A stretch of 64,000 nt of DNA from Leuconostoc falkenbergense. Its GTDB lineage: Bacteria > Bacillota > Bacilli > Lactobacillales > Lactobacillaceae. The position numbers and the translations under genes were made by a program. The notes below the pieces were generated by a model. That model searched no databases, was not told where the DNA came from, and saw only the letters and a list, made by a program, of their open reading frames with translations. Below, piece after piece: positions 1-64,000 of the stretch. The stretch's first letter is position 1. Each line of letters begins with the position of its first letter. Location of the stretch: positions 62,001 through 126,000 of the forward strand of contig NZ_BMBS01000001.1 of the NCBI RefSeq assembly GCF_014634805.1, given 5' to 3'.

Positions 1-610
1 AGCCAACTAGGCGGTGATGCTTGTTAATAGCATGAACCATTGGTCCAGTTACAAGTGCCACACGATCATGTTTGTTACGGATTAGAAGTTCAGTCGCCTC
101 TTTGACGGCAGCAACATAGTCAATATTGACACTTGGCAAAATTCCTTCTTCATCTAGTGAGCCTGCCAAAACAACCGGGGCATCAACTGCCGCAATTGTA
201 TTAAGTATTTCACGATCCAATTCATTTCCCATGAAAATAATACCGTCTACTTGTTTACTAGCAAGGTTGTTGACAGCCATTGTCTCACGCACAGGATCTT
301 CGTCTGTGTTTGTTAACAAAACATCATAATGATACATGTTGGCTACATCATCAATACCACGTGCTAATTCAGAGTAATACATATCGGTCACATCAGGCAT
401 GACTACCCCGATAGTGGTTGTCTTTTTTGAAGCTAGTCCTCTAGCCACAGCGTTAGGATGGTATCCTAACGCTTCAATTGCATCCAAAACCTTACGTTTA
501 GTTGATTCACGTACATTACTATTACCGTTCACTACTCGTGAAACAGTTGCCAAAGACACCCCAACACGACTAGCAACATCATATATTGTAGCTGTCTGCT
601 TTTTTTGCAT
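1..610 (-). CDS. ccpA: Catabolite control protein A (LacI/GalR family), 3' part missing
   Basis: The gene starts at 610 and runs off the left edge; about 203 residues are visible. The N-terminus holds a LacI-type helix-turn-helix at residues 7-29 (IYDVASRVGVSLATVSRVVNG). The hinge helix follows (YHPNAVARGLASKKT), then the start of the periplasmic-binding-protein-like effector domain (TIGVVMPDVTDMYYSELARG). CcpA binds HPr-Ser-P and represses or activates carbon genes at cre sites. A good ribosome site (AAAGAGGA) precedes the ATG. The gene is divergent from pepQ, the arrangement known for ccpA in many lactic acid bacteria, which favours CcpA over another LacI-type regulator. A cre overlapping its own -35 box suggests autoregulation. 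The missing C-terminus prevents checking the HPr-contact residues. Confidence 0.92.
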   Translation of the reverse strand, partial: MQKKQTATIYDVASRVGVSLATVSRVVNGNSNVRESTKRKVLDAIEALGYHPNAVARGLASKKTTTIGVVMPDVTDMYYSELARGIDDVANMYHYDVLLTNTDEDPVRETMAVNNLASKQVDGIIFMGNELDREILNTIAAVDAPVVLAGSLDEEGILPSVNIDYVAAVKEATELLIRNKHDRVALVTGPMVHAINKHHRLVG

Positions 611-671
611 AATATAGTCCTCTTTCAATTCATTAATTTGACACAATCCATATTTTAAGTCATCTCATTTC

Positions 672-699
672 ATTATAGCAAAATAAACACAATTTGCAA
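672..699 (-). promoter_or_regulatory. ccpA promoter
   Basis: On the minus strand, TTGCAA (699-694) and TATAAT (677-672) are separated by 16 bp. A TGC precedes the -10 box, giving an extended -10 element. The cre at 695-708 overlaps the -35 hexamer. Confidence 0.8.
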
Positions 700-708
700 A
701 CGCTTACA
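695..708. promoter_or_regulatory. cre site between ccpA and pepQ
   Basis: TGCAAACGCTTACA fits the catabolite-responsive-element consensus TGWNANCGNTNWCA with one mismatch at the third base. It overlaps the ccpA -35 box, so bound CcpA should block its own promoter. It lies about 110 bp upstream of the pepQ start, so an effect on pepQ is possible but not shown. Confidence 0.75.
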
Positions 709-816
709 ATGACTAATTTACACGTTTTCACAATTGTTTCAATTTGTTACAAGAAAAACAACAAGAAATGAAAGTGATACAATAAAGACATAGTAAACTA
801 CGAGGTAGATAATTTT

Positions 817-1914
817 ATGAACTCAGAAAAAATCAATCAATTAACGAATTGGTTAAACGATCAAAACCTAAGTGGTGCAATCATCACAAACTATCATAGT
901 GTTGCCTATTTGAGTGGCTTTGAATCTGATCCAATTGAACGTGTACTAGCTTTGGTCTTGTTAGCTGATCATGAGCCATTTTTATTTGGCCCTGCACTTG
1001 AAGTTAATAGTATGAAAGAAAGTGGCTGGCAGTATGAAGCTTTTGGTTATGAAGACCAAGAAAACCCTTGGTCAAAGTTGGCTGCGCACATTCAAGCTGC
1101 GACTCATGGTACCTTTTTTGCTATCGAAGCAGATAATATGACTGTTGCTCGCTTGAATTTGCTACAAGCAGCATTTCCAGCAGCACAATTCATCACCGAT
1201 ATCACTGACCAAGTTAACAAGTTGCGCCTCATCAAAATGCCAGCTGAAATTGAACACATGAAAGCTGCCGGACGCGATGCCGACCGTGCCTTTGAAATTG
1301 GCTTCCAAGCATTAAAAGAAGGTGTTTCAGAACTCGCTGTCGCTGCTGAGCTAGAATATCAGCTCAAAAAATCAGGTGTGGTTGGCATGAGTTTTGAAAC
1401 ACTCGTTCAATTTGGTGATCATGCCGCTGATCCCCACGGTTCAACCTCTAGTCGCACTCTTAGTGCCGGCGAAATGGCACTATTTGATTTAGGCACAATG
1501 ACAGAAGGTTACGCCTCAGATGCTACCAGAACAGTCGCATTTGGGCCAGTGAGTGATGAAGCTAAACGAATTCATGCTGTCACTTTAGAAGCTCAGCTAG
1601 CAGCACAATCACAAGCTAAAGTTGGCATGACAGCTAGCGAGTTAGACGCCGTAGCGCGTGACATCATTACCAAAGCTGGATATGGCGAATACTTCAATCA
1701 CCGCCTTGGCCACGGTTTAGGATCTTCAGTACACGAATTCCCTTCAATTATGGCAGGCAATGATATGACCCTTGAAGAAGGTATGGTATTTTCAATTGAA
1801 CCAGGTATTTATGTTCCTGGCGTTGCTGGCGTTCGAATTGAAGATAGTGGCTACATGAGCCGAGATGGTTTCGTACCTTACACACATACATCAAAAGAAT
1901 TACTACAATTCTAA
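817..1914 (+). CDS. pepQ: Xaa-Pro dipeptidase (prolidase) PepQ
   Basis: This 365-residue M24-family metallopeptidase cleaves Xaa-Pro dipeptides in the cytoplasm and so recycles proline from casein or plant peptides. The N-terminal creatinase-like domain spans about residues 1-130 and the pita-bread catalytic domain about 140-360. The five dinuclear metal ligands are all present: D224 (ALFDLG), D235 (YASDATR), H299 (RLGHG), E328 (SIEPG) and E342 (RIEDSG). H306 (VHEFP) is the conserved second histidine. Length matches PepQ of lactobacilli. An AGGT-type ribosome site precedes the ATG, and a TACAAT -10 element (778-783) is visible without a clear -35 box. The gene is divergent from ccpA and followed by a strong terminator, so it is monocistronic. 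Confidence 0.95.
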   Translation: MNSEKINQLTNWLNDQNLSGAIITNYHSVAYLSGFESDPIERVLALVLLADHEPFLFGPALEVNSMKESGWQYEAFGYEDQENPWSKLAAHIQAATHGTFFAIEADNMTVARLNLLQAAFPAAQFITDITDQVNKLRLIKMPAEIEHMKAAGRDADRAFEIGFQALKEGVSELAVAAELEYQLKKSGVVGMSFETLVQFGDHAADPHGSTSSRTLSAGEMALFDLGTMTEGYASDATRTVAFGPVSDEAKRIHAVTLEAQLAAQSQAKVGMTASELDAVARDIITKAGYGEYFNHRLGHGLGSSVHEFPSIMAGNDMTLEEGMVFSIEPGIYVPGVAGVRIEDSGYMSRDGFVPYTHTSKELLQF

Positions 1915-1918
1915 ATTT

Positions 1919-1955
1919 AAAAAAGATGCGTTCATATGCTGAACGCATCTTTTTT
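1919..1955. terminator. Bidirectional intrinsic terminator between pepQ and the CPBP protease gene
   Basis: A perfect 11-bp stem (AGATGCGTTCA, 1924-1934, with 1940-1950) and a 5-base loop are flanked by A-runs on the left and T-runs on the right. It can therefore end transcripts from both convergent genes. The stop codon of the minus-strand gene overlaps it. Confidence 0.9.
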
Positions 1956-2691
1956 AATGTTGCATTTTATTGATGGCCAATAGTAACAGCGGTATCATAG
2001 TCACACCATTATTCAGCATGTGAATCGCAATATTATTTTGAATCGCACCTGTTTTTTTATACACATAGGCTAACACCATACCCATGCTGGCGTACATTAA
2101 ATAACTCAATCCGTCTGATAACGTGGTGGGAATCAGACCCATGTGTGGAAAAGCGAATATCACACCCGATAAAATGATATTTCCCCACCACCAATTGCGT
2201 CGGAAAAAGTAATTGAGAACTAGCCCTCTAAAAACCAGCTCTTCGACAACTGGTGCTAAGATCACAGCATAGATAATCATGGCAATCATTGTGACATTTA
2301 GATTTGAAGTCAACTGATTGATGGCTTCTTCATTTGCTGTTGTCGTCTCACCTGTTAAATTGACTCTTAAGTTTGCAATAGTTAACTCAATGGCCAACAT
2401 AAGCAACCACATGCCAACCAGCCACCAGAAACTTTTCCTTTTTGGTGATGAATTAGGTTGAAAAATAGGCGTTATGGCCGTTGCTTTGAGCAAACGGTAG
2501 GCGTATATGCCTATCGCAATATACACCACAACCATGACCGATGCCCACAAAATCTGTTCCCATAAAACAGAACTTGCACTCGCTAATCCCAAAAAAGCAG
2601 GTGCAAACATCATCAAAAATATTACTAAACCAAAATTAATTATGCGAAGCCAAAGAGATTTAGGATTCGCAGTTTCCGTCATTTCAAGCAT
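1954..2691 (-). CDS. CPBP family intramembrane metalloprotease (CAAX/Abi type)
   Basis: A polytopic membrane protein of about 245 residues. Counting from the longest reading (start 2703), it carries the conserved glutamate motif EELVFRG (E154, E155, R159), the FAFPH motif (H187) and the IAIHMLNN motif (H228, N231), the metal-binding set of CPBP/Rce1-like proteases. In lactic acid bacteria such proteins are linked to bacteriocin self-immunity or membrane-protein processing, but the substrate here is unknown. Three nearby ATGs lie at 2703, 2691 and 2682. The AGGA at 2700-2697 is 5 bases from the 2691 ATG, so that start is preferred. The gene overlaps or abuts the preceding small membrane protein gene, implying translational coupling. 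No bacteriocin gene is adjacent, so immunity is not supported by context. Confidence 0.85.
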   Translation of the reverse strand: MLEMTETANPKSLWLRIINFGLVIFLMMFAPAFLGLASASSVLWEQILWASVMVVVYIAIGIYAYRLLKATAITPIFQPNSSPKRKSFWWLVGMWLLMLAIELTIANLRVNLTGETTTANEEAINQLTSNLNVTMIAMIIYAVILAPVVEELVFRGLVLNYFFRRNWWWGNIILSGVIFAFPHMGLIPTTLSDGLSYLMYASMGMVLAYVYKKTGAIQNNIAIHMLNNGVTMIPLLLLAINKMQH

Positions 2692-2887
2692 CATCTTCCT
2701 CATGTTGCATTTTTTGTTTTTGCCAATATAACCAAATATACCCGATATTAACCAGTATAACTAATATGACGACTAACAAAATGGTTAACCAAAGTGTTAG
2801 ATAATGATGATAGTATAACAGAAATATACTAATAAAGGCCACAATCGCAATCAATGGCAAAACAATACGCGCTGCCAAATTAAACAT
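2684..2887 (-). CDS. Small two-helix membrane protein of unknown function
   Basis: 67 residues with two hydrophobic segments (about 6-25 and 30-53) and a short charged tail ending EEDDA. I do not recognise a family. Its ATG directly follows the stop codon of the HAD phosphatase gene, and its last codons overlap the ribosome site and alternative starts of the membrane protease gene, so the three are probably cotranscribed and coupled. The ribosome site (GGAGGG) lies inside the end of the upstream gene. Possible roles include a partner of the protease, but nothing in the sequence proves this. Confidence 0.6.
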   Translation of the reverse strand: MFNLAARIVLPLIAIVAFISIFLLYYHHYLTLWLTILLVVILVILVNIGYIWLYWQKQKMQHEEDDA

Positions 2888-3721
2888 TTAGCCCTCCAAA
2901 TGAGTGTTGATAAACTCAGCCACAGCGCCTTCATTATTGGTTTTATCCAAAATCAAATTAGCAATGGCTTTAATTTCCGGCTTTGCATTGGCAACAGCTG
3001 CACCGACACCAGCGGCTTTAATCTGAGAAGAGTCATTCAAACTATCACCCAACGCGGCAACTTCATTATGCGCAATACCTAGCAAATCAGCTAATTCTAG
3101 CCCTGTTGACCCTTTATCACTGCCCTTAGGATTAAATTCTACATAGCGATCTGAACTATATGTCGTCAGCACTTGATCCGCTAATTTGGCATTAACAGTT
3201 TTATCAATCGCACGCAAAACTTCATGGTCAGTATGCTCAAAAATGACTTTCATGATTGGCTTCTCATTAGATAAAAAGTTCAAATCGTCATTAGGCATTT
3301 CAACATACGGCACGGAACGTTCCGCCATATACGCTTTATCAGCTGATGAAATATTATGAATAAATAGCGTATCAAGCGTATAAATATGGGTATCAATGTC
3401 GTTTTGAATCTGACCTAATTTGAAAATTTCTTTAGCTAGGTTGGGTGACATGCCATGCTGTACAACAATTTTCTCAGAACCATCAGCGTGCACCTCAACA
3501 ATAGCACCACCATTGTAGGACACAACATATTGTTTTTCTTGTTTGTTTAGTCCCAAAGTAGCTAACGTACCAAACACTGATTTGTATGATCTTCCTGTAT
3601 TAGGAACAAAATAGCCACCTTGTTGCACGAACTTTTGAACTGCTGTGATGTTTTCAGGATGAATCGTGCCATCATCATTAAGTAACGTCTCATCGAGATC
3701 TGAAAGAATTAGCTTGATCAT
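2888..3721 (-). CDS. Cof-type HAD-IIB family sugar/nucleotide phosphatase
   Basis: A 277-residue haloacid-dehalogenase-superfamily hydrolase. Motif I is LILSDLDETLL (nucleophile D8 and D10 from the ATG used here), motif IV is ALGDSLNDSSQI near the C-terminus, and the large cap insertion between them is the IIB (Cof) type. Such enzymes dephosphorylate sugar phosphates, FMN or PLP; the substrate cannot be read from sequence. A longer reading starts at a TTG at 3733, but GGAG 7 bases before the ATG at 3721 marks the real start. A promoter (TTGAAT, 17 bp, TATAGT) lies in the end of the sprT gene. The gene leads a short operon with the two membrane-protein genes downstream. Confidence 0.85.
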   Translation of the reverse strand: MIKLILSDLDETLLNDDGTIHPENITAVQKFVQQGGYFVPNTGRSYKSVFGTLATLGLNKQEKQYVVSYNGGAIVEVHADGSEKIVVQHGMSPNLAKEIFKLGQIQNDIDTHIYTLDTLFIHNISSADKAYMAERSVPYVEMPNDDLNFLSNEKPIMKVIFEHTDHEVLRAIDKTVNAKLADQVLTTYSSDRYVEFNPKGSDKGSTGLELADLLGIAHNEVAALGDSLNDSSQIKAAGVGAAVANAKPEIKAIANLILDKTNNEGAVAEFINTHLEG

Positions 3722-3750
3722 AGTTTTCTCCAATTAATTGTCTTACATTC

Positions 3751-3779
3751 ACTATAAATGAATACGCTTACTTATTCAA
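3751..3779 (-). promoter_or_regulatory. Promoter of the HAD phosphatase operon
   Basis: On the minus strand, TTGAAT (3779-3774) and TATAGT (3756-3751) are separated by 17 bp. The -35 box lies inside the last codons of the upstream sprT-like gene. Confidence 0.6.
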
Positions 3780-4220
3780 TACCTCACCTAACAATGTCAA
3801 ACGCGCACCGCATTGACCGCAACGGTAACGGCCGACTTGAAAACGTCTATGTCTAAAAATATCATGACCCTTTTCGCATTGATAATGCCAGAGATGCTGT
3901 GTTTTTTGACGTTGGCCAATGTCTGGTGCATATCGAATACCACCAACCTGTGACAGTAGTTGCTTGAAATCAGTATCTTTGTGTTGATAGCCTTTATGCG
4001 CAAGATGTAAATGATAGTGGGTTAATTCATGTTTAATGATTTGCTCAAACACTGGTAAGTTAGCCATTTTAGGGTTGAATTCCAATTGATGCGTCGCCAA
4101 CAAATAACGACCACCGGTTGTTTTCAATCGATTATTGAAACTAGCACGGTGTCGAAATGGCTGATGAAAAGCTGTTTTTGATATGTGTTCAACCAGTTGT
4201 TGTAATTCAAAATTAGTCAT
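3768..4220 (-). CDS. sprT: SprT family protein (zincin-like fold with zinc ribbon)
   Basis: 150 residues. The zinc-protease signature HELTH is at 64-68 (IIKHELTHYHLH). A C-terminal zinc ribbon has C115, H119 and the pair C134-x2-C137. SprT-like proteins resemble the protease domain of eukaryotic Spartan. In bacteria the role is poorly known, and a link to DNA-protein crosslink handling is only by analogy. Length is normal for the Firmicute SprT-like family. The start ATG overlaps the stop of the upstream osmolyte transporter gene by 4 bases, so the two are cotranscribed, although no functional link is evident. Confidence 0.88.
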   Translation of the reverse strand: MTNFELQQLVEHISKTAFHQPFRHRASFNNRLKTTGGRYLLATHQLEFNPKMANLPVFEQIIKHELTHYHLHLAHKGYQHKDTDFKQLLSQVGGIRYAPDIGQRQKTQHLWHYQCEKGHDIFRHRRFQVGRYRCGQCGARLTLLGEVLNK

Positions 4221-5725
4221 TTTAGGATATTGTGCGTTTTCAAATATTTTTTAGCAACTGTCGCGGGTGATTGGTGCTTAACATTAACGGCGTAATTCAT
4301 ATTTTGCATGTCTTCGTTACTAATTTTGCCCGCCAAACGATTCAGAGCTCGCGTAATTTTTGGATTTTTTTTGGCGAAATCTTGACGCATCAAAGCTGCA
4401 CCTTGATAAATTGGAAAAAAATGCTGATTATCTGTCAATACTTTCAATCGATATTGAACCAGTTGCGAATCAGTTGAATAAGCATCGACCACATTCACTT
4501 GTCCTTGCTTGATTGCTTGATATCGTAAGTCGGGGTCTAAACTGACCGTTGGTATTTTTAAATTATATTGCTTTTTGACACCCGGCATGCCATCAGTGCG
4601 GTCCAAAAATTCAGCGGTCATGCCCGCTTTTGCATTAGGCAATTGCGTTAAATCACCGATTGTTTTCAAATGATACTTCGAAACATCCTTTTGAGTTACA
4701 GCAATCGCGTAGGTATCATTAAATTGCATGGGTTTTGTTAAAGTTAATTGCTGTTTTTGGGCAACTTTTAAAGCGGCCACATAGGTTGTCTGTGCATTAG
4801 CACCAACTGGCAGTGTCACAGCCGGTTCAGCTAGTGTTGCTATGACAGTACCAGTAAATTCGGGATAAATGTCGATTTTGTTACTTTTGAGTGCATTAAA
4901 GAGAAAACTTGTTTTGCCAAAATTTGGCTTCAACACAACATTAGTATTGGGGTCTGCTGATTTGATCAAATCAGCGTACATATTAATCAAAATTTCTGGT
5001 TCAGACCCAAGTTTGCCTGCAATAGTAATCGTTTGAGTTGTTGATTTTTGAGGCAACATCGGCCAAACACTTCCGCCAATAAATAAAATAGCTAATAAGC
5101 TGATAAGCCATTTTTTTACTTTAAGCCTTGCAATCCAGTTAATTAACGCGCCTGCTAAAATAGCCATAATTGCCGAAGCCAACGCACCGATTAGAATCAA
5201 ATTTGTGTTATTACGGTCAATGCCCAGCAGGATGAAATCACCAAGCCCGCCCGCGCCAATTAGTGCAGCTAATGTTGCTGTCCCAATAATTAGCACCGTG
5301 GCCGTTCTTATCCCAGCTATAATACTTGGCATCGCTAGTGGTATTTGAACTTTTCGCATGACTTTTTTTCGCGGTAACCCTAGTGCATAAGCAGCATCAA
5401 CAATACCTTTTTCGACACCAGTTAACCCCAAATAAGTATTTTGGAAAATAGGTAATAATGCATAAATAATTAAAGCAATCAGTGCAGCCGGCCAACCAAT
5501 CCCAACAAGTGGTATCAGCAATCCCAAGACCGCCAGTGATGGCAGTGTTTGCAAAATACCAGTTGCTTGTAATAACCATTCAGCGTATCGTCGATGTCGT
5601 TCAGACCAGATTGCCAGCGGTATTGCAATAACACCAGCAATCACAACTGCTGCAACTGTCAATTGGGTGTGTTGCCATAGTGCATTCCAAAATTGCGACT
5701 GCCTTGATAATAATGTCTCCCACAT
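4217..5725 (-). CDS. Osmoprotectant (glycine betaine/carnitine/choline) ABC transporter, fused permease and substrate-binding protein
   Basis: 502 residues in two parts. Residues about 1-205 form a BPD-type ABC permease with about six hydrophobic segments and the coupling region around GLPRKKVMRKVQIPLAMPSI. After a transmembrane helix (about 206-222), residues 230-502 form an OpuAC-type binding protein (VVLKPNFGKTSFLFNALKS, EFTGTVIATL). The binding domain is thus tethered outside the membrane. Fusion of permease and receptor is known for OpuA/Bus-type importers of lactic acid bacteria. The odd point is that no ATPase gene is adjacent: sprT follows and about 250 bp of non-coding DNA precedes. 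The ATPase must be encoded elsewhere or the system is incomplete. Specificity is not readable from sequence. Confidence 0.87.
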   Translation of the reverse strand: MWETLLSRQSQFWNALWQHTQLTVAAVVIAGVIAIPLAIWSERHRRYAEWLLQATGILQTLPSLAVLGLLIPLVGIGWPAALIALIIYALLPIFQNTYLGLTGVEKGIVDAAYALGLPRKKVMRKVQIPLAMPSIIAGIRTATVLIIGTATLAALIGAGGLGDFILLGIDRNNTNLILIGALASAIMAILAGALINWIARLKVKKWLISLLAILFIGGSVWPMLPQKSTTQTITIAGKLGSEPEILINMYADLIKSADPNTNVVLKPNFGKTSFLFNALKSNKIDIYPEFTGTVIATLAEPAVTLPVGANAQTTYVAALKVAQKQQLTLTKPMQFNDTYAIAVTQKDVSKYHLKTIGDLTQLPNAKAGMTAEFLDRTDGMPGVKKQYNLKIPTVSLDPDLRYQAIKQGQVNVVDAYSTDSQLVQYRLKVLTDNQHFFPIYQGAALMRQDFAKKNPKITRALNRLAGKISNEDMQNMNYAVNVKHQSPATVAKKYLKTHNILK

Positions 5726-5940
5726 GTCTTCCCCTCAATATTACAACAAAAAACGTCACATTAATCTCTATTGTTGGGTAAGCATGTGTATGATTACTTG
5801 CTTGTTTTAGCCACTACCAAAGCCTGCTAGTTTTGTCCCAATAATACCGATGTCATATTTTTTTCAATGTCATGAATCACTGCTCTATTTAGCTTATCAC
5901 AATCTTCATATTCTGACACACACCAATATCACGACTAAGC
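5726..5940. other. Intergenic region upstream of the osmolyte transporter gene
   Basis: AT-rich DNA without an open frame. The only promoter-like element on the minus strand is TTGAAA followed 15 bp later by TATTAT (within 5840-5880), which is a weak match. No ATPase remnant, repeat or structured RNA was recognised. Confidence 0.4.
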
Positions 5941-5967
5941 AAAAAAGCCCTAGCATGAGCTAGAACC
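5941..5967 (-). terminator. Intrinsic terminator of the GAF-protein gene
   Basis: Read on the minus strand, a CTAGC/GCTAG stem with a 4-base loop and flanking pairs is followed by six T. It lies just downstream of the stop codon at 5973. Confidence 0.75.
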
Positions 5968-5972
5968 ATCAT

Positions 5973-6455
5973 TTAAATCTGTTCAACATAAGCAAGCAAT
6001 GTTTGGATATAGTCTTCAAGATCTGATTGGTCCTGCTTCGTAAAACGGTTAAGTGTTGGTGAGTCAATATCTAAAACACCTAGTTTTGTACCGTCCGCTT
6101 TTGTAATTGGTACGACAATTTCTGCATTAGAAATTGGGTCACAAACAATATGTCCGGAAAATGCTTTAACATCAGGCACGACGAGGGTAGATTGCGCCGT
6201 AAAAGATTGACCAACAACACCAGAATTAGGTGAAATAACTGTCACAGCTGGCTTACCTAAAAAGGGACCTAGTACCAATTGCTTCATCTGTTGGTCATAT
6301 AGATAGAAACCGACCCAATTAATATCATCGACATTTTGATGAAGAATAGCAGCTGCATTGGCATAATTAGACAAAATAAGCTTTTCGCTTTTCTCACCCT
6401 GAATCCAAGTATCCAAAATTTGTGCAATTAGCGACTTTGTTTGAACTTCTGACAT
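5973..6455 (-). CDS. GAF-domain protein, free methionine-(R)-sulfoxide reductase family
   Basis: 160 residues, a single GAF domain of the YebR/fRMsr type, which reduces free methionine-(R)-sulfoxide in the cytosol. Family-typical stretches are NWVGFYLY, LGPFLGKPA and SGHIVCDPISNAEIVVP followed by GVLDIDSP. C105 matches the catalytic cysteine of the family. The two other cysteines known from E. coli fRMsr are valine here (GKPAV and SGVVGQS); C105 is the only cysteine in the protein. Reduction would then need an outside thiol, or activity may be altered. A longer reading starts at a TTG at 6470, but GGAGGT 7 bases before the ATG at 6455 marks the start. A T-box leader lies directly upstream. 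Confidence 0.85.
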   Translation of the reverse strand: MSEVQTKSLIAQILDTWIQGEKSEKLILSNYANAAAILHQNVDDINWVGFYLYDQQMKQLVLGPFLGKPAVTVISPNSGVVGQSFTAQSTLVVPDVKAFSGHIVCDPISNAEIVVPITKADGTKLGVLDIDSPTLNRFTKQDQSDLEDYIQTLLAYVEQI

Positions 6456-6495
6456 CTGATTGACCTCCAATAGTCATTACTGACTTAATTAAATA

Positions 6496-6760
6496 AAAAA
6501 ACCTGCACAAATATTTAACTATTTGTACAGGGACGACATGTCGTGGTACCACCCATTTTTGTGGGTATTCCCACCTTAATTCACAACAAAAATTGTTGCT
6601 AACATACGATAACGGTGCATCCGGTCTAATCAGCTTGCACCGATTGACGTGTATGATGAGTTCATCTTCGTACTATCAATTTGACGACTTTCACCAGACG
6701 TCGCTCGCTGAGCAAATTAATAGTACTACTCTTCTCAACACTTTTTGATATGAGTTGTCC
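6496..6760 (-). ncRNA. T-box riboswitch leader upstream of the methionine-sulfoxide-reductase-like gene
   Basis: On the minus strand the leader has a stem I base with AGAGTA on the 5' side and GAAGATGAACTC on the 3' side, a long middle part, and a conserved T-box core (GGGTGGTACCAC, 6554-6543). A terminator stem (CCTGTACAAATA, 6531-6520, with 6513-6502) and a run of seven T follow. Uncharged tRNA should bind the T-box and stop the terminator forming. The specifier is ambiguous. GAU (Asp) lies in strict register after the GAA that faces AGUA in the loop-E motif. AUG (Met) is one base further on and would make sense for a methionine salvage enzyme. The leader has its own promoter. Confidence 0.88.
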
Positions 6761-6763
6761 ACA

Positions 6764-6792
6764 ATTTTACACTGATTATAAATAAGTGTCAA
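6764..6792 (-). promoter_or_regulatory. Promoter of the T-box leader
   Basis: On the minus strand, TTGACA (6792-6787) and TAAAAT (6769-6764) have a 17-bp spacer. The promoter lies at the end of acpP, so the T-box unit is transcribed separately from acpP. Confidence 0.75.
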
Positions 6793-6796
6793 CAAA

Positions 6797-7045
6797 TTAA
6801 TGTTGATGGGCTACGATGTAATCAACTGTTTGTTGTAGCGTCACCAAATTTTCGGCATCATCATCAGAAATTTCGACATTGAACATATCTTCAACTTCCA
6901 ATACTAACTCAACAAAATCAATTGAATCAGCGTCAATATCCGTCAAAAAATTAAGATTAGGTGTAATTGTATCGCGTTTCACATTGAAACGTTCTGCAAT
7001 CTCATCCGCCAACATATTATAAATCGTTTCTTTTTCTATTGCCAT
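6797..7045 (-). CDS. acpP: Acyl carrier protein
   Basis: 82 residues, acidic. The 4'-phosphopantetheine attachment serine is S41 in DADSIDFVEL, and the helix around LEVEDMFNVEISDDDAE is typical. ACP carries growing acyl chains for fatty-acid and phospholipid synthesis. It follows plsX by about 50 bp on the same strand, and a plsX-acpP pair is common in Firmicutes. The isoleucine in DSID, where many ACPs have leucine, is a normal variant. No terminator separates it from the T-box promoter that overlaps its 3' end. Confidence 0.93.
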   Translation of the reverse strand: MAIEKETIYNMLADEIAERFNVKRDTITPNLNFLTDIDADSIDFVELVLEVEDMFNVEISDDDAENLVTLQQTVDYIVAHQH

Positions 7046-7095
7046 TAGAGTCTATTCTCCAGAATTTAAATGTTAAAAACTAATTGTAACACAGA

Positions 7096-8142
7096 TTATA
7101 CATTTTCATCGTTTTGCAGTGCTTGTTTAGCTGCTTTTAAATCATCCGCATGATCAGCAACGAAAGTCTGTATATCCCCAACTAAATTATTTTCAATCAT
7201 AATTTTGATTTGGCCCATCGTATTGGCAACAGCATTCGCTTTTGCGGAACCATGTGTTTTGACAACAGAGGCATTAACGCCCAAAATCACCGCGCCACCG
7301 GCTTCATTATAATCCAATTTCTTTTGAATTATTTTAAAAGCTGGTTTTAGCAAAGCACCACCGATTTTTCCCGACAAACCTGAGGCCATGATAGCTGCTT
7401 TAATTTGTTTTAACATCGTCAGTGCAGTACCTTCAGTGGCCTTAAGCGCTGCATTACCAGAAAAACCATCGGCAACAACCACATCAGCCGTCCCAGCCAA
7501 TAGTTCACGGGCTTCAATGTTACCGACAAAATTAAAAGCGTGCGAATTTTTCATCAACTGATGTGCCACTTTATGTACTTCATCGCCCTTATCCTCTTCA
7601 GCACCATTATTGAGCAAACGCACACGCGCATTCTCAATATTTAAAACGTGTGACGCATAAAAGCTGCCTAAAATACCATATTGATATAAATGAACCGGCT
7701 TATTTTCAGCATTTGCACCCAAATCCATGAACACAAATTGATCATGTGGGCCTTCAAAACTTGGCAAAGCAGTTGCCAAGGCTGGACGATCAACACCTTT
7801 AATTCGACCAACTAAAAAGATGGCACTAGACAACAGTGCGCCCGTATTTCCAGCACTAAACAATGCGTCTGCTTCACCAGCTTTTACGGCGTTTGCCGCG
7901 CGAACCATTGATGAGTCCTTCTTTCGGCGCATTGCTTTAACAGGTTCTTCACCCATTTCAATCACTTCAGTTGTTGGTATCAAATTAATACGTGTCCAGT
8001 CCTTGACTAAAGGTTTTACCTGCTCTGCTATCCCATATAATTGAAATTCAATTTCTTGGTAGCGATCACGTGCCAGTTCGACACCTTTAACAATTTCTAA
8101 TGGGGCAAAATCACCACCCATTGCGTCAATAGCAATTTTCAT
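7096..8142 (-). CDS. plsX: Phosphate acyltransferase PlsX
   Basis: 348 residues, full length for PlsX. The protein makes acyl-phosphate from acyl-ACP for the PlsY route of phosphatidic acid synthesis. The N-terminus MKIAIDAMGGDFAP is a family signature. Conserved glycine-rich stretches (SAGNTGALLSSAI, VADGFSGNAALKATEG, NEAGGAVILGVN) follow. It is soluble and membrane-associated in this family. It sits between recG (upstream, 86 bp gap) and acpP (downstream), an order seen in many Firmicutes. No FapR-like regulator or FapR site was recognised nearby. Confidence 0.94.
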   Translation of the reverse strand: MKIAIDAMGGDFAPLEIVKGVELARDRYQEIEFQLYGIAEQVKPLVKDWTRINLIPTTEVIEMGEEPVKAMRRKKDSSMVRAANAVKAGEADALFSAGNTGALLSSAIFLVGRIKGVDRPALATALPSFEGPHDQFVFMDLGANAENKPVHLYQYGILGSFYASHVLNIENARVRLLNNGAEEDKGDEVHKVAHQLMKNSHAFNFVGNIEARELLAGTADVVVADGFSGNAALKATEGTALTMLKQIKAAIMASGLSGKIGGALLKPAFKIIQKKLDYNEAGGAVILGVNASVVKTHGSAKANAVANTMGQIKIMIENNLVGDIQTFVADHADDLKAAKQALQNDENV

Positions 8143-8227
8143 GTGTCCATCTCTTTCCGTATATCATTTATTTCTATAAATTATAGTTCATTTTAACATT
8201 GTTTTGCGTTACCCGCCGGTATTGACT

Positions 8228-10258
8228 CTAATCAAAATGTCGGTAACGTGCCATTGTTCGTGACAAATACGTCACTAAAGCTTTATTTTCTGGCTGATCG
8301 TCCCAATTTTTTTGACTAACTAAGTCAATGGCTTCTTGTTGCGCAATCGTCATCATGGTCAAATCTTTAACGGGATCACCAACTGCAAATTCTGGCACAC
8401 CAGCTTGCTTAGTGCCCAAAATATCACCAGAGCCACGTAGTTCTAAATCTTTTTGTGCCAAAACAAAGCCGTCAGTTGTTGACACCATAGCATCTAGACG
8501 GGCACGGCCATAATCAGTTTTTGGATCGGCTACCAAAATAGCATAAGACTGTCGAGAACCACGCCCAACACGACCTCTTAATTGGTGCAATTGCGCCAAA
8601 CCAAATCTGTCCGCGTCCATAATCAACATAATACTAGCATTAGGTACATCAACACCGACTTCAATCACTGTGGTAGCAACTAAAATTTGAATGCGGTTGG
8701 CTTTAAAATCTGCCATTAAACTTTTTTTCTCATCGTTTGACAAACGACCATGCAAAAGTCCAACCTGACTGTCTGGAAATTCAAGTTGCATCGCTTCATA
8801 CATTGCTTGCGCATTTTGGACATCTAAGGCTTCAGACTCTTCAATCAATGGTGTGACAACATATACTTGCGCACCGTCTTCTAGTTCTTGACGAACAAAC
8901 CGCAAGGTTTGATCCAGTTGGCTATGACTAATTTTGCGCGTTTGAATTATTTTTCGACCGGCTGGTAACTGATCAATAACGGATACATCCATTTCACCGT
9001 ACGCAGTGATTGCCAACGTACGTGGAATTGGAGTCGCCGTCATTGCCAAAATGTCAGGATTAACCCCATTTTCGCGAAGTTTTGCGCGTTGATTGACGCC
9101 AAAACGATGTTGCTCATCAATGACTGCCAGACCCAAGTGATGAAATGCTACGTCAGGTTGAAGTAAAGCATGTGTACCAACTAAAATATCAATATCACCA
9201 TTAGACAAATCTTCTAATAAATGACGACGTTGTGCAGCTTTAAGACCACTCGTTAATAATTCGACGCGTACAGATAGACCAGCTTGATCAAACATGTTAG
9301 CTAAATTAATTGCATGTTGTTGCGCTAAAATTTCAGTTGGTGCCATCATAGCTGCTTGCATGCCAGCAGTTATCACTGCATACATTGCCATGGCAGCCAC
9401 CACTGTTTTACCAGAACCCACATCCCCTTGCAACAACCGATTCATGTGACGTGGCCTTTTCTGATCTTGCAAAATTTCTTGTATCACTTTTGTTTGTGCT
9501 GGCGTTAATTTAAAAGGCAAACTGTTTTCAAATGCTGCCAAGGCCGTCTCATTATAAATGACACTTTCCCCAGCAAAATTTTGATCGGCTAACTTTAGCA
9601 ACTGCAACCGCATTTGGAAAACAAAAAATTCTTCAAAGGCCGCACTACGGCGTGCTGATTTAGCATGATCGGCATCACTGGGAAAGTGCATGTTTTCAAT
9701 CTGCGTATTACGATCTAGGAGGCGATACTTATCGCGCAGCCCTTTAGGCACTAGTGAATCAGCATGTCCGCGTACCTCAGACCAAGCTAGTTCAATCAAA
9801 TGACGTATGGTTTTAGCACTAATTTGCTTCGTGGCAGGATAAATCGGCGACAAAGCATCTATTGAGGCTTGAATCATTTTGATACCAGTCAAACCAGCTT
9901 TTGCAGCATCGTACGTGCCATACACCGCCACCTCTTGACCAACCTCAACATTTTGCGCAATCCAAGGCTGGTTAAAAAAAGACACACGGATATTTTCATG
10001 GTCAATTAACAATCCAAAGCGTGTTTGTGAACGTTTACCAAAACGATTAACGATTGGCGGCGTACTGACAACACCTTTGAAAGTTACCTTATCACCATCT
10101 AGTGTCTCAGACGGCAGCCGTTCACCCAGATCCTCGTACCGAAATGGAAAATAATCGATCAAATCTTCAATTGTAAATATATCGATGTCGTGAAGCGCTG
10201 TCAGGCGTTTTGGTCCCACACCGGGCAGAACATCAACATTATCAGTTAAAGTTATCAT
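8228..10258 (-). CDS. recG: ATP-dependent DNA helicase RecG
   Basis: 676 residues, normal for RecG. The N-terminal wedge (OB-fold) domain is about residues 1-150. The superfamily-2 helicase core follows: motif I GDVGSGKTVVAAM (about 279-291), DEQH box (VIDEQHRFG), TATPIPRT, and motif VI HQLRGRVGRGSRQSY. The C-terminal part contains LRGSGDILGTKQAG, typical of RecG. The enzyme remodels stalled replication forks and Holliday junctions. It follows tRNA-Cys on the same strand after a terminator and precedes plsX-acpP. Confidence 0.95.
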   Translation of the reverse strand: MITLTDNVDVLPGVGPKRLTALHDIDIFTIEDLIDYFPFRYEDLGERLPSETLDGDKVTFKGVVSTPPIVNRFGKRSQTRFGLLIDHENIRVSFFNQPWIAQNVEVGQEVAVYGTYDAAKAGLTGIKMIQASIDALSPIYPATKQISAKTIRHLIELAWSEVRGHADSLVPKGLRDKYRLLDRNTQIENMHFPSDADHAKSARRSAAFEEFFVFQMRLQLLKLADQNFAGESVIYNETALAAFENSLPFKLTPAQTKVIQEILQDQKRPRHMNRLLQGDVGSGKTVVAAMAMYAVITAGMQAAMMAPTEILAQQHAINLANMFDQAGLSVRVELLTSGLKAAQRRHLLEDLSNGDIDILVGTHALLQPDVAFHHLGLAVIDEQHRFGVNQRAKLRENGVNPDILAMTATPIPRTLAITAYGEMDVSVIDQLPAGRKIIQTRKISHSQLDQTLRFVRQELEDGAQVYVVTPLIEESEALDVQNAQAMYEAMQLEFPDSQVGLLHGRLSNDEKKSLMADFKANRIQILVATTVIEVGVDVPNASIMLIMDADRFGLAQLHQLRGRVGRGSRQSYAILVADPKTDYGRARLDAMVSTTDGFVLAQKDLELRGSGDILGTKQAGVPEFAVGDPVKDLTMMTIAQQEAIDLVSQKNWDDQPENKALVTYLSRTMARYRHFD

Positions 10259-10280
10259 TTGTTATTTATTATATCATAAG

Positions 10281-10303
10281 AAAAAACGCCTATTAAGGCG
10301 TTC
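10281..10303 (-). terminator. Intrinsic terminator of tRNA-Cys
   Basis: Minus strand: the stem AACGCC/GGCGTT with the loop TTAATA is followed by a T-run. It lies between the tRNA 3' end and recG. Confidence 0.8.
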
Positions 10304-10307
10304 CAGA

Positions 10308-10378
10308 AGGTAGTAACCGGAGTCGAACCGGCGATGACGGTTTTGCAGACCGTTGCCTTACCACTTGGCTATACTACC
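10308..10378 (-). tRNA. tRNA-Cys (anticodon GCA)
   Basis: 71 nt on the minus strand. The acceptor stem GGTAGTA pairs with TACTACC and the discriminator is T, as in other tRNA-Cys. The anticodon arm ACGGT-CTGCAAA-ACCGT gives GCA, and the T arm is CCGG-TTCGACT-CCGG. The CCA end is not encoded. A consensus promoter lies 35 bp upstream and a terminator directly downstream. Confidence 0.95.
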
Positions 10379-10412
10379 ATTTCGCGCTATCAATAAAATA
10401 ACACCGCTTTTA

Positions 10413-10441
10413 ATTATATAGAAAAAGTTATCAAATTACAA
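10413..10441 (-). promoter_or_regulatory. tRNA-Cys promoter
   Basis: On the minus strand, TTGTAA (10441-10436) and TATAAT (10418-10413) have a 17-bp spacer, between the DUF2185 gene and the tRNA. Confidence 0.7.
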
Positions 10442-10449
10442 ACGTTTCG

Positions 10450-10836
10450 TTACTTTTCAATAACTTCACCGTTGACAATCTTGAATGTACTCTCAACACT
10501 ACCATCAGCTAGCCAAACTGGCGTTTTAGTTTTAGGATCCCACCACCCCTTTATTCCTAGACGATTATCCAGAACTAAGTCAGTGCCATAAGGTAAATCT
10601 AGAATGTTTTGCAATGATGGTTCAATTGCTAATGCCGTTTCAATAATTAAGGGCATAAAATTATCAGGTTGATCATTCCAAGCTTCCGTATCATTGTCGG
10701 CAAACAAAAACCAGCCAGAATCCTGCGGCGTCGTCGGTGCTAATTCCCTGTATACCCAACGTAAACGGCCTGTGCCATCAAGCAAATGTTTTGAAGCCAG
10801 CACAACGGCCTCCGGTTGATTAAATACTGAACGCAT
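10450..10836 (-). CDS. DUF2185 (Imm33-like) domain protein
   Basis: 128 residues, soluble and acidic. The stretch YRELAPTTPQDSGWFLFADNDTEAW is typical of DUF2185, a domain also seen as an immunity protein (Imm33). No toxin gene is adjacent, so an immunity role is not supported. The start is uncertain. A perfect ribosome site (GAGGAGG, 10871-10865) lies 28 bases upstream of the ATG at 10836 and is followed by a GTG in another frame. An in-frame TAA lies just before the ATG, so the gene cannot be longer. Either initiation is weak or a small indel has separated the ribosome site from the gene. Confidence 0.7.
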   Translation of the reverse strand: MRSVFNQPEAVVLASKHLLDGTGRLRWVYRELAPTTPQDSGWFLFADNDTEAWNDQPDNFMPLIIETALAIEPSLQNILDLPYGTDLVLDNRLGIKGWWDPKTKTPVWLADGSVESTFKIVNGEVIEK

Positions 10837-10908
10837 AACTGTTTATGTACGTTAGAACGCACTTTCCTCCTCAAAATAAAAATAAAATTCATGATCACAA
10901 TATCATAA

Positions 10909-11211
10909 CTAACCAACACGATTTTCTAACAAAATAGCTTGTAAATCTTGCTCTATCTCAGGTGTTTTAACCCATTCTTCCCAGCCATCATACTCTAACG
11001 GTAATAATTGATAATGGGCATTAATATAAGCAGTGACTTTTTCAACATTGGTTGATTTTGGAATATTCATTTTCAAAATGCGAACTTCTTTAATATAACC
11101 ATGTTCTGCCGCATATTCTGCCCGTCCATTTTGCGAAATATTCCCTAATTCAAAATAAACGGACCCATCATTTCGCGTGATTTGTTCAATTAAATCAAAT
11201 GTTTCGTTCAC
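10909..11211 (-). CDS. Uncharacterised 100-residue soluble protein
   Basis: I do not recognise this protein. It has no membrane segment or cysteine motif; it is acidic, with a likely helical C-terminus (EWVKTPEIEQDLQAILLENRVG). Its ATG overlaps the stop of the upstream YibE/F-family gene by 4 bases, so it is coupled to the two YibE/F genes and probably to the dnaB-dnaI operon further up. Conservation of this overlap in relatives would test whether it works with YibE/F. Confidence 0.6.
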   Translation of the reverse strand: MNETFDLIEQITRNDGSVYFELGNISQNGRAEYAAEHGYIKEVRILKMNIPKSTNVEKVTAYINAHYQLLPLEYDGWEEWVKTPEIEQDLQAILLENRVG

Positions 11212-11975
11212 TTTATACCTACCTTTTTATGTTTCACAAACTGTCTCACAACCAACCAGCTAGCCACCCAAATACTGAGTAAAATACCTAACATTCCTAA
11301 AAGCATGGTCACAACTTCCATCATGAGAACTTTGGCATTCACAAACATTGCTAACGAATATTTTAATCGAATAAACCAAATTAGCAATGGCAGATTAGCC
11401 CCCAACACCCCAAAAAATAGTGTATTGATAGCAGTACCTAGAATTTGCCCACCAATGATACGCGAATGTGCATACAAACTATTACTGGTCATATCTGGCG
11501 TTCTGTCAATAACCTCATTCAAATCAGCAATAATCGCCATTGCTGCTTCTGCTACGGCGCCTAATAGTGAAATAACCATCACAACCATCGCCACATGACT
11601 AAATGACAAACCAACATTGAGCGATAGCCCTTCTAATTCTTCTGAATTTTCGGTTGAAAAACCTTGAAACTGACCAAAATGTTGTGCCACAACAGCAATA
11701 ACCATCAGAATAGCTACTACAATGAGACTTGTTTGAAAAGCTGTATTCGCAACCGCTTGGTTATCCGATCCCAAATAAATCGCAATCGCTAAAATGACAA
11801 TACTGACAACAGCAGTCACAACGTAGGGATTAAACTGCCAGTTAATCAAAATCATTAAAATAAAAATAACAATAAAATTAATCAACAATCCAAAAAACAC
11901 TTTGAGACCTTGATTACCGCCAACAAAAATCATTAAAATAAACAGTATTAAAACCAATAATCCAATTGCGTTCAT
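11208..11975 (-). CDS. YibE/F family membrane protein (short member)
   Basis: 255 residues with about seven hydrophobic segments and almost no soluble domain. The signatures VSLLGAVAEAAMAIIADLNEVIDRTP and the following amphipathic stretch match the conserved core of YibE/F proteins, a family of unknown function. It overlaps the longer paralogue upstream by 4 bases, and the pair may form one heteromeric membrane complex; such tandem pairs are common in lactic acid bacteria. The downstream 100-residue gene overlaps as well. Function is unknown; transport is a guess. Confidence 0.8.
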   Translation of the reverse strand: MNAIGLLVLILFILMIFVGGNQGLKVFFGLLINFIVIFILMILINWQFNPYVVTAVVSIVILAIAIYLGSDNQAVANTAFQTSLIVVAILMVIAVVAQHFGQFQGFSTENSEELEGLSLNVGLSFSHVAMVVMVISLLGAVAEAAMAIIADLNEVIDRTPDMTSNSLYAHSRIIGGQILGTAINTLFFGVLGANLPLLIWFIRLKYSLAMFVNAKVLMMEVVTMLLGMLGILLSIWVASWLVVRQFVKHKKVGIK

Positions 11976-13057
11976 GATTTCACCACCTGTTGATGTTTAA
12001 CAATTAAAGCAACTAGCGCACTCGTTACCGGAACTGCAATCACAATACCAATACCAGAAACAACCGTTTGTAAAATACCTAGATTCATAATTTGATCCAA
12101 AATATATGGCCAATTATTGCCATTGCGCAACATTAGAAAGACCATTGGCATGGTTTCAGCAATAAAAATCATGAACAACACGTTGACTAACGTTCCCATA
12201 ATATCACGGCCAACATTCATGCCAGCGTGCCAATAATCTTTGAAATGATGAGCAATTTTTTCACGTCGCATGCCAAACAGCGCTGCCACAATATCAGCTG
12301 ATTCATCCATAACAGCACCCAAAACACCAATGATAGTTTGTGCAATAAACAACGTCGTTGGTACTTGCGTCACATAAGACATTGTTTCAAAATGGACGCC
12401 TTCATTGGCTGTTACCTTCAATGACACTAACATTAATATCATCGCTAATAACGTTGCCAATAATGTCGACGCCAAAGTTACGACCATTTGCAGGGTTCTG
12501 CCAAGCACCAGTGCTAAACTCGAAAAAGCCACTAGCACGGCCAAAATAACGAAAATTAATAGCACATTAGCATTTTTAACATTAATATCAATTACTAAAG
12601 CGAGAACAAATAAAATAATATTGATAATTAAACTTGATAGCAACCAACTTGTTGCACGCCATTTAACATACAGCAATAACAACGAAACTAACAAAACCAG
12701 TAACACACCGATTGTTGCATCACGTTTTAGCGATAAAATTCTGAGCTTACCCGTACCATCAAGCAATAACTGATCACCGACATGATAACGATGCGTAACG
12801 GTTTGTGAGTCAGCGTATTGGTTTGACAATGTCACTGTTTTATTGCGATTCAATAGCTTGATCGTTAACCGTTGCGAATATATTTTGTCAGTATTACCAT
12901 GCTCGTCAGTTGTTTTTTGAGTTAATCGTGCAGTCTCATGGACAACCTGACCAACAGGTTGTTGATAAATAATAGCATCATGACGCAATAATACCCACGT
13001 CAAAACTAATGCACCAAGCACGAACCAATATTTTTTTGTCTTTTGAAAGAAAATCAA
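11972..13057 (-). CDS. YibE/F family membrane protein (long member)
   Basis: 361 residues. An N-terminal signal-anchor helix (about 11-28) is followed by an extracytoplasmic beta-rich domain (about 35-118). Multiple membrane helices come next, with the YibE/F core IGVLGAVMDESADIVAALFGMRREK, related to the matching region of the shorter paralogue. Function of the family is unknown. It overlaps the end of dnaI by 4 bases, so it is in the same transcript as the replication-initiation genes, most likely by operon growth rather than by function. Confidence 0.8.
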   Translation of the reverse strand: MIFFQKTKKYWFVLGALVLTWVLLRHDAIIYQQPVGQVVHETARLTQKTTDEHGNTDKIYSQRLTIKLLNRNKTVTLSNQYADSQTVTHRYHVGDQLLLDGTGKLRILSLKRDATIGVLLVLLVSLLLLYVKWRATSWLLSSLIINIILFVLALVIDINVKNANVLLIFVILAVLVAFSSLALVLGRTLQMVVTLASTLLATLLAMILMLVSLKVTANEGVHFETMSYVTQVPTTLFIAQTIIGVLGAVMDESADIVAALFGMRREKIAHHFKDYWHAGMNVGRDIMGTLVNVLFMIFIAETMPMVFLMLRNGNNWPYILDQIMNLGILQTVVSGIGIVIAVPVTSALVALIVKHQQVVKS

Positions 13058-13974
13058 ATGTCTAACCGCCGATTTTTACCCGTCATCTGAACAGGCTTTG
13101 CTAAATATTTTATACGCTGCATGAGTCGTGCTGCTTTGACTGGCTCAACACCATCTTTTGTCTGTGCTAAATAGCTTTCCAAGCCAACCATATCAAAATT
13201 AGAAGTAAAGAACGTGGTTAATTCATTTTGCATACGATACTCTAGGATAATGCCAAGGATGGCATCACGGCTCCATGATGTCAATGTGTCAGCCCCGATG
13301 TCATCTAAGATTAAATTAGAAACCGTTTTTGCCTTAGTTAGTAATTCATCAAGTGATGCGTCCTTGTGGTCAAAAGTCCCTTTTAAATCACTGATAAACG
13401 ACGGAAAATGCAGTAGCATGACCTCTATATTATTGGCAGCAAGCGCATTGGCTAACGCCCCCATCAGGTAAGTTTTCCCAATACCAAAATCACCAGATAA
13501 ATACAGCCCTTGGATAAAATCTGTCTTCCCACTAATCTTTTGTGACAAGATATCCACAACTTCAGCCAATGCTGTCATGCGACCATTATCTTGAATAAGT
13601 GTCTGTAAGTCAGCATCTTGAATCGCCTTAGGCATCTTGTATGCAGTTAGCTTGCGCCGTTGCATCAATTGTTGCCGCGTGTTTTCATCAGCAACATAAT
13701 GCACTAATGGATAGCCTTTTTCAATTGTTAACTGTGGATAATAGCCGGGATATAGCGTTTTTTCCCCAGCCGCTATTTTGTTTTTTTGCTGAATAAACTC
13801 ATATAAGTCACCCATTTTGAGTTGGAAAGCATCGGCTTTCAAATCATTTTGATGGGCATCCCAAAAAGTTCGAATATCATCATCTTGACCGATAGATTCG
13901 ATTATTTCAGCTAGATTCGCTTTGTTAGCATATTGCTTTTGAAATTGTTGCAGGACTTCTGATAGATTTTGCAT
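13054..13974 (-). CDS. dnaI: Primosomal helicase loader DnaI
   Basis: 306 residues, a AAA+ ATPase that loads the replicative helicase at oriC and at restart sites. Walker A is GDFGIGKT (161-168) and Walker B is LILDDIGAD (221-229). Sensor residues are in the region ATTFFTSNFDM. The N-terminal helicase-binding domain is present, but the protein has no cysteine at all, so the zinc site described for Bacillus DnaI cannot exist here. It follows dnaB by 1 base, as in many Firmicutes. Confidence 0.92.
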   Translation of the reverse strand: MQNLSEVLQQFQKQYANKANLAEIIESIGQDDDIRTFWDAHQNDLKADAFQLKMGDLYEFIQQKNKIAAGEKTLYPGYYPQLTIEKGYPLVHYVADENTRQQLMQRRKLTAYKMPKAIQDADLQTLIQDNGRMTALAEVVDILSQKISGKTDFIQGLYLSGDFGIGKTYLMGALANALAANNIEVMLLHFPSFISDLKGTFDHKDASLDELLTKAKTVSNLILDDIGADTLTSWSRDAILGIILEYRMQNELTTFFTSNFDMVGLESYLAQTKDGVEPVKAARLMQRIKYLAKPVQMTGKNRRLDI

Positions 13975-13975
13975 A

Positions 13976-15283
13976 TTAGTTTTTCGTCTTTATATTTTTT
14001 AACTTGGCCAAAGCTGCTGCTACATCTTGTTCTGACTTCTGTGGTGTTGTGGTTTCAGAGCCAGTCGCTAATTTAGGTTCAATACGTTTGTTTTGACGTT
14101 TTGTCGCACGTGGATTATTTGTTTTAACAGCAGGCTGATATTTGTCAATCGCATCAAGTGCATTCTCCGCTGAATCAACTTTTAATTGCAGCCATGAATT
14201 GGCGATTGTTTCAGCTGTGTCAACATTCACCGTATCACGATTGCGTTTGACCAATTCATACCAAACAAGCATGTTCACAACTTCAGCTTTTAAACGAATA
14301 TCTCTAATCATCTTGTTGATGAAATAATATTCGTTTCTCGTCACAAAACCGCCACCTTTTTTAAACTTAATATCCTCAATGAAGGCATTAGGGGCTAATG
14401 TTTGAGCGTCTCGAATCAATTGCAACATTTCTTGAGAACGTTTTGTTGTGGTAGCAACCGCATGAGCGGTGTTGATGTCGGTCATGTCTGGCTTTTTGGC
14501 TGCACGACGTGAATGTAGCATTTCTTGTAGTCGTCGTTCATCTAAATCCTGCGTATCCAGTGTCATGGCTTGCGTCACGTAACCAGCCAATGTCGTTTCA
14601 TTTAAGCCATAGATAACATGAATAGCTACAATAAAATCATGATGCTTCGCTAATTGCGACACCGTCGTACCACGCACCAATTGGGCAAAGCCATCAAAAT
14701 CAAAGGTGTCTTTTGCTTCCGGTAATGTTGGCGTTTCTGAAGCCGGCATGCTAGGCAACACGCTATTTGTCGTTGGCTTAAATACCTGTAAGAAATGCGC
14801 CGAAATATTATCACCTTTGATAACAGATTGCCCATGATGACCATATCGCTCCTGTAAAGTCACAAAGCGATCTTCACCAACGAATTTAAAAAGTAACCCT
14901 GCTAACAGTTGTTCCTGAAAGAATGCGGTTGCATCCAGTGGTGGAAACATTTGATAGGTGTAGATTTCACCCAAGCTATCTTCAATAAAATAGGTCTTGA
15001 TGAGACCGACTGCCTCTAAACGACGTCTCACTTTAACAAAATCGGGCAAACTCATATTTAGACTATCTAGTACAAAATTATGATCTTCACGATGACTTAA
15101 TTGTGTATTGTACGGCACCTCATTTACTAATAGATGGTACAAAGCATACCCTGTTGCACCAATAAACGGTGTATACAGATTAAAGGCCCGATCTAAATCA
15201 GATAAAGTAACTGGTGCTTGTGATTGAACAAAAACACCTGCTTTGGCATGAAATTCAATTTTTCCATCAGTTGGTGTTGTCAT
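13976..15283 (-). CDS. dnaB: Replication initiation and membrane attachment protein DnaB
   Basis: 435 residues, the Firmicute DnaB (primosome protein, not the helicase). The N-terminal winged-helix part includes DLDRAFNLYTPFIGATGYALYHLL. A DnaD/DnaB_2-type domain lies at about 290-380 (FKKGGGFVTRNEYYFINKMIRD). A basic low-complexity C-terminus follows (PRATKRQNKRIEPK). The protein acts with DnaD and DnaI to load the replicative helicase. Its start overlaps the end of coaE by 17 bases. The order mutM-coaE-dnaB-dnaI is the usual Firmicute cluster. Confidence 0.9.
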   Translation of the reverse strand: MTTPTDGKIEFHAKAGVFVQSQAPVTLSDLDRAFNLYTPFIGATGYALYHLLVNEVPYNTQLSHREDHNFVLDSLNMSLPDFVKVRRRLEAVGLIKTYFIEDSLGEIYTYQMFPPLDATAFFQEQLLAGLLFKFVGEDRFVTLQERYGHHGQSVIKGDNISAHFLQVFKPTTNSVLPSMPASETPTLPEAKDTFDFDGFAQLVRGTTVSQLAKHHDFIVAIHVIYGLNETTLAGYVTQAMTLDTQDLDERRLQEMLHSRRAAKKPDMTDINTAHAVATTTKRSQEMLQLIRDAQTLAPNAFIEDIKFKKGGGFVTRNEYYFINKMIRDIRLKAEVVNMLVWYELVKRNRDTVNVDTAETIANSWLQLKVDSAENALDAIDKYQPAVKTNNPRATKRQNKRIEPKLATGSETTTPQKSEQDVAAALAKLKNIKTKN

Positions 15284-15887
15284 TGGCAGCGATTTCCTTT
15301 AAATTTTCTATCAAAGCGGTCACTTGCTGTTTCAGTGATTGCTGATCTTTATTATTGTCGATTACAAAATCAGCTCGAGCTACTTTATCTGTTAACGGCA
15401 ACTGTGAGTGAACGCGATTACGCGCTTGTAAATCAGATAGCTGGTTACGTAGTTTCAATCGTTCCAGCTGAGTTGACTCATCAGTTGTAACCACAATAAT
15501 TTTATCTATTTTACCATCTTTTTCATAATGTCTTTCAAACAACAATGGTACATCCAAAATTAAAATTGGCACCTGTTGCATGCGCCAAAAGTTAATTTTA
15601 TCTGCCATTGCTCGGCTAATAGCTGGTTGCATAATGTCATTTAAACGCGCTAGCTCTTGGCTGTTTGAAAAAACGATATCACCCAATCGACGGCGATTTA
15701 GGACACCGTTATCAATGACGCTTGGTCCAAAAGCTAATTTAATTTTTTCAAGTGTTGGTGTGCCTGGCTCAACAACTTCTCGAGCAACCACATCTGCATC
15801 AACAATTGGTAGACCTGCATCTCGCAGCATACCACTCACCGTTGATTTGCCTGTTGCAATCCCACCTGTTAATCCTACTAAAAGCAT
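15267..15887 (-). CDS. coaE: Dephospho-CoA kinase
   Basis: 206 residues. The P-loop is GLTGGIATGKST near the N-terminus, followed by DADVVAREVV and the lid region ILDVPLLFE. The enzyme phosphorylates dephospho-CoA in the last step of CoA synthesis. Two ATGs lie at 15893 and 15887. The ribosome site AAGGGG is only 1 base from the first and 7 from the second, so the second (MLLVGLTGG) is preferred. It lies 23 bp after mutM and overlaps dnaB. Confidence 0.93.
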   Translation of the reverse strand: MLLVGLTGGIATGKSTVSGMLRDAGLPIVDADVVAREVVEPGTPTLEKIKLAFGPSVIDNGVLNRRRLGDIVFSNSQELARLNDIMQPAISRAMADKINFWRMQQVPILILDVPLLFERHYEKDGKIDKIIVVTTDESTQLERLKLRNQLSDLQARNRVHSQLPLTDKVARADFVIDNNKDQQSLKQQVTALIENLKEIAANDNTN

Positions 15888-15910
15888 GCGCATACCCCTT
15901 AATTACCAAA

Positions 15911-16744
15911 TCAATCAAATTTCACCTGACAGAATGGGCAAAACGTTGTACCTCGTTGGCCAACTTTTATTTTTACCATTGGTGTTCCACAACGTAGACA
16001 TGGTTCACCTACTCGCCCGTATGCCTCTAACTCATTTTGAAATTTACCAACTTCACCAAATACGTTGCTAAAACTGTGAACAGTCGTACCATGATGTTTG
16101 ATTGCCCGTGCTATTTCCGCAATAATATTGGTGCGCAATATCGCTAACTGTAACTTGGACAATTGATTGGTTGGCGTTTCTGGGTGAATTTTGCTCTGCC
16201 ACAATACCTCATCTGCATAAATATTACCAATACCAGCTATTTGATTTTGATCTAATAAAAAGGTTTTGATGGGTTTTTTTGACTTTGAAAAGGCATTAAT
16301 CATATATGGCAATGTCAAATCAGTTTCAGTAGGTTCTGGTCCTAATTTTGCCAGTGATGGTGAAACGAGACTTTCATGCCCAGTAGTAGCGAGTACCATA
16401 CGTCCAAACCGGCGCGTGTCATTGTAAAATAAAGCACGATCATCTGCAAGTTCAAATATAATTTCTGTATGTTTATAAGGTGTAGTACCAATCGGTTCAA
16501 CAGAATATTGCCCCTCCATTCTTAGATGGGAGACAATTGTGTGTTGATTAGACAACCGCAACAACAAATATTTGCCGCGTCGGTCAATTTTCGTAAAAGT
16601 CGCTTGCATGACACCCGTAACGAACGCCTGTGAATCGCCGGTAATTACCTTTGGATAAGGCACATTCACAGCAGTTACTGTCGTGCCAATGATCAATTTT
16701 TCTAGTCCGCGTCGGACTGTTTCAACTTCTGGTAGTTCTGGCAT
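15911..16744 (-). CDS. mutM: Formamidopyrimidine-DNA glycosylase (Fpg/MutM)
   Basis: 277 residues. The processed N-terminus P2 and E3 (MPELPEVET) provide the catalytic proline and glutamate. The conserved lysine is in DRRGKYLLL. The helix-two-turn-helix region (DQNQIAGIGNIYADE) is present. A C-terminal zinc finger C-x2-C...C-x2-C (CLRCGTPM and FCPFC) closes the protein. It removes 8-oxoguanine and formamidopyrimidines and nicks the abasic site. It is the first visible gene of the coaE-dnaB-dnaI-YibE/F transcript. Confidence 0.96.
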   Translation of the reverse strand: MPELPEVETVRRGLEKLIIGTTVTAVNVPYPKVITGDSQAFVTGVMQATFTKIDRRGKYLLLRLSNQHTIVSHLRMEGQYSVEPIGTTPYKHTEIIFELADDRALFYNDTRRFGRMVLATTGHESLVSPSLAKLGPEPTETDLTLPYMINAFSKSKKPIKTFLLDQNQIAGIGNIYADEVLWQSKIHPETPTNQLSKLQLAILRTNIIAEIARAIKHHGTTVHSFSNVFGEVGKFQNELEAYGRVGEPCLRCGTPMVKIKVGQRGTTFCPFCQVKFD

Positions 16745-16879
16745 GTTGTCCTCTTACAATTATTATGACAATATTTTCAATTCGTACTAACTATCATTTT
16801 GGCTAGTAACCAATACAAATCATCTGATTACATTTTAACACAATGGTGCATAACCCTTCAGTCAAAAACTTTTGACGTC

Positions 16880-16909
16880 AAAAAAAGACCAGCACTGAAT
16901 TGCTAGTCA
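16880..16909 (-). terminator. Intrinsic terminator of the DEAD-box helicase operon
   Basis: Minus strand: the stem GACTAGCA/TGCTGGTC is followed by seven T, overlapping the last codons of the helicase gene. Confidence 0.8.
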
Positions 16910-18198
16910 CGCTTTTTAGCCCATTTAGGCTTACCCTTATTTTTTGAATGTTTGGCCCGTTTCTTTTTTCGTTCAGGCAAATCATTTTTTGTTTCCACTT
17001 TAACAGGTGAGTGTTTTTTTGATGGTGATGGCGTTATACTTGGCTTTTGCGTACTATCACTATCCACTTTTGATGGCGCAATGTTTGCCTGTTGCTTCTT
17101 AACAACTATATTTGTAGATGGTTCAAATGTATTGTCAGCTTTGACCAACGTAAACTTATCACCAAGCTCACGCTTTAAGTTACGAATATCATGATCATTA
17201 CCTAAGTTCAAAACCCTACCATTTTTACCCATACGACCAGTTCGACCAGTTCGATGAACATAAGTTTTTAAGCGTTCAGGCAACTGTGCATTGACCACTA
17301 ATGGCAAATTATCAATGTCAAGGCCTCGTGCAGCAACGTCTGTGACTAGTAAGAGTGCCACTTCACCCTTTTTAAACAGTCTCAATGCGTCTGCACGTTG
17401 CACTTGGCGTTTGTCATTACTGCCGATGCTCATAACACTGACATGTGCATGACGCAGCGTCGCTTGCATTGACACGAGTGCACTGATTGTATTAAAGAAA
17501 ACTAGCGCTTGTTGATTGTGACGAGCTAATTGAATTAATATTTTTTCTTTAGCACGTTGGTCGACGTATTGAAATTCATGTTTGATGTTCGCGGGTGCGT
17601 CAGTTCCAACCGAAATTGGGTGTACTTTTTGATTAAATACAGTGTTCACGTACTGCAAATCTGCACCAGAAGTAGCTGAAAATAACCCCAGCTGCAAATT
17701 TGTTGGTAACTGATCGGCTAACGCTTCTAAACTGGCATGCCGTTCTTCGGTCAACATCGCATCAGCCTCATCAAATATGACAGCCTTTATATTGTCTAAT
17801 TTTAATACCCCACCTTCGAGCATTGTCAGCACACGTCCAAGTGTCCCTACAACAATTTGTGGTTTATCTTTTTTGAGTTTTTCAGCTTGTCGACGCCCAT
17901 TGGCGCCGCCAATAAGGCTGGCGACACTCACCCCAACTAAAGTGCCCCACTCCCGCGCAACCTGCGTTGTTTGCATGGCTAATTCTTGACTAGGTGCTAA
18001 AATTAAAACTTGCGTTCGCTTTAAATTAGCGTCAACTTGAGATAACATTGGCAACACGAAAGCTAATGTTTTCCCCGTCCCCGTTGGGGCCAATCCAAAA
18101 ATAGAATCACCATCGATTAAACGTTGCCAAACAGCATTTTGAATGGGGGTTGGTTGCTCAAAAACAGCATTAAATTTTTCTAAAAGTTCTGGTCTCAT
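16903..18198 (-). CDS. DEAD-box ATP-dependent RNA helicase (CshB-like)
   Basis: 431 residues. The Q motif is PTPIQNAVW, motif I APTGTGKT (37-44), motif II DEAD (143-146), motif III SAT and motif VI HRTGRTGRMG. The C-terminal tail of about 75 residues is rich in lysine and arginine (PERKKKRAKHSKNKGKPKWAKK) and probably binds RNA. Such helicases act in ribosome assembly and cold adaptation. It follows the oxidoreductase gene by 1 base, so it is the last gene of a three-gene operon. Which paralogue (CshA or CshB) it is cannot be fixed by sequence reading alone. Confidence 0.9.
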   Translation of the reverse strand: MRPELLEKFNAVFEQPTPIQNAVWQRLIDGDSIFGLAPTGTGKTLAFVLPMLSQVDANLKRTQVLILAPSQELAMQTTQVAREWGTLVGVSVASLIGGANGRRQAEKLKKDKPQIVVGTLGRVLTMLEGGVLKLDNIKAVIFDEADAMLTEERHASLEALADQLPTNLQLGLFSATSGADLQYVNTVFNQKVHPISVGTDAPANIKHEFQYVDQRAKEKILIQLARHNQQALVFFNTISALVSMQATLRHAHVSVMSIGSNDKRQVQRADALRLFKKGEVALLLVTDVAARGLDIDNLPLVVNAQLPERLKTYVHRTGRTGRMGKNGRVLNLGNDHDIRNLKRELGDKFTLVKADNTFEPSTNIVVKKQQANIAPSKVDSDSTQKPSITPSPSKKHSPVKVETKNDLPERKKKRAKHSKNKGKPKWAKKRD

Positions 18199-18199
18199 A

Positions 18200-19204
18200 T
18201 TAGTCCTTTATATCAGCAGGAAATACAATACCAGCTGATTGTCGTAAATCAAATAATGTTTGGTTCACCTGCTTAGCAAGCTGCCACCATTGTTGATAAC
18301 GGACGTGTTCATTTAAGGGATCAGTAATGACTCGTGCAAAATCTGATGCTTCAGCGACCATCGGATTACTCGTCCCTGCCACCCCGATGTTATCTGCATT
18401 ACCTTCGCCATCATGATAAGTTATGGTGTTGAGTTCTGCAATATTATTTGTTGCAATCGTCTCTTTCAAACCATAGATTTCGCTCGATAGATAGGAATTA
18501 GCATTTTTTCCAAAGATAACTGTTACATTAAATTGGTCATAGAATAGGTTAGCAGTCCCTCGTCCATCCGCACCATTGTTTAAAAGTGTTGGCAAATATT
18601 GTACCGCCCTTGGTGCGCCAAACAAAGCAATCGCCGCATATATAGGGTAAACGCCCAAATCATATAATGCACCACCACTAAATTCACGTGTCAAAACATT
18701 GGGTTCTTTGCCCTCCAAATAAGCATCATAACGTGAGGAATACTTCTGATAAACAAATGTTGCGCCTTGAACTTGTGGCAATTCAATCACAGCCTGTTGC
18801 ATCAGCTTAAAGTTTGATTGATGAACATGCCGTGCGGCTTCAAAAACACGTACATTTTCATGTCGCGTCAATAGCTCTTCAATTATCGCAAATTCCGTTG
18901 GATTGCTAAATGATGGCTTCTCCACAATTACATGCACATCTGAGGCAATCGCTACCTTAGCTTGTTCAAAGTGCAGCGCATTAGGAGACGCAATATACAC
19001 CACATCAATGTCTGTGTATAAATCACTCAAAGTGGTGACCACCGTTACATTATCAGTGTCAGTGTCAAGATCAGCCAAAAAAGTGTTTCCTTTTTCTTCG
19101 GTACGTGAATACACTGTTGTCAGCGTATAGCTACCTGTTTGTATTGCTGCCTCAACAAACATTTTTGAAATCCAGTTAGTGCCAATAATACCTAATTTAA
19201 TCAT
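18200..19204 (-). CDS. Gfo/Idh/MocA family oxidoreductase
   Basis: 334 residues. The N-terminal Rossmann fold has a GIIGTNWIS dinucleotide-binding loop and the family EKP motif (VIVEKPSF) near residue 96. The C-terminal beta-sheet domain includes GGALYDLGVYPIYAAIALFG, as in this family. Substrates are usually sugars, inositols or dihydrodiols; none can be assigned here. The start overlaps the GH25-like gene by 4 bases and the end is 1 base from the helicase gene. Confidence 0.87.
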   Translation of the reverse strand: MIKLGIIGTNWISKMFVEAAIQTGSYTLTTVYSRTEEKGNTFLADLDTDTDNVTVVTTLSDLYTDIDVVYIASPNALHFEQAKVAIASDVHVIVEKPSFSNPTEFAIIEELLTRHENVRVFEAARHVHQSNFKLMQQAVIELPQVQGATFVYQKYSSRYDAYLEGKEPNVLTREFSGGALYDLGVYPIYAAIALFGAPRAVQYLPTLLNNGADGRGTANLFYDQFNVTVIFGKNANSYLSSEIYGLKETIATNNIAELNTITYHDGEGNADNIGVAGTSNPMVAEASDFARVITDPLNEHVRYQQWWQLAKQVNQTLFDLRQSAGIVFPADIKD

Positions 19205-19938
19205 TTGTATGCCTCGAATTGTTTCTTTGTGCCATTGAATACCGACGTTGGCATCTTAACCGCTTTCAAGCCAGAACCAATTGTACGATCCTCATCATAT
19301 TGTATAAATTGATTCTCTGCTGCCTTATTATCGGTATTGTCTTCAATTAACCAGTATTTTGTATCTTTAATTGTGTCAGCAAGTTGCTTTTGTACCGCAG
19401 GCGTCGTATAAATTACAATATCATGATTATAGTGCGAATAAAGTGTCTGAATGAGCGACGCTAAACGCTGTGCATCAGTTGCCGTTGAAATTTGGTCATC
19501 TGGTACCTGAATTGCGATTGGTAACTCACCAATCTGATTTCCAACATTATCAATGAAATATTGCGCCTGCACGGCGGCCGTTGTGTTTGAACTATATACT
19601 TGGATTGCCCCGACTTTCAGATTAGCAGATTTAGCACGCGTATAGCTACTTTTATAGCCATCATCAGCGAAAGAATTGCCTGAAGTAGCACGCAAATAAG
19701 CAAAATCAATCCCGTTATTAGCTAAATTTTTAAAGTCAACATACCCAGACGTCTGATTAATCGCCACACCTTGTACAGCAAAACCAGTTGGTGTCACATC
19801 CGTATTAACAATGACTGACTTAGCAAATACCCAGATCACAAAAGAACCCACAATACCCACAGTAATGAGTAACCATGTGGTAAAAGTCAGTGATTTTTTA
19901 GTTTTATAAGATGCTACTTTTTTCGTCGAATTATCCAT
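19201..19938 (-). CDS. Membrane-anchored GH25-fold (lysozyme-like) protein lacking catalytic acids
   Basis: About 245 residues: a cytoplasmic basic stretch, one membrane anchor (about 17-39), then a GH25-type TIM barrel outside the cell (GYVDFKNLANNGIDFAYLRAT, YTRAKSANLKVGAIQVYS). In active GH25 muramidases the first strand has GIDVS and the fourth has a D-x-E pair. Here they read GVAINQ and PIAIQV, so the usual catalytic carboxylates are missing. The protein is probably a non-catalytic cell-wall-binding relative. TATAAT at 19951-19946 lies 7 bases before the ATG with no ribosome site, so the mRNA may be leaderless. A GTG at 19944 is an alternative start. Confidence 0.78.
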   Translation of the reverse strand: MDNSTKKVASYKTKKSLTFTTWLLITVGIVGSFVIWVFAKSVIVNTDVTPTGFAVQGVAINQTSGYVDFKNLANNGIDFAYLRATSGNSFADDGYKSSYTRAKSANLKVGAIQVYSSNTTAAVQAQYFIDNVGNQIGELPIAIQVPDDQISTATDAQRLASLIQTLYSHYNHDIVIYTTPAVQKQLADTIKDTKYWLIEDNTDNKAAENQFIQYDEDRTIGSGLKAVKMPTSVFNGTKKQFEAYK

Positions 19939-20081
19939 AATCACTATTATACAAGAAAAAACGCTACTGCGCTGATTAAGCTGTTCATTTATATCATACG
20001 ATTTCTATGAAAAAAGCTTGTAAATAATGATTATTCATGGGAAAATGAGCAGATACACTAACTTTTATTCAGGAGAATATC

Positions 20082-21311
20082 ATGTCATTAGAAACGCAAC
20101 TCAACAAGTACGCTGAACTCATTGTCAAAAAAGGCGTCAATGTGCAGCCTGGTCAAACAATTATTTTGTATGCTGCCGTTGATGAAGCCTACTTCGCTCG
20201 TAAAATCGTGGCCGCTGCTTATGAAGCTGGTGCTCGTGAAGTTGTGATGGAATGGTCCGACCAAACAATTGCAAAAGCTTTTCTTGACCATGCACCAGAG
20301 GATCGTTTAACAACCGTACCTAACTATACGATTGCCAAAGCCAATGAATTGATGGATCAATACGCTTCACGTATTTCACTGGTGTCACAAGATCCTGATG
20401 GTTTGGCAGGTGTTGATGCTGATCGACTTCACATGCTAACAAAAGCCAATCAAAAAGCTTTGGTACGTGTCCGTGAGGCAACCATGAAAGATGACATTTC
20501 ATGGTTGGTAGTTGCCGCTGCTGGACAAGCGTGGGCGGAAAAAGTTTTCCCTGACCTTAAGGGTGAAGAAGCAGTTAATCGTCTGTGGGCTGAAATTTTG
20601 AAAGACGTTCGCGTTGATGATGAAACGGACGCTATCACTAACTGGGACGCGCACATTGAAACATTGAAAAACAAAGCCGATTGGTTGAACAGTCAGAACT
20701 TTAGAGAATTACGTTATCATAATGCTAAGTCAGACTTTACCATCGGTTTGGCAACAGGTCATATTTGGGAGGCAGCTTTTTCATACGATAAGGCTGGTAA
20801 CATATTTATTCCGAACATGCCAACCGAGGAGGTCTTCACATCACCTGACAACCGTAATATTCAAGGTCATGTGGCAGCAACATTACCACTTTCATATCAA
20901 GGTAACTTGATTGAAGATATCGAATTAGATTTTGAAAATGGTCGTATTGTAAAAGCTTCTGCCTCAAAGGGTTTGCCTGTTTTGCAGAAGCTAATTGATA
21001 CAGATGAAGGCGCAAAATCATTGGGTGAAGTCTCACTCGTACCTGATCCTTCACCTATTGCCCAAGGTGGTGTGTTATTCTACAACACGTTGTTTGATGA
21101 AAATGCTTCTGATCACTTGGCAATTGGCGCTGCCTATGCTTCAAACATCGCTGGCGGTAAAACAGATCAACCAGAAGATTTGGCAAAACGTGGCTGGAAT
21201 ATTTCAGATGTTCATGTTGACTTTATGGTCGGTTCAGCTGATATGTCAATTGATGGCATCACACAAGATGGTCAAACTGTACCTGTCTTTAGAAATGGTG
21301 ATTGGGCATAA
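20082..21311 (+). CDS. pepS: Aminopeptidase PepS (M29 family)
   Basis: 409 residues, full length for M29 thermophilic-type metallo-aminopeptidases. The conserved stretch ELRYHNAKSDFTIGLATGHIW includes the first metal-ligand region. FIPNMPTEEVFTSPD and the C-terminal region around DVHVDFMVGSADMSIDG also match PepS/AmpS. It removes N-terminal residues from peptides in the cytoplasm. AGGAG precedes the ATG at a good distance. A small membrane protein gene follows after 24 bp. PepS adds to PepQ, PepX and PepN in this window. Confidence 0.93.
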   Translation: MSLETQLNKYAELIVKKGVNVQPGQTIILYAAVDEAYFARKIVAAAYEAGAREVVMEWSDQTIAKAFLDHAPEDRLTTVPNYTIAKANELMDQYASRISLVSQDPDGLAGVDADRLHMLTKANQKALVRVREATMKDDISWLVVAAAGQAWAEKVFPDLKGEEAVNRLWAEILKDVRVDDETDAITNWDAHIETLKNKADWLNSQNFRELRYHNAKSDFTIGLATGHIWEAAFSYDKAGNIFIPNMPTEEVFTSPDNRNIQGHVAATLPLSYQGNLIEDIELDFENGRIVKASASKGLPVLQKLIDTDEGAKSLGEVSLVPDPSPIAQGGVLFYNTLFDENASDHLAIGAAYASNIAGGKTDQPEDLAKRGWNISDVHVDFMVGSADMSIDGITQDGQTVPVFRNGDWA

Positions 21312-21335
21312 CATGTCTTTGGGAGAGCTTTCAAG

Positions 21336-21722
21336 ATGATCAATAATTTATTAGACAAATGGGATGGTGGTCGTTCGGTAAAAGAGCGACTCTATGACTT
21401 ATTTTTCATTGCGATCATCGCTGTCATTGGTCATCTTGATTTTTGGCATACGAGTCCCAAGACAAGTATGGCAACAGCCATTACGATTATTGTGTCAACA
21501 GTGATTGCGCTGCTCTATCTGTTGCAATTACCCCGCCTGAAAAATAATTCAGATATTCCTTATAAGTTAACGTTTTTCTTTTATGTCATTTATGTCATTA
21601 GTACATTTATTTTGACCAGTACGTTGACACGTGATGTATTGTCGTTGGGCTACTGGCCACGTTTAGCAACTTTTGTCATTATTGAAGCAATCATGATGAC
21701 ACGTGTCATGCATGATCATTAA
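21336..21722 (+). CDS. Small four-helix membrane protein of unknown function
   Basis: 128 residues with four hydrophobic segments (about 20-38, 46-63, 76-95 and 105-122). I do not recognise a family. It follows pepS by 24 bp with a GGGAG ribosome site and is ended by a strong terminator, so the two genes form an operon. The conserved-looking features are the charged N-terminus (WDGGRSVKERLYDL) and the short loop PRLKNNSDIPYK. Confidence 0.65.
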   Translation: MINNLLDKWDGGRSVKERLYDLFFIAIIAVIGHLDFWHTSPKTSMATAITIIVSTVIALLYLLQLPRLKNNSDIPYKLTFFFYVIYVISTFILTSTLTRDVLSLGYWPRLATFVIIEAIMMTRVMHDH

Positions 21723-21755
21723 AAAGCAAGTTACCGTTGGTAACTTGCTTTTTTG
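21721..21755 (+). terminator. Intrinsic terminator of the pepS operon
   Basis: The stem GCAAGTTACC/GGTAACTTGC with a 3-base loop is followed by six T directly after the stop codon. The A-run on the left allows weaker termination on the minus strand. Confidence 0.88.
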
Positions 21756-21861
21756 ATGAGAAAAATTGTGATAATGGGTGGATAAATAAACAGACAAAAA
21801 AGCCCGAAAATGCTGTGTACCTCGAAAATTGAAGACACATCAAAAACGCGCTTTTCTATGT

Positions 21862-23547
21862 TTAACCCTCAGACTCAATCAATTGTGAACCAAGTTCATA
21901 GTTGTGCGAATAGTCTACGGGAATATCAACTACCACAGGGCCTTCCGTAGCGAAAGCCTCGTCTAAGATTTTATCCAACTGATCAGGTGTTGTGACACGC
22001 AAACCTTTAGCACCAAAGCTTTCAGCATATTTTACAATGTCAATATTGCCAAATGTAACACCGGCAGACTCACCGTTGTATTTCATTTCTTCTTGGAACT
22101 TAACCATGTCATAATGCGCGTTATCATTCCAAACAATGTGAACAGTGTTCAATTGTAAACGAACCGCTGTTTCTAACTCCATAGCTGAGAAGAAGAAACC
22201 ACCATCCCCTGAAACCGAGACAGATTTTGCATTTGGCCGAACCATAGCAGCAGTCAAAGACCATGGCAAACCAACGCCAAGCGTCTGCATACCGTTAGAA
22301 ATTAAGAAGTGACGTGCCACGTATGACTTAAAATGACGTGCCATCCAAATATAGTGTGATCCAATATCTGTTGAGACTGTCATATCATCTGTAACATGTG
22401 CTTGGATTGACTTAATAACATTAAGTGGATGGTTCAAGTTACCTTCAGCAGGTGTGTAAGATGGTTCGTCAGAAGCACGCAAATCATCTTTTAATGCTTT
22501 CAAGACATTTTGACTTTCAGCAGGGACTTGATAACCATTGATACGCTCTGCCAACAAATCCAAACTCTGTGCTAAATCACCAATTAATTGACGTTTTGGT
22601 ACAAAATTGTTGTCAATTTGAACATGTGTCGTGTCTAGCGCAACAATATTCAAATTATTTTCCTTATTCCAATTTCGTGGCTCGTATTCAATGGCATCAT
22701 AACCCAATGTCACCACTAAATCTGCTTGTTGCAAAAGCTTGTCACCTGTTTGGTTACGGAATAATCCAATACGACCAAAGAAAGTTTCAGGTTCAAGGTC
22801 TCGAGAGATAACCCCTGCACCTTGGAACGTTTCAACAACTGGTAACGTCGTTTGTTCAAGTAAATGATGCAAAGCCGTCACCGTAGCATCATCAGATCCG
22901 CGCGCACCAACCAACAAAACAGGTAGCTTAGCCTGTTTGATTTGTTCTGCCAACCAATCGAGGTCAGCAATCGCTGCGGCACCTTGTTGCGCCTCAGGAA
23001 CTTGTGGCAATGCAGAAATTGATACCGGTGCATCATCAACATCTTGTGGTAATGACACAAAAGCTGCACCCTTTTTGGCACCATTAGCCGCCGCAAAAGC
23101 ATTAGCAATGATTTCTGAAATATTATTAGGATCTTGAATTTCTGAACTATAATGGGTGATAGCGTTAAAGAGTGATACTGAATTCGTTGACTGGTGTGTC
23201 AAACGATACAAATCACGGCGTGGTACTTGACCACCAATAGCAACAACTGAATCACTTTCAGCATTAGCTGTCATCAAACCGGTTGCTAAGTTACCAACAC
23301 CTGGTCCAGAAGTCGCAATCACAACGCCTGTTTTTCCTGTGATACGTGAAAATGCTTGTGCCATAAAGGCGGCATTTTGTTCGTGACGCGTCACGATTAA
23401 CTTAGGTACTTTTTGACCAGCTTTGGGATGCTCAAGTGTTTCAAATAAACGATCAATTTTTGCACCTGGAATACCAAAAACAAGATCAACACCATGATTA
23501 ACTAGACTGTCTGTGACAATATCTGAACCATATTTTTGTTCTGTCAT
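21862..23547 (-). CDS. alsS: Catabolic alpha-acetolactate synthase
   Basis: 561 residues. The TPP-dependent fold has the N-terminal catalytic glutamate region (RHEQNAAFMAQAFSR), the middle domain, and the TPP motif GDGGFFFSAMELETAV to ...VHIVWND. Length and the lack of an FAD-binding insertion fit the catabolic AlsS rather than biosynthetic IlvB. It converts two pyruvates to acetolactate, leading to diacetyl, acetoin or butanediol. No alsD is adjacent. The start is preceded by an AAGAGG ribosome site, and an extended -10 (TGCTATGAT) lies about 45 bases upstream. A Rex-like palindrome lies about 130 bases upstream. Confidence 0.93.
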   Translation of the reverse strand: MTEQKYGSDIVTDSLVNHGVDLVFGIPGAKIDRLFETLEHPKAGQKVPKLIVTRHEQNAAFMAQAFSRITGKTGVVIATSGPGVGNLATGLMTANAESDSVVAIGGQVPRRDLYRLTHQSTNSVSLFNAITHYSSEIQDPNNISEIIANAFAAANGAKKGAAFVSLPQDVDDAPVSISALPQVPEAQQGAAAIADLDWLAEQIKQAKLPVLLVGARGSDDATVTALHHLLEQTTLPVVETFQGAGVISRDLEPETFFGRIGLFRNQTGDKLLQQADLVVTLGYDAIEYEPRNWNKENNLNIVALDTTHVQIDNNFVPKRQLIGDLAQSLDLLAERINGYQVPAESQNVLKALKDDLRASDEPSYTPAEGNLNHPLNVIKSIQAHVTDDMTVSTDIGSHYIWMARHFKSYVARHFLISNGMQTLGVGLPWSLTAAMVRPNAKSVSVSGDGGFFFSAMELETAVRLQLNTVHIVWNDNAHYDMVKFQEEMKYNGESAGVTFGNIDIVKYAESFGAKGLRVTTPDQLDKILDEAFATEGPVVVDIPVDYSHNYELGSQLIESEG

Positions 23548-23695
23548 GTAAAGTTTGCCTCTTCTTGATTTAATAATGTTATCATAGCACTTTTCACATG
23601 AGTTTTGTACTGGTTAATTGTGAAGTTTGTTTTAATATCAATGATACATAATTCAAAAACTTAACATTTTTAAAGATTGTGAATTATTTCTCAAC

Positions 23696-23724
23696 AAAAA
23701 AAGCTTGCCTCATCAGGCAAGCTT
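23696..23724 (-). terminator. Intrinsic terminator of obg
   Basis: Minus strand: AAGCTTGCCT/AGGCAAGCTT is a perfect 10-bp stem with a 4-base loop followed by seven T, just after the obg stop codon. Confidence 0.9.
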
Positions 23725-23732
23725 AATCACTT

Positions 23733-25052
23733 TTAATCACTAAATTCAAAAACAAATTCAGAATTATTAATGCGCACATCATCACCATCTTTGGCACCCG
23801 CTTCGCGTAATCGATCATCAACACCCATATGACGTAATTGACGAGCAAAGCGCATGATAGTTGCATCTCGTTGAATATTGGTCATTAAGAACAACTTCTC
23901 AATTTCCGCCCCACTTAACAACCAACGCTCCTCATCTTCAACCCATTCAACAGTAAAGTTGTGTGTTTCAGGTGTAAAGGTGTACGTTTTCTCAGTCACT
24001 TCGTTTTCCACTACTGGACGATAACTTTCTGGCGCAGGCGCGGTGGCCAACATATCAGCTGTCAAACGCATTAAGTCTTTTACACCATCTCGTGTAATTG
24101 AAGAAATCGGCATTATCGTTGGTACAGTTGGCAAACCTGAATCAGCTTCAACTTCTGATGTGAATTTTGACAAATTTTCGTTTGAATCAGGCATATCCAT
24201 CTTAGTGGGCACCACAATTTGTGGGCGATTTAAAATCGTCTCATCATATTGTTGCAACTCATCTAAAATTTTGCGATATTGGGTATAAGGATCAGTTCCT
24301 TCAATACCTGACATATCAACTAAATGCAAGATTACCTTAGTTCGCTCAACATGTCGTAAAAATTGAAAGCCTAAACCAACGCCTTGCGCAGCACCCTCAA
24401 TCAAACCTGGCAAGTCCGCCATAACAAAATCACGGTCATCATCCAAACGCACCATACCAATATTAGGTGATAAAGTAGTAAAGTGATAAGCAGCTACTTT
24501 GGGTTTCGCATTTGATACAACAGACAATAGCGTTGATTTTCCTGCAGAAGGGAAACCAACTAGGCCTACATCAGCTAAGACTTTCAACTCTAATTTGAGA
24601 TTGCGAATTTCACCTGGTTCACCATTTTCGGACAACTCTGGTGCAGGATTAGCAGGCGTAGCAAAATGAATGTTTCCACGACCGCCACGACCACCTTTAG
24701 CTACAACGAGTTCTTGCCCATTTTCTAGCAAATCAGCTAATACTTCACCCGTGTCAGCGTCGCTAACTGTTGTGCCTTGTGGCACTTTAATATAACGGTC
24801 ATCAGCAGATGCCCCAGTCATACCTTTTGTACCACCATTACCGCCAGGCTGTGCCTTAAAATGACGGTTGTATCGGAAGTCCATTAATGTCCGCAGACCT
24901 TCGTCTACTTTAAAAATGATTGACCCACCGTGACCGCCGTCACCACCGAAAGGTCCTCCCATTGCTACGAACTTTTCGTGACGGAATGACACGATACCGT
25001 CGCCACCTTTTCCGGCTTTTACTTCAATTTGTGCTTGATCTACGAATGCCAT
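23733..25052 (-). CDS. obg: GTPase Obg/CgtA
   Basis: 439 residues. The glycine-rich Obg fold spans 1-158 ([26 protein letters not shown]). The G domain has GFPSAGKST (G1), DLPGLIEGA (G3) and PTKMD (G4). The C-terminal OCT domain is about 355-435. Obg acts in late 50S ribosome assembly and the stringent response. The start is fixed by homology ([19 protein letters not shown]), but no ribosome site stands at the usual distance. GAGGT is 18 bases away, and two tiny overlapping ORFs with better initiation signals precede it. Confidence 0.95.
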
Positions 25053-25160
25053 AAAATTGTCATGGCGTTGACCTCAAGTCAGTCGCCACTTTTCTCCTTG
25101 TCTGCACACCCTGTGTGCTTGCGTATGTTAAACACTCTAGTTTACCATAAAAGCGTAAAA

Positions 25161-26960
25161 TTAGCTACGCTCCCCTGCATTCAGGGACAGGTGAATAACC
25201 CGCGCTAGTTTTTCGTTAATGCCAATCGCTGCCAATTCATCAATGCTTGCCGCCGTGATTTTTGGTAATGACCCAAATTCACGCAATAATTTTTGGCGTG
25301 TCTTGGGCCCTACGCCTTGAATTGTGTCGAGTCGAGAAGCTAACGAATGCTTACTCCGTAATTGGCGATGAAAACTAATGGCAAAACGGTGAACTTCTTC
25401 TTGTACACGTTGAATTAAGAAAAATCCCTCAGATTGTTTGTCTAATGTCACAATTTGTTCTGTGTGACCATCAATTAAATCAGCCGTCTTGTGTTTATCA
25501 TTTTTGACCATTGCAGCAATTGGGACATTTGTAAGGCCAAGTTCGTCGATCAATACCTCTTTAGCTGCATGTAGCTGAATCTCACCACCATCCATTAAAA
25601 TCAAATCAGGTAAATCACCACCCTCTTTGAGCACACGACTGTAACGTCGACGGATTACTTCCTGCGTTTCAGCCCATTCATCAGCGTGATGAGTAGACTG
25701 AATTTTGTACTTGCGGTAGAGATCCTTGTTTGGGACGCCATCATCGAAAACAACCATCGCACTGACAATCTCGACCCCTTGCGTATGAGAATGGTCAAAT
25801 GCTTCAATCCGATGTCCCATCGGGATATGCAACGCGTCGGTGATTTCTTTCATAGCACCAGTTGTTTTTCGTTCATTTAATTGCATCAAACGGAATTTTT
25901 CTTCTAAGACGATTTGCGCATTTTTGGCGGCCAAATCAAGTAAATCCCGTTTTTCACCACGCACTGGTATTCGAACTGGTACGTTCAATATTTCGGAAAG
26001 CGCCTTGGTATCGATGCCCTTTGGCACCAATACTTCTCGTGGCTTCTGAATATTTTTTTGTGCATAAAACTGCTGTATGAAGCTCGTAACCTCTTCATCA
26101 GCCTCGCCAACAATAGCAAAGGTTCGTTTAAATTGGCGAATTAGGCGGGCTTGGCGCAAGAAAAAGACTTCAACCGTCATCCAGCCCTTATCCAAATAAT
26201 AATTGAATAAATCTCGTGGTGTGGTATCGCGTGATAATACCCGTTGGCTTTCAACTGTTTCATCAATATATTTCAACTGATCACGCAAATCCGCTGCATG
26301 TTCAAATTCCAGCGATGACGCTGCTTTTTGCATCTTTTCGGTGATTATTTTTCTCACTGCCTTAGTGTCGCCATCTAGAAAATGCTTGATACGTGTGATT
26401 TGTTGATCATATTCAGTTTTAGGCACTTCATGCCAACATGGTCCCAAACACTGCCCCATATTGTAATACAAACAAGGCCGCCCTTGAAACCCATTACAGC
26501 GACGTAAAGGATAGTTTTTCTCTAAAAATCGTAATGTTTCCTGCGCTGCATAAACGTTTGGATATGGCCCAAAATAAAAACCACCGTCTTTTTTAACTTC
26601 GTTGACTAACGCCATTTTAGGATCACGTTCTTTGGTGATTTTGATGTAAGGATATCCCGTACCGTATTTGAGCCGAATATTATAGTAAGGTTTGTACTTT
26701 TTAATCAATTCATTTTCAATTAAAAAGGCTTCCTTATCAGAATTAGTCACAATAAAATCAAAATCAACAATATTGGCAACCAATTCAGCTGTCTTGCCAT
26801 CGTGATCTTGTTTAAAGTATGATCTTACTCGGTTTTTGAGATTTTTTGCCTTGCCGACATAAATAATTTTACCGTTAGCATCTTTCATTTGATAAGAGCC
26901 CGGTTCAGCCGGTAGCAAGGTTAATTTTTGTTCAATATGTTGTGATGGATTTGCTAACAT
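25161..26960 (-). CDS. uvrC: Excinuclease ABC subunit UvrC
   Basis: 599 residues. It carries an N-terminal GIY-YIG nuclease domain (PGSYQMKDANGKIIYVGKAKNL), a UvrB-binding UVR motif around LEFEHAADLRDQLKYI (about residue 205-220) and the RNase-H-like second nuclease domain (MEITDALH..IEAFDHSHTQG). C-terminal helix-hairpin-helix repeats follow (IQGVGPKTRQKLLREFGS). The family cysteines are seen in CLGPCWH. It makes the dual incisions in nucleotide excision repair. It stands alone between pyrG and obg. Confidence 0.95.
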   Translation of the reverse strand: MLANPSQHIEQKLTLLPAEPGSYQMKDANGKIIYVGKAKNLKNRVRSYFKQDHDGKTAELVANIVDFDFIVTNSDKEAFLIENELIKKYKPYYNIRLKYGTGYPYIKITKERDPKMALVNEVKKDGGFYFGPYPNVYAAQETLRFLEKNYPLRRCNGFQGRPCLYYNMGQCLGPCWHEVPKTEYDQQITRIKHFLDGDTKAVRKIITEKMQKAASSLEFEHAADLRDQLKYIDETVESQRVLSRDTTPRDLFNYYLDKGWMTVEVFFLRQARLIRQFKRTFAIVGEADEEVTSFIQQFYAQKNIQKPREVLVPKGIDTKALSEILNVPVRIPVRGEKRDLLDLAAKNAQIVLEEKFRLMQLNERKTTGAMKEITDALHIPMGHRIEAFDHSHTQGVEIVSAMVVFDDGVPNKDLYRKYKIQSTHHADEWAETQEVIRRRYSRVLKEGGDLPDLILMDGGEIQLHAAKEVLIDELGLTNVPIAAMVKNDKHKTADLIDGHTEQIVTLDKQSEGFFLIQRVQEEVHRFAISFHRQLRSKHSLASRLDTIQGVGPKTRQKLLREFGSLPKITAASIDELAAIGINEKLARVIHLSLNAGERS

Positions 26961-27018
26961 AGTTTCATTATACCAGTCATGTCACGTACTGCTATAAAAA
27001 CGGTCATGACAAGCGATT

Positions 27019-27050
27019 AAAAATCCTACCATTATAGATGATAGGATTTT
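27019..27050 (-). terminator. Intrinsic terminator of pyrG
   Basis: Minus strand: AAAATCCTA pairs with TAGGATTTT around an imperfect loop, followed by T-rich sequence, immediately after the pyrG stop codon. Confidence 0.75.
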
Positions 27051-27058
27051 GAGAATAA

Positions 27059-28684
<1,626 letters not shown>

Positions 28685-28744
28685 TCATGATTCCATCTGC
28701 GTTTACAACCACAGAAATGACGTAACAATTAGGGGTAAAATAAA

Positions 28745-28806
28745 ATAGAAAAGCTCCCAAGAAAGTCTTGAGAGCTTTTAACGTTTGTCCCAACAAATGG
28801 GAGCCC
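28745..28806 (-). promoter_or_regulatory. pyrG attenuator leader (CTP-sensing, reiterative-transcription type)
   Basis: The transcript should begin GGGCUCCC at 28806. A terminator follows (stem GCTCTCAAG/CTTGGGAGC, arms 28779-28767 and 28761-28749, then T-run). In Bacillus pyrG, low CTP lets RNA polymerase add extra G residues at a GGGC start; the G tract pairs with the pyrimidine-rich 5' arm of the terminator. The same elements are visible here: GGGC start, C/U-rich 5' arm, no leader ORF. A further UUGGGA between them can also pair with UCUCAA of the arm. Confidence 0.78.
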
Positions 28807-28812
28807 TAATTT

Positions 28813-28841
28813 ATAATACAGAGTTAGTCCTCATTTGTCAA
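28813..28841 (-). promoter_or_regulatory. pyrG promoter
   Basis: On the minus strand, a perfect TTGACA (28841-28836), a 17-bp spacer and TATTAT (28818-28813). Six bases separate the -10 box from the GGGC initiation site. Confidence 0.88.
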
Positions 28842-28847
28842 ATTGAA

Positions 28848-30230
28848 TTACTCATTAATTTTCTTAGCGTGCCAAGCACGTGTTGCAAAGAAAACAATTG
28901 TCATGATGATTAGAAAAGCCAACCCAACAAGCAATGGTGCTCGTGTGTCGGGGTTAATCATCATAAATACCAACGTTACCAATAACATCAAAATCGCAAA
29001 ATAGTTGGTGTATGGCGCAAAAGGCATTTTAAAGGGATGATCTGCCATTAATGACGCATGAGCTTTGCGGAATTTGATTTGGCTAACCAAAATGACAAAC
29101 CAAGGCACCATACCGGGCAACGTACTAGCTGAATAAACCAATACGAAAATGCTAGAACTACCATGCCAAAACATTGGCAAAACTGCATTTAAAATGATGC
29201 CTAACAAAATACCACCAGAAATTGCTAACACAGGCAGCGTTGGCACACGATGCTTAGATAATTTCAAAAACTTAGGTGACAATTCTTTTCCCAAAGCCAA
29301 TGTGTACAGCATACGACTTGATGAAAAAATACCCGAATTCAAAGCCGACATTGCAGCGGTCATCATGACAAAATTAATGATCCCCGCAGCAGCTGTAATA
29401 CCTACTCGTGAGAAAGTCTCCACAAATGGCGATCCCACTTGATCTAATTTATCCCAAGGATAGATAGTAATGATAACAAAAATAGCACCAATATAAAATA
29501 TTAAAATACGCGCAACAATTGATTTGATAGACTTAACAATGGCAACCTGAGGATTGGCAGCTTCACCTGCTGTAATACCAATAATCTCAATTGCTTGATA
29601 TGACGTAATGACAATTGATAACGCAAAGAAAAATCCTTTTATCCCACCAGCAAAAAATGGTCCGTGTGCCCACAAATTTGAAAAGCCTAACGGTTGCCAA
29701 TGATTACCAAATCCTAGTAAAATCACGAGCAATCCTAGAATAATCATGAAGATGATAGTGACAACCTTGATTAACGAAAACCACGTTTCCATTTCACCAT
29801 AGGCTTTCACTGTCACTAAGTTAGCTGCCGTCAACATCGCTAATACGACAACACCCGTCACCCAATCGGGAATGTGCGGGAACCAAAAGTCTAAGTAAAT
29901 TCCCACGGCAATGGTTTCACTAACACCAACTGTCAGCCATTGAAATACATTTGCCCATACCGTGAGATATCCAGCTACGGGATGAATATATTTTGTAGCG
30001 TAATTCGCAAAAGATCCAACAGATGGATCAACATATAACATTTCTCCCAAAGCACGCATCACCAAATACAGCACTAAACCAGCCAATGCGTATGCTAACA
30101 GTACAGAGACACCGGTCCATTTAATAGTTGCTGAAGATCCCATGAAAAGGCCAACACCAATTGTGCCGCCTAATGCAATCATCTGCATTTGACGTGATGA
30201 TAAATCTCGATTCAATTCTTTTCCTGCCAT
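28848..30230 (-). CDS. Amino acid permease (APC superfamily)
   Basis: 460 residues with twelve predicted membrane helices. The family signature IALGGTIGVGLFMGS is in the first helix, with YALAGLVLYLVMRALGEM next and the conserved AMSALNSGIFSSSRMLYTLA region later. It is related to the AAT family (YbxG/YtnA-like) of proton-coupled amino-acid importers. The substrate cannot be read from the protein. A longer reading begins at a TTG at 30257, but the ATG at 30230 with GAGGA 10 bases upstream gives the usual MAGKELNRDL start. A T-box leader directly upstream shows control by the charging of one tRNA, so the substrate is probably that amino acid. Confidence 0.9.
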   Translation of the reverse strand: MAGKELNRDLSSRQMQMIALGGTIGVGLFMGSSATIKWTGVSVLLAYALAGLVLYLVMRALGEMLYVDPSVGSFANYATKYIHPVAGYLTVWANVFQWLTVGVSETIAVGIYLDFWFPHIPDWVTGVVVLAMLTAANLVTVKAYGEMETWFSLIKVVTIIFMIILGLLVILLGFGNHWQPLGFSNLWAHGPFFAGGIKGFFFALSIVITSYQAIEIIGITAGEAANPQVAIVKSIKSIVARILIFYIGAIFVIITIYPWDKLDQVGSPFVETFSRVGITAAAGIINFVMMTAAMSALNSGIFSSSRMLYTLALGKELSPKFLKLSKHRVPTLPVLAISGGILLGIILNAVLPMFWHGSSSIFVLVYSASTLPGMVPWFVILVSQIKFRKAHASLMADHPFKMPFAPYTNYFAILMLLVTLVFMMINPDTRAPLLVGLAFLIIMTIVFFATRAWHAKKINE

Positions 30231-30259
30231 AACTCGTCCATCCTCTTTTTTAAACAAAT

Positions 30260-30512
30260 AAAAGCGCCCTTAAATAAAAATTCAAGGGCGCTTTCCGCGC
30301 GGTACCACCTTAGTCATATCAGCCGTTATTACAACCAGCCAATTCATTTCACTCTCATTGGAATAACGACCAATGACACCGGTCATACTTTCACGTGCGC
30401 TACTCGTATGTCACTTCGGAGGTAGTTATTCACCATCATTGCTTTGCCACTCTCACCAAGTATGGCATCTCTTCAACAACAACAATAGTTACTTGTCCTC
30501 TTCAACGTTTTC
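30260..30512 (-). ncRNA. T-box riboswitch leader of the amino acid permease gene
   Basis: On the minus strand the T-box core AAGGTGGTACCGCG (30311-30298) is a full consensus match. A terminator follows (AAAGCGCCCTT/AAGGGCGCTTTT, 30294-30260). Stem I begins GAAGAGGACAAGTAA and its 3' side reads GGTGAATAACTACCTCC. The specifier is unclear. Strict register after GAA gives UAA, which cannot be used. AAC (Asn) follows with a one-base shift, and ACU (Thr) fits if the following ACC is the conserved flank. Covariation in relatives would settle it. Confidence 0.93.
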
Positions 30513-30516
30513 ATCA

Positions 30517-30545
30517 ATAATACACTAATTTACTATTTTAAGCAA
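30517..30545 (-). promoter_or_regulatory. Promoter of the permease T-box leader
   Basis: On the minus strand, TTGCTT (30545-30540) and TATTAT (30522-30517) with a 17-bp spacer. The -35 box lies next to the T-run of the tRNA-Lys terminator. Confidence 0.7.
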
Positions 30546-30547
30546 AT

Positions 30548-30579
30548 AAAAAACAGAATTCCTAAGAATTCTGTTTTTT
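30548..30579 (-). terminator. Intrinsic terminator of tRNA-Lys
   Basis: ACAGAATTC/GAATTCTGT form a 9-bp stem with a 4-base loop; A-runs and T-runs on the two sides make it usable in both directions. It lies between the tRNA and the permease promoter. Confidence 0.85.
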
Positions 30580-30611
30580 ATGGATCACCCAAGGTCGCCT
30601 GATTAACTCAG

Positions 30612-30685
30612 TGCTCCCGCTCGGATTCGAACCGAGGACCTTGGGATTAAAAATCCCCTACTCTAACCAACTGAGTTACAGGAGC
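30612..30685 (-). tRNA. tRNA-Lys (anticodon TTT)
   Basis: 74 nt on the minus strand. The acceptor GCTCCTG pairs with CGGGAGC (one G-T pair) and the discriminator is A. The D stem is ACTC/GAGT. The anticodon loop TTTTTAA gives TTT, and the T arm is CTCGG-TTCGAAT-CCGAG. The 27-43 pair is a G-A mismatch. CCA is not encoded. A 17-bp-spaced promoter lies upstream and a terminator follows. The reading frame on the opposite strand is a false ORF. Confidence 0.95.
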
Positions 30686-30712
30686 ATTTCTTATGCCTTA
30701 GCACATTTATAT

Positions 30713-30741
30713 ATATTACAGACTTTTCTAAAAAAAAGCAA
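30713..30741 (-). promoter_or_regulatory. tRNA-Lys promoter
   Basis: On the minus strand, TTGCTT (30741-30736) and TAATAT (30718-30713) with a 17-bp spacer, 28 bases before the tRNA. Confidence 0.65.
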
Positions 30742-30873
30742 CCCCTTTTTTCAACTAAGTTTTATTACTTTTACAAAGCTGACACAAGTGGCTTAGACCG
30801 GCAAATTTCAGTAGCTGTAAATGGCATAATGTCACTCATTTTCAAAGCTTAATGAACATGTCAGATAAAAAAA

Positions 30874-31908
30874 CTATATGACTTGCTCCTCATCCCTTTC
30901 AGCTAAATGAAACACATGCCAGATAGTAATGGCAACAATCCAAGCCACAACAAACAAGCAAACCAAAATAATACCCATTTGGTTAAAATCTAACCCATTT
31001 GCCCATTTCGTTAAACCATTTTGCCAGCCAAACATGACGGCAAATGACTGAATAAAGTCCACAAACCCAATGAATCCTGCAGCTAAAATAGAAATGCCTG
31101 TAATCGTCAAATTATAATAGACTTTTCGATATGGTGACGAAAATACCCAATGATAAGTTGTACTCATAAAGAAACCGTCAACTGTATCCATCAAACACAT
31201 TCCCGCTGTAAACAGCAACGGAAAAGCCATTGTTGAATACCATGGTATACCCTCATTAGCAGCGGTAGCAGACGTTGCTAAAACCGCAATTTGCGTCGCA
31301 GTGTCAAATCCTAAACCAAACAAAAAACCAACGATTGCAACTTGCCAATTATGTTTTATCATGCCCAATAATTTCAAAAATAAACGATATATTTTGGAGG
31401 TATTAACTTGCTCATCATCCTTATCCTCTTTACCATTGTGATTGCGCATTGACGCGAATTTCACCCAAATATCATGCAAAATGAAACTATTGACAATAGC
31501 TAACATCATCAACATAGCAGCTGCAATTGAAGTCCCTAAGGCACCACCAATATGTTCAAAAACCGGCATGGCATGTTTTGCCCACTCGACAAATAGAACT
31601 GTTGCCAATGCCATCAATACCACGACCATTGAATGACCAAATGAAAAACTGAAACCGACACCGCGTGTATTTTTGCCATCATTTAGCATTTTACGTGTCA
31701 TGTTATCAATGGCAGCAATGTGATCGACATCAAATGCATGCCTTAGTCCCATGGTAAATGATAAATAAGCCATTGCTATCATTTCAGGATATTGCGACGC
31801 ACTGGTCATTAATAACATTATTCCTGCAATTAAAAAAAGGACAATTATTGCGCCATAGCGCATTGCATCTGTCTGTAACGTTGTTTGTTTTTGTGTGCGT
31901 AACATCAT
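30874..31908 (-). CDS. NiCoT family nickel/cobalt transporter (HoxN/NixA type)
   Basis: 344 residues with about eight membrane helices. The family signature in helix II, RHAFDVDHIAAIDN (H-x4-DH), is intact. The second signature FSFGHSMVVV and the later LFGLGFDTATQIA are also present. NiCoT permeases import Ni2+ or Co2+ with high affinity; which metal cannot be decided from sequence. No urease, hydrogenase or cobalamin gene is in view. The ATG has AGGAG 8 bases upstream. A leucine-rich leader peptide and an attenuator lie at 32080-32245, with a consensus promoter before them. No riboswitch for cobalamin or Ni/Co was recognised. Confidence 0.93.
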   Translation of the reverse strand: MMLRTQKQTTLQTDAMRYGAIIVLFLIAGIMLLMTSASQYPEMIAMAYLSFTMGLRHAFDVDHIAAIDNMTRKMLNDGKNTRGVGFSFSFGHSMVVVLMALATVLFVEWAKHAMPVFEHIGGALGTSIAAAMLMMLAIVNSFILHDIWVKFASMRNHNGKEDKDDEQVNTSKIYRLFLKLLGMIKHNWQVAIVGFLFGLGFDTATQIAVLATSATAANEGIPWYSTMAFPLLFTAGMCLMDTVDGFFMSTTYHWVFSSPYRKVYYNLTITGISILAAGFIGFVDFIQSFAVMFGWQNGLTKWANGLDFNQMGIILVCLFVVAWIVAITIWHVFHLAERDEEQVI

Positions 31909-32079
31909 ATTTTTTCTTCTCCTTGCACTGTAAAAATAAGATTATCATAGGGTATATCTCTGGTAAACATAGCGAACAAATGGTGTCCTTAGTAGACAAA
32001 ATATGTCCTTTTAACATGTTACTTTGACGAGAATATGATCGATAATCGCTGACTACATTTGTTGCTTTGAGTGCATCAA
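31909..32079. other. Untranslated region between attenuator and NiCoT gene
   Basis: About 170 bases between the leader terminator and the transporter start. A minus-strand reading frame through it lacks a ribosome site and coding character. TATGAT at about 31945-31950 is -10-like but has no -35 partner, so the upstream leader promoter is the best candidate for the transporter. Confidence 0.4.
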
Positions 32080-32188
32080 CACAAAAACACCCCAACTATA
32101 TTAAAGTTGGGGTGTTTTTAATGTTGTCCCAACTATCTACCAAACGATTTTTGTTTAGTAGATAGTCACTCAAAGAACCTACTAAACC
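32080..32188 (-). promoter_or_regulatory. Leader-peptide attenuator upstream of the NiCoT gene
   Basis: RNA segments read on the minus strand. A (GUUUAGUAGGU) starts 1 base after the leader-peptide stop and pairs with B (AUCUACUAAAC) over 11 bp. B within a 15-base stretch pairs alternatively with C (GUUUGGUAGAUAGUU). The end of C (AGUUGGG) pairs with CCCAACU in the 5' arm of the terminator (CACCCCAAC/GTTGGGGTG, 32114-32106 and 32096-32088, then five T). Thus A:B frees C to block the terminator; B:C allows it. Confidence 0.8.
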
Positions 32189-32245
32189 TCAATTGAGAAG
32201 TAGGTAGAGGAGAGAATGATTGACTTGCTTCATTGTTTTATGCAT
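32189..32245 (-). CDS. Leucine-rich leader peptide upstream of the NiCoT gene
   Basis: 18 codons and a TGA: MHKTMKQVNHSLLYLLLN. The 3' end reads CTC CTC TAC CTA CTT CTC, five leucine codons in six, using CTN codons rather than TTG/TTA. AGAGGT stands 6 bases before the ATG. The peptide is too short for a protein and lies between a consensus promoter and an attenuator, as expected for a regulatory leader peptide. Similar elements have been described in lactic acid bacteria as leu/phe leaders; I could not compare the sequences. Confidence 0.82.
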   Translation of the reverse strand: MHKTMKQVNHSLLYLLLN

Positions 32246-32289
32246 AATTTTACCTCTTTTTTTGTTATTTATTTAACAATATAATTAAA

Positions 32290-32318
32290 AGTATATTATT
32301 AAAATTTCATTTTGTCAA
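32290..32318 (-). promoter_or_regulatory. Promoter of the NiCoT leader transcript
   Basis: On the minus strand, TTGACA (32318-32313), a 17-bp spacer and TATACT (32295-32290). Confidence 0.85.
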
Positions 32319-32343
32319 ACGTTTAATAAATCAATATTGTTTA

Positions 32344-33333
32344 TCATTGCTTGATTCTTATATCCCCATCATCTGTTGATATGATATATTTGCCAGTTGT
32401 CCCTTTATAAGCATAAGTTGACTGATCATCCTCATGCTGATTAAAAGCCGAGATGTCGCCATCCTGCGTTTTAGCAACCACACTACTTCTACCAATAGCG
32501 ATTGCAACATCACCATCTTGTGCAGTGATGTTTAGTTCACCTGAAAGCTCATTACTTAACAAATTAATATCACCATCTGACACATTTATTTCACCAACAT
32601 TCATGTGGTTTTGATGCATGTTTAGATCACTATCTTGAAGTTGAATCGTCGTTCTATCGCTAATGTGCGTATTTTTTATAGTTACATCCCCATCATTACT
32701 TTTAATCGTAGCTGTGGACGCAGCGATGTTGTTTAAATCAGTGTCCTCAGTATCATCGAGTTTTAAGTCATGATTGACTGTCATGTCTTTTAACTTTGTA
32801 TCTGCAACATGTTGTAACGTTATTTTATCTGCTTGAATACCTGACAGACTAACATCGCTGCTATTCTGACCATTAATTTGAAGATTAGACAAATTTTGTG
32901 ATTGCGGTACTGTAATCACAATTTCTTCTTGGTATCTCTGGCTATGGCGCTGCCAAGTGAATCCAGTAATATTAAATTCAATATTAACCTCGCCTCGAGA
33001 TACACTGCTAGTCTGTTTATCAGTAATTGTTAAATGACTTTGTTGATAGTTCATTTCAGGTAACTTGTGATAAGTGAATACCTTAACAGTGGCTTGCTTA
33101 ACATCACCCGTGACAACGCGTACGGGTAAAGCTGTTGAAATATTAATGCTTTTTACATTGTCAAAAGTATATGATTTTTGCGATATTTTGCTTTTCTTTG
33201 TTTTTTGATCAATAACTTTGAAACCATTATCCCAAGTAATAGCACTAGAAGCCCCACCAAAGCAAATGCCAATTAGTGCCATTACAACACCAATAACAAC
33301 CAAAGTTAATCCAATCTTAACGCCTCGTTTCAT
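32344..33333 (-). CDS. DUF4097 family beta-repeat protein with membrane anchor
   Basis: 329 residues. A hydrophobic N-terminal helix (about 5-27) is followed by a beta-helix-like DUF4097 domain with repeating blocks such as KSNDGDVTIKNT, NVSDGDINLLSN, AQDGDVAI, TQDGDISAF and TDDGDIRIK. The repeated DGDI/V turns are the family hallmark. The function is unknown; it is usually tied to envelope stress in Firmicutes. A longer reading starts at 33369, but AGGAGG 9 bases before the ATG at 33333 sets the start. It is the last gene of padR-DUF1700-DUF4097, with 1 base between it and the DUF1700 gene. Confidence 0.85.
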   Translation of the reverse strand: MKRGVKIGLTLVVIGVVMALIGICFGGASSAITWDNGFKVIDQKTKKSKISQKSYTFDNVKSINISTALPVRVVTGDVKQATVKVFTYHKLPEMNYQQSHLTITDKQTSSVSRGEVNIEFNITGFTWQRHSQRYQEEIVITVPQSQNLSNLQINGQNSSDVSLSGIQADKITLQHVADTKLKDMTVNHDLKLDDTEDTDLNNIAASTATIKSNDGDVTIKNTHISDRTTIQLQDSDLNMHQNHMNVGEINVSDGDINLLSNELSGELNITAQDGDVAIAIGRSSVVAKTQDGDISAFNQHEDDQSTYAYKGTTGKYIISTDDGDIRIKQ

Positions 33334-33334
33334 G

Positions 33335-33940
33335 TTACCTATCCTCCTGATGTACGTGATTTTTATCAATGAAACGACGATAAATTAACTTGCTAAACTT
33401 CGCCGTTTTATTAATTAGCCACCTCAAAAGAGCAACACCAGCTGGTATGCCAGCCACCATAATTCCTAATATCGTCAACCCACAGCCAATATAATAAAGG
33501 CCCGTCCAAGTTGACTGCAGCAATACACCAACGCCACTAATAGCTGCCAACATACCTGTCAAACCAAGCGCAATTATAATCGCAATCAAAGCCGCGACAA
33601 GGGCAAAACAAACCGCAACTAGCGTAACCAAAATAATAAACACAGGTAACGCTAACGGTGACGCCAACAGTGCCAAGGCAATCCACCAAATTAGTTTAAT
33701 ATTTGACCGTGAATTTTTATTATTTGTATCATCTGCTGATTTTTCATCAGCCTTAATTGAATAATCAGCTAAAATTTTTCGTGAGAGTTGTTTTGGTGTA
33801 CCTAATTCACCTACACATGCTTCATATGTGATTAAATCTGCATCCATCAAATACTCACGATAGAAATTCAACGCTTCCTCTTTATCTGAATGGTGCAACT
33901 GGTTTAGTAATTGGTCTAATTCAGTCAAATAATTCTCCAT
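33335..33940 (-). CDS. DUF1700 family membrane protein
   Basis: 201 residues. The cytoplasmic N-terminal part (about 1-80) has the family pattern LDQLLNQLHHSDKEEALNFYREYLMDA and ELGTPKQLSRKILADY. Two or more long hydrophobic blocks (about 82-175) and a basic tail follow. DUF1700 proteins commonly sit between a PadR regulator and a DUF4097 protein, as here, and may transmit a membrane signal, but no mechanism is known. Its ribosome site lies in the 3' end of padR. Confidence 0.83.
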   Translation of the reverse strand: MENYLTELDQLLNQLHHSDKEEALNFYREYLMDADLITYEACVGELGTPKQLSRKILADYSIKADEKSADDTNNKNSRSNIKLIWWIALALLASPLALPVFIILVTLVAVCFALVAALIAIIIALGLTGMLAAISGVGVLLQSTWTGLYYIGCGLTILGIMVAGIPAGVALLRWLINKTAKFSKLIYRRFIDKNHVHQEDR

Positions 33941-33944
33941 CTGC

Positions 33945-34253
33945 TTATTTCTCCTTCAATAATGTGTTGACATTGGCTTGAAATATTAACCAATCTTGTC
34001 GAATACTAACCAGTTTGTCACGACCCTGCGCTGTAATTTGGTAGTAACGTCGATTTCTACCTTGATAAGGTTGATCATAAGTAGTCACGTATTGATTATT
34101 TTTTAATCGTCGTAACACCGGATATAGCGTTGATTCTGAAACGGAAATGGTGCCTTGTACTCTCTGTGTTAACGCATAACCGTAATAATCTTCTTTATCT
34201 AATATTGCTAACACGCAACCATCTAATAATTCTGAACTCATTTGAATTGCCAT
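33945..34253 (-). CDS. PadR family transcriptional regulator
   Basis: 102 residues. The winged helix begins with the family signature SSELLDGCVLAILDKEDYYGYAL. The recognition part STLYPVLRRLKNNQYV and the wing GRNRRYYQITAQGRDKL follow. A longer reading starts at a TTG at 34268, but GGAG 8 bases before the ATG at 34253 fixes the start. It leads a three-gene operon with DUF1700 and DUF4097 genes. A perfect 11-bp inverted repeat sits directly upstream and is a good candidate for its own operator. Confidence 0.9.
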   Translation of the reverse strand: MAIQMSSELLDGCVLAILDKEDYYGYALTQRVQGTISVSESTLYPVLRRLKNNQYVTTYDQPYQGRNRRYYQITAQGRDKLVSIRQDWLIFQANVNTLLKEK

Positions 34254-34277
34254 ACTTATTTTCTCCAATACTATACG

Positions 34278-34309
34278 ACATATAATATATGTTCAAAAAT
34301 ATTATATGT
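34278..34309. promoter_or_regulatory. Inverted repeat, probable PadR operator
   Basis: ACATATAATAT (34278-34288) and ATATTATATGT (34299-34309) form a perfect 11-bp inverted repeat with a 10-base spacer. The outer ATGT/ACAT ends are the type bound by PadR proteins. It begins 25 bases upstream of the padR ATG and contains TATAAT-like -10 sequences, so binding would cover the promoter. Confidence 0.65.
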
Positions 34310-34331
34310 ATTTTTAATTGTTCTGTCAACA

Positions 34332-34371
34332 AAAAAATATCTCAACAAATGTCGTCATTGAGATATTTTTT
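34332..34371. terminator. Terminator downstream of the YrdC-family gene
   Basis: AAAAAATATCTCAA and TTGAGATATTTTTT form a 14-bp stem with flanking A and T runs. On the minus strand it ends the leu-yrdC transcript before the padR promoter. Confidence 0.8.
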
Positions 34372-34457
34372 GTTGCCTAATTATCTTTTAATAACCTGCT
34401 ATCAATGAGAAAGAAATCATAGTGGTAATTTGGCTTTTAACTGTTTTATGCAATTTT

Positions 34458-35246
34458 TTAATAATAAAATCCGTGACGATAATCCCATGACGAGAAAATA
34501 TCACTCATAATTTTCATAATTTTATCGACATCTAGTCCTTTACGAATAACGATTGGTGCTGGTTGAACACCAACAGCGCCATTTTGTTCTGGGATAAGCT
34601 TACCTGCTTCGTCAACCATTGATACCATCACACCTTGTTCGTAACGTGTGTCCAGCGTCTTATCAGGTTGAATTGATGCCACATAATCATCGGCCTCAAT
34701 AATTAGGTCAGCAGCATTTTCAATTTGATCACCAATACCAGCTACTAATCCTCGGTTCCCCTTACCAGAAGGATTAGCTGAACTTGCAAATGAGAACTTG
34801 CCATACTTTTCCCACATTTCTTTGGCAATATTTTCACTTGGTGTGCCAAACTTGATAACAAAACAACTCGTTTCACGTTGATCCATCATCAAATCTTTTG
34901 TACCGTCATTTGGTATCTTGCTCTTAGCTTCTTCTTGCCATGGTAAGATGCACCCCAACAAAATGTCCTCATCCCAATGTTGTTGATACATTTGTTCGAT
35001 TTCAGGTGTCATCTGCGCTAATTCTTTAACTTGTTCTACTGAACCACATAATACGACACCTGGCTTGTTACGCTTACGATTTTTAGCAGCAAACTTTCTT
35101 TCTAATCCTTTATCGTCTGAAGTCATGATAATATAACCCACCTTTGTTGGGCTAACAATCATTCCGCCATCTTCTTTCAAGATATTAATGGCTTCAGCTT
35201 GAACGCCACCATTCCAATGAATCTTTGCTGTTGTTGCTTCTGTCAT
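34458..35246 (-). CDS. Sua5/YciO/YrdC domain protein
   Basis: 262 residues. Elements of the YrdC fold are seen in order: GGMIVSPTKVGYIIM (the substrate-binding P-T-x-x-x-Y region), AAKNRKRNKPGVVLC (the K-R...P motif) and SFASSANPSGKGNR (the S-x-N-x-S-G motif). The family makes threonylcarbamoyl-adenylate for the t6A tRNA modification, or binds nucleotides/RNA. The long insertions and the location behind leuD rather than near prfA/glyA suggest a divergent paralogue rather than the housekeeping TsaC. A gap of 61 bp with a small hairpin separates it from leuD, so it can be read with the leu operon. Confidence 0.78.
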   Translation of the reverse strand: MTEATTAKIHWNGGVQAEAINILKEDGGMIVSPTKVGYIIMTSDDKGLERKFAAKNRKRNKPGVVLCGSVEQVKELAQMTPEIEQMYQQHWDEDILLGCILPWQEEAKSKIPNDGTKDLMMDQRETSCFVIKFGTPSENIAKEMWEKYGKFSFASSANPSGKGNRGLVAGIGDQIENAADLIIEADDYVASIQPDKTLDTRYEQGVMVSMVDEAGKLIPEQNGAVGVQPAPIVIRKGLDVDKIMKIMSDIFSSWDYRHGFYY

Positions 35247-35307
35247 GATAAAATACCATCCTTTTAATATATTGCTTTTTGTTTTTGATTATAAATGCTT
35301 TACGCAT

Positions 35308-35892
35308 TTATCCGAAATTTGGTCGCTGCTTTTCGAATTCAGCGATCAATTTTTCATATTTCATCGTGTTATCAATATCGTCTTCACCATTGATAAACTT
35401 TTCTTTCCATTGTGAGTTGATGTCAAAGTGGAAAATATTATTTTTATAAGTCACAGTTTGTTCGGGTAAATCAATTTGAATAGTTTCATCTGCTTGAATG
35501 CCTCGCAATATTTTCCGATTTTCTTCAGGCAGCACAATTGGTAGCAAGCCATTCTTGGTTGAATTCATGTAAAAAATGTCTGAAAATCCGCCGCCAATTA
35601 CTGCTCTAAATCCATAATCCGTTAGCGCCCATACCGCATGTTCTCGTGATGATCCTGATCCAAAATCATTGCCTGTAATTAAAATTGAAGCATCCTTATG
35701 TTCTGGTTTGTTTAGCTCAAACGCCTCATTTAACGAGCCGTCGGTATTGTAACGCCAGTCATAAAATAAATCTTTCCCAAACCCGGTTTTTAAAATATTT
35801 TTCAAAAATTGTTTAGGCAAGATAATATCAGTATTAATGTTGTCATTTGGAATTACAACTGCTCTGCCTGTCTCGCTTACAAAAGCTTCCAT
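35308..35892 (-). CDS. leuD: 3-isopropylmalate dehydratase small subunit
   Basis: 194 residues, normal for LeuD. The conserved swivel-domain motif [17 protein letters not shown] holds the active-site serine and arginine. It forms a heterodimer with LeuC and isomerises 2- to 3-isopropylmalate. It follows leuC by 9 bp. It is the last core gene of leuABCD. Confidence 0.95.
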
Positions 35893-35901
35893 GTTATCCC
35901 C

Positions 35902-37278
35902 CTATACAAATTCATCTGTCGTAATATCAACAAAGTGACCAGCGATTCCTGCCGCAGCAACCATAGCTGGAGAAGCCAAATGCGTTCTTGATCCTGCACC
36001 TTGGCGTCCAATAAAGTTTCTATTTGATGTTGACGCAACATGCTTGCCTGCTGGAATTTTGTCAGGATTCATTGCCAAACATGCTGAACATCCTGGCTCA
36101 CGCCATTCACAACCAGCATCTTCAAAAATTTGAGCAATTCCCGATTTGATTGCACAATTTCGAATGACCCGACTACCTGGCACGATCCACGCAGTGACGT
36201 TGGGCGCTAAATGATGACCTTTCATCATATTTGCAGCAATTTCAAGATCTTCGTAACGGCTGTTCGTGCATGAACCAATGAAAATGTAATCCAAATTAAT
36301 ATCAACTGGCTTCATATTGGGGTGTAAACCAATATATTCATAGGCATTAGCATCATTTTCATCTTTAATTTCTGGCAAATACTGATCAACAGGTGTTGCC
36401 ATTCCTGGATTTGTTCCCCATGTCACCATCGGTTTCAAATTTGATACATCAAAGGTCAGTATCTTATCAAAATCACTTTCATCATCTGTATAGAATTGTG
36501 ACCAATAGTTTTTAGCAGATTCAAAATCTTTTGGTGCTTGTTCACGGCCTTCAATATAGTCAAACGTCGTTTGATCTGGTTGTACCATACCAGTTCTTGA
36601 ACCAGCTTCAATTGACATATTACACATCGTCATACGTGCTTCCATTGAAAGATTTTGAACAGTTTCTCCATAAAATTCAATCGCATAGCCGACACCAAAT
36701 GACACCCCATATTTAGCAATGATGCCCATGATAATATCTTTGGCATACGTATTTTTAGGCAGCTTCCCAGTAACCTTAATCCCCATGGTTTTTGGTTTCA
36801 CCTGCCAAATTGTTTGGGTCGCTAGCACGTGCTCAACTTCGGAAGTACCAATTCCAAAGGCAATTGCGCCAAATGCACCATGAGTTGCTGTATGAGAATC
36901 ACCACATACGATTACTTTTGCAGGCTGTGTTAGACCGCGTTCGGGTCCCACAACATGCACAATGCCTTGTTTGTCATCACCAATCGATGCTAATGGTATG
37001 TTAAATTCCTTCGTGTTTTTGACCAATGTATCCATCTGTAATCGGGACATTTGATCTTGCACATTAAATATATCTTTCGTTGGTACGTTATGATCCATTG
37101 TTGCAAAAGTTAAATCTGGTCGTCTAACACGGCGGTTCGTGCTTCTCAACCCATCAAAAGGTTGAGGCGAGGTCACCTCATGTACCAAATGCAAATCCAC
37201 ATAAATCAGTTGAGCCTCACCAACTTCTCCAGCAATGACGTGTTTTTCCCAAATTTTGTCAAATAGTGTTTTGCTCAT
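35902..37278 (-). CDS. leuC: 3-isopropylmalate dehydratase large subunit
   Basis: 458 residues. The three [4Fe-4S] cysteines are in FIGSCTNSR and [13 protein letters not shown]. Other aconitase-family motifs are [25 protein letters not shown] and [18 protein letters not shown]. It needs an iron-sulfur cluster, which links it to the suf operon 3 kb upstream. It overlaps leuB by 4 bases. Confidence 0.96.
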
Positions 37279-38348
37279 TTTATATCCGCCGATTCATAAT
37301 TTTTTATGTAATCAACCATTTTTTGTGTGACTTCATCGGTCGTCATCGTGCCACCCATATCTGGTGTCACATAGTGGTTTTCAATAATGTAGTCTACTGC
37401 TGCAGTAATTTTATTGGCAATCTTTTTTTCATCAAAGCTTTCTGATAACATCATCGCTACCGTATTCACCATAGAAATGGGATTAGCTATACCTTGACCA
37501 GCAATATCAGGTGCTGAACCGTGAATTGGTTCATACAAATTAGGACCACTTTCACCAACTGACATAGAAGGTATTTGTCCAATTGAGCCTGTAATTTGTG
37601 CTGCTTCATCACTTAAAATGTCCCCAAACAAATTAGGTATAATCACAACATCAAATATTGTTGGTTTTGACATAATAGCCATTGTCATCGCGTCAACATA
37701 GTAATAGTCGATTGTCACATCCGGATAACTTTTGCCAACTTCATTCGCAATTTTTCGCCAAAACTTTGATGTAGCCAATACATTTGACTTATCAACAATC
37801 GTGATATGCTTGTTTCGCTTTTGAGCCATTTTAAAACCTTGATGCATAATGCGAGTGACTTCTGCTTCGCTGTAATACATCGTATCAATGGCTTGATGCG
37901 CTTCCAGCTTGCGTGGCTTTCCAAAGTAAGCACCAGAGGTCAGTTCACGAACGATAACAAAGTCCGTATTTTCAACATACTCTGGCTTCAATGGTGAGCG
38001 GTCAATTTGCGCTTGAGTCACTTTTGTTGGCCGTATATTAGCAAATAAATTAAGTTTTGATCTAATTTCTAATAGTCCTTGTTCTGGACGTCGTGGCGCA
38101 TTATCCCATTTCGGTCCACCAATTGCACTAAGTAGCACCGCATCAGCTTGTTTTGAAACATCAATCGTTGCCTGTGGTAAAGGGTCACCAGCTCGATCAA
38201 TACCATCACCACCAAAAGGTGCATCTATCAATTCATAAGCAAATGTTGTATCTTTTGTCGCAGCATCTAATACTGCCAACCCTGCTGTCATAATTTCTGG
38301 ACCAATATAATCGCCTTTTAAAACTACTATTTTTTTAATGGATGTCAT
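37275..38348 (-). CDS. leuB: 3-isopropylmalate dehydrogenase
   Basis: 357 residues. The decarboxylating dehydrogenase fold has [23 protein letters not shown], the substrate arginines and [14 protein letters not shown]. The NAD/metal region is [20 protein letters not shown] followed by [14 protein letters not shown]. It oxidises and decarboxylates 3-isopropylmalate to 2-ketoisocaproate. It starts 1 base after leuA ends and overlaps leuC by 4. Confidence 0.96.
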
Positions 38349-38349
38349 A

Positions 38350-39522
38350 TTATTGATAACTCACCATTTCTTTTTCTTCAACGACTTGCATAATAACCTT
38401 TAATTGCTCGTCTGTAATCAAGTCAGACTCTTCAGCAACTGATTTAAAAATAGGGAAAATTACTTTCATATCATCACGCGTCACATCATAACCTAAACTA
38501 TTTAGTTTTGACATTACCGCATGCGACCCCGACAATTTACCCAGAGGTAAGGATGCCGTAGCACCAACCATTTCTGGCTTCAAAATTTCATACGTTTCTG
38601 GATTTTTTAAGTACCCATCTTGATGAATACCTGACTCATGGGCAAAGGCATTGCGTCCCATAATTGGTTTATTACCCGCAACTGGCATGCAGGTTGCGCG
38701 TGCGACAACGTCAGAAATGACTTTGGACTGAGCTAAGACAATATCTGTTTCAACATTGAACTTTTCATGACGCACTTGAATCGCTGCGGCGGCTTCAATC
38801 ATGTCAACATTTCCAGCGCGTTCACCAATACCATTAATTGTGCCCTGAATTTCCGTCGCCCCATGCGCAATGCCTGCCAAAGCATTAGCTGTTGCCATTC
38901 CCAAATCATTATGCGTATGAGTTGACCAACCAACTGTGTCAAAACCAATAATATTTTGACGCAAGTTTTCAAAAACTTCACCGTATTCTTCTGGCGTATC
39001 ATAACCAACTGTGTCTGGTATGTTAATCATTGTTGCTCCGGCGTCAATGGCTGTTTGCACGCTGGCTACCAAAAAATCAGGTTCAGTTCTCGTCGCGTCT
39101 TCAGGTGAAAACACAATATCTTGCATATATTGCTTAGTAAAAGTAACGTCTGCTTTGATTTTGTCCAATATTTCTTCTTTAGTCATGTGCAATTTGAACT
39201 CACGATGAATGGGTGAAGTGGCAATGAACGCGTGAATCATTGGATGTTTTGCATTCTTAGTTGCCTCAATAACGGCATTAATGTCATTTCTGACCATTCG
39301 TGCCAAACCGACAACTTTTGCGTTAGTCACAACTTCTGCAATTCTTTTCACTTCCTCAAAGTCTTTCTGAGAAGCCGCAGGAAATCCTGCTTCAATGGCC
39401 GCAACGCCATAATTATCCAGTTCTTTTGCTATTTCAATCTTTTCGTCAATTGAAAAGTTAACCCCAATTGTTTGTTCACCATCACGCATTGTTGTGTCAT
39501 AAAAAGTTACTTTGCTTACCAT
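38350..39522 (-). CDS. leuA: 2-isopropylmalate synthase, short form without the C-terminal regulatory domain
   Basis: 390 residues. The DRE-TIM barrel has FYDTTMRDGEQTIGVNF, the second signature GWSTHTHNDLGMATANALAGI and the H-x-S-G-I-H-Q region (AFAHESGIHQDGYLKN). The protein ends shortly after the linker subdomains. The family's roughly 110-residue leucine-binding LeuA-dimer domain is absent, with a clean stop and leuB 1 base later. Allosteric leucine feedback should therefore be weak or missing, leaving control to the leader-peptide attenuator upstream. A related enzyme (homocitrate synthase-like) is possible, but leuBCD context supports LeuA. AAGGAG precedes the ATG. Confidence 0.93.
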   Translation of the reverse strand: MVSKVTFYDTTMRDGEQTIGVNFSIDEKIEIAKELDNYGVAAIEAGFPAASQKDFEEVKRIAEVVTNAKVVGLARMVRNDINAVIEATKNAKHPMIHAFIATSPIHREFKLHMTKEEILDKIKADVTFTKQYMQDIVFSPEDATRTEPDFLVASVQTAIDAGATMINIPDTVGYDTPEEYGEVFENLRQNIIGFDTVGWSTHTHNDLGMATANALAGIAHGATEIQGTINGIGERAGNVDMIEAAAAIQVRHEKFNVETDIVLAQSKVISDVVARATCMPVAGNKPIMGRNAFAHESGIHQDGYLKNPETYEILKPEMVGATASLPLGKLSGSHAVMSKLNSLGYDVTRDDMKVIFPIFKSVAEESDLITDEQLKVIMQVVEEKEMVSYQ

Positions 39523-39535
39523 AATTTTCTCCTTA

Positions 39536-39576
39536 AATTAAAATCCCGGATTAGTCAATATGACTAGTCCGGGATT
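39536..39576 (-). terminator. Attenuator terminator of the leu operon
   Basis: Minus strand: AATCCCGGACTAGTCA pairs with TGACTAATCCGGGATT around a 3-base loop, followed by TTTTAATTT, directly before leuA. Upstream UGGCUAGU can pair with ACUAGUCA of its 5' arm over 8 bp, giving an antiterminator. Confidence 0.85.
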
Positions 39577-39646
39577 ATGCACTCACATCCTTTTATTCAC
39601 TAGCCATTAGATAAATAACTAACAACTAGCTCAAAAGCTCAACTTG

Positions 39647-39721
39647 TTAGGGTAGTCTAAGCAAGTTGAGGAGAAGGGCTGCGTTTGTTTTGTTAATTTG
39701 TACTGTGGCCTGATTTCTCAT
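39647..39721 (-). CDS. leu operon leader peptide
   Basis: 24 codons and a TAA: MRNQATVQINKTNAALLLNLLRLP. Six of the last nine codons are leucine (CTT CTC CTC AAC TTG CTT AGA CTA CCC). AAGGAAG precedes the ATG at 8 bases. The leucine codons form the 5' arm of a 9-bp hairpin (CTCAACTTG/CAAGTTGAG). With the terminator before leuA this is classical leucine attenuation, as reported for the lactococcal leu-ilv operon. Confidence 0.9.
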   Translation of the reverse strand: MRNQATVQINKTNAALLLNLLRLP

Positions 39722-39752
39722 GTGAAACACTTCCTTTTAATTTAATAATACA

Positions 39753-39781
39753 ATCATAACGAGTATGTCATTTGTCGTCAA
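39753..39781 (-). promoter_or_regulatory. leu operon promoter
   Basis: On the minus strand, TTGACG (39781-39776), a 17-bp spacer and TATGAT (39758-39753). It lies just downstream of the sufT stop codon; no clear terminator for the suf operon stands between. Confidence 0.8.
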
Positions 39782-39824
39782 TTTTCAGGTGTGTTTTATT
39801 CCAAATTTATATAATTTTGCCACA

Positions 39825-40130
39825 CTATAATCCTAACGCCATTTTAGCGTATCGTGACATTCTATTGATTTCCCAAGCTGGTTGCCAAGTGAGTTCAACT
39901 TTGGTGGTCTTAACTTCAGGTAAAATTTTTAATGCGTCATCAATCATTTCTTCCAATACACCAATCAGCGGGCATCCCATTGTTGTCAACGTCATATTAA
40001 CAGTGACGTCACCGCTAGCGCTGATAGCAACACCGTTAATTAGTCCCAAATTAACGATATCAACTCGTAGTTCTGGGTCAATGACTGTTGTCAAAGCATC
40101 CATAATACTTGCCTCAATTTTTTGATTCAT
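39825..40130 (-). CDS. sufT: SufT/MIP18-family Fe-S assembly protein (DUF59)
   Basis: 101 residues. The DUF59 pattern IMDALTTVIDPELRVDIVNLGLI is followed by TVNMTLTTMGCPLIGVLEEMIDDAL, with the conserved cysteine in MGCPL. DUF59 proteins help mature Fe-S proteins and often end suf operons in Firmicutes. It follows sufB by 3 bases. It is the last gene of the operon. Confidence 0.88.
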   Translation of the reverse strand: MNQKIEASIMDALTTVIDPELRVDIVNLGLINGVAISASGDVTVNMTLTTMGCPLIGVLEEMIDDALKILPEVKTTKVELTWQPAWEINRMSRYAKMALGL

Positions 40131-40133
40131 ACC

Positions 40134-41564
40134 TTATCCTACCGATCCAACCATTTCAAATTTCATTAATCGATTTAACTCAACAGCATATTCCATTGGC
40201 AGCTCTTTTGTGAATGGCTCAATAAAGCCCATAATAATCATCTCTGTGGCTTTTTCAGCAGAAATACCACGTGTCATCAGATAATACAATTGCTCTTCGG
40301 AAACACGTGAAACTTTTGCCTCATGTTCCATCGACACATTGCCATTCAAAATTGTGTTGTATGGAATCGTATCGGCTGAAGATTTATCATCAAATAAAAT
40401 TGTGTCACACTCGACGTGAGCAAATGACCCATCAGACTCGCGACCAAATTTCACTGTACCGCGATAATCTGTGGCACCACCATCATGTGCAATTGACTTT
40501 GAAATGATAGACGACGAGGTATTTTTGGCATTATGAATCATTTGCGCGCCAGAATCTAAATTTACGCCCTCACCAGCAACGGCAATTGATAACATGGTAC
40601 CTTTTGCACCCTCGCCCTCCAAATACACTGATGGATATTTCATCGTCGTTTTTGAACCAAAATTACCATCAACCCATTCCATCGTTGCGTTTTCATGCGC
40701 TGCTGCACGTTTTGTTTCCAATGAATACACATTATTTGACCAGTTTTGAATCGTCGTGTAGCGGCAATAGCCGTCTTTTTTAACAATCACTTCTACCACA
40801 GCAGCATGCAACGCATCCCCTGAATACATTGGCGCTGAACACCCTTCAACATAATCAACATGTGCCCCTTCGTCAACAATAATCAATGTCCGTTCAAACT
40901 GACCCTCATTTTCAGTATTAATTCGGAAATAAGACTGAATCGGTGTCGTCACGTGGACACCTTTCGGTACATAAATGAATGTACCACCAGACCAAACTGC
41001 TGAATTTAAGGCCGCTAATTTATTGTTGGTTGGTTTAACAAGTGACCCAAAGTATTCTTGAATAAGCTCGGGATATTCTTGGACCGCAGTATCTGTGTCG
41101 GTAAAAACAATCCCTGTCTTAGCAAATTCTTCTTTCATGCGATGGTAAACAACTTCGGACTCATATTGTGCAGAAGAGCCGGCTAGCCACTTCCGTTCAG
41201 CTTCTGGAACACCCAAGCGTTCAAAGGTGGCTTTCAATTCCGCTGGCACGTCATCCCAGTCACGATATTTGTCATTGGTTGGCTTGTTATAGTAATAAAT
41301 ATCATCAAAATTGATTTCGCTTAGGTCCGGTCCCCATTGCTGCATTGGCATTTTGAGATATGTTTGATATGCCTGCAATCGGTAATCCAGCATCCACTCC
41401 GGTTCATTTTTTTTAGCTGAAATTTGACGGATAATGTTTTCATTTAGTTCTTTACCCGTCGAAAAAACTGCTTGATAATCGTCTTGAAAGCCTAATTCAG
41501 TCACCTTATCATTTGAAATAGCTGCCTTTGTTTGATCAATAGCTGCTTGTCTGTCTATTTCCAT
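40134..41564 (-). CDS. sufB: Fe-S cluster scaffold protein SufB
   Basis: 476 residues, full length. The conserved core includes [58 protein letters not shown] and the C-terminal [21 protein letters not shown]. The cysteine in VEGCSAP and the acidic and histidine residues nearby are cluster and assembly sites known for SufB. It forms the SufBC2D scaffold on which [4Fe-4S] clusters are built. It lies between sufU and sufT with short gaps. Confidence 0.96.
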
Positions 41565-41577
41565 GCTTGCACCCCTC

Positions 41578-42012
41578 TTATTTTTCTATTGCTAATAATT
41601 CTGCCAAAGCATGCCATGCTAAAGTTGCACACTTGATTCGCGTTGGAAATTTAGTCACACCTAAAAGAATTTGCGCTTCCCCAAGAGCGTTATAATTTCC
41701 CGCTTCGCCACGAACCATTTCTGAAAATTGATCTACTAGCTGAGCAATCTGGCTGGTATTTTTCCCGATAACTAAATCCGTCATCATCGAAGCAGAAGAC
41801 TTTGATATGGCACAACCATCTCCATAAAAATGAATATCAGTCACAATATCATGATCTATATTAAAAGCCAAATCAATGACATCACCACAGGTGGGATTAT
41901 ACTTTCGAATATGATAATTTTCGGTTCCCAACATAGGCTGATAATGATGCGGATGTTGCGCGTACGCCATAATCGTTTGACGGTACAAATAATCTAAATT
42001 ATGCAAACTCAC
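41578..42012 (-). CDS. sufU: SufU zinc-dependent sulfurtransferase
   Basis: 144 residues. The zinc/sulfur-acceptor cysteines are in [25 protein letters not shown] and [12 protein letters not shown]. The insertion typical of SufU over IscU is present. SufU takes persulfide sulfur from SufS and passes it to the SufBCD scaffold. Its start overlaps the end of sufS by 14 bases. Confidence 0.95.
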
Positions 42013-43225
42013 GGTTAAAGTACTCCTTAATTTTTTCTAAGGTGGCAACAAAGCGATCAATTTCTTGACGTGTATTATAGATGTAAAAGCTAACACGAAC
42101 GGTCGCAGCAACATCTAAATAATGCATCAGTGGCTGTGCACAATGGTGTCCTGCTCGTACCGCAATACCTTCTTGATCCAAGGCAGTCGCTAAATCATGC
42201 GCATGAATACCCGCTATATTAAATGCGATTACACCAGTGTGCTGTTCACTCTCTTGCGGACCATAGACAGTCAGACCATCAATACTTTTAAACTTTGGCA
42301 AAGCATAATCAACCAATGATTGTTCGTATTTTGCTACCTCAATCATCCCGATATTTGTTAGATAATACACAGCAGCTCCCAGACCAATAGCACCAGCAAT
42401 ATTTGGTGTTCCCGCTTCAAAACGCCAAGGCAATGGTTGAAACGTTGCTTCATGTAAATCGACAAATTCAATCATTTCGCCACCAAATTGTGCTGGTCGC
42501 ATTTGATTTAACACATCATACCTGCCGTATAGCACACCAATACCGGTTGGTCCCAGCATTTTATGACCTGAAAAAGCAAAAAAATCAACACCCATTTCTT
42601 GCACGTCTATTGCCATGTGAGGCACTGACTGTGCCCCATCAGCAATCATAATGGCCCCGTGTTCATGTGCCATCTGAGCTAATTTTTTAATTGGATTGAC
42701 CACGCCCAACACGTTCGAAGCATGAGTAACTGATACGATTTTGGTTTTATCAGACAGTTTTGCTTCGGCATCCGCCAAGTCTAAAGTACCGTCTTCTTTA
42801 AGATCAATATATTTCAAGCTAGCACCAACCCGCTTGGCCAACTGTTGCCACGGGACAATATTAGAATGATGTTCCATGTACGATAAGAGAATTTCATCTC
42901 CTTGTTTAACATTTTCTACACCATAAGTACTTGCCAACCAATTCAACGATTCAGTTGTGCCACGTGTGAACAACACTTCTTCTCGCCTTTTGGCATGTAT
43001 CAATTTTTGGAGTTTATCCCGTGCTTGCTCATATAAATTGGTAGCACGTTGTGATAATTCATAAATACCGCGATGCACATTTGCATTGTCGTTTTGATAG
43101 TAACTAGTGATGGCATCGATGACAAATTGAGGTTTCTGCGAAGTTGCAGCGCTGTCGAAATATATCAGAGGTTCGCCATTAATTTTTTGGTTAAGTATTG
43201 GAAAATCAGTTTGATTCATCTTCAT
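41999..43225 (-). CDS. sufS: Cysteine desulfurase SufS
   Basis: 408 residues, PLP-dependent. The PLP lysine lies in AFSGHKMLGPTGIGVLYG; VTHASNVLGVVNPI and the substrate-loop cysteine in RAGHHCAQPLMHYL are typical of the SufS/CsdA group. It removes sulfur from cysteine to form a persulfide for SufU. It overlaps sufD by 20 bases and sufU by 14, indicating translational coupling. Confidence 0.96.
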   Translation of the reverse strand: MKMNQTDFPILNQKINGEPLIYFDSAATSQKPQFVIDAITSYYQNDNANVHRGIYELSQRATNLYEQARDKLQKLIHAKRREEVLFTRGTTESLNWLASTYGVENVKQGDEILLSYMEHHSNIVPWQQLAKRVGASLKYIDLKEDGTLDLADAEAKLSDKTKIVSVTHASNVLGVVNPIKKLAQMAHEHGAIMIADGAQSVPHMAIDVQEMGVDFFAFSGHKMLGPTGIGVLYGRYDVLNQMRPAQFGGEMIEFVDLHEATFQPLPWRFEAGTPNIAGAIGLGAAVYYLTNIGMIEVAKYEQSLVDYALPKFKSIDGLTVYGPQESEQHTGVIAFNIAGIHAHDLATALDQEGIAVRAGHHCAQPLMHYLDVAATVRVSFYIYNTRQEIDRFVATLEKIKEYFNREFA

Positions 43226-44396
43226 GTTTTAACTTTCTGTCAATTTCCGTCACTACCTGCTGTTGCGCTTCCTTTGTTGGCATTTTTGCTAATACTTCAC
43301 CCATAAATCCGCGAATAACCAGTTTTCGAGCAACTTGTTCACTAATGCCTCGACTCATTAAATAATACATTTGATCCTCATCAACACGACCAACGGAAGC
43401 GGCGTGGCCAGCAGTCACATCATTTTCATCAATTAATAATAGCGGATTAGCATCACCGCGTGCTCGACGTGATAACATCAAAACACGTGACTCTTGTTGT
43501 GCATCTGAGCCTTGTGCACCTTTAATAATTTTGCCAATACCATTAAATACTAGAGTTGAGCGGTTTAAAATGACACCTCGCTGGAAAATATGCCCTAATG
43601 TATGACGCCCTCGATTCAAGATAGTGGTCACAAATCCTTGTGTTTGCTTTTTTGTTGTCAGCCCAATAACATTGGCATGTGAGGTAGCCCCTTCACCGTT
43701 CAATTGACTAGCTAAGCGGATTATCGCATTGCCATCATTAAATTCAGCATTTTGCCAATCAAGTGTGGCATGGTCTCTCACTTCAGCCTCACGATTAATA
43801 TAAGCTGTTGTTTGCTCGTTAAAGGCGTCAATATTAGCATAAGTTACTTGGGCACCAACATCAGCGATGACCTCAACAACAACTGAAGCTTTGGATTTTT
43901 GATCGCCTATCGTGTGTATTTCTTGCAAAATATCCGCCTTAGCATTTGCACCAATATAAACAAAAATACGCGCAACCAAATCTTTGCCAGAAGCAGCCAA
44001 ATGATTTAGTGTTAAATGCAAAACGTCATCAAATTGGACATTTTCTGGGATATATACAAAAATTCCTGTATTAAATTGCGCAAAATTTTGTGCAGATAAA
44101 CGATCAGTTGTCTTAGTAATGACGGTGCCAATCATTTTTTCTAGCAGTGCCGGGTAATCGATTTTTGCTTGCACCATACTCATCAAAATCACACCTTGAG
44201 CAGTCATTGCCTCGGTCAAATGTTGGTAAGTTGTCGATAATCCACTCACTTCGATACCATTGCCCTTATTTTTCATAAAAAATGGTGTCGTGGCTGTTTC
44301 AGTCGCTGGTATCATATCATCTAGTTGCCACGCGTTATACCGTACTTTGGCAAATGTAGGCAATGGTAAAGATTGTATTGAATGATTATCAGCCAT
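43206..44396 (-). CDS. sufD: Fe-S assembly scaffold protein SufD
   Basis: 396 residues. The C-terminal beta-helix domain resembles SufB (HTLGHIFQRGVILNRSTLVFNGIGKI, DENDVTAGHAASVGRVDEDQMYYLMSRGI). The conserved histidine in AGHAAS is a SufD hallmark. A longer reading starts at 44411, but GGAGG 6 bases before the ATG at 44396 sets the start. It pairs with SufB and SufC in the scaffold complex. It starts 1 base after sufC. Confidence 0.95.
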   Translation of the reverse strand: MADNHSIQSLPLPTFAKVRYNAWQLDDMIPATETATTPFFMKNKGNGIEVSGLSTTYQHLTEAMTAQGVILMSMVQAKIDYPALLEKMIGTVITKTTDRLSAQNFAQFNTGIFVYIPENVQFDDVLHLTLNHLAASGKDLVARIFVYIGANAKADILQEIHTIGDQKSKASVVVEVIADVGAQVTYANIDAFNEQTTAYINREAEVRDHATLDWQNAEFNDGNAIIRLASQLNGEGATSHANVIGLTTKKQTQGFVTTILNRGRHTLGHIFQRGVILNRSTLVFNGIGKIIKGAQGSDAQQESRVLMLSRRARGDANPLLLIDENDVTAGHAASVGRVDEDQMYYLMSRGISEQVARKLVIRGFMGEVLAKMPTKEAQQQVVTEIDRKLKHEDESN

Positions 44397-44397
44397 A

Positions 44398-45198
44398 TTA
44401 ATCCTCCACAAAATATGAGTTCACATCTTCGTCAGTTAACTGAACACTCAAACCCAATTCATCTCGAAGGCCAGCATAGCCTTCAGTTTCCAGCTTTTTG
44501 GCCAATTCGGCGCCACCTGTTTTGACAATTTTTCCGCCCATCATCACATGAACAAAGTCTGGCACAATATAATCCAAAAGTCGCTGATAGTGGGTAATCA
44601 TTAACGCGCCAAAATCACTAGATCGCATGTCATTGACGCCTCGGGAAACAACTTTCAAAGCATCAATATCTAATCCTGAGTCAATTTCATCCAAAATCGC
44701 AATTTTTGGTTCAATCATCATCATTTGCAAAATTTCATTGCGCTTTTTCTCCCCGCCTGAGAAGCCTTCATTGAGATAACGTTCCGCCATTTCTTCAGAC
44801 ATAGATAAAAATTCACGTTTTTCATCCAGTTTTTCAATGAATGACATAACACCCATTTGATCATCTTCTGGACGGCGTGCGTTAATGGCAGCCCGCATGA
44901 ACTCAGCGTTGGTCACACCTTGAATTTCTGATGGATATTGCATTGCCAAAAATAAACCAGCGCGTGCGCGTTGATCCACTGACATGTCAGCTAAATCTTG
45001 ATCATCAATGGTAACATGGCCTTGAGTCACCTCATAAGCTGGGTGCCCCATAATGGTTTGCGATAGTGTCGATTTACCAGTACCGTTTGGTCCCATAATG
45101 GCATGAATTTCACCAGTATTAACGACCAAATTAACCCCTTTCAAAATTTCTTTTCCTGCCACTGAGACATGTAAGTTTTCAACCTTGAGTGTTGTCAT
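44398..45198 (-). CDS. sufC: Fe-S assembly ATPase SufC
   Basis: 266 residues, an ABC-type ATPase. Walker A is GPNGTGKST, the signature is FSGGEKKRNEI, Walker B is PKIAILDEIDSGLD, and the H-loop is in LMITHYQRLL. It energises the SufBCD complex and is not a membrane transporter. Its ATG lies 20 bases inside the end of the regulator gene. The order C-D-S-U-B is the usual Firmicute suf order. Confidence 0.97.
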   Translation of the reverse strand: MTTLKVENLHVSVAGKEILKGVNLVVNTGEIHAIMGPNGTGKSTLSQTIMGHPAYEVTQGHVTIDDQDLADMSVDQRARAGLFLAMQYPSEIQGVTNAEFMRAAINARRPEDDQMGVMSFIEKLDEKREFLSMSEEMAERYLNEGFSGGEKKRNEILQMMMIEPKIAILDEIDSGLDIDALKVVSRGVNDMRSSDFGALMITHYQRLLDYIVPDFVHVMMGGKIVKTGGAELAKKLETEGYAGLRDELGLSVQLTDEDVNSYFVED

Positions 45199-46042
45199 TT
45201 TTATTTCCCCCTTTTCGTTGACTGAGCTTTTTTAGGATATCTTCGTTATTATGTATTTTAGCAATTACCCGCGCATTTTCAATCATTTCATTGACAATAA
45301 AATCTTGACTGTGCCACATGTCGCTTGCTTGCACCAATTGCCAGAAAAAGTTTTCCAAAAAATAAGTGCTATCATCTGCATGTGCTAAGTCAATCCCATA
45401 AGTGGCCAACATCATTGCCAGTTGATAGTTTTTCATCAACATCTGATATTCTGCTAGTAAATAGACAATTGCTTCTTGACAACCAGTGTGATCATTGACA
45501 GCATTTGATTTTTGATGACGCCAGACGTCTTCAAACGCTTGTTGCGCCTTGGTAAATTGACCACAATGATAATAATAATGACTGGTTATCGCATAAAACA
45601 ATAATTTGTATTGTTGATTGAAACACGCAATATCAATGTGCGATACCAATTTTTTCGCTTTATTATCATCTTTCACCAAAATTACCATGTAAAAATATTT
45701 GGCAATTTGATAAGTTGACAACTCTTTGTCCAGTATTTTGTCCAGCGCTACTTGTTCTATATTCTTTTTAAATTGATTAACATTTTGGTAAAATAATGCT
45801 TTTAAAGCCTGTGCTAGTAACTTTTCATTGCGTGTTTGATGTGAAGAAACTGCTATTGGAAACACATCATTCAATGTCAATCCTATTCGTTCACACAGCG
45901 CAATCATAATATCAAATGATGGAATCTGTTGATGTTTTTCAAATTTTGAAAGCGTGGCTTGCGTACAAATACCTGCACAAAGTGTAACCTGCGATATCCT
46001 GAGACGTTTTCTCGTCTTAATAAATTTTTCTATGTTGATCAT
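45179..46042 (-). CDS. XRE/Rgg-type regulator, first gene of the suf operon
   Basis: 287 residues. The N-terminal helix-turn-helix (about 3-60: KFIKTRKRLRISQVTLCAGICTQATLSKFEK) is followed by an all-helical TPR-like region, the layout of Rgg/MutR/PlcR regulators. Those usually bind a short peptide, but no pheromone gene is seen. Two cysteines sit inside the HTH (LCAGIC) and one just after (ALCERIG), so metal or redox sensing is possible but unproven. It overlaps sufC by 20 bases, so it is part of the suf operon. The longer reading upstream begins inside the attenuator; GGAG before the ATG at 46042 sets the start. Confidence 0.82.
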   Translation of the reverse strand: MINIEKFIKTRKRLRISQVTLCAGICTQATLSKFEKHQQIPSFDIMIALCERIGLTLNDVFPIAVSSHQTRNEKLLAQALKALFYQNVNQFKKNIEQVALDKILDKELSTYQIAKYFYMVILVKDDNKAKKLVSHIDIACFNQQYKLLFYAITSHYYYHCGQFTKAQQAFEDVWRHQKSNAVNDHTGCQEAIVYLLAEYQMLMKNYQLAMMLATYGIDLAHADDSTYFLENFFWQLVQASDMWHSQDFIVNEMIENARVIAKIHNNEDILKKLSQRKGGNKNDNTQG

Positions 46043-46060
46043 ATTTCTCCAAAATCCTAC

Positions 46061-46169
46061 AAAAAAGCACCTAACTGTCAAAACAGTTAGGTGCTTAATC
46101 CGATATCCCAACCGTCTACTCTATTTCTGAAAGAAAATAGTAGACGATTAACACAAAATAGCCTACTAG
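46061..46169 (-). promoter_or_regulatory. Leader-peptide attenuator upstream of the suf operon
   Basis: RNA segments on the minus strand. A (UAGUAGGC) directly after the leader-peptide stop pairs with B (GUCUACUA) over 8 bp. B in AAUCGUCUACU pairs alternatively with C (AGUAGACGGUU) over 11 bp. The end of C (CGGUUGGG) pairs with CCUAACUG, the 5' arm of the terminator (AAGCACCTAACTG/CAGTTAGGTGCTT, 46096-46084 and 46077-46065, then T-run). The design matches the attenuator before the NiCoT gene, although the terminators differ in sequence. Confidence 0.8.
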
Positions 46170-46229
46170 TCACATGAGGACAAGGAGTGCAAAAAATGTG
46201 TTGTTCAATTGTGTTGTTATCTTATTCAT
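46170..46229 (-). CDS. Leader peptide upstream of the suf operon
   Basis: 19 codons and a TGA: MNKITTQLNNTFFALLVLM. The 3' end reads TTT TTT GCA CTC CTT GTC CTC ATG, with three CTN leucine and two phenylalanine codons. The predicted transcription start is only about 7 bases before the ATG and no ribosome site is seen, so it may be translated as a near-leaderless mRNA. Its position between a consensus promoter and an attenuator supports a regulatory peptide. Confidence 0.72.
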   Translation of the reverse strand: MNKITTQLNNTFFALLVLM

Positions 46230-46242
46230 AATATTGGTACTA

Positions 46243-46271
46243 ATTGTATGCTCATTATTTACCAATGTCAA
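46243..46271 (-). promoter_or_regulatory. suf operon promoter
   Basis: On the minus strand, TTGACA (46271-46266), a 17-bp spacer and TACAAT (46248-46243). Confidence 0.85.
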
Positions 46272-46365
46272 ATCAAAAAATTATTTATATCAAATTTTTT
46301 TGTCATGAAACTGTTTATGCCGCTGTTCAAAATTTTTAATAAAGCAATGTAGCACAATAATCAAT

Positions 46366-46932
46366 TTATATGAAATTATTTTTGACAAATAGCTGTTCAA
46401 ATCGTTCTGCTAGCCAGCGATAGACAACAAAAACAACTATCATTGTCATCACACAGTTAATCACTGTTGGAAATAAGGACGATACTGTTGCTACTATCGC
46501 AGGTTGTATGGTCATGCCCTTGAACAAACTCATCACAAAATTATGCCCTGTTGTCATGACTAACTTGGTAACGACAGCCGCCAAAATAACCACAATTAAT
46601 TTAACGCTCGTACCATGTTTTTTATAGTGAACCAGTGAAAATACATAGGTAGCAATACCACCAACGACGAAACATTCAAAAAAGTAATATGGGGCTTCCA
46701 TCACATAGCCATGAAATAGATCAAACAATGCTAGCCCAAAACCGCCAGCAAGCGCACCACGTTTAAACCCTAAAAGTAGTACTGACAATAGCACTGCTGA
46801 ATTTCACAAATGCACAAAAGGTTTTCCAATTAATGCCGGCATTGGCACCTGTATACTGGTTGCAACAAAGGTAATACTAGTGAACAATGCCACCAGTACA
46901 ATGTTAATAACGGCGTTATTATGTTGTTTCAT
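46366..46932 (-). pseudogene. ECF transporter S component, broken by a nonsense codon
   Basis: From the ATG at 46932 the frame reads MKQHNNAVINIVLVALF..., reaches PALIGKPFVHL and then a TGA (46806-46804, codon 43). It continues in the same frame NSAVLLSVLLLGFKRGALAGG to a stop at 46366. S components of the riboflavin/pyridoxine type have VHLGN at this point, so one GGA-to-TGA change explains the break. The intact gene would encode 188 residues with about six helices. It overlaps the ThiD/PdxK-like kinase gene by 14 bases, so it probably imported the vitamin that the kinase uses. Readthrough, reinitiation at a GTG at 46794 or a sequencing error are alternatives. Confidence 0.85.
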
Positions 46933-47719
46933 AATGATTATCTCCCTGCCAAACATGGCCCACAAATTGGTTTAATTGAATTGCATTAGCAACTGCTTGA
47001 AATGTAAATTCTTTGGCCTCTTTAACTGAAGCACTGATTGAATTATTTTTAACCATATTAGCAAGAATTGCTGCCGAAAATGTACATCCTGCCCCATGAT
47101 TATAATCTGTTTTTATGATTTCATTCTGGAATACTTCAAAATTTGTCCCATCATACAATAAATCCGTCGCTAAACCGTCAGCAAATCGGTTTCCCGATTT
47201 AATCACGACATTTTTGACGCCGTAATCATAGATTTTCTTTGCTGCTTCTTTCATTTCAGAGACATTATTGATTGATTGGACATCCGTCAACAATGCTGCT
47301 TCCAAAACATTAGGCGTCACAATGTCAGCCTTCGATAATAATTTCTTTTTATAAGTTGTCAAATCAATCGTTTTGTCATGAGCAATTGTCAACTTTGTAG
47401 CCATCACTGGATCCACCAGCAACATACCAAATTTAGCCGTTTCGAGATAATCAATTAAAATATTAAAATTATTGATATCCGAAATCATACCAACCTTAAT
47501 CCCCGCTAGCGTAATAGATAATGTCGTTTGCAGTTGAGCTGAAACAGTTTCAGTTGGCATTGGATATTGCGCCACTTGCCAGTTGTTTGGATTCATAGTG
47601 ACAATATTTTCTATCGCCACTACGTTAAATCCATCATATCTTTCAAACGTTTTAATGTCTGCCTCAATGCCCCCACCGCCACTCGTATCTGAACCACCAA
47701 TAGATAATATTTTTTTCAT
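46919..47719 (-). CDS. Hydroxymethylpyrimidine/pyridoxal kinase (ThiD/PdxK family)
   Basis: 266 residues, ribokinase fold. The start MKKILSIGGSDTSGGGGIEADIKTFE is the ThiD-type substrate loop, the middle has LLVDPVMATK, and the C-terminal catalytic motif is YNHGAGCTFSAAI. It phosphorylates hydroxymethylpyrimidine or pyridoxine/pyridoxal. Lone ThiD-like proteins in lactobacilli without thiamine genes often act on vitamin B6; no thi genes or TPP riboswitch are seen here. It is cotranscribed with the broken ECF S component. Confidence 0.88.
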   Translation of the reverse strand: MKKILSIGGSDTSGGGGIEADIKTFERYDGFNVVAIENIVTMNPNNWQVAQYPMPTETVSAQLQTTLSITLAGIKVGMISDINNFNILIDYLETAKFGMLLVDPVMATKLTIAHDKTIDLTTYKKKLLSKADIVTPNVLEAALLTDVQSINNVSEMKEAAKKIYDYGVKNVVIKSGNRFADGLATDLLYDGTNFEVFQNEIIKTDYNHGAGCTFSAAILANMVKNNSISASVKEAKEFTFQAVANAIQLNQFVGHVWQGDNHYETT

Positions 47720-47784
47720 AATTACCTCGTTTTCAATTAGCTATATTGTTATTTAAAAAATGTTAATTTAGTGTTATCTCATTT

Positions 47785-47812
47785 AATATACACTACTTCA
47801 AAAAATATTCAA
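47785..47812 (-). promoter_or_regulatory. Promoter of the ThiD/PdxK-like gene
   Basis: On the minus strand, TTGAAT (47812-47807), a 16-bp spacer and TATATT (47790-47785). Confidence 0.55.
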
Positions 47813-47882
47813 CATTCACTAGTTCACCTTTTTTTAACGAACATTCTACTTTGTCAGAAAGTTGATGTTCTCATGATAGCAA

Positions 47883-47929
47883 AATAAGCAGTTAGTCATC
47901 GCGCGTGCTCCGATAACTAACTGCTTATT
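47883..47929 (-). terminator. Intrinsic terminator of rpoE
   Basis: AATAAGCAGTTAGT and ACTAACTGCTTATT form a 14-bp stem around a GC-rich inner hairpin, followed by TTTTG on the minus strand, about 65 bases after the rpoE stop. Confidence 0.75.
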
Positions 47930-47992
47930 GTAGATACTTTTTAAATGATACTCACCCAACTTAGTGTTGCCAGTTGAGCCAACTATCTCAAA

Positions 47993-48583
47993 TTACTTTT
48001 CTTGATCACCATCACCAAGATCGTCAAGATCATTACCACCAGTTAATTCCGTCATGTTGGCATCAATTGATTCATCTTCACTCAAATCAATTTCGTTGGC
48101 ATCGTCATCATCGTCGTCAACAGCCACATCATCGTCTTCAGAATCATCTTCGGCGTCATCATCTTCAACTGTTGTGAAATCTTCATCTTCGGGATCATCA
48201 TCGTTATAATCGATAACATCATCATCAGATGCATTATCAGCAAATACGTTGACTTTCTTTTTAGCTGACTTTTTACGCTTCGGTGCATCTTCTTCATCAT
48301 CAAGTTCATGAATTGATTCATCAATGGCATCAACTGGATACCAAGCACGTAATGCCCATTCATTATTACCAAGTGAAATGAATGAACCATCTGTATTTAA
48401 GTCAGTGTAGAATTGTGATAAACGTGGCTTAAAAGTTTCTGAATCAATTTCCAAAAAGTCTTGAATCTCTTGAACGAGTGAGCTGAAAGGCATTGCTACT
48501 TTATGTTCAGTCAAAACAGCAGTTGCTATTTCGACAAGTGCTAATTCTTCTTTAGGGTGATTGCCTAATGTTGTAAGTGACAT
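47993..48583 (-). CDS. rpoE: RNA polymerase delta subunit
   Basis: 196 residues. The N-terminal HARE-HTH domain (about 10-90) has the usual ELALVEIATAVLTEH and WYPVDAIDESIHELDDEED. The C-terminal half is almost entirely aspartate and glutamate. Delta displaces nucleic acid from RNA polymerase and sharpens promoter choice in Firmicutes. The strongly biased codons create long false frames on the other strand. It follows the DUF1934 gene by 26 bp. Confidence 0.95.
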   Translation of the reverse strand: MSLTTLGNHPKEELALVEIATAVLTEHKVAMPFSSLVQEIQDFLEIDSETFKPRLSQFYTDLNTDGSFISLGNNEWALRAWYPVDAIDESIHELDDEEDAPKRKKSAKKKVNVFADNASDDDVIDYNDDDPEDEDFTTVEDDDAEDDSEDDDVAVDDDDDDANEIDLSEDESIDANMTELTGGNDLDDLGDGDQEK

Positions 48584-48609
48584 ATTGCACGTCCTTTCGG
48601 GGTTTCTAA

Positions 48610-49056
48610 CTAGTCTAGCATACTAGATTTGGCGCTAAATTGCAACCGAATTTCGTATTGTCCAACAATTTGTTGATTAGCATATAAAACATAATCCACG
48701 TCAACTTCACCTCGCCAGTTTGCCAAATCAAAGTGGGTCACCAATAAGGTTGTTAGCGTTTCAATTTGCATTTGTCCGGCTGGTGTTTGATACAAAGCTG
48801 GAACACGTTGTGATTTCACAAATGCTAATTTGGTTATTGTCTCACCAGAGCGATTTAAGCGCACGCGTTCATCATCAATTTTGAACATAACTTGTGTTGT
48901 CTGATCGTCAATAATCTCTGTATAACGCAAATAAAGTGCGCCATTTTTTAACAATAACTGACCATCTGTATCAAATTGAAAGTCTTCGATATCATTTCCC
49001 TGACGAATTTTCGTTTTTAGGTGAACTTTTACGTCCGATTGCCCGTTAATTATCAT
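48610..49056 (-). CDS. DUF1934 (YwiB-like) domain protein
   Basis: 148 residues, a small lipocalin-like beta barrel. FQFDTDGQLLLKNGALYLRYTE and VNLTYVLYANQQIVGQYEIRLQF-like strands are typical of the family (the window sequence reads VDVDYVLYANQQIVGQYEI). The function is unknown. Genes of this family often sit beside rpoE in lactobacilli, as here. GGGGC precedes the ATG. It is divergent from the HD-domain gene. Confidence 0.8.
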   Translation of the reverse strand: MIINGQSDVKVHLKTKIRQGNDIEDFQFDTDGQLLLKNGALYLRYTEIIDDQTTQVMFKIDDERVRLNRSGETITKLAFVKSQRVPALYQTPAGQMQIETLTTLLVTHFDLANWRGEVDVDYVLYANQQIVGQYEIRLQFSAKSSMLD

Positions 49057-49119
49057 ATTCTGCCCCTATCTCAATCTAAAATCTATTATAATATAAGAAA
49101 GCACAAAAGGGCATACTAT

Positions 49120-50469
49120 ATGATGTTAGATAAAAAAATTACTAATGAAAAAGTTCTACGCGATCCTATTCATAATTTTATTCATATTCAAGATCAAGTT
49201 ATTTTGGATTTGATTAACACCCCTGAATTTCAGCGGTTGCGTCGCGTTAAGCAACTTGGCATTACCAGTTCAGTGTTTCACGGAGCGGAACATTCACGTT
49301 TTGGGCACTCTGTGGGTGCCTATGAGATTGCTCGACAGATTACCGAACACTTCGATCAATATTATGGCGATGTGTGGGATTCAAGTGAGCGCTTAGTCAC
49401 GCTTGTCGCTGCCTTGCTTCACGATGTTGGACACGGTGCATTTTCTCATACATTTGAACACCTATTTGGCACAGATCATGAAGCAATTACACGGGAAATT
49501 ATCATGGGTGATACGGCCGTACACACGATTTTGGCACAAGTATCAACAGATTTTCCCAATAAAGTGGCTAGTGTTATTGCTAAAACTTATGAAAATCCAC
49601 AAGTCGTGCAATTAATTTCTAGTCAAGTTGACGTTGATCGCATGGATTATTTATTACGTGACGCTTATTTTACTGGTACTAAATATGGTGAATTTGATAT
49701 TGATCGTATTTTGCGTACCATGCGCCCAACCCCAACCGGCATTGCCTTTGATATCGCCGGTATGCATGCCGTTGAAGACTATGTTGTGTCACGTTATCAG
49801 ATGTATTTACAAGTCTATTTTCACTCTGTCTCACGTGGTATGGAAGTGCTGTTAGAACATATTTTGACGCGTGTTCGCGAGCTTTATCAAGCCAGCCATC
49901 ACAACCCTGTACCTGAAAAGGACTTCGTTGGCCCACTTTTGGCGCCATTATTTGATGAAAAGCCATTGGGATTAGACGATTATCTCAAGCTCGACGATAA
50001 TGTGTTTATGACTTATATCAATATCTGGCAATCCCACCCCGATCCGATTTTATCGGACTTATCACAGCGTTTTCTTGGACGTCGCCCGCTCAAGTCAATT
50101 GCTATCACCAATGAGACGGCACCTTTATTGGGCGAGTTAGAACAGCTTGTGGATAACGCGGGCTTTAACCCTGATTACTACACAGCACGTAACGATGCTT
50201 ATGACTTACCATACGACGATTACAAACCCAACGTGGCCAAGCCAAGAACGCAAATTGACTTTTTGTTAGCTGATGGGACACACCGCGAACTCTCTGATTT
50301 ATCAACACTCGTCGCTGCGATTAAAGGCAAAGCGTCACTTGATCAGCGATTCTTTTTCCCGAAAGAAATGTTAAATATTGAGCCAGACGAATTATTTGCT
50401 GATACTTTCAAGACCTTTCGCAGTTTCATTAGAAATAATGCGTTGACAACACCTAATCCTGAAACTTAA
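49120..50469 (+). CDS. HD-domain phosphohydrolase (YwfO-like)
   Basis: 449 residues. The HD motif and flanking metal ligands are visible: GAEHSRFGHSVGAYEIA, AALLHDVGHGAFSHTFEHL, and SSQVDVDRMDYLLRDAYF. Proteins of this dNTPase-like group hydrolyse nucleotides, and the exact substrate is not known. An upstream in-frame extension to 49021 lacks a ribosome site. AAGGG before the twin ATGs at 49120/49123 sets the start. TATAAT at 49087-49092 is a likely -10 box. It faces the trehalose operon across a shared terminator. Confidence 0.88.
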   Translation: MMLDKKITNEKVLRDPIHNFIHIQDQVILDLINTPEFQRLRRVKQLGITSSVFHGAEHSRFGHSVGAYEIARQITEHFDQYYGDVWDSSERLVTLVAALLHDVGHGAFSHTFEHLFGTDHEAITREIIMGDTAVHTILAQVSTDFPNKVASVIAKTYENPQVVQLISSQVDVDRMDYLLRDAYFTGTKYGEFDIDRILRTMRPTPTGIAFDIAGMHAVEDYVVSRYQMYLQVYFHSVSRGMEVLLEHILTRVRELYQASHHNPVPEKDFVGPLLAPLFDEKPLGLDDYLKLDDNVFMTYINIWQSHPDPILSDLSQRFLGRRPLKSIAITNETAPLLGELEQLVDNAGFNPDYYTARNDAYDLPYDDYKPNVAKPRTQIDFLLADGTHRELSDLSTLVAAIKGKASLDQRFFFPKEMLNIEPDELFADTFKTFRSFIRNNALTTPNPET

Positions 50470-50508
50470 AATAAATCACCGTAAATCAAATTACGGTGAT
50501 TTTATTTT
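50468..50508. terminator. Bidirectional terminator between the HD gene and the tre operon
   Basis: AAAATAAATCACCGTAA pairs with TTACGGTGATTTTATTTT around a 6-base loop; A-rich and T-rich flanks allow function for both convergent units. Confidence 0.88.
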
Positions 50509-50509
50509 G

Positions 50510-51184
50510 TTATGCATTCATTTGTTTTGCGATATTAGCCAAGGAAATTTCATTAGTTTCAGCAAACCAAATGTCTGGTTGAGCATCTTTAGCTGCTTTA
50601 CCAATGCCCAGTGCCGTTTGCCCTGCACCTTTGATCGCTTGCACGCCAGCACTGGCATCTTCTAACCCAATGATTTGTGTTGGTTGTAGCTTCAATATCT
50701 CCCCTGCTTTGGTAAATATTTCAGGATCTGGTTTGCCATGTGATAACGTGGCTGGATCCACAATGCCGACAAAATCAGCCATGATGCCTAATTTTTTGAG
50801 TATCGTTGGTGCGTTTTTTGAAGCACTGGCAACACTCGCGACGTAACCTTCACGTTTTATTTCGGCTAGAAATTCAGTCATTCCGGGCAAAATATCTGCC
50901 GGTGTCAACGCTTGAATTAATGCAACATAATGTTGATTTTTTTGTGCCGCAAATGCTGCTTTTTCATCATCCGTGTAGTCATTTTCATGACCACCTTCAG
51001 CTAAAATCATATTTAGCGAATCCATACGACTAATACCTTTAAGTTGACGCCCTAATTCAGCCGACCAAGACACATTCAAGGACGTAGCCAAATCATGCCA
51101 AGCTTGCTCGTGAAACTTAGCGGTATCCGTGATGACACCATCTAAATCGAATGTAAAGCCTTTTATTTCTGAAAAATTAACCAT
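50510..51184 (-). CDS. pgmB: Beta-phosphoglucomutase
   Basis: 224 residues, HAD superfamily. The nucleophile and acid are in FTFDLDGVITDTAKFHEQAW. Cap-domain residues include KGISRMDSLNMIL, and the loops SVASASKNAPTILKKLG and IGLEDASAGVQAIKGAG complete the fold. It converts beta-glucose-1-phosphate to glucose-6-phosphate. It overlaps the phosphorylase gene by 8 bases and uses its product. Confidence 0.95.
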   Translation of the reverse strand: MVNFSEIKGFTFDLDGVITDTAKFHEQAWHDLATSLNVSWSAELGRQLKGISRMDSLNMILAEGGHENDYTDDEKAAFAAQKNQHYVALIQALTPADILPGMTEFLAEIKREGYVASVASASKNAPTILKKLGIMADFVGIVDPATLSHGKPDPEIFTKAGEILKLQPTQIIGLEDASAGVQAIKGAGQTALGIGKAAKDAQPDIWFAETNEISLANIAKQMNA

Positions 51185-53549
51185 GATAAGACACCTCTTT
51201 TGCCTCCCCAGCTACCAAATCAATCGCTTTGTCATAAACGTGAACGGTTATGGCTTGATCGCTCATCAATACCATGACAGTTGGCTTGATATCAATATCA
51301 ATTAAGACACCTCGATATTGCTGTGTAAAGTGTAATTCAGACCACTGTTTTGGTAATCGTGGATTGATGCTGAACTGACCGTGCAATAAATCAACTCCAG
51401 CATAATCATTTTGAATGACTGATAATGTTTCGCCCATGACACCCATGTGAACACCCTCTGCGGTTGTACCACCTTGAATATCATAATAATCAGAACCAAT
51501 TGCGTCTGTCAAAAAATCATACGCTTGTGTTTCAAATTTTGTATCACCTTGTCGCGCCAACTCGACATAGATACCAGCAAATACTGGGCGAGAAGTCGTT
51601 GAACCATGTGTTGTGCGGTCTAAGTAATAGGCTGTATTCTTTGCCAACCAATCATCGGGTAATTGATACCCAAGTTGATGAATCAGTGACTCTGTCTGTT
51701 GCGCACCTAGGTTATACAATAGCATTAGAAAGTCAGCCTGTTTAATGACCTGATAATCATCAGGGGACTTGCCTTCTGACTTGAGTATCCTATCAATTCG
51801 GTGAATATCACCATACTTAGCTTGATATGCTGAAAAATCGAGATGCTCAAGTTTGAAGAAACCTTCATATTGTTCGACAATGCCACGATTATCAATGGAT
51901 AACTTCAAATGATGACGAATGTCTTCTGCTTTTTCCGCTTCATTTTGAGTATACCCAACTGCTCGTGCTGCCGCGTCAAAATCAATCTTGACGTTCTGCG
52001 ATAAATCATGCAGATAGTTCAACAACCAAACCACCATAACGTTTGTATAAGCGTTATTGAGCAATCCACCAGCATGAGCACCGGGAATTTCTTCATGGAA
52101 TTCGTTAGGTCCCATAACGCCTTTAATTTGGTAACGGTCACCGATTTTCTCTGCTTTGTTAATCCAAAAACGACCAACTTGGATTAACATGTTTAAACCG
52201 CCTTTATCAAGATGGTCATAGCGTCCTGTCACCTGTTGGTAAACCCACATATTATAGGCAATTGCTAATGAAATGTGGCGTTGTAATCGAGAATTATCTG
52301 GAATCCAAGTGTTATCAACTGTGTTCAAATGAATCAGTTGACTTTGCTCGTCACCATACATTCCTGATTGCCAAGGATACATCGCACCTGATTCGTTCTC
52401 TGATATAGCATTTTTTTCAGCCGCTGATAACCGCTTCGTGCGATAATTCAAAACAGCACTAGCCGATTTGGGTTCGTTGACTGAGTAATATGGTAGTGCA
52501 AATAATTCATCCCAGAAAATATGACCACGATACCCCTCACCAGTCAAACCACGAGAGCCAACCGAAGCATCCAAATATGGATTTGCGTTTGGATTAGCCA
52601 TCTGATTAAGGTGAAAAATATTCATACGCGTCAACTTTTGCATGGCATCGTCGCCACTAATTTGAATATCTTTGGTTTGCCATAATGATTGCCAATAATC
52701 ATGACTCTCGCGTTGAATTTCGTCAAAAGTCGTGTTGGCTATTTCATTTTGAACAAATTCAGCAAGATCGCCGTCCGTCTCTAAATCACTTGCAACTGCC
52801 ATCACCCGTTCAATTGAAAATGGTTGTCCGGCCTGACAATCATTTTCGATGTGTGTTGCCACCTGATTTTCAGTTTTTGTCGTTTTTTCAACACTTTCAC
52901 CTATTGTTTTTGCTGCTAAAGCAACAGTAACATCAGTTGTTCGTGTTTTGATGATCATCAGATCATCCTGAACTGACTGGACATCAAATTCTTGCGAGTC
53001 AAAATCACGATAGCGTGCCACATTTTTGTTTTCGACGCTGCCATCAATAATCGCATCAATCGCAATGTGTGCGTCATAATTTGAGGTGATTTGAAAACGT
53101 AAACCTAACTGATGCCAGTGAACTGGATTAATCACCTTAACAGTTTTAATGGTGACAAAATGTTGTGAGTCTCCCGACACCTGCACTTGATAATCATCTG
53201 TCAATTCACCCGTTTTAAAATTAAGGCTGCGTTTTAGTGATTTGATAGTTGAGTTGTTGATTAACAGAGATTTACCATCAATTTGCACCTTGATTAAAGC
53301 TACACTGGGCAAATTCACAAGGTCTTCATTAATGACATCGCGCCCTGCAACGGGCGTTGATGTTTGGTTAAAAATACCAGCCCCGTACAACCCGGGATAA
53401 AAATCATCATCATAAGCGTTTGTCACAAGTGCGCCACGCCAGCCCAGAAAGCCATTTCCTAAAGTTAGCAAGCTCTCGCGACCGTAATTTTTAACACCAC
53501 CAACAATGTCGTTGTAAGTTAATAACCAATTTTCATTTGTCATGTTCAC
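51177..53549 (-). CDS. Trehalose-6-phosphate phosphorylase (GH65)
   Basis: 790 residues, GH65 fold. The catalytic glutamate is in VMGPNEFHEEIPGAH, and phosphate-binding segments lie in the C-terminal region (HGSTTSRPVFAGIYVEL, GGTTAEGVHMGVMGETLSVIQ). Family members include maltose, kojibiose, trehalose and trehalose-6-P phosphorylases. The PTS upstream yields a phosphorylated disaccharide, TreR controls the operon and pgmB follows, so trehalose-6-P is the best substrate, as in lactococci. Phosphorolysis saves one ATP compared with hydrolysis. Confidence 0.87.
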   Translation of the reverse strand: MNMTNENWLLTYNDIVGGVKNYGRESLLTLGNGFLGWRGALVTNAYDDDFYPGLYGAGIFNQTSTPVAGRDVINEDLVNLPSVALIKVQIDGKSLLINNSTIKSLKRSLNFKTGELTDDYQVQVSGDSQHFVTIKTVKVINPVHWHQLGLRFQITSNYDAHIAIDAIIDGSVENKNVARYRDFDSQEFDVQSVQDDLMIIKTRTTDVTVALAAKTIGESVEKTTKTENQVATHIENDCQAGQPFSIERVMAVASDLETDGDLAEFVQNEIANTTFDEIQRESHDYWQSLWQTKDIQISGDDAMQKLTRMNIFHLNQMANPNANPYLDASVGSRGLTGEGYRGHIFWDELFALPYYSVNEPKSASAVLNYRTKRLSAAEKNAISENESGAMYPWQSGMYGDEQSQLIHLNTVDNTWIPDNSRLQRHISLAIAYNMWVYQQVTGRYDHLDKGGLNMLIQVGRFWINKAEKIGDRYQIKGVMGPNEFHEEIPGAHAGGLLNNAYTNVMVVWLLNYLHDLSQNVKIDFDAAARAVGYTQNEAEKAEDIRHHLKLSIDNRGIVEQYEGFFKLEHLDFSAYQAKYGDIHRIDRILKSEGKSPDDYQVIKQADFLMLLYNLGAQQTESLIHQLGYQLPDDWLAKNTAYYLDRTTHGSTTSRPVFAGIYVELARQGDTKFETQAYDFLTDAIGSDYYDIQGGTTAEGVHMGVMGETLSVIQNDYAGVDLLHGQFSINPRLPKQWSELHFTQQYRGVLIDIDIKPTVMVLMSDQAITVHVYDKAIDLVAGEAKEVSYHG

Positions 53550-53568
53550 TCCTTAAACAATTCTCACT

Positions 53569-55614
53569 TTACTTGGCAACTGCGTCTTTAAAGGCGTTTT
53601 TCTTTTCAACAGTCTTAACTTGACCTGTATCTGAATCTTTAAATCCGAAGAAGTAAACCATCGCAAACGACACCGCAATTGTCGCAATCGAAGCCACCCA
53701 GAAAATCAACATATTATTATCCGCACCTGTTTGACCCTTTGGCACCGCAAATGATGGGAAGCCAATCAATGATCCTGTGAATCCGTACATATTCAAGTTG
53801 AACAAACCGGCAATTAAGCCGCCGACAGCACCACCAATGTTAGCCATCCAGAATACACGGCCATACTTCAAATTAATACCATACATTGCTGGTTCTGTAA
53901 TACCTGCCATCGCTGATAGGAAGCCCGCACCAGCCAATCCCTTAAGTGATGGAATCTTGGTCTTAGCCCAAACAGCCAAGGCACCAGCACCCTGTGCAAT
54001 CATAGTAAAGTTCACAATTGCATTCAAAGTAGAGTGACCAGTTTGTGCAATTTCATTAGCAATCAATGGCACAACCATCCAGTGCAAACCGAAAATAACG
54101 AGTGCTTGATACAAACCACCAATAATCAAACCAGACAATGGATAATTTAAGTGCAAAAGCCAGTTAACAATTGTTGAAATACCTTGTGATACCAAAGTGA
54201 TAGCTGGTCCAACGACAACAACAACGACTGATCCCACAATTAATAGCGTTAGCAAAGGTTGGAAAATTGAACGTAATACTAATGGCAAATGCTTTTTGAG
54301 CCAATTACCTACTGGACGTGCCAACCAAGCGGCAAAAATAATTGGGAAAATTGAGTATGCGTAACTTGGAATATTGATGGGTAAACCAAAGAAACTTGAA
54401 TTAAGGCTTACACCAAACAAACTACCCAGCGCCTGCGCTGGTTGCACAACTTTGCCATCAACAACATGCGCCGTTGTCAAATTGATAAAGTCAGGCTTAA
54501 CCAAGAAAGCACCAATAGCGGCAACTACGAAAGGATCACTTTTAAGCTGTTGCGCTGCGGAAAAGCCAACTAAAATAGGCAAAAAGTAGAACGGTGCCAT
54601 GGCCATTGACTGTAAAATCGTAAACGTACTTGATGCTGGATCAATGAAGTAAATCGCTGGAAATGACGCTTTGTTTGAAAACAAGCTCAAAAATCCATTT
54701 AACATACCACCAGCAGCCAATAAACCGATGATTGGCATCATTGAGCCAGTTATCGTACCAATGATTGCTTGAAATGCATGGACCAAGGGATTCTTGGAAC
54801 CTTTTTCTTGTTTGGTTGCAGCAACTGCATCTGCCGTCGCCGCATCATCTACGACACTGCTGCCTAGTTGCGCCACGACTTCATCATAAACGTCGGTGAC
54901 TGCAGGTCCAATGACAACTTGATATTGCCCCAACGAATCAGCATAATTGACACCGGCAACCCCATTTAGGGATTCAATCTTGTGATCATCAGCGACTGTG
55001 TGGTCCTTCAAATAAAACCGCAAACGCGTGATACAATGAATGACCTTATCCACATTTTGTGCACCGCCGACGCCTTGAATAATGTCTGCCGCTAAGGGTT
55101 CGTACTTCGTACCATTTCCTTTTGCTGGTGCTGATGATGTTACCGGTGTAATAGTTTTCACAGTAGCGTCAGCAACAGTCTCACCAGCTGAAACATTCTC
55201 TTTACCAGAAATCAGTGTTAATTTGTCTAATACATCAGCCGTATTGGTAAAGACAACCATCGTTGTTGTATCAAGATGTGCTGCTTTGATTTCTGCTAAA
55301 TCAACATCCCCAACATGATCCCCCGCTTTGACCTGATCACCTTCTTTAATTCGCCACTCGAAAGGCTTACCATCGAGACTGACGGTTTCCAAACCAACAT
55401 GTGTCAGTACCTCCAATCCGTCAGAGCGTCGAACACCAAATGCATGTCCTTGCATGGCGATAACGACACCACTAACTGGGGCTACAATATCATGCCCAGT
55501 GGGTTGTAGGGCGAAACCATCTCCCATGGTTTTTTTACTAAATACTGGATCAGCCACATCAGCAAGTGAGATAACGTGACCTGCTAGTGGCGCTAAAATT
55601 TTTGTATCTGCCAT
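53569..55614 (-). CDS. Trehalose PTS transporter, fused IIA-IIB-IIC
   Basis: 681 residues in the order IIA (about 1-150), IIB (about 170-250), IIC (about 270-655). The IIA histidine is in LEVLTHVGLETVSL and the IIB cysteine is in KVIHCITRLRFYL. The IIC part has ten or so membrane helices and the signature GITEPAMYGINLKYGRVF. It phosphorylates and imports trehalose; TreR and the phosphorylase gene support that substrate. The IIA domain sits at the N-terminus, whereas many glucose/sucrose-family permeases are BCA or lack A, so the domain order is notable. Confidence 0.9.
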   Translation of the reverse strand: MADTKILAPLAGHVISLADVADPVFSKKTMGDGFALQPTGHDIVAPVSGVVIAMQGHAFGVRRSDGLEVLTHVGLETVSLDGKPFEWRIKEGDQVKAGDHVGDVDLAEIKAAHLDTTTMVVFTNTADVLDKLTLISGKENVSAGETVADATVKTITPVTSSAPAKGNGTKYEPLAADIIQGVGGAQNVDKVIHCITRLRFYLKDHTVADDHKIESLNGVAGVNYADSLGQYQVVIGPAVTDVYDEVVAQLGSSVVDDAATADAVAATKQEKGSKNPLVHAFQAIIGTITGSMMPIIGLLAAGGMLNGFLSLFSNKASFPAIYFIDPASSTFTILQSMAMAPFYFLPILVGFSAAQQLKSDPFVVAAIGAFLVKPDFINLTTAHVVDGKVVQPAQALGSLFGVSLNSSFFGLPINIPSYAYSIFPIIFAAWLARPVGNWLKKHLPLVLRSIFQPLLTLLIVGSVVVVVVGPAITLVSQGISTIVNWLLHLNYPLSGLIIGGLYQALVIFGLHWMVVPLIANEIAQTGHSTLNAIVNFTMIAQGAGALAVWAKTKIPSLKGLAGAGFLSAMAGITEPAMYGINLKYGRVFWMANIGGAVGGLIAGLFNLNMYGFTGSLIGFPSFAVPKGQTGADNNMLIFWVASIATIAVSFAMVYFFGFKDSDTGQVKTVEKKNAFKDAVAK

Positions 55615-55645
55615 TTTTTCTCCTCAATACAATTAACAACAACAC

Positions 55646-56347
55646 TCAATGTCGCCTTGAAAATTCAACGCTTTTAAAGCGATCGGCTCGGTTTCTGGAC
55701 TCAGTGAAAGAGATAATGCGACCATCATTCAAAAATGTCTCTGATCTAATCACAACGATTGGAATGGATTCAGCTAATCTCATTAATTGCCTGTCCGTAG
55801 CATTGGCAGGTTCAACCGTAATGGTTTTCTTAGCATAACTAATCACCAATCCCAATTGCTGTTCAAACAGTTCAAATAATGACACTGATTGCGATAATTT
55901 TTTGATTTCAGGCACAACATCTTTTAAAACGTAATCGTGATCAATAATCACTGGTTCGTTGTCCAAATATCGAATTCGGACAACAGCAGTTGCCGGCACA
56001 GGCGTGTTGTCACCATACTCAAATACCGATGGTACCTCACTATCTGTAATCGACAACAACTGTGTCCGTTCATCTAATTTCAGACGCGCAGCCAACTCAC
56101 GATAACTTTCAACATGTGAAATAGGAAATGAGTAGCGATTTTGATTAATGACGAACGTGCCTCGTCCTTTAATTCGCATAACATATCCTTCATCAACTAG
56201 CATTGCCACAGCTTTTCGTGACGTCTCACGAGCCACGTGGTAACGATTCATTAACGCAAAATCACTCGGTAACATCTCATTATTGGGATATTTGCCATCG
56301 TTGATTTCTTTCAGTAGTTCATCGTGGATGATTTGATATTTATTCAT
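55646..56347 (-). CDS. treR: Trehalose operon regulator TreR (GntR family)
   Basis: 233 residues. The N-terminal winged helix (about 1-70: YQIIHDELLKEINDGKYPNNEMLPSDFALMNRYHVARETSRKAV) is followed by a UTRA effector domain (about 85-230). TreR-type regulators release DNA on binding trehalose-6-phosphate. It is the first gene of the tre operon, so it is autoregulated. A TTGTATAGACAA operator-like site lies about 90 bases upstream. Confidence 0.9.
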   Translation of the reverse strand: MNKYQIIHDELLKEINDGKYPNNEMLPSDFALMNRYHVARETSRKAVAMLVDEGYVMRIKGRGTFVINQNRYSFPISHVESYRELAARLKLDERTQLLSITDSEVPSVFEYGDNTPVPATAVVRIRYLDNEPVIIDHDYVLKDVVPEIKKLSQSVSLFELFEQQLGLVISYAKKTITVEPANATDRQLMRLAESIPIVVIRSETFLNDGRIISFTESRNRADRFKSVEFSRRH

Positions 56348-56379
56348 TTTTAATCTCCTTCACTGATGTCTACAACACC

Positions 56380-56408
56380 AATATACCATCTGTTGAAAGC
56401 GTTTACAA
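56380..56408 (-). promoter_or_regulatory. tre operon promoter
   Basis: On the minus strand, TTGTAA (56408-56403), a 17-bp spacer and TATATT (56385-56380). The -35 box overlaps the cre. Confidence 0.78.
56394..56407. promoter_or_regulatory. cre site in the tre promoter
   Basis: TGAAAGCGTTTACA matches the cre consensus fully. It covers the -35 box and part of the spacer, so CcpA binding should block transcription. Confidence 0.88.
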
Positions 56409-56433
56409 CGCTGTTTTAAAGGTTTTTTAGAGA

Positions 56434-56445
56434 TTGTATAGACAA
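56434..56445. promoter_or_regulatory. TreR operator
   Basis: TTGTATAGACAA differs by one base from the palindrome TTGTATATACAA known for Bacillus TreR. It lies about 25 bases upstream of the -35 box. Confidence 0.7.
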
Positions 56446-56540
56446 GTAGCCTAGTGTTAGTATCTGATAACCTTTTGACGACTAGACAGGATATTTATTC
56501 ATTTTGGTCGTTCAGTTATGCACAAATAAAAAAGTGTAAA

Positions 56541-56565
56541 AAAAAAGCAACGAATAGTTGCTTTT
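56541..56565 (-). terminator. Intrinsic terminator of pepX
   Basis: Minus strand: GCAAC/GTTGC with flanking A-T pairs is followed by a long T-run just after the pepX stop. Confidence 0.75.
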
Positions 56566-56577
56566 CTCTTCATGTCA

Positions 56578-58914
56578 TCATTTATTAACAATTGGTAAAT
56601 CAATTTGACTATTGGCTAAATCTATCGTGTAAACAATATCTTGATTACCGCGGACGGTCATCTCGAAATCAGTCGCATACAAAACAACACCAAGTTGGTG
56701 ACCTGAACGTATTTGATAGTGAGTTGGTTGTAAAGTCAATGAGACATTAACAAACTCGTCTGCCTGCAAATCATCAGTTTGCCAAACATTGGTTCGATTT
56801 TGCAAATTAATATGACCTAATGTTACCATTTTCTGATTTGCCTTGGTCATTTCAAAAGCCATCAAACGTGTTGGGCTAAAGTTTCGTCCGCGATCAACTG
56901 TGGCTTCTTGTGGTGTTGGTGAAACTTTCAGATATTGATCGGTCCCATAATCCACAATAATAGCGCTTAATAAACCAATATTTTTTGAGGATTTGACCCG
57001 TAAATTTAGCGTGATTTCACCATCAATCGTCTGAGCGGTTGATAATGCTTCTGTCTTAAAAATCTGTGTTGTTTCTGGTATTTTTCCTGAAATCAATGCT
57101 TGACGCCAAGCATTGAAATGCTTGCCATACTGCTTGAATTGGTCCTCAGGTAGCCAATCCCTGAAGCTTACTTCACCAGCTGATTGTGGGCTACGCGACA
57201 ATTTTTTATCCGCGAAATGATAACTGACTTTTTGACCAATCCCCCAATCTTCTAGGGCATGCCAAGCTTCTGGATTGGTGTTATCTTGCCACGTCACTGT
57301 TGGCAATGAAGTCGTCGCGTCCACATGCAATCCCAATAGTTTTTCGGAAAACCAAAGATTAATTTGATCAGAAAAATCAAGGGAACGGTTATTATTGATG
57401 TAAATATGTTCTCCTTGATGCAAATATATCTTTTTAACATGATTATTTTGCTTTAAGGCAGACCAAAGCTGGTAAACTTGACGTGGTTTAACATTCCAAT
57501 CATTTAAACCGTGAACCATCAGCATATCGATTTTGATATTTTGTACATGTTTCAGGTAATTACGCGAATCCCAATAGCGGTCATAGTTGCCGTTATCACG
57601 TGCCATAAGACGTGCAGTTTCTGATTGAAAGGCTTGCCACTGAGAACGTGTCCGCCACCAATCTGCTGGATCTTTCATTCTTGTGTAAACCAATTCAGCC
57701 AACACGTCCATATCTTCTCCCGGAAAGCCACCCGGTGCCACCACTAAACCATTATCACGGTAATATTGATACCAATTCGAAATAGCAGCTTCAGACACAA
57801 CTGTTTCTAACCCTGCAACGCCAGTTGTTGCAACAGCAGTTGCTAATGTGCCCAAATACGAACGGCCTGTCATCGCAATTTTGTGACTCGACCAGTCAGC
57901 AGCAATTGCGATATTATCGTATCGATTCGTAAAAGCCACTCGGTTACCGGCAAGCCATTCGACAACATTTTTCATCGATTCGACTTGCTCGGGTGACCCC
58001 GTATCTTGCATACCATCAGCATGCCGTGTACCGACACCAGCAGAATAAGCAATCGCAAAACCACGCGACAAAAAGTATTGATTAAGATCAACTGGCAAAC
58101 CAGCTTCAGCTGTAAATGAAACTTCCGTTTCAGTTGCGTGACCTGAAACTTTTCGCGGTTTGGCAGTCGAAGCTGATAGTCCTTGATATGTCACGTCATT
58201 TTTATCAACTTGAGTTGGTTCTTTCCGCTGCAAAGGCACATTGACCAAATGAATTTTAGCATCATTTTCTTTGACATTCAGTCCCTGATAATATGGAGAA
58301 GCAGTGAACAAAACGGGCAATGGTGTCTCACTTTTTGGACGAACAATGTCGACTTGTACTAAATCAAGCTGGCCATCGTTATCAGTGTCAACACTCGTTT
58401 CTACCCAGACAGACTCGCGAATCAAATCATTTGTATCAAACGTCGATAATGACTTACCATTAAAAATGAGACGTTGATTGTTTTGTGGTAAATAACCCTG
58501 ACTAACTAATGCATCAATCAACAATAATCCAGTGCTATTATGAGTATTTAGCAACGTATACCAAGCATGGGGGATAGTATCAATCGCAACAATCGGCAAG
58601 CCTAGTTTTTGAAATGTCGCTACACCGTCAAAGTTATTATTGGCTAATTCATCATTGAATCCTAGTAACTGTGCACCAATACGATAAAAAACTGCTTGAT
58701 CCACTGCTAGTTTTTGTTGGAAAAAACTATAAATTTCTTGTTCAGCCGTTGCCAAATGCAACCGCAACCAATCATTTTGAGCTGAAATAGAGTGGTAGCT
58801 AGGCAAAGCCTGTCTTAACAGCGTTTCAAAGTTGTCACTGTTAAATCCTAATGCTTTTAATTCCTGTAATTCAGTCGCTAAATCTACCTTAATTCGCCCG
58901 TATTGATTAATCAT
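56578..58914 (-). CDS. pepX: X-prolyl dipeptidyl aminopeptidase PepX
   Basis: 778 residues, S15 family. The N-terminal helical oligomerisation domain (about 1-145) is followed by the alpha/beta hydrolase. The catalytic serine is in MTGRSYLGTL (about 350), the aspartate in HGLNDWNV and the histidine in HQGEHIYI. A C-terminal jelly-roll domain ends the protein. It releases X-Pro dipeptides from peptides and complements PepQ and PepN. It is monocistronic. Confidence 0.96.
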   Translation of the reverse strand: MINQYGRIKVDLATELQELKALGFNSDNFETLLRQALPSYHSISAQNDWLRLHLATAEQEIYSFFQQKLAVDQAVFYRIGAQLLGFNDELANNNFDGVATFQKLGLPIVAIDTIPHAWYTLLNTHNSTGLLLIDALVSQGYLPQNNQRLIFNGKSLSTFDTNDLIRESVWVETSVDTDNDGQLDLVQVDIVRPKSETPLPVLFTASPYYQGLNVKENDAKIHLVNVPLQRKEPTQVDKNDVTYQGLSASTAKPRKVSGHATETEVSFTAEAGLPVDLNQYFLSRGFAIAYSAGVGTRHADGMQDTGSPEQVESMKNVVEWLAGNRVAFTNRYDNIAIAADWSSHKIAMTGRSYLGTLATAVATTGVAGLETVVSEAAISNWYQYYRDNGLVVAPGGFPGEDMDVLAELVYTRMKDPADWWRTRSQWQAFQSETARLMARDNGNYDRYWDSRNYLKHVQNIKIDMLMVHGLNDWNVKPRQVYQLWSALKQNNHVKKIYLHQGEHIYINNNRSLDFSDQINLWFSEKLLGLHVDATTSLPTVTWQDNTNPEAWHALEDWGIGQKVSYHFADKKLSRSPQSAGEVSFRDWLPEDQFKQYGKHFNAWRQALISGKIPETTQIFKTEALSTAQTIDGEITLNLRVKSSKNIGLLSAIIVDYGTDQYLKVSPTPQEATVDRGRNFSPTRLMAFEMTKANQKMVTLGHINLQNRTNVWQTDDLQADEFVNVSLTLQPTHYQIRSGHQLGVVLYATDFEMTVRGNQDIVYTIDLANSQIDLPIVNK

Positions 58915-58955
58915 ATTTTTTTCCTTTAATTGTTATTATTATCTCATTATACGAC

Positions 58956-58986
58956 AAAAGCACCCGCCTGACGACGCGTGCTTTTA
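58956..58986 (-). terminator. Intrinsic terminator of ohyA
   Basis: Minus strand: AAAAGCACGCG pairs with CGGGTGCTTTT around an 8-base loop, ending in TTTTG. It lies about 45 bases after the ohyA stop. Confidence 0.72.
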
Positions 58987-59030
58987 TGACGACATAATTT
59001 AATGATGAGAAGCTACTGTTTCAATCATGC

Positions 59031-60803
59031 TCACATCAAGTGTGCTTCAACAAGCAGTTCTTCTAACCATGTCCCTTTAATTTTTTTCATGCCAACTTTT
59101 TGAATTAACTTAGGAATTGGCAGATTCATATCCGTGATGGCTTTTTTGTCGTTCATATAATACATGGCACGTAATAATTCACGAATATCGTAAATTGAAT
59201 TAAACACTTCCGGCACACCGCGTTCAACATCTAGCAGACTATACACGGCTTCCATTGCTGTACGGACTGAGTATTCAGTCGTAAACACTGTATCGCGTGA
59301 TGGTGACTCCGCAAAGTTACCAATGAATGCCAAATTAACCGACCCGTCAGGAATGACTTTTGGTCGATCACCCATAACACGTGGCATGAAGTAACTTGTG
59401 ATAAATGGCATGTAAACCGGCACTGTATTAATCGACTCTTGCTTGGATAATTGCTGAATTTTACTTTCTGGTACGCCAAGGTGATAAAGTAATTCTTGCG
59501 TAATTTCTTCACCGGAGCAATCAACAATCGTCTTTTTCACATAGTTGCCGGGCACATCAGAATACAAGCCATAAATCCAGACAGTTGTTTCATTTGGCTT
59601 TTGAGTTTTGAAGTGAGGCTGACGATGTACGGCAAAACTCATTAGCCAATTAGAATCTGTAATTGTAATAATGCCGCCAGTATTGATTTTACCATCGTGC
59701 AAATCACGTTTCGTCAAACGTTCAATATAGGGATCAATTTCTGTATTTTCAATTGTGGCAGTCGCTGACACAAACCAACTTTTTGCAGGTAAATCTTGAT
59801 AAAAGACCGATGGATGGCCAAATTCATCAGATTGTGCCGCCAAGTTTTCCCATAACTGCCATGATCCACCCGGCTCAGTAGTTACTGGTGCTGGTTCAAA
59901 GTGGCTGCCATAAGTTGTACTTTCGGTGATAGAGCCGTTCGTTACAAACACCAAATCGTTGGCAGTTAATGGTCTTGTTTCGTGTTGCCCGCTAACGGTT
60001 AATTCTAGTGACTTAGCCACCTTTTGACCATTATCAAAATCCACAATAATGTTATCTACCGTGGTATCAAATTGTACATCAACACCATGGTCTTCTAAGT
60101 AATGAATCAAGGGCAAAACCATCGAGTCATATTGATTATATTTATTAAATTTCAGGGCTGAAAAATCTGGTAATCCATCAATATGGTGAATAAAGCGCAT
60201 GGCATAGCGACGCATTTCAACAGCAGAATGCCATTTTTCAAAGGCGAACATCGTTGCCCAGTAAGTCCAAAAATTGCTTTCAAAGAAAGCATCTGAGAAG
60301 TAATCTTCAATCGTTTGCGTACCCAACTTGGCTTCTGGTGTCATAATCAGTTTGATAATTTCTTGTGATGATTTACCCAAAGTATAGTCGCCGTCATCTG
60401 GCACACGATTACCGCGATCGTAAATCAATCGGCAATTTGAAGAATTGGGATCATCTTTGTCTAACCAATAATATTCATCAAGATATGAAGCACCCGGAAT
60501 TTCAAGTGATGGAATTGATCGATACAAATCCCATAAGCACTCAAAATGATTTTCCATTTCACGACCGCCACGCGTTACGAATCCCACGTTCGGGCGTGCT
60601 ATGCCATCTAATGAACCACCAGCTAATGGTAGCTCTTCTAAAATATGAATTGCCTCACCTTTCATTTGACCATCTCTAATCAAAAATACCGCAGCCGACA
60701 ACCCAGCCAATCCGGAACCAACAATATACGCTGACTTTTGATCAACCCCCTTTGGCTTTCGTGGTGTGGCAAATGCCTCATAATTACCATTACTATAATA
60801 CAT
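59031..60803 (-). CDS. ohyA: Oleate hydratase (MCRA family)
   Basis: 590 residues. The FAD-binding [17 protein letters not shown] lies at about 29-45. [27 protein letters not shown] carries the acidic active-site loop of the family, and the later [15 protein letters not shown] is also conserved. It hydrates oleic and linoleic acids to 10-hydroxy acids, detoxifying them. GGAG stands before the ATG. A cre lies in the 5' untranslated region, 19-32 bases before the start codon, so carbon repression is likely. Confidence 0.94.
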
Positions 60804-60821
60804 GATGATCTCCTTTCAATT

Positions 60822-60835
60822 TGAAAACGCTTTCA
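60822..60835. promoter_or_regulatory. cre site between the ohyA promoter and start codon
   Basis: TGAAAACGCTTTCA is a full match to the cre consensus and nearly palindromic. It lies just downstream of the -10 box, over the transcription start region. Confidence 0.88.
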
Positions 60836-60840
60836 ATACA

Positions 60841-60869
60841 CTTATATTTTATCGCTAATCATATCACAA
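60841..60869 (-). promoter_or_regulatory. ohyA promoter
   Basis: On the minus strand, TTGTGA (60869-60864), a 17-bp spacer and TATAAG (60846-60841). Confidence 0.6.
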
Positions 60870-60902
60870 TTGCAATTTTCATAAGTACATCATCAGCCAA
60901 AG

Positions 60903-60932
60903 AAAAAACCTGATAGTTTTACAAACTATCAG
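60903..60932 (-). terminator. Intrinsic terminator of pepN
   Basis: Minus strand: CCTGATAGTTT pairs with AACTATCAGG around a 4-base loop, followed by six T. Confidence 0.9.
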
Positions 60933-60954
60933 GTGACTCACCTACAAATACTTT

Positions 60955-63489
60955 TTATTGCGTCACTTCAGCAACTGCTGCATTGACAGCATCTTTTTCA
61001 GCTGCAACGAGTGCTACACGACTTGTAATCACGCTGGTATCCATTTTAATTTCACGCGTCAGTCCCGGTGTATCTAATTTCGGTTCAAAGAAAGCTTTAA
61101 ATTCATCAAGGCGAGTTTGTGTCTTGAAAACATTTGCAATGACAGTGATATAGGTCGTAAACTCCATATCACCACCCACTGTATCTTCTAGCCATTGCCA
61201 CTCTTCACGTACCCAATCCCAAGCGGCTTGTTGTCCGTCTTCGTTAGCCAACAGCCCATAGAACCAACCACGCAAATCTTGTGGCTTAATTGTGTCAGCA
61301 TCCTCAAATTTGCCAACTAGTTGTTCAATCAGCGCCTTATCAGTTGTGCTAGTGATAGCTGCACGCAAATCAGACTGATAGCTCGCGTCAGAAGTAGCGT
61401 GATATTCAGCCAGTAATTGATTAAACAGATCAGCAGACCCAAACTGTTTCATTTCATTTGCCAAAATGAAGACACGTGTACCAGCAGAAAGGCTCGTCAA
61501 ATCATTTTCATGAGCTACAAATATATCATGTGCCGCTGCAATTGCGGCTGGATTTTCAGCATACAACGCAGCATTGATAATATATGGGCGCGACAATTGG
61601 TCGTCATTTGACTCACCATCAATATCTTGCCAGCCTAAACGTGCTAATTGATCTTGACTCAGTTGGTCATACAACCCCTTCAAAGCCTTTTCCTCATCAG
61701 AATGAGCGGTCACGAACTTTTTCAAATTCACTGCAACGCGGTAAAGTGCTGCGGTCACAACAGCCGAATGACTATTGGCAAAACGACCTAGTAATGGCAC
61801 TAATTGTGCATAAGAAATTTGTCGTCCTTCAGCTAATAATCTCAAATCTTGCAAAATTTGTAATTGTGAAATCGCATCTAGCTGATCTGATTGACTTAAA
61901 ATATCTTGTAGCAATGTCTCATCATATTTAACAATAAAATGAGAATTATTACCAACGTTCAAACGGAATGGTGTACCAAACTGTTCTCTTAACGCTTCAT
62001 AATTACCAATCGTCACTGACTGATCTTTGAAAATAGCGGGTACGGCATCGTAATTACTGTTCAATGGAATGGCCCATTGACGGCCAACCTCTTTGCCATC
62101 GCCAATAAAGAACTGTTGTTGTGAAAGCGTCAATTGCCCATCAACAACAGCTGCTGTAACGACTGGATAACCAGGCTGTTCCAACCAAGAAGTCATGATA
62201 GCACTCACATCAATGCCAGAGGCTTGCCCCAATGCAGCCCATAAGTCAGCTCCAGTAGCATTACCAAATTGATGCGCAGCAAAATAAGCTTTCAAACCAG
62301 CACGCAAAGCCTCATCCCCAATCAACGCACGCACCATAACTAGCATACGCGCGCCTTTAGCATAAACAATAGCACCGTCAAACAGCGCATCAATTTCTGC
62401 AGGATGTTCAACTTGAACATGGACAGATTGCACCCCATCAGTCGCATCTCGTTGTAAGGCAGCTGGTGCATCAGCTGTTTGGAAACTTTCCCAAATGTGC
62501 CAATCAGGCTCTAAAGCATCGATGGCGACATACTCCATCATATTGGCAAAACTTTCATTTAGCCACAAGTCATCCCACCACTTCATCGTCACCAAATCGC
62601 CAAACCATTGGTGCGCCAACTCGTGGGCAATCACAGTTGCTACTACCTGCTTGGTATCTAGCGCTGTGTTGTCAGGATCAAGTAATAAGTATGCCTCACG
62701 ATAGGTTACTAAGCCCCAGTTTTCCATTGCACCCGCTGAAAAATCAGGTAACGCAAGTTGCCATGAATGTGGCAATGGATAAGGCGTTTGATAGAAGTCT
62801 TCATAAAACTCGATTGAGCGCTTCGCAATATCTAGTGCAAAATCAAGCTCCTTAGCCTGATGTGCTTTGGTTGCGAAGACACCAATTTTAACACCACTTG
62901 TCGTTTTGGTCTCTTTCTTTTGCAAGTCACCAAAAGCAAAGGCAACTAAATATGTTGACATACGTACTGTTGTATCAAAATAGTGTACACCATTTGCTTC
63001 ACGCACTTCAGGCATGTTCGCCAAGATAGTTTCGCCTGGCTGTTCATCAAACTTAATGGCTAAATCAAAAGTTGCTTTGGCTTCTGGTTCATCAATACTT
63101 GGAAAAGCCTGTCTGGCAAAATTGGTTTCAAATTGCGTGCCAATGATCTGCTTTTTCTCACCATCAACTTCATAATATGAAGGATAAATGCCCATCATCG
63201 TATCAGTCAAAACTGTCGTATAAGTAATAGTAACTTTTGTTTCACCTGACTTAGGTAATTCAATCCGAATAGCGTCTGCGTCATGGTCTACCATAAATGT
63301 CACATCTTGCTCGTCCGCTTGGACCGCACTAATCATCAAATCCTTTTGATGAATCGCAATCGTTTCTGATTTAGCGGTTCCAGTAATTGTGGTTTTACCA
63401 CTAATCCGCTTAGATTCTCGATCAATATCCAAATAGATTTCATAATGTTTTGGTTGGAATGTATTATAAAATCGTGTCAATTCAGCCAT
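60955..63489 (-). CDS. pepN: Lysyl/general aminopeptidase PepN (M1 family)
   Basis: 844 residues. The exopeptidase motif is SAGAMENWGLVTY. The zinc site HELAHQWFGDLVTMKWWDDLWLNE is HExxH followed by the distal glutamate. The C-terminal ERAP1-like helical domain is complete. It is the main cytoplasmic aminopeptidase of lactic acid bacteria. A longer reading from a TTG at 63504 exists, but AGGAGA 5 bases before the ATG at 63489 sets the start (MAELTRFYNTF). Confidence 0.96.
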   Translation of the reverse strand: MAELTRFYNTFQPKHYEIYLDIDRESKRISGKTTITGTAKSETIAIHQKDLMISAVQADEQDVTFMVDHDADAIRIELPKSGETKVTITYTTVLTDTMMGIYPSYYEVDGEKKQIIGTQFETNFARQAFPSIDEPEAKATFDLAIKFDEQPGETILANMPEVREANGVHYFDTTVRMSTYLVAFAFGDLQKKETKTTSGVKIGVFATKAHQAKELDFALDIAKRSIEFYEDFYQTPYPLPHSWQLALPDFSAGAMENWGLVTYREAYLLLDPDNTALDTKQVVATVIAHELAHQWFGDLVTMKWWDDLWLNESFANMMEYVAIDALEPDWHIWESFQTADAPAALQRDATDGVQSVHVQVEHPAEIDALFDGAIVYAKGARMLVMVRALIGDEALRAGLKAYFAAHQFGNATGADLWAALGQASGIDVSAIMTSWLEQPGYPVVTAAVVDGQLTLSQQQFFIGDGKEVGRQWAIPLNSNYDAVPAIFKDQSVTIGNYEALREQFGTPFRLNVGNNSHFIVKYDETLLQDILSQSDQLDAISQLQILQDLRLLAEGRQISYAQLVPLLGRFANSHSAVVTAALYRVAVNLKKFVTAHSDEEKALKGLYDQLSQDQLARLGWQDIDGESNDDQLSRPYIINAALYAENPAAIAAAHDIFVAHENDLTSLSAGTRVFILANEMKQFGSADLFNQLLAEYHATSDASYQSDLRAAITSTTDKALIEQLVGKFEDADTIKPQDLRGWFYGLLANEDGQQAAWDWVREEWQWLEDTVGGDMEFTTYITVIANVFKTQTRLDEFKAFFEPKLDTPGLTREIKMDTSVITSRVALVAAEKDAVNAAVAEVTQ

Positions 63490-63537
63490 AATATCTCCTA
63501 TCAATTGTTAGAATAATTCCATTATACGCTTTTAAAA

Positions 63538-63563
63538 TAAAAAACGTCCCACAAGCGGGACGT
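63538..63563 (-). terminator. Intrinsic terminator of the hydroxyacid dehydrogenase gene
   Basis: Minus strand: ACGTCCC/GGGACGT with a 6-base loop and a T-run. Confidence 0.85.
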
Positions 63564-63574
63564 CAAAACAATGG

Positions 63575-64000
63575 TTATGCTTCTAGATGGTTAACAGCTG
63601 CTTCTGGCTGTTCGCCTTTAAGCACCCGCACAATATCATTTGTAGCATCAACTGCCATACGTGCTTTTGTTTCAATTGTATTTGAAGCAATGTGTGGTGT
63701 CAGCAAAACATTTTCTAAGCTAACCAATGGGTTGGTTACTGGCAAAGGCTCTTCTTCAAAGACGTCTAATGCCGCACCGGCAATTTCATTATTTTTAAGT
63801 GCTGCAACAAGATCTGATTCGACGATAATGACGCCACGTGCCATGTTAATCAGGTACGCGTCATTTTTCATCATTTTGAACTCGGCTGCGCCAATGGAAT
63901 GCTCTGTTTCTGGCAAAGCTGGTAAATGCACCATCACATAATCTGCTGTCTTGAAAATAGTATCACGATCAACAATTGATACGCTATCAGTTGATTTAGC
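63575..64000 (-). CDS. D-isomer-specific 2-hydroxyacid dehydrogenase, N-terminal part missing
   Basis: The C-terminal 141 residues are visible; the gene continues beyond the right edge. The NAD-binding domain shows VMVHLPALPETEHSIG and LINMARGVIIVESDLVAAL. The catalytic glutamate lies in ALDVFEEEP and the catalytic histidine in LLTPHIASNT. The family includes D-lactate, glycerate, phosphoglycerate and hydroxyisocaproate dehydrogenases; specificity depends on the missing half. Confidence 0.88.
   Translation of the reverse strand, partial: AKSTDSVSIVDRDTIFKTADYVMVHLPALPETEHSIGAAEFKMMKNDAYLINMARGVIIVESDLVAALKNNEIAGAALDVFEEEPLPVTNPLVSLENVLLTPHIASNTIETKARMAVDATNDIVRVLKGEQPEAAVNHLEA

Follow-up and report, generated by a model that had tools for sequence, protein, structure and literature searches.

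The nicO gene of Leuconostoc falkenbergense, which encodes a NicO/NiCoT-family transporter, lies behind a leader that we read, at a probability of roughly 80%, as a ribosome-mediated transcription attenuator: it would sense charged tRNA-Leu and control the distal (leader) nicO transcript. To judge from the sequence, this would be a known mechanism with an unexpected target, a NiCoT-family gene, and with good comparative support. The window, the stretch of 64,000 nucleotides analyzed here, carries on its minus strand, in this order, HTH-sufCDSUB, FeS_assembly_P (DUF59-type), leuABCD (35308..39522; called from ORFs and syntenic in relatives), a yrdC/sua5-like gene (34458..35246; identified by domain search and synteny), a padR-HAAS-DUF4097 cassette (32344-34268), the leader, and nicO (30874..31908; 344 aa). 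All features described below are on that strand.

Anatomy of the nicO leader

Transcription of the leader would start at a sigma-70-type promoter, TTGACA-17-TATACT (32290..32318; 11/12 in a consensus scan), in which the -35 hexamer (32318-32313) and the -10 hexamer (32295-32290) are separated by 17 nt; it is the top-scoring site within 31000-33000, and similar promoter sequences stand upstream of the leader in most other leader-bearing species. An SD-like AGAGGT (32252..32257), whose GAGG is kept in the species with an LLYLLL peptide, precedes an 18-codon ORF (MHKTMKQVNHSLLYLLLN, 32189..32245; ATG at 32245, TGA at 32191-32189), and an intrinsic terminator of -22.7 kcal/mol follows (32080..32117; 5' arm T5 AAACACCCCAACT, 3' arm T3 AGTTGGGGTGTTT, and a U tract), leaving about 170 bases to the nicO ATG at 31908. 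The initial annotation, made from the letters of the same DNA, had already named this promoter, the ribosome site, the 18-codon ORF with five CTN leucine codons in six near its end, the strong terminator, and the 170-base gap; all are borne out, the codon cluster being CTC CTC TAC CTA CTT CTC. Its five-out-of-five use of CTN is unusual (~0.002 if codons are independent) because only 29% of leucine codons in the long genes of the window are CTN (CTC, 3.9%).

With an SD, an ATG, clustered Leu codons, and an intrinsic terminator ahead of a gene, the region has the makeup of a leader-peptide attenuator. It folds at -65.2 kcal/mol, compared to -34.9 +/- 4.5 for shuffled sequences (z = -6.7). When the window was scanned for an SD, an ATG, and a short ORF in which five or more of seven codons are Leu, followed by a terminator, exactly two sites were found: the nicO leader and a leader of leuA. 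An Rfam search at the gathering threshold matched no family, neither a riboswitch nor a T-box, and matches at permissive thresholds were chance-like.

A relay of competing helices

How would a ribosome on an 18-codon ORF reach the terminator? Five mutually exclusive helices, in chain order A:B, B:C, C:D, D:T5, and T5:T3, link the codon region to it. Segment B (GGTTTAGTAGG, 32178..32188) can form a helix with either the leader codons (A) or C; segment C (GACTATCTACTAAAC, 32153..32167) pairs with B or D; and segment D (GTTTGGTAGATAGTTGGG, 32128..32145), the predicted antiterminator, has C as one partner and, via AGTTGGG, the terminator 5' arm as the other. The three pairings of the initial annotation, which it called A:B (11 bp), B:C (15 bp), and C:terminator arm, exist and are renamed here B:C, C:D, and D:T5; the helix it missed is the first one, in which the Leu codons and stop (A) pair with B (8 pairs in the fold), and it is this helix that connects the ribosome to the RNA switch.

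The model has three branches. When leucine is plentiful, a ribosome at the stop codon would cover B and C:D would form; D could then not hold the terminator 5' arm and transcription would end. When leucine is short, the ribosome would stall on the clustered CTN codons, leaving B free to pair with C first; D would be released, and its AGUUGGG would pair with the loop-side half of the terminator 5' arm, just where the hairpin would begin, allowing readthrough into nicO. Without translation, A:B would form, followed by C:D, and transcription would again end.

Covariation supports the middle of this chain: double changes in C:D preserve pairing at one position as G-C (16), A-T (7), or T-A (14) and at another as A-T (18) or G-C (15). 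The D:T5 pairing is present, in different letters, in all three classes of leaders found in the genus (nicO, suf, and liv; see below): AGTTGGG/CCCAACT, ACAGTTGGG/CCTAACTGT, and GGTTAGGA/TCCTAACG. Compared to shuffles, D:T5 is no better in several liv leaders, nor in the nicO leader of L. carnosum.

Predicted energies, computed as minimum-energy terms on RNA folded before the terminator 3' arm exists, favor C:D when a ribosome occupies the stop codon, by medians of 11 (nicO), 7 (suf), and 14 (liv) kcal/mol; once B is free, the median gap between the two routes is just 4.0, 0.2, and 1.4 kcal/mol, respectively, on the same terms. In nicO leaders with B free, the C:D route keeps an advantage of 1-6 kcal/mol over B:C plus D:T5, and the full-length minimum-energy structure contains the terminator in every case. 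Antitermination must therefore be kinetic, depending on the order and speed of folding.

Orthologous leaders and a probable second promoter

The initial annotation had suggested a search for the same leader before NiCoT genes of relatives and had held that relatives with the leader in front of some other gene would speak against leucine control of the transporter. Among 19 genomes of the genus, 17 have nicO. An intact leader precedes it in seven Leuconostoc species (the window species, L. pseudomesenteroides, L. litchii, L. carnosum, and three further species), and an eighth has a decayed copy; every orthologous leader precedes nicO. LLYLLL with CTN codons is kept in six species, and L. carnosum has an Ile/Leu version, EIIRLILLN. 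The window genome is a close relative of L. pseudomesenteroides, their nicO genes being 93-94% identical. The leader-bearing species are so placed on the nicO tree that at least two changes are needed: either two gains of the leader or losses in other lineages.

The decayed copy is that of L. miyukkimchii: the ATG and most Leu codons of the nicO leader beside leu are gone, and the pairing between codons and B is gone too (A:B z = -0.5). At a distance of 96 kb, the same genome carries another nicO, whose leader is intact and of the suf type (G014:C4:64853-66365; L056, L117).

Gene order suggests where the leader came from. In Leuconostoc as in related genera, nicO keeps synteny with suf-leuABCD-yrdC, and yrdC is the ancestral neighbor between leuD and nicO. 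In five leaderless species, nicO follows yrdC by ~25-45 nt in an uninterrupted leuABCD-(MFS)-yrdC-nicO array, apparently as a member of the leucine operon; related genera (g7, g39, and one g2 genome) have this array too. The leader of L. pseudomesenteroides comes directly after yrdC; the padR-HAAS-DUF4097 cassette separates the two in the window and in four other species and is absent from the other species examined. (Several species have an MFS transporter-like gene between leuD and yrdC, e.g., L053:6378-7696; the window species has none there.) The simplest history would be that nicO was ancestrally expressed with the leu operon and that, after separation, a copy of a neighboring leader restored leucine control; the leader seems to preserve this control where nicO turned into a separate unit. 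An RNA switch would then have been gained upon a gene's separation from its operon, with L. miyukkimchii showing both a decayed and a re-acquired leader.

If the leader controls nicO, what is the conserved DNA behind the terminator for? A tandem operator-like repeat, AAGGACANNNTTTGTNC, with a 20-bp period (31974..32010) is followed by a candidate promoter, GTTTAC-16-GATAAT (31941..31968), with a -10-like TGATAATCT that is invariant in 12 aligned upstream regions. In an 11-genome alignment all share AAGGACANNNTTTGTNC or close variants twice, four of these genomes having no nicO leader; a genus scan places the exact tandem pair upstream of nicO only, and species of the gelidum group have the promoter-like element while lacking the leader. 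The alignment reveals no conservation in the spacer upstream of the repeats; a hidden gene in the 170-nt gap (ORFs of 89 and 103 aa) was rejected on that ground. The element is probably a second, activator- or repressor-controlled promoter, a differently regulated input, and the leader transcript is therefore probably not the sole source of nicO mRNA.

The initial annotation had asked whether a promoter in 31909-32079 supplies all transporter mRNA. A conserved promoter-like element is indeed there, at 31941-32010. That the proximal promoter, under a regulator of the AAGGACA repeats, accounts for most or all functional nicO mRNA, leaving the leader as a duplicated leucine attenuator of little effect, is unlikely, even though the element persists in genomes devoid of a nicO leader and one leader copy, in L. 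miyukkimchii, has decayed. Six leaders retain LLYLLL and the relay while the adjacent spacer drifts; in L. carnosum the leader and terminator lie ~80 nt from nicO and the repeats are absent; and ancestral nicO sat in or behind the leu operon. We thus retain leucine attenuation of the leader transcript, with the second promoter as a probable additional input.

Sister leaders, the transporter, and known systems

A covariance model built from 11 leaders and searched across the genus recovers three leader classes, named for the genes behind them: nicO, HTH-suf, and PTS_EIIC_2/liv. Before HTH-sufCDSUB, the window has a paralogous suf-class leader (MNKITTQLNNTFFALLVLM, 46055..46228) that shares the relay and the terminator. 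Peptides of the HTH-suf leaders are rich in Leu/Ile/Val/Phe; the sisters that the window suf leader has in relatives encode peptides rich in Ile and Leu. Control of Fe-S assembly by an amino acid attenuator would deserve notice on its own. The third class, with the peptide LLLNLLLI, occurs in every genome of the genus and is followed, where examined, by a PTS_EIIC_2 gene (L141:2296-3660, L145, L146), behind which L. citreum and one further genome (G010) have branched-chain amino acid ABC transporter genes. Paralogous leaders thus do precede other genes, and genes for Fe-S assembly and branched-chain amino acid transport are consistent with the leucine reading. The leuA leader (MRNQATVQINKTNAALLLNLLRLP, 39540..39721), which has its own terminator and serves as an internal control, gave no match to this covariance model and is of a separate family; leuA has its own Leu leader in 15/15 Leuconostoc leu loci sampled. 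Leader-peptide control of leucine-related genes thus looks routine in these genomes, the nicO leader being one application.

The Ile, Val, and Phe codons of suf leaders, and the mixture of Ile and Leu codons in L. carnosum, could suggest a leader that senses branched-chain or global starvation more generally, or one that acts by translation coupling or as a small RNA, with no leucine-specific terminator switch. This is quite improbable: six nicO leaders cluster five Leu codons with one Tyr codon, ~170 nt separate the terminator from nicO, and the relay leads up to the terminator arm. As for a Leu-rich ORF that fell by chance beside an unrelated terminator, short ORFs of this kind are common in arbitrary frames, several of them upstream of other nicO genes, but 0 sites in 30 shuffled windows satisfy the full definition and the leader is conserved in seven species and matched by two covarying paralogous families, so that coincidence can safely be set aside. 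A leucine-responsive terminator switch remains our reading, and the genus-wide leader set (leuA, HTH-suf, PTS_EIIC_2/liv, and nicO) places the transporter in a leucine/branched-chain starvation response, in which leucine shortage probably switches it on together with the adjoining leucine and iron-sulfur genes.

The initial annotation had proposed leucine attenuation of metal import. The first half stands, with a Leu-codon leader, alternative folds, conservation before orthologous transporters, and covarying helices; the second was put too firmly: the substrate is a prediction, and nicO mRNA probably does not stem from the attenuated transcript alone. The protein belongs to the NicO/NiCoT family by domain (PF03824, E 6.9e-82, 275 bits), with Ni2+/Co2+ as the predicted substrate, and stays below the equivalog/subfamily cut-offs of NCBIfam (TIGR00802, 293 bits against 333; NF052500, 298 against 450). 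A phmmer search of the PDB returned no Ni/Co transporter; its single, weak match (E 0.0011) was a lipid-export protein. In an earlier survey, Lactobacillales NiCoTs stayed unassigned (PMC2667541).

Which pathway would the metal serve? Neither lactate racemase, nor a B12-binding protein, nor urease was found in the 19 genomes of the genus, in searches whose controls were positive elsewhere. LeuA and LeuB need metal, and LeuC has an Fe-S cluster, for which SUF would be the supply; a link between nicO and leucine synthesis by either path is plausible. We offer as a tentative idea, more doubtful than the attenuator itself, that the transporter works for leucine biosynthesis or for the Fe-S supply of that pathway, bringing metal for LeuA/LeuB or for SUF/LeuC, and that uncharged tRNA-Leu raises import along with leuABCD and suf. 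If true, this would give a Ni/Co-type transporter a physiological role where its usual partners were not found. Co-occurrence of nicO and leuC (17 genomes with both, two with neither) was rejected as proof of a functional link: both genomes lacking them also gave no SufB match, so the absence may be one block loss. Relatives without leu, such as Fructobacillus pseudoficulneus, retain nicO beside suf, and its partner may therefore be Fe-S assembly rather than the leucine enzymes. In genus g29 (L077, L078), nicO lies ~3 kb from a divergent suf operon and no leuC was seen in either genome, an arrangement that hints at a suf rather than a leu link. One nicO, 65% identical (G035), has neither context.

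Attenuators of the nicO type would offer a testable function for the orphan NiCoT of lactic acid bacteria. With paralogous copies apparently distributed to an Fe-S assembly operon and a metal transporter, tRNA charging alone would couple the supply of metal to starvation for amino acids. A search of open-licence papers returned nothing relevant on a leucine-controlled Ni/Co transporter or on attenuation in Leuconostoc.

Leader-peptide attenuators are textbook devices of amino acid operons, and B12 and NiCo riboswitches are established regulators of Ni/Co uptake genes. Genes under either riboswitch or under NikR resemble nicO in that a Ni/Co-type transporter is regulated; for nicO, however, the signal would be an amino acid, and no Rfam riboswitch was found. 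NikR control of Ni/Co uptake genes is described in PMC2667541. Closer in mechanism is the leuA leader of the same genome, likewise a Leu-codon leader with a terminator, although of a separate family. The ilv-leu operon of S. aureus has a Leu-rich attenuator peptide (PMC5794164), and the likeness extends to a short Leu-rich ORF, a downstream terminator, a predicted antiterminator, and read-through when Leu is scarce; the S. aureus leader, however, encodes an unrelated peptide and controls biosynthetic genes rather than a metal transporter, and the parts of that paper considered here describe no four-segment relay. Branched-chain leader attenuators predicted in Lactococcus and Streptococcus (cited in PMC5794164) share the sensing principle and are likewise from lactic acid bacteria, but they precede branched-chain synthesis genes, whereas in Leuconostoc the leader stands before a NiCoT gene and its paralogs before suf and PTS_EIIC_2/liv.

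Follow-up and report, generated by a model that had tools for sequence, protein, structure and literature searches.

Iron-sulfur (Fe-S) cluster assembly is usually described as being under iron, oxygen or cluster-status control. In the window, i.e., the whole 64,000-nucleotide stretch of Leuconostoc falkenbergense DNA analysed here, the suf genes for this assembly are preceded by a short open reading frame with leucine codons at its end and by an RNA whose segments can pair in several ways, which raises the question of what such a leader reads and how it would act on suf. A preliminary description of the locus had proposed control of the suf operon by a leucine/phenylalanine leader peptide and a multi-segment attenuator. 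Comparison with related genomes makes it very probable that the leader is a ribosome-mediated transcription attenuator, which makes the regulator-sufCDSUB-sufT operon sensitive to the level of charged leucyl-tRNA, chiefly that of the CUN isoacceptors. The features on which this reading draws are collected in Table 1.

Table 1. Features of the suf and leu regions and of the related attenuator loci (window coordinates; locus identifiers for features outside the window)
Feature	Position	Strand	Remarks
Whole suf leader element	46271-46065	minus	promoter, leader ORF, RNA segments A-B-C-D-E, intrinsic terminator at its end
Sigma-70 promoter TTGACA-17-TACAAT	46243..46271	minus	near-consensus; -35/-10 motif read
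Leader ORF MNKITTQLNNTFFALLVLM, 19 codons	46170..46229 (ATG 46229, stop 46170)	minus	intact in 16 species
Segment A, TAGTAGGC (UAGUAGGC)	46161..46168	minus	partners: B, or control-codon segment
Segment B, GTCTACTA (GUCUACUA)	46138..46145	minus	partners: A or C
Segment C, GTAGACGGTTGGG (GUAGACGGUUGGG)	46107..46119	minus	partners: B, or D (terminator 5′ arm)
Segment D, CCTAACTG (CCUAACUG)	46084-46091	minus	5′ arm within terminator
Intrinsic terminator D:E	46065..46096	minus	14 bp, loop 4, U-run; stem covaries
RRNPP/PlcR-like HTH regulator, 287 aa	45179..46042	minus	first gene past terminator; Pfam HTH_3 just above cut-off; model matches PlcR, ComR, Rgg2 folds
sufC	44398..45198	minus	TIGR01978; overlapped by regulator gene
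sufD	43206..44411	minus	TIGR01981
sufS	41999..43225	minus	TIGR01979
sufU	41578..42012	minus	TIGR01994
sufB	40134..41564	minus	TIGR01980
SufT-like Fe-S assembly protein	39825..40130	minus	PF01883
leu operon control region	39542..39781	minus	promoter TTGACG-17-TATGAT; terminator-like hairpin before leuA
Leu leader peptide MRNQATVQINKTNAALLLNLLRLP of leu operon	39647-39721	minus	inside leu control region
leuA, leuB, leuC (Fe-S enzyme), leuD	35308..39522	minus	leuABC by family models; leuD by position and between-species similarity
Second Leu attenuator, peptide MHKTMKQVNHSLLYLLLN	32076..32212; ORF 32245-32189	minus	R1 E 1.8e-20; RNA-only R2 E 6e-15
NicO-type Ni/Co transporter gene	31908-30874	minus	PF03824; behind second Leu attenuator
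PTS_EIIC_2-like loci	L129, L130, L138-L141, L143, L144, L153-L157, L159, L161, L163, L165, L168, L170, L171		

The promoter, the 19-codon frame with its CTC CTT GTC CTC run, the mutually exclusive pairings of A, B, C and the terminator, and the position of A directly past the stop codon had all been pointed out in the preliminary description, and each is borne out. Of 19 Leuconostoc genomes searched with a model of the element, 17 carry suf, and each of the 17 has the element 5′ of its regulator-suf operon; 16 leaders were read from end to end. The 17-nt promoter spacer recurs in 16/16, and the open reading frame is intact in 16/16 while the peptide sequence drifts, as exemplified by MNKKIKKLNNILIILLLN, MKITIKKSNNFAIVNLLLIC, MNNTYQPNNQNNILVLLVITR, MAMKYIKQLKKQLNLLIS and MTKTQQRIHKLLSLRLMG. 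In the window, the frame closes with CTC CTT GTC CTC ATG TGA, the control codons CTC CTT (GTC) CTC lying at 46187-46176, and segment A begins 1 nt past the stop codon; in all 16 leaders read, A lies at the stop codon or just past it. The C:D helix of the window leader has 8 bp, 2 of them G-U. The leader RNA of the window folds better than 200/200 dinucleotide shuffles (z -4.95). Four mutually exclusive helices in a chain are reached by 104/1000 shuffles of the single window sequence and are thus not rare, so that the claim of a switch rests on conservation in 17 genomes and on the pair statistics.

The codons at the end of the peptide point to leucine as the signal. Among the last nine codons of the 16 peptides, 50 of 144 encode leucine, compared with 7.7% in the window genes, and each peptide has 2-4 leucine codons in this stretch (16/16 species); p-values for this enrichment are overstated, the species being related and not independent, and the contrast within peptides is plain. 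CUN codons, a rare class in this genome, make up 49/50 of these leucine codons, as against 131/440 leucine codons in the window genes and 1/8 in the N-terminal halves of these peptides. The leucine part of the earlier leucine/phenylalanine assignment therefore stands, with the codons kept in 16/16 leaders, while the phenylalanine part does not. Near the peptide end, phenylalanine is confined to the window species and its closest relative, except for one Phe in two further leaders, and phenylalanine sensing was rejected because Phe codons are not conserved across leaders.

Could the attenuator read branched-chain amino acids in general, or another ribosome-stalling signal, rather than leucine specifically? 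Isoleucine and valine together account for 41/144 of the last nine codons, and some peptides are mixed, such as NVLIILLIN and ILVLLVITR. In one genome (G112), a related leader with mainly Ile and Val codons precedes the regulator and a SufT-like gene and lies beside ilvD. However, leucine is the only residue found at least twice in every peptide, Ile and Val are scarce in the ends KKQLNLLIS (L. citreum), ISARLLMKD (G007) and KLLSLRLMG (L. holzapfelii), and the CUN codon bias is specific to leucine. The broader reading is thus unlikely.

The leucine-reading attenuator is further supported by the conservation of its alternative pairings. Over the 16 suf leaders, A:B plus C:D are paired in 96.1% of cells, against 24-47% in slid controls. 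Covariation of these helices within the 16 leaders is modest, with a score reached by 45/500 shuffles, because each of the segments has to match two partners; among suf leaders, A:B and B:C vary little. B:C plus D:E are paired in 96.5% of cells in the same set, with strong covariation. In a larger set of 47 related leaders, whose alignment was fitted to B:C and D:E only and not to A:B and C:D, A:B plus C:D are 89.4% paired with a covariation of 0.226 versus 0.156 in shuffles (0/500), and B:C plus D:E are 98.0% paired with a covariation of 0.602 versus 0.220 (0/500). Eight A:B/C:D pairs show double changes among the 47 leaders, and the C:D pair 123-150 is G-U, G-C or A-U depending on species and class. 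Alignment of the leader across the genus, suggested earlier as a check on A:B, B:C and C:D, thus finds these pairings conserved, with compensatory changes in the 47 leaders, and the leucine reading and the switching logic both survive comparison. Constrained energies put the two states near one another, at a median absolute difference of 2.8 kcal/mol among suf leaders (-19.0 versus -23.5 in the window). At equilibrium, B:C is deeper than A:B plus C:D in most leaders by these energies, so that the switch would have to work co-transcriptionally, by timing.

The leader thus combines control codons at the end of the peptide, an intrinsic terminator ahead of the first gene, an exclusive antiterminator pairing and a segment A placed so as to be masked at the stop codon. 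Its predicted action resembles that of a classical leader-peptide attenuator to which further alternating segments have been added. When leucine is sufficient, the lead ribosome would reach the stop codon and mask A, the TGA plus 9 nt extending exactly to the end of A; the size of the ribosome footprint at a stop codon is established knowledge. With A masked, B:C would form and leave D free for E, and transcription would end. When Leu-tRNA is short, the ribosome would stall at the CUN codons, upstream of A; A, being free, would take B once B is made, C:D would form, the terminator would be blocked and suf would be transcribed. If the leader is wholly untranslated, the control-codon segment would probably pair with A, leaving B free for C and restoring termination, which corrects the scheme first proposed. 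A hairpin joining the control-codon segment to A is predicted for each of the leaders, with little covariation behind it.

Translation of the leader is the weakest step of this mechanism in the window species. Only 13 nt separate the end of the -10 box from the ATG of the window leader, so that the transcript would be nearly leaderless, and this very short 5′ region has no Shine-Dalgarno site. L. pseudomesenteroides shares the 13-nt distance with the window species; in the other species, it is 34-48 nt.

The proposed control of the suf operon holds in that the element stands 5′ of the operon in 17 genomes, with the amendment that its first gene is the regulator gene, which overlaps sufC. The regulator of the window shares 93% identity with its L. 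pseudomesenteroides counterpart. The structure predicted for the window protein (mean pLDDT 85.6) has its best fold matches in PlcR, ComR, Rgg2 and PrgX, with a TM-score of about 0.54 and 16% identity to PlcR. Proteins of this type bind short peptides, and the question therefore arises whether the leader peptide is a ligand of the regulator. The short open reading frame could then encode a signalling peptide, secreted or intracellular, that acts on the adjoining RRNPP-type regulator, in the manner of PapR/PlcR or ComS/ComR, the RNA structure being only a partial terminator. Besides the fold of the regulator, which places a receptor of the right kind beside a peptide gene, the polar start and hydrophobic end of the peptide would suit such a role. 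Yet a pheromone would be expected to keep its C-terminus, and the C-terminal residues vary (M, T, N, S, IC, LR, TR, KD, SV, MG), whereas the leucine codons and their distance to A are kept across species. Peptide and receptor also do not travel together: the leaders of the NicO, EIIC-like and brnQ regions show no such regulator in the stretches examined, and L. fallax has the regulator without the leader. Since it would moreover leave the conserved exclusive pairings unexplained, a pheromone gene is very improbable here. A peptide with two jobs, reading leucyl-tRNA for attenuation and serving, once released, as a hydrophobic ligand of the PlcR/ComR-like regulator, would mean that translation of the leader in leucine-replete cells also signals through the regulator protein; this combination is weakened by the same variable C-termini and by L. 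fallax, and has little probability. Finally, a constitutive terminator that yields a small RNA, with suf transcribed from a downstream promoter, is hardly credible: the 10-of-12 promoter match over the terminator (46081-46054) needs the loop TTTTGACAG, which is absent in other species except the nearest relative, and this proposal, to which a weak match of the terminator to the Streptococcus sRNA SpF01, below threshold, might be added, leaves the conserved open reading frame, the leucine codons and the A:B and C:D pairings unexplained.

Why would Fe-S cluster assembly follow leucine, as the attenuator reading implies? The likely reason is that leucine synthesis depends on the [4Fe-4S] enzyme LeuCD, which would be among the few Fe-S clients of these cells. 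The clients surveyed in Leuconostoc were leuC, ilvD and one radical-SAM protein. Both sufB and leuC are present in 17 of the 19 Leuconostoc genomes and absent from the same 2; the radical-SAM protein, of about 200 aa, occurs in the same 17 genomes, and ilvD in six of the 19. Because suf and leuC come and go together, wiring to leucine makes sense if leucine synthesis is the main demand for clusters. At the level of the family (101 genomes), sufC is found in 22/23 genomes with leuC versus 53/78 without it. In L. fallax, the regulator-suf operon is present, and leuC and the leader are both absent. The suf element is a unit separate from the leu operon, since leuA is served by a promoter, a Leu leader peptide and a terminator-like hairpin of its own; a Leu-rich leader precedes leuA in 10 named Leuconostoc.

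Two other genera arrive at a similar coupling, in which suf adjoins leu and a T-box or a Leu leader peptide stands ahead of both. In two genomes (G072 and G106), leuABCD-sufCDSUB-sufT form one cluster in which leuD and sufC are about 24 nt apart, preceded by a T-box (RF00230) match of 77.7 and 80.5 bits, E about 1e-17, which is below the Rfam cut-off (L184, L185). In another (G036), leuCD lie directly 5′ of suf, behind the Leu peptide MSIKINAKTTLLNLLL, read by eye. In the same genome (L180, 7571-8506), the start of leuA is fused in frame to the end of leuC, and leuD and suf follow; leuA and leuB look to have been lost while the Leu leader stayed. The coupling is not universal, since in three further genomes (G024, G086 and G079) suf adjoins leu with a Leu leader before leu only and none before suf. 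In Leuconostoc, a genus of food bacteria, Fe-S assembly genes appear to be tied to an amino acid via tRNA charging nearly genus-wide, which would make suf a case of cofactor supply set by the need of one pathway.

The suf element belongs to a set of homologous attenuators, a second of which lies within the window, ahead of a NicO-type gene (Table 1); one may guess that the metal need of a leucine enzyme is the reason for placing NicO behind a Leu attenuator. A model built from the RNA past the stop codon only, with the peptide left out (R2), finds the same set as R1, i.e., the NicO, EIIC-like and brnQ-region paralogues carrying Leu or Ile peptides, so that the evidence from the RNA does not depend on that from the peptide. 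Across half a megabase surrounding the named Leuconostoc suf loci and the relatives of the regulator in other genera, the ten Leuconostoc suf leaders are the only convincing R2 matches. Weak R1 matches in other genera (E 0.001-0.05) were treated as chance; the few inspected are tRNA genes or unrelated. Homologous leaders also precede a 380-aa PTS_EIIC_2-like protein, with peptides ending LLLNLLLI, and in several species a gene for a Peripla_BP_6-type binding protein lies downstream of the PTS_EIIC_2-like gene. Rather than carrying sugars, this protein may be a leucine-linked transporter. It occurs as an orphan with its Leu attenuator in nearly all Leuconostoc and in two other genera, and also in the two species that lack both suf and leuC. 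Around brnQ, a gene that we presume to be such from its sequence rather than from a family scan, the related leaders MTTSVNTTTQIIISIIIIS and MRNFSGTTTQIIISIIIIK have Ile in place of Leu. One of these Ile leaders (L145) stands before a BrnQ-like gene, and the other (L162) before a gene of 263 aa followed by a BrnQ-like gene. In one genome (G009), the same NicO gene start is present at two places, one with a suf-like leader (L131, L160 being the two loci) and the other with a decayed leader that has lost its start codon.

The leader RNA is a family absent from Rfam: full-library scans of the window and the leader loci, e-value mode included, gave no real match, and T-box RF00230 has no match in or near the window element. 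A search with the published Leu/phe leader covariance model (RF01743), also proposed in the preliminary description, turned up nothing around the element when E was relaxed to 5. In the open-access library searched, no paper describes control of suf by amino-acid attenuation. The attenuators of the enteric trp, his and leu operons have control codons near the stop codon, mutually exclusive helices and an intrinsic terminator, all of which they share with the suf leader; they alternate 1:2, 2:3 and 3:4, whereas the suf leader would alternate control codons:A, A:B, B:C, C:D and D:E. T-boxes read tRNA charging with no leader peptide involved, so that they and the suf leader would sense the same signal, the latter by means of a peptide. 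The RF01743 leader, tabulated for Lactococcus lactis only (PMC2864571), is likewise an amino-acid attenuator of a lactic acid bacterium, unlike the suf leaders as judged by model match. The ilv-leu leader of S. aureus also has a Leu-codon-rich peptide, a terminator and a proposed antiterminator, and leucine depletion was shown by experiment to raise expression (PMC5794164); that attenuator controls branched-chain amino acid biosynthesis genes, not Fe-S assembly, and the likeness drawn here is one of architecture. Coupling of leucine synthesis to iron metabolism is described for LeuB/Leu3 of Aspergillus (PMC6221358), a fungal transcription factor whose mechanism is unrelated. In bacteria with SufR, e.g., C. 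glutamicum, an ArsR-type Fe-S protein represses suf (PMC11995493), and a regulator gene likewise accompanies the suf genes; in Leuconostoc, the accompanying protein is of the RRNPP type and its gene is preceded by what is very probably an amino-acid attenuator.
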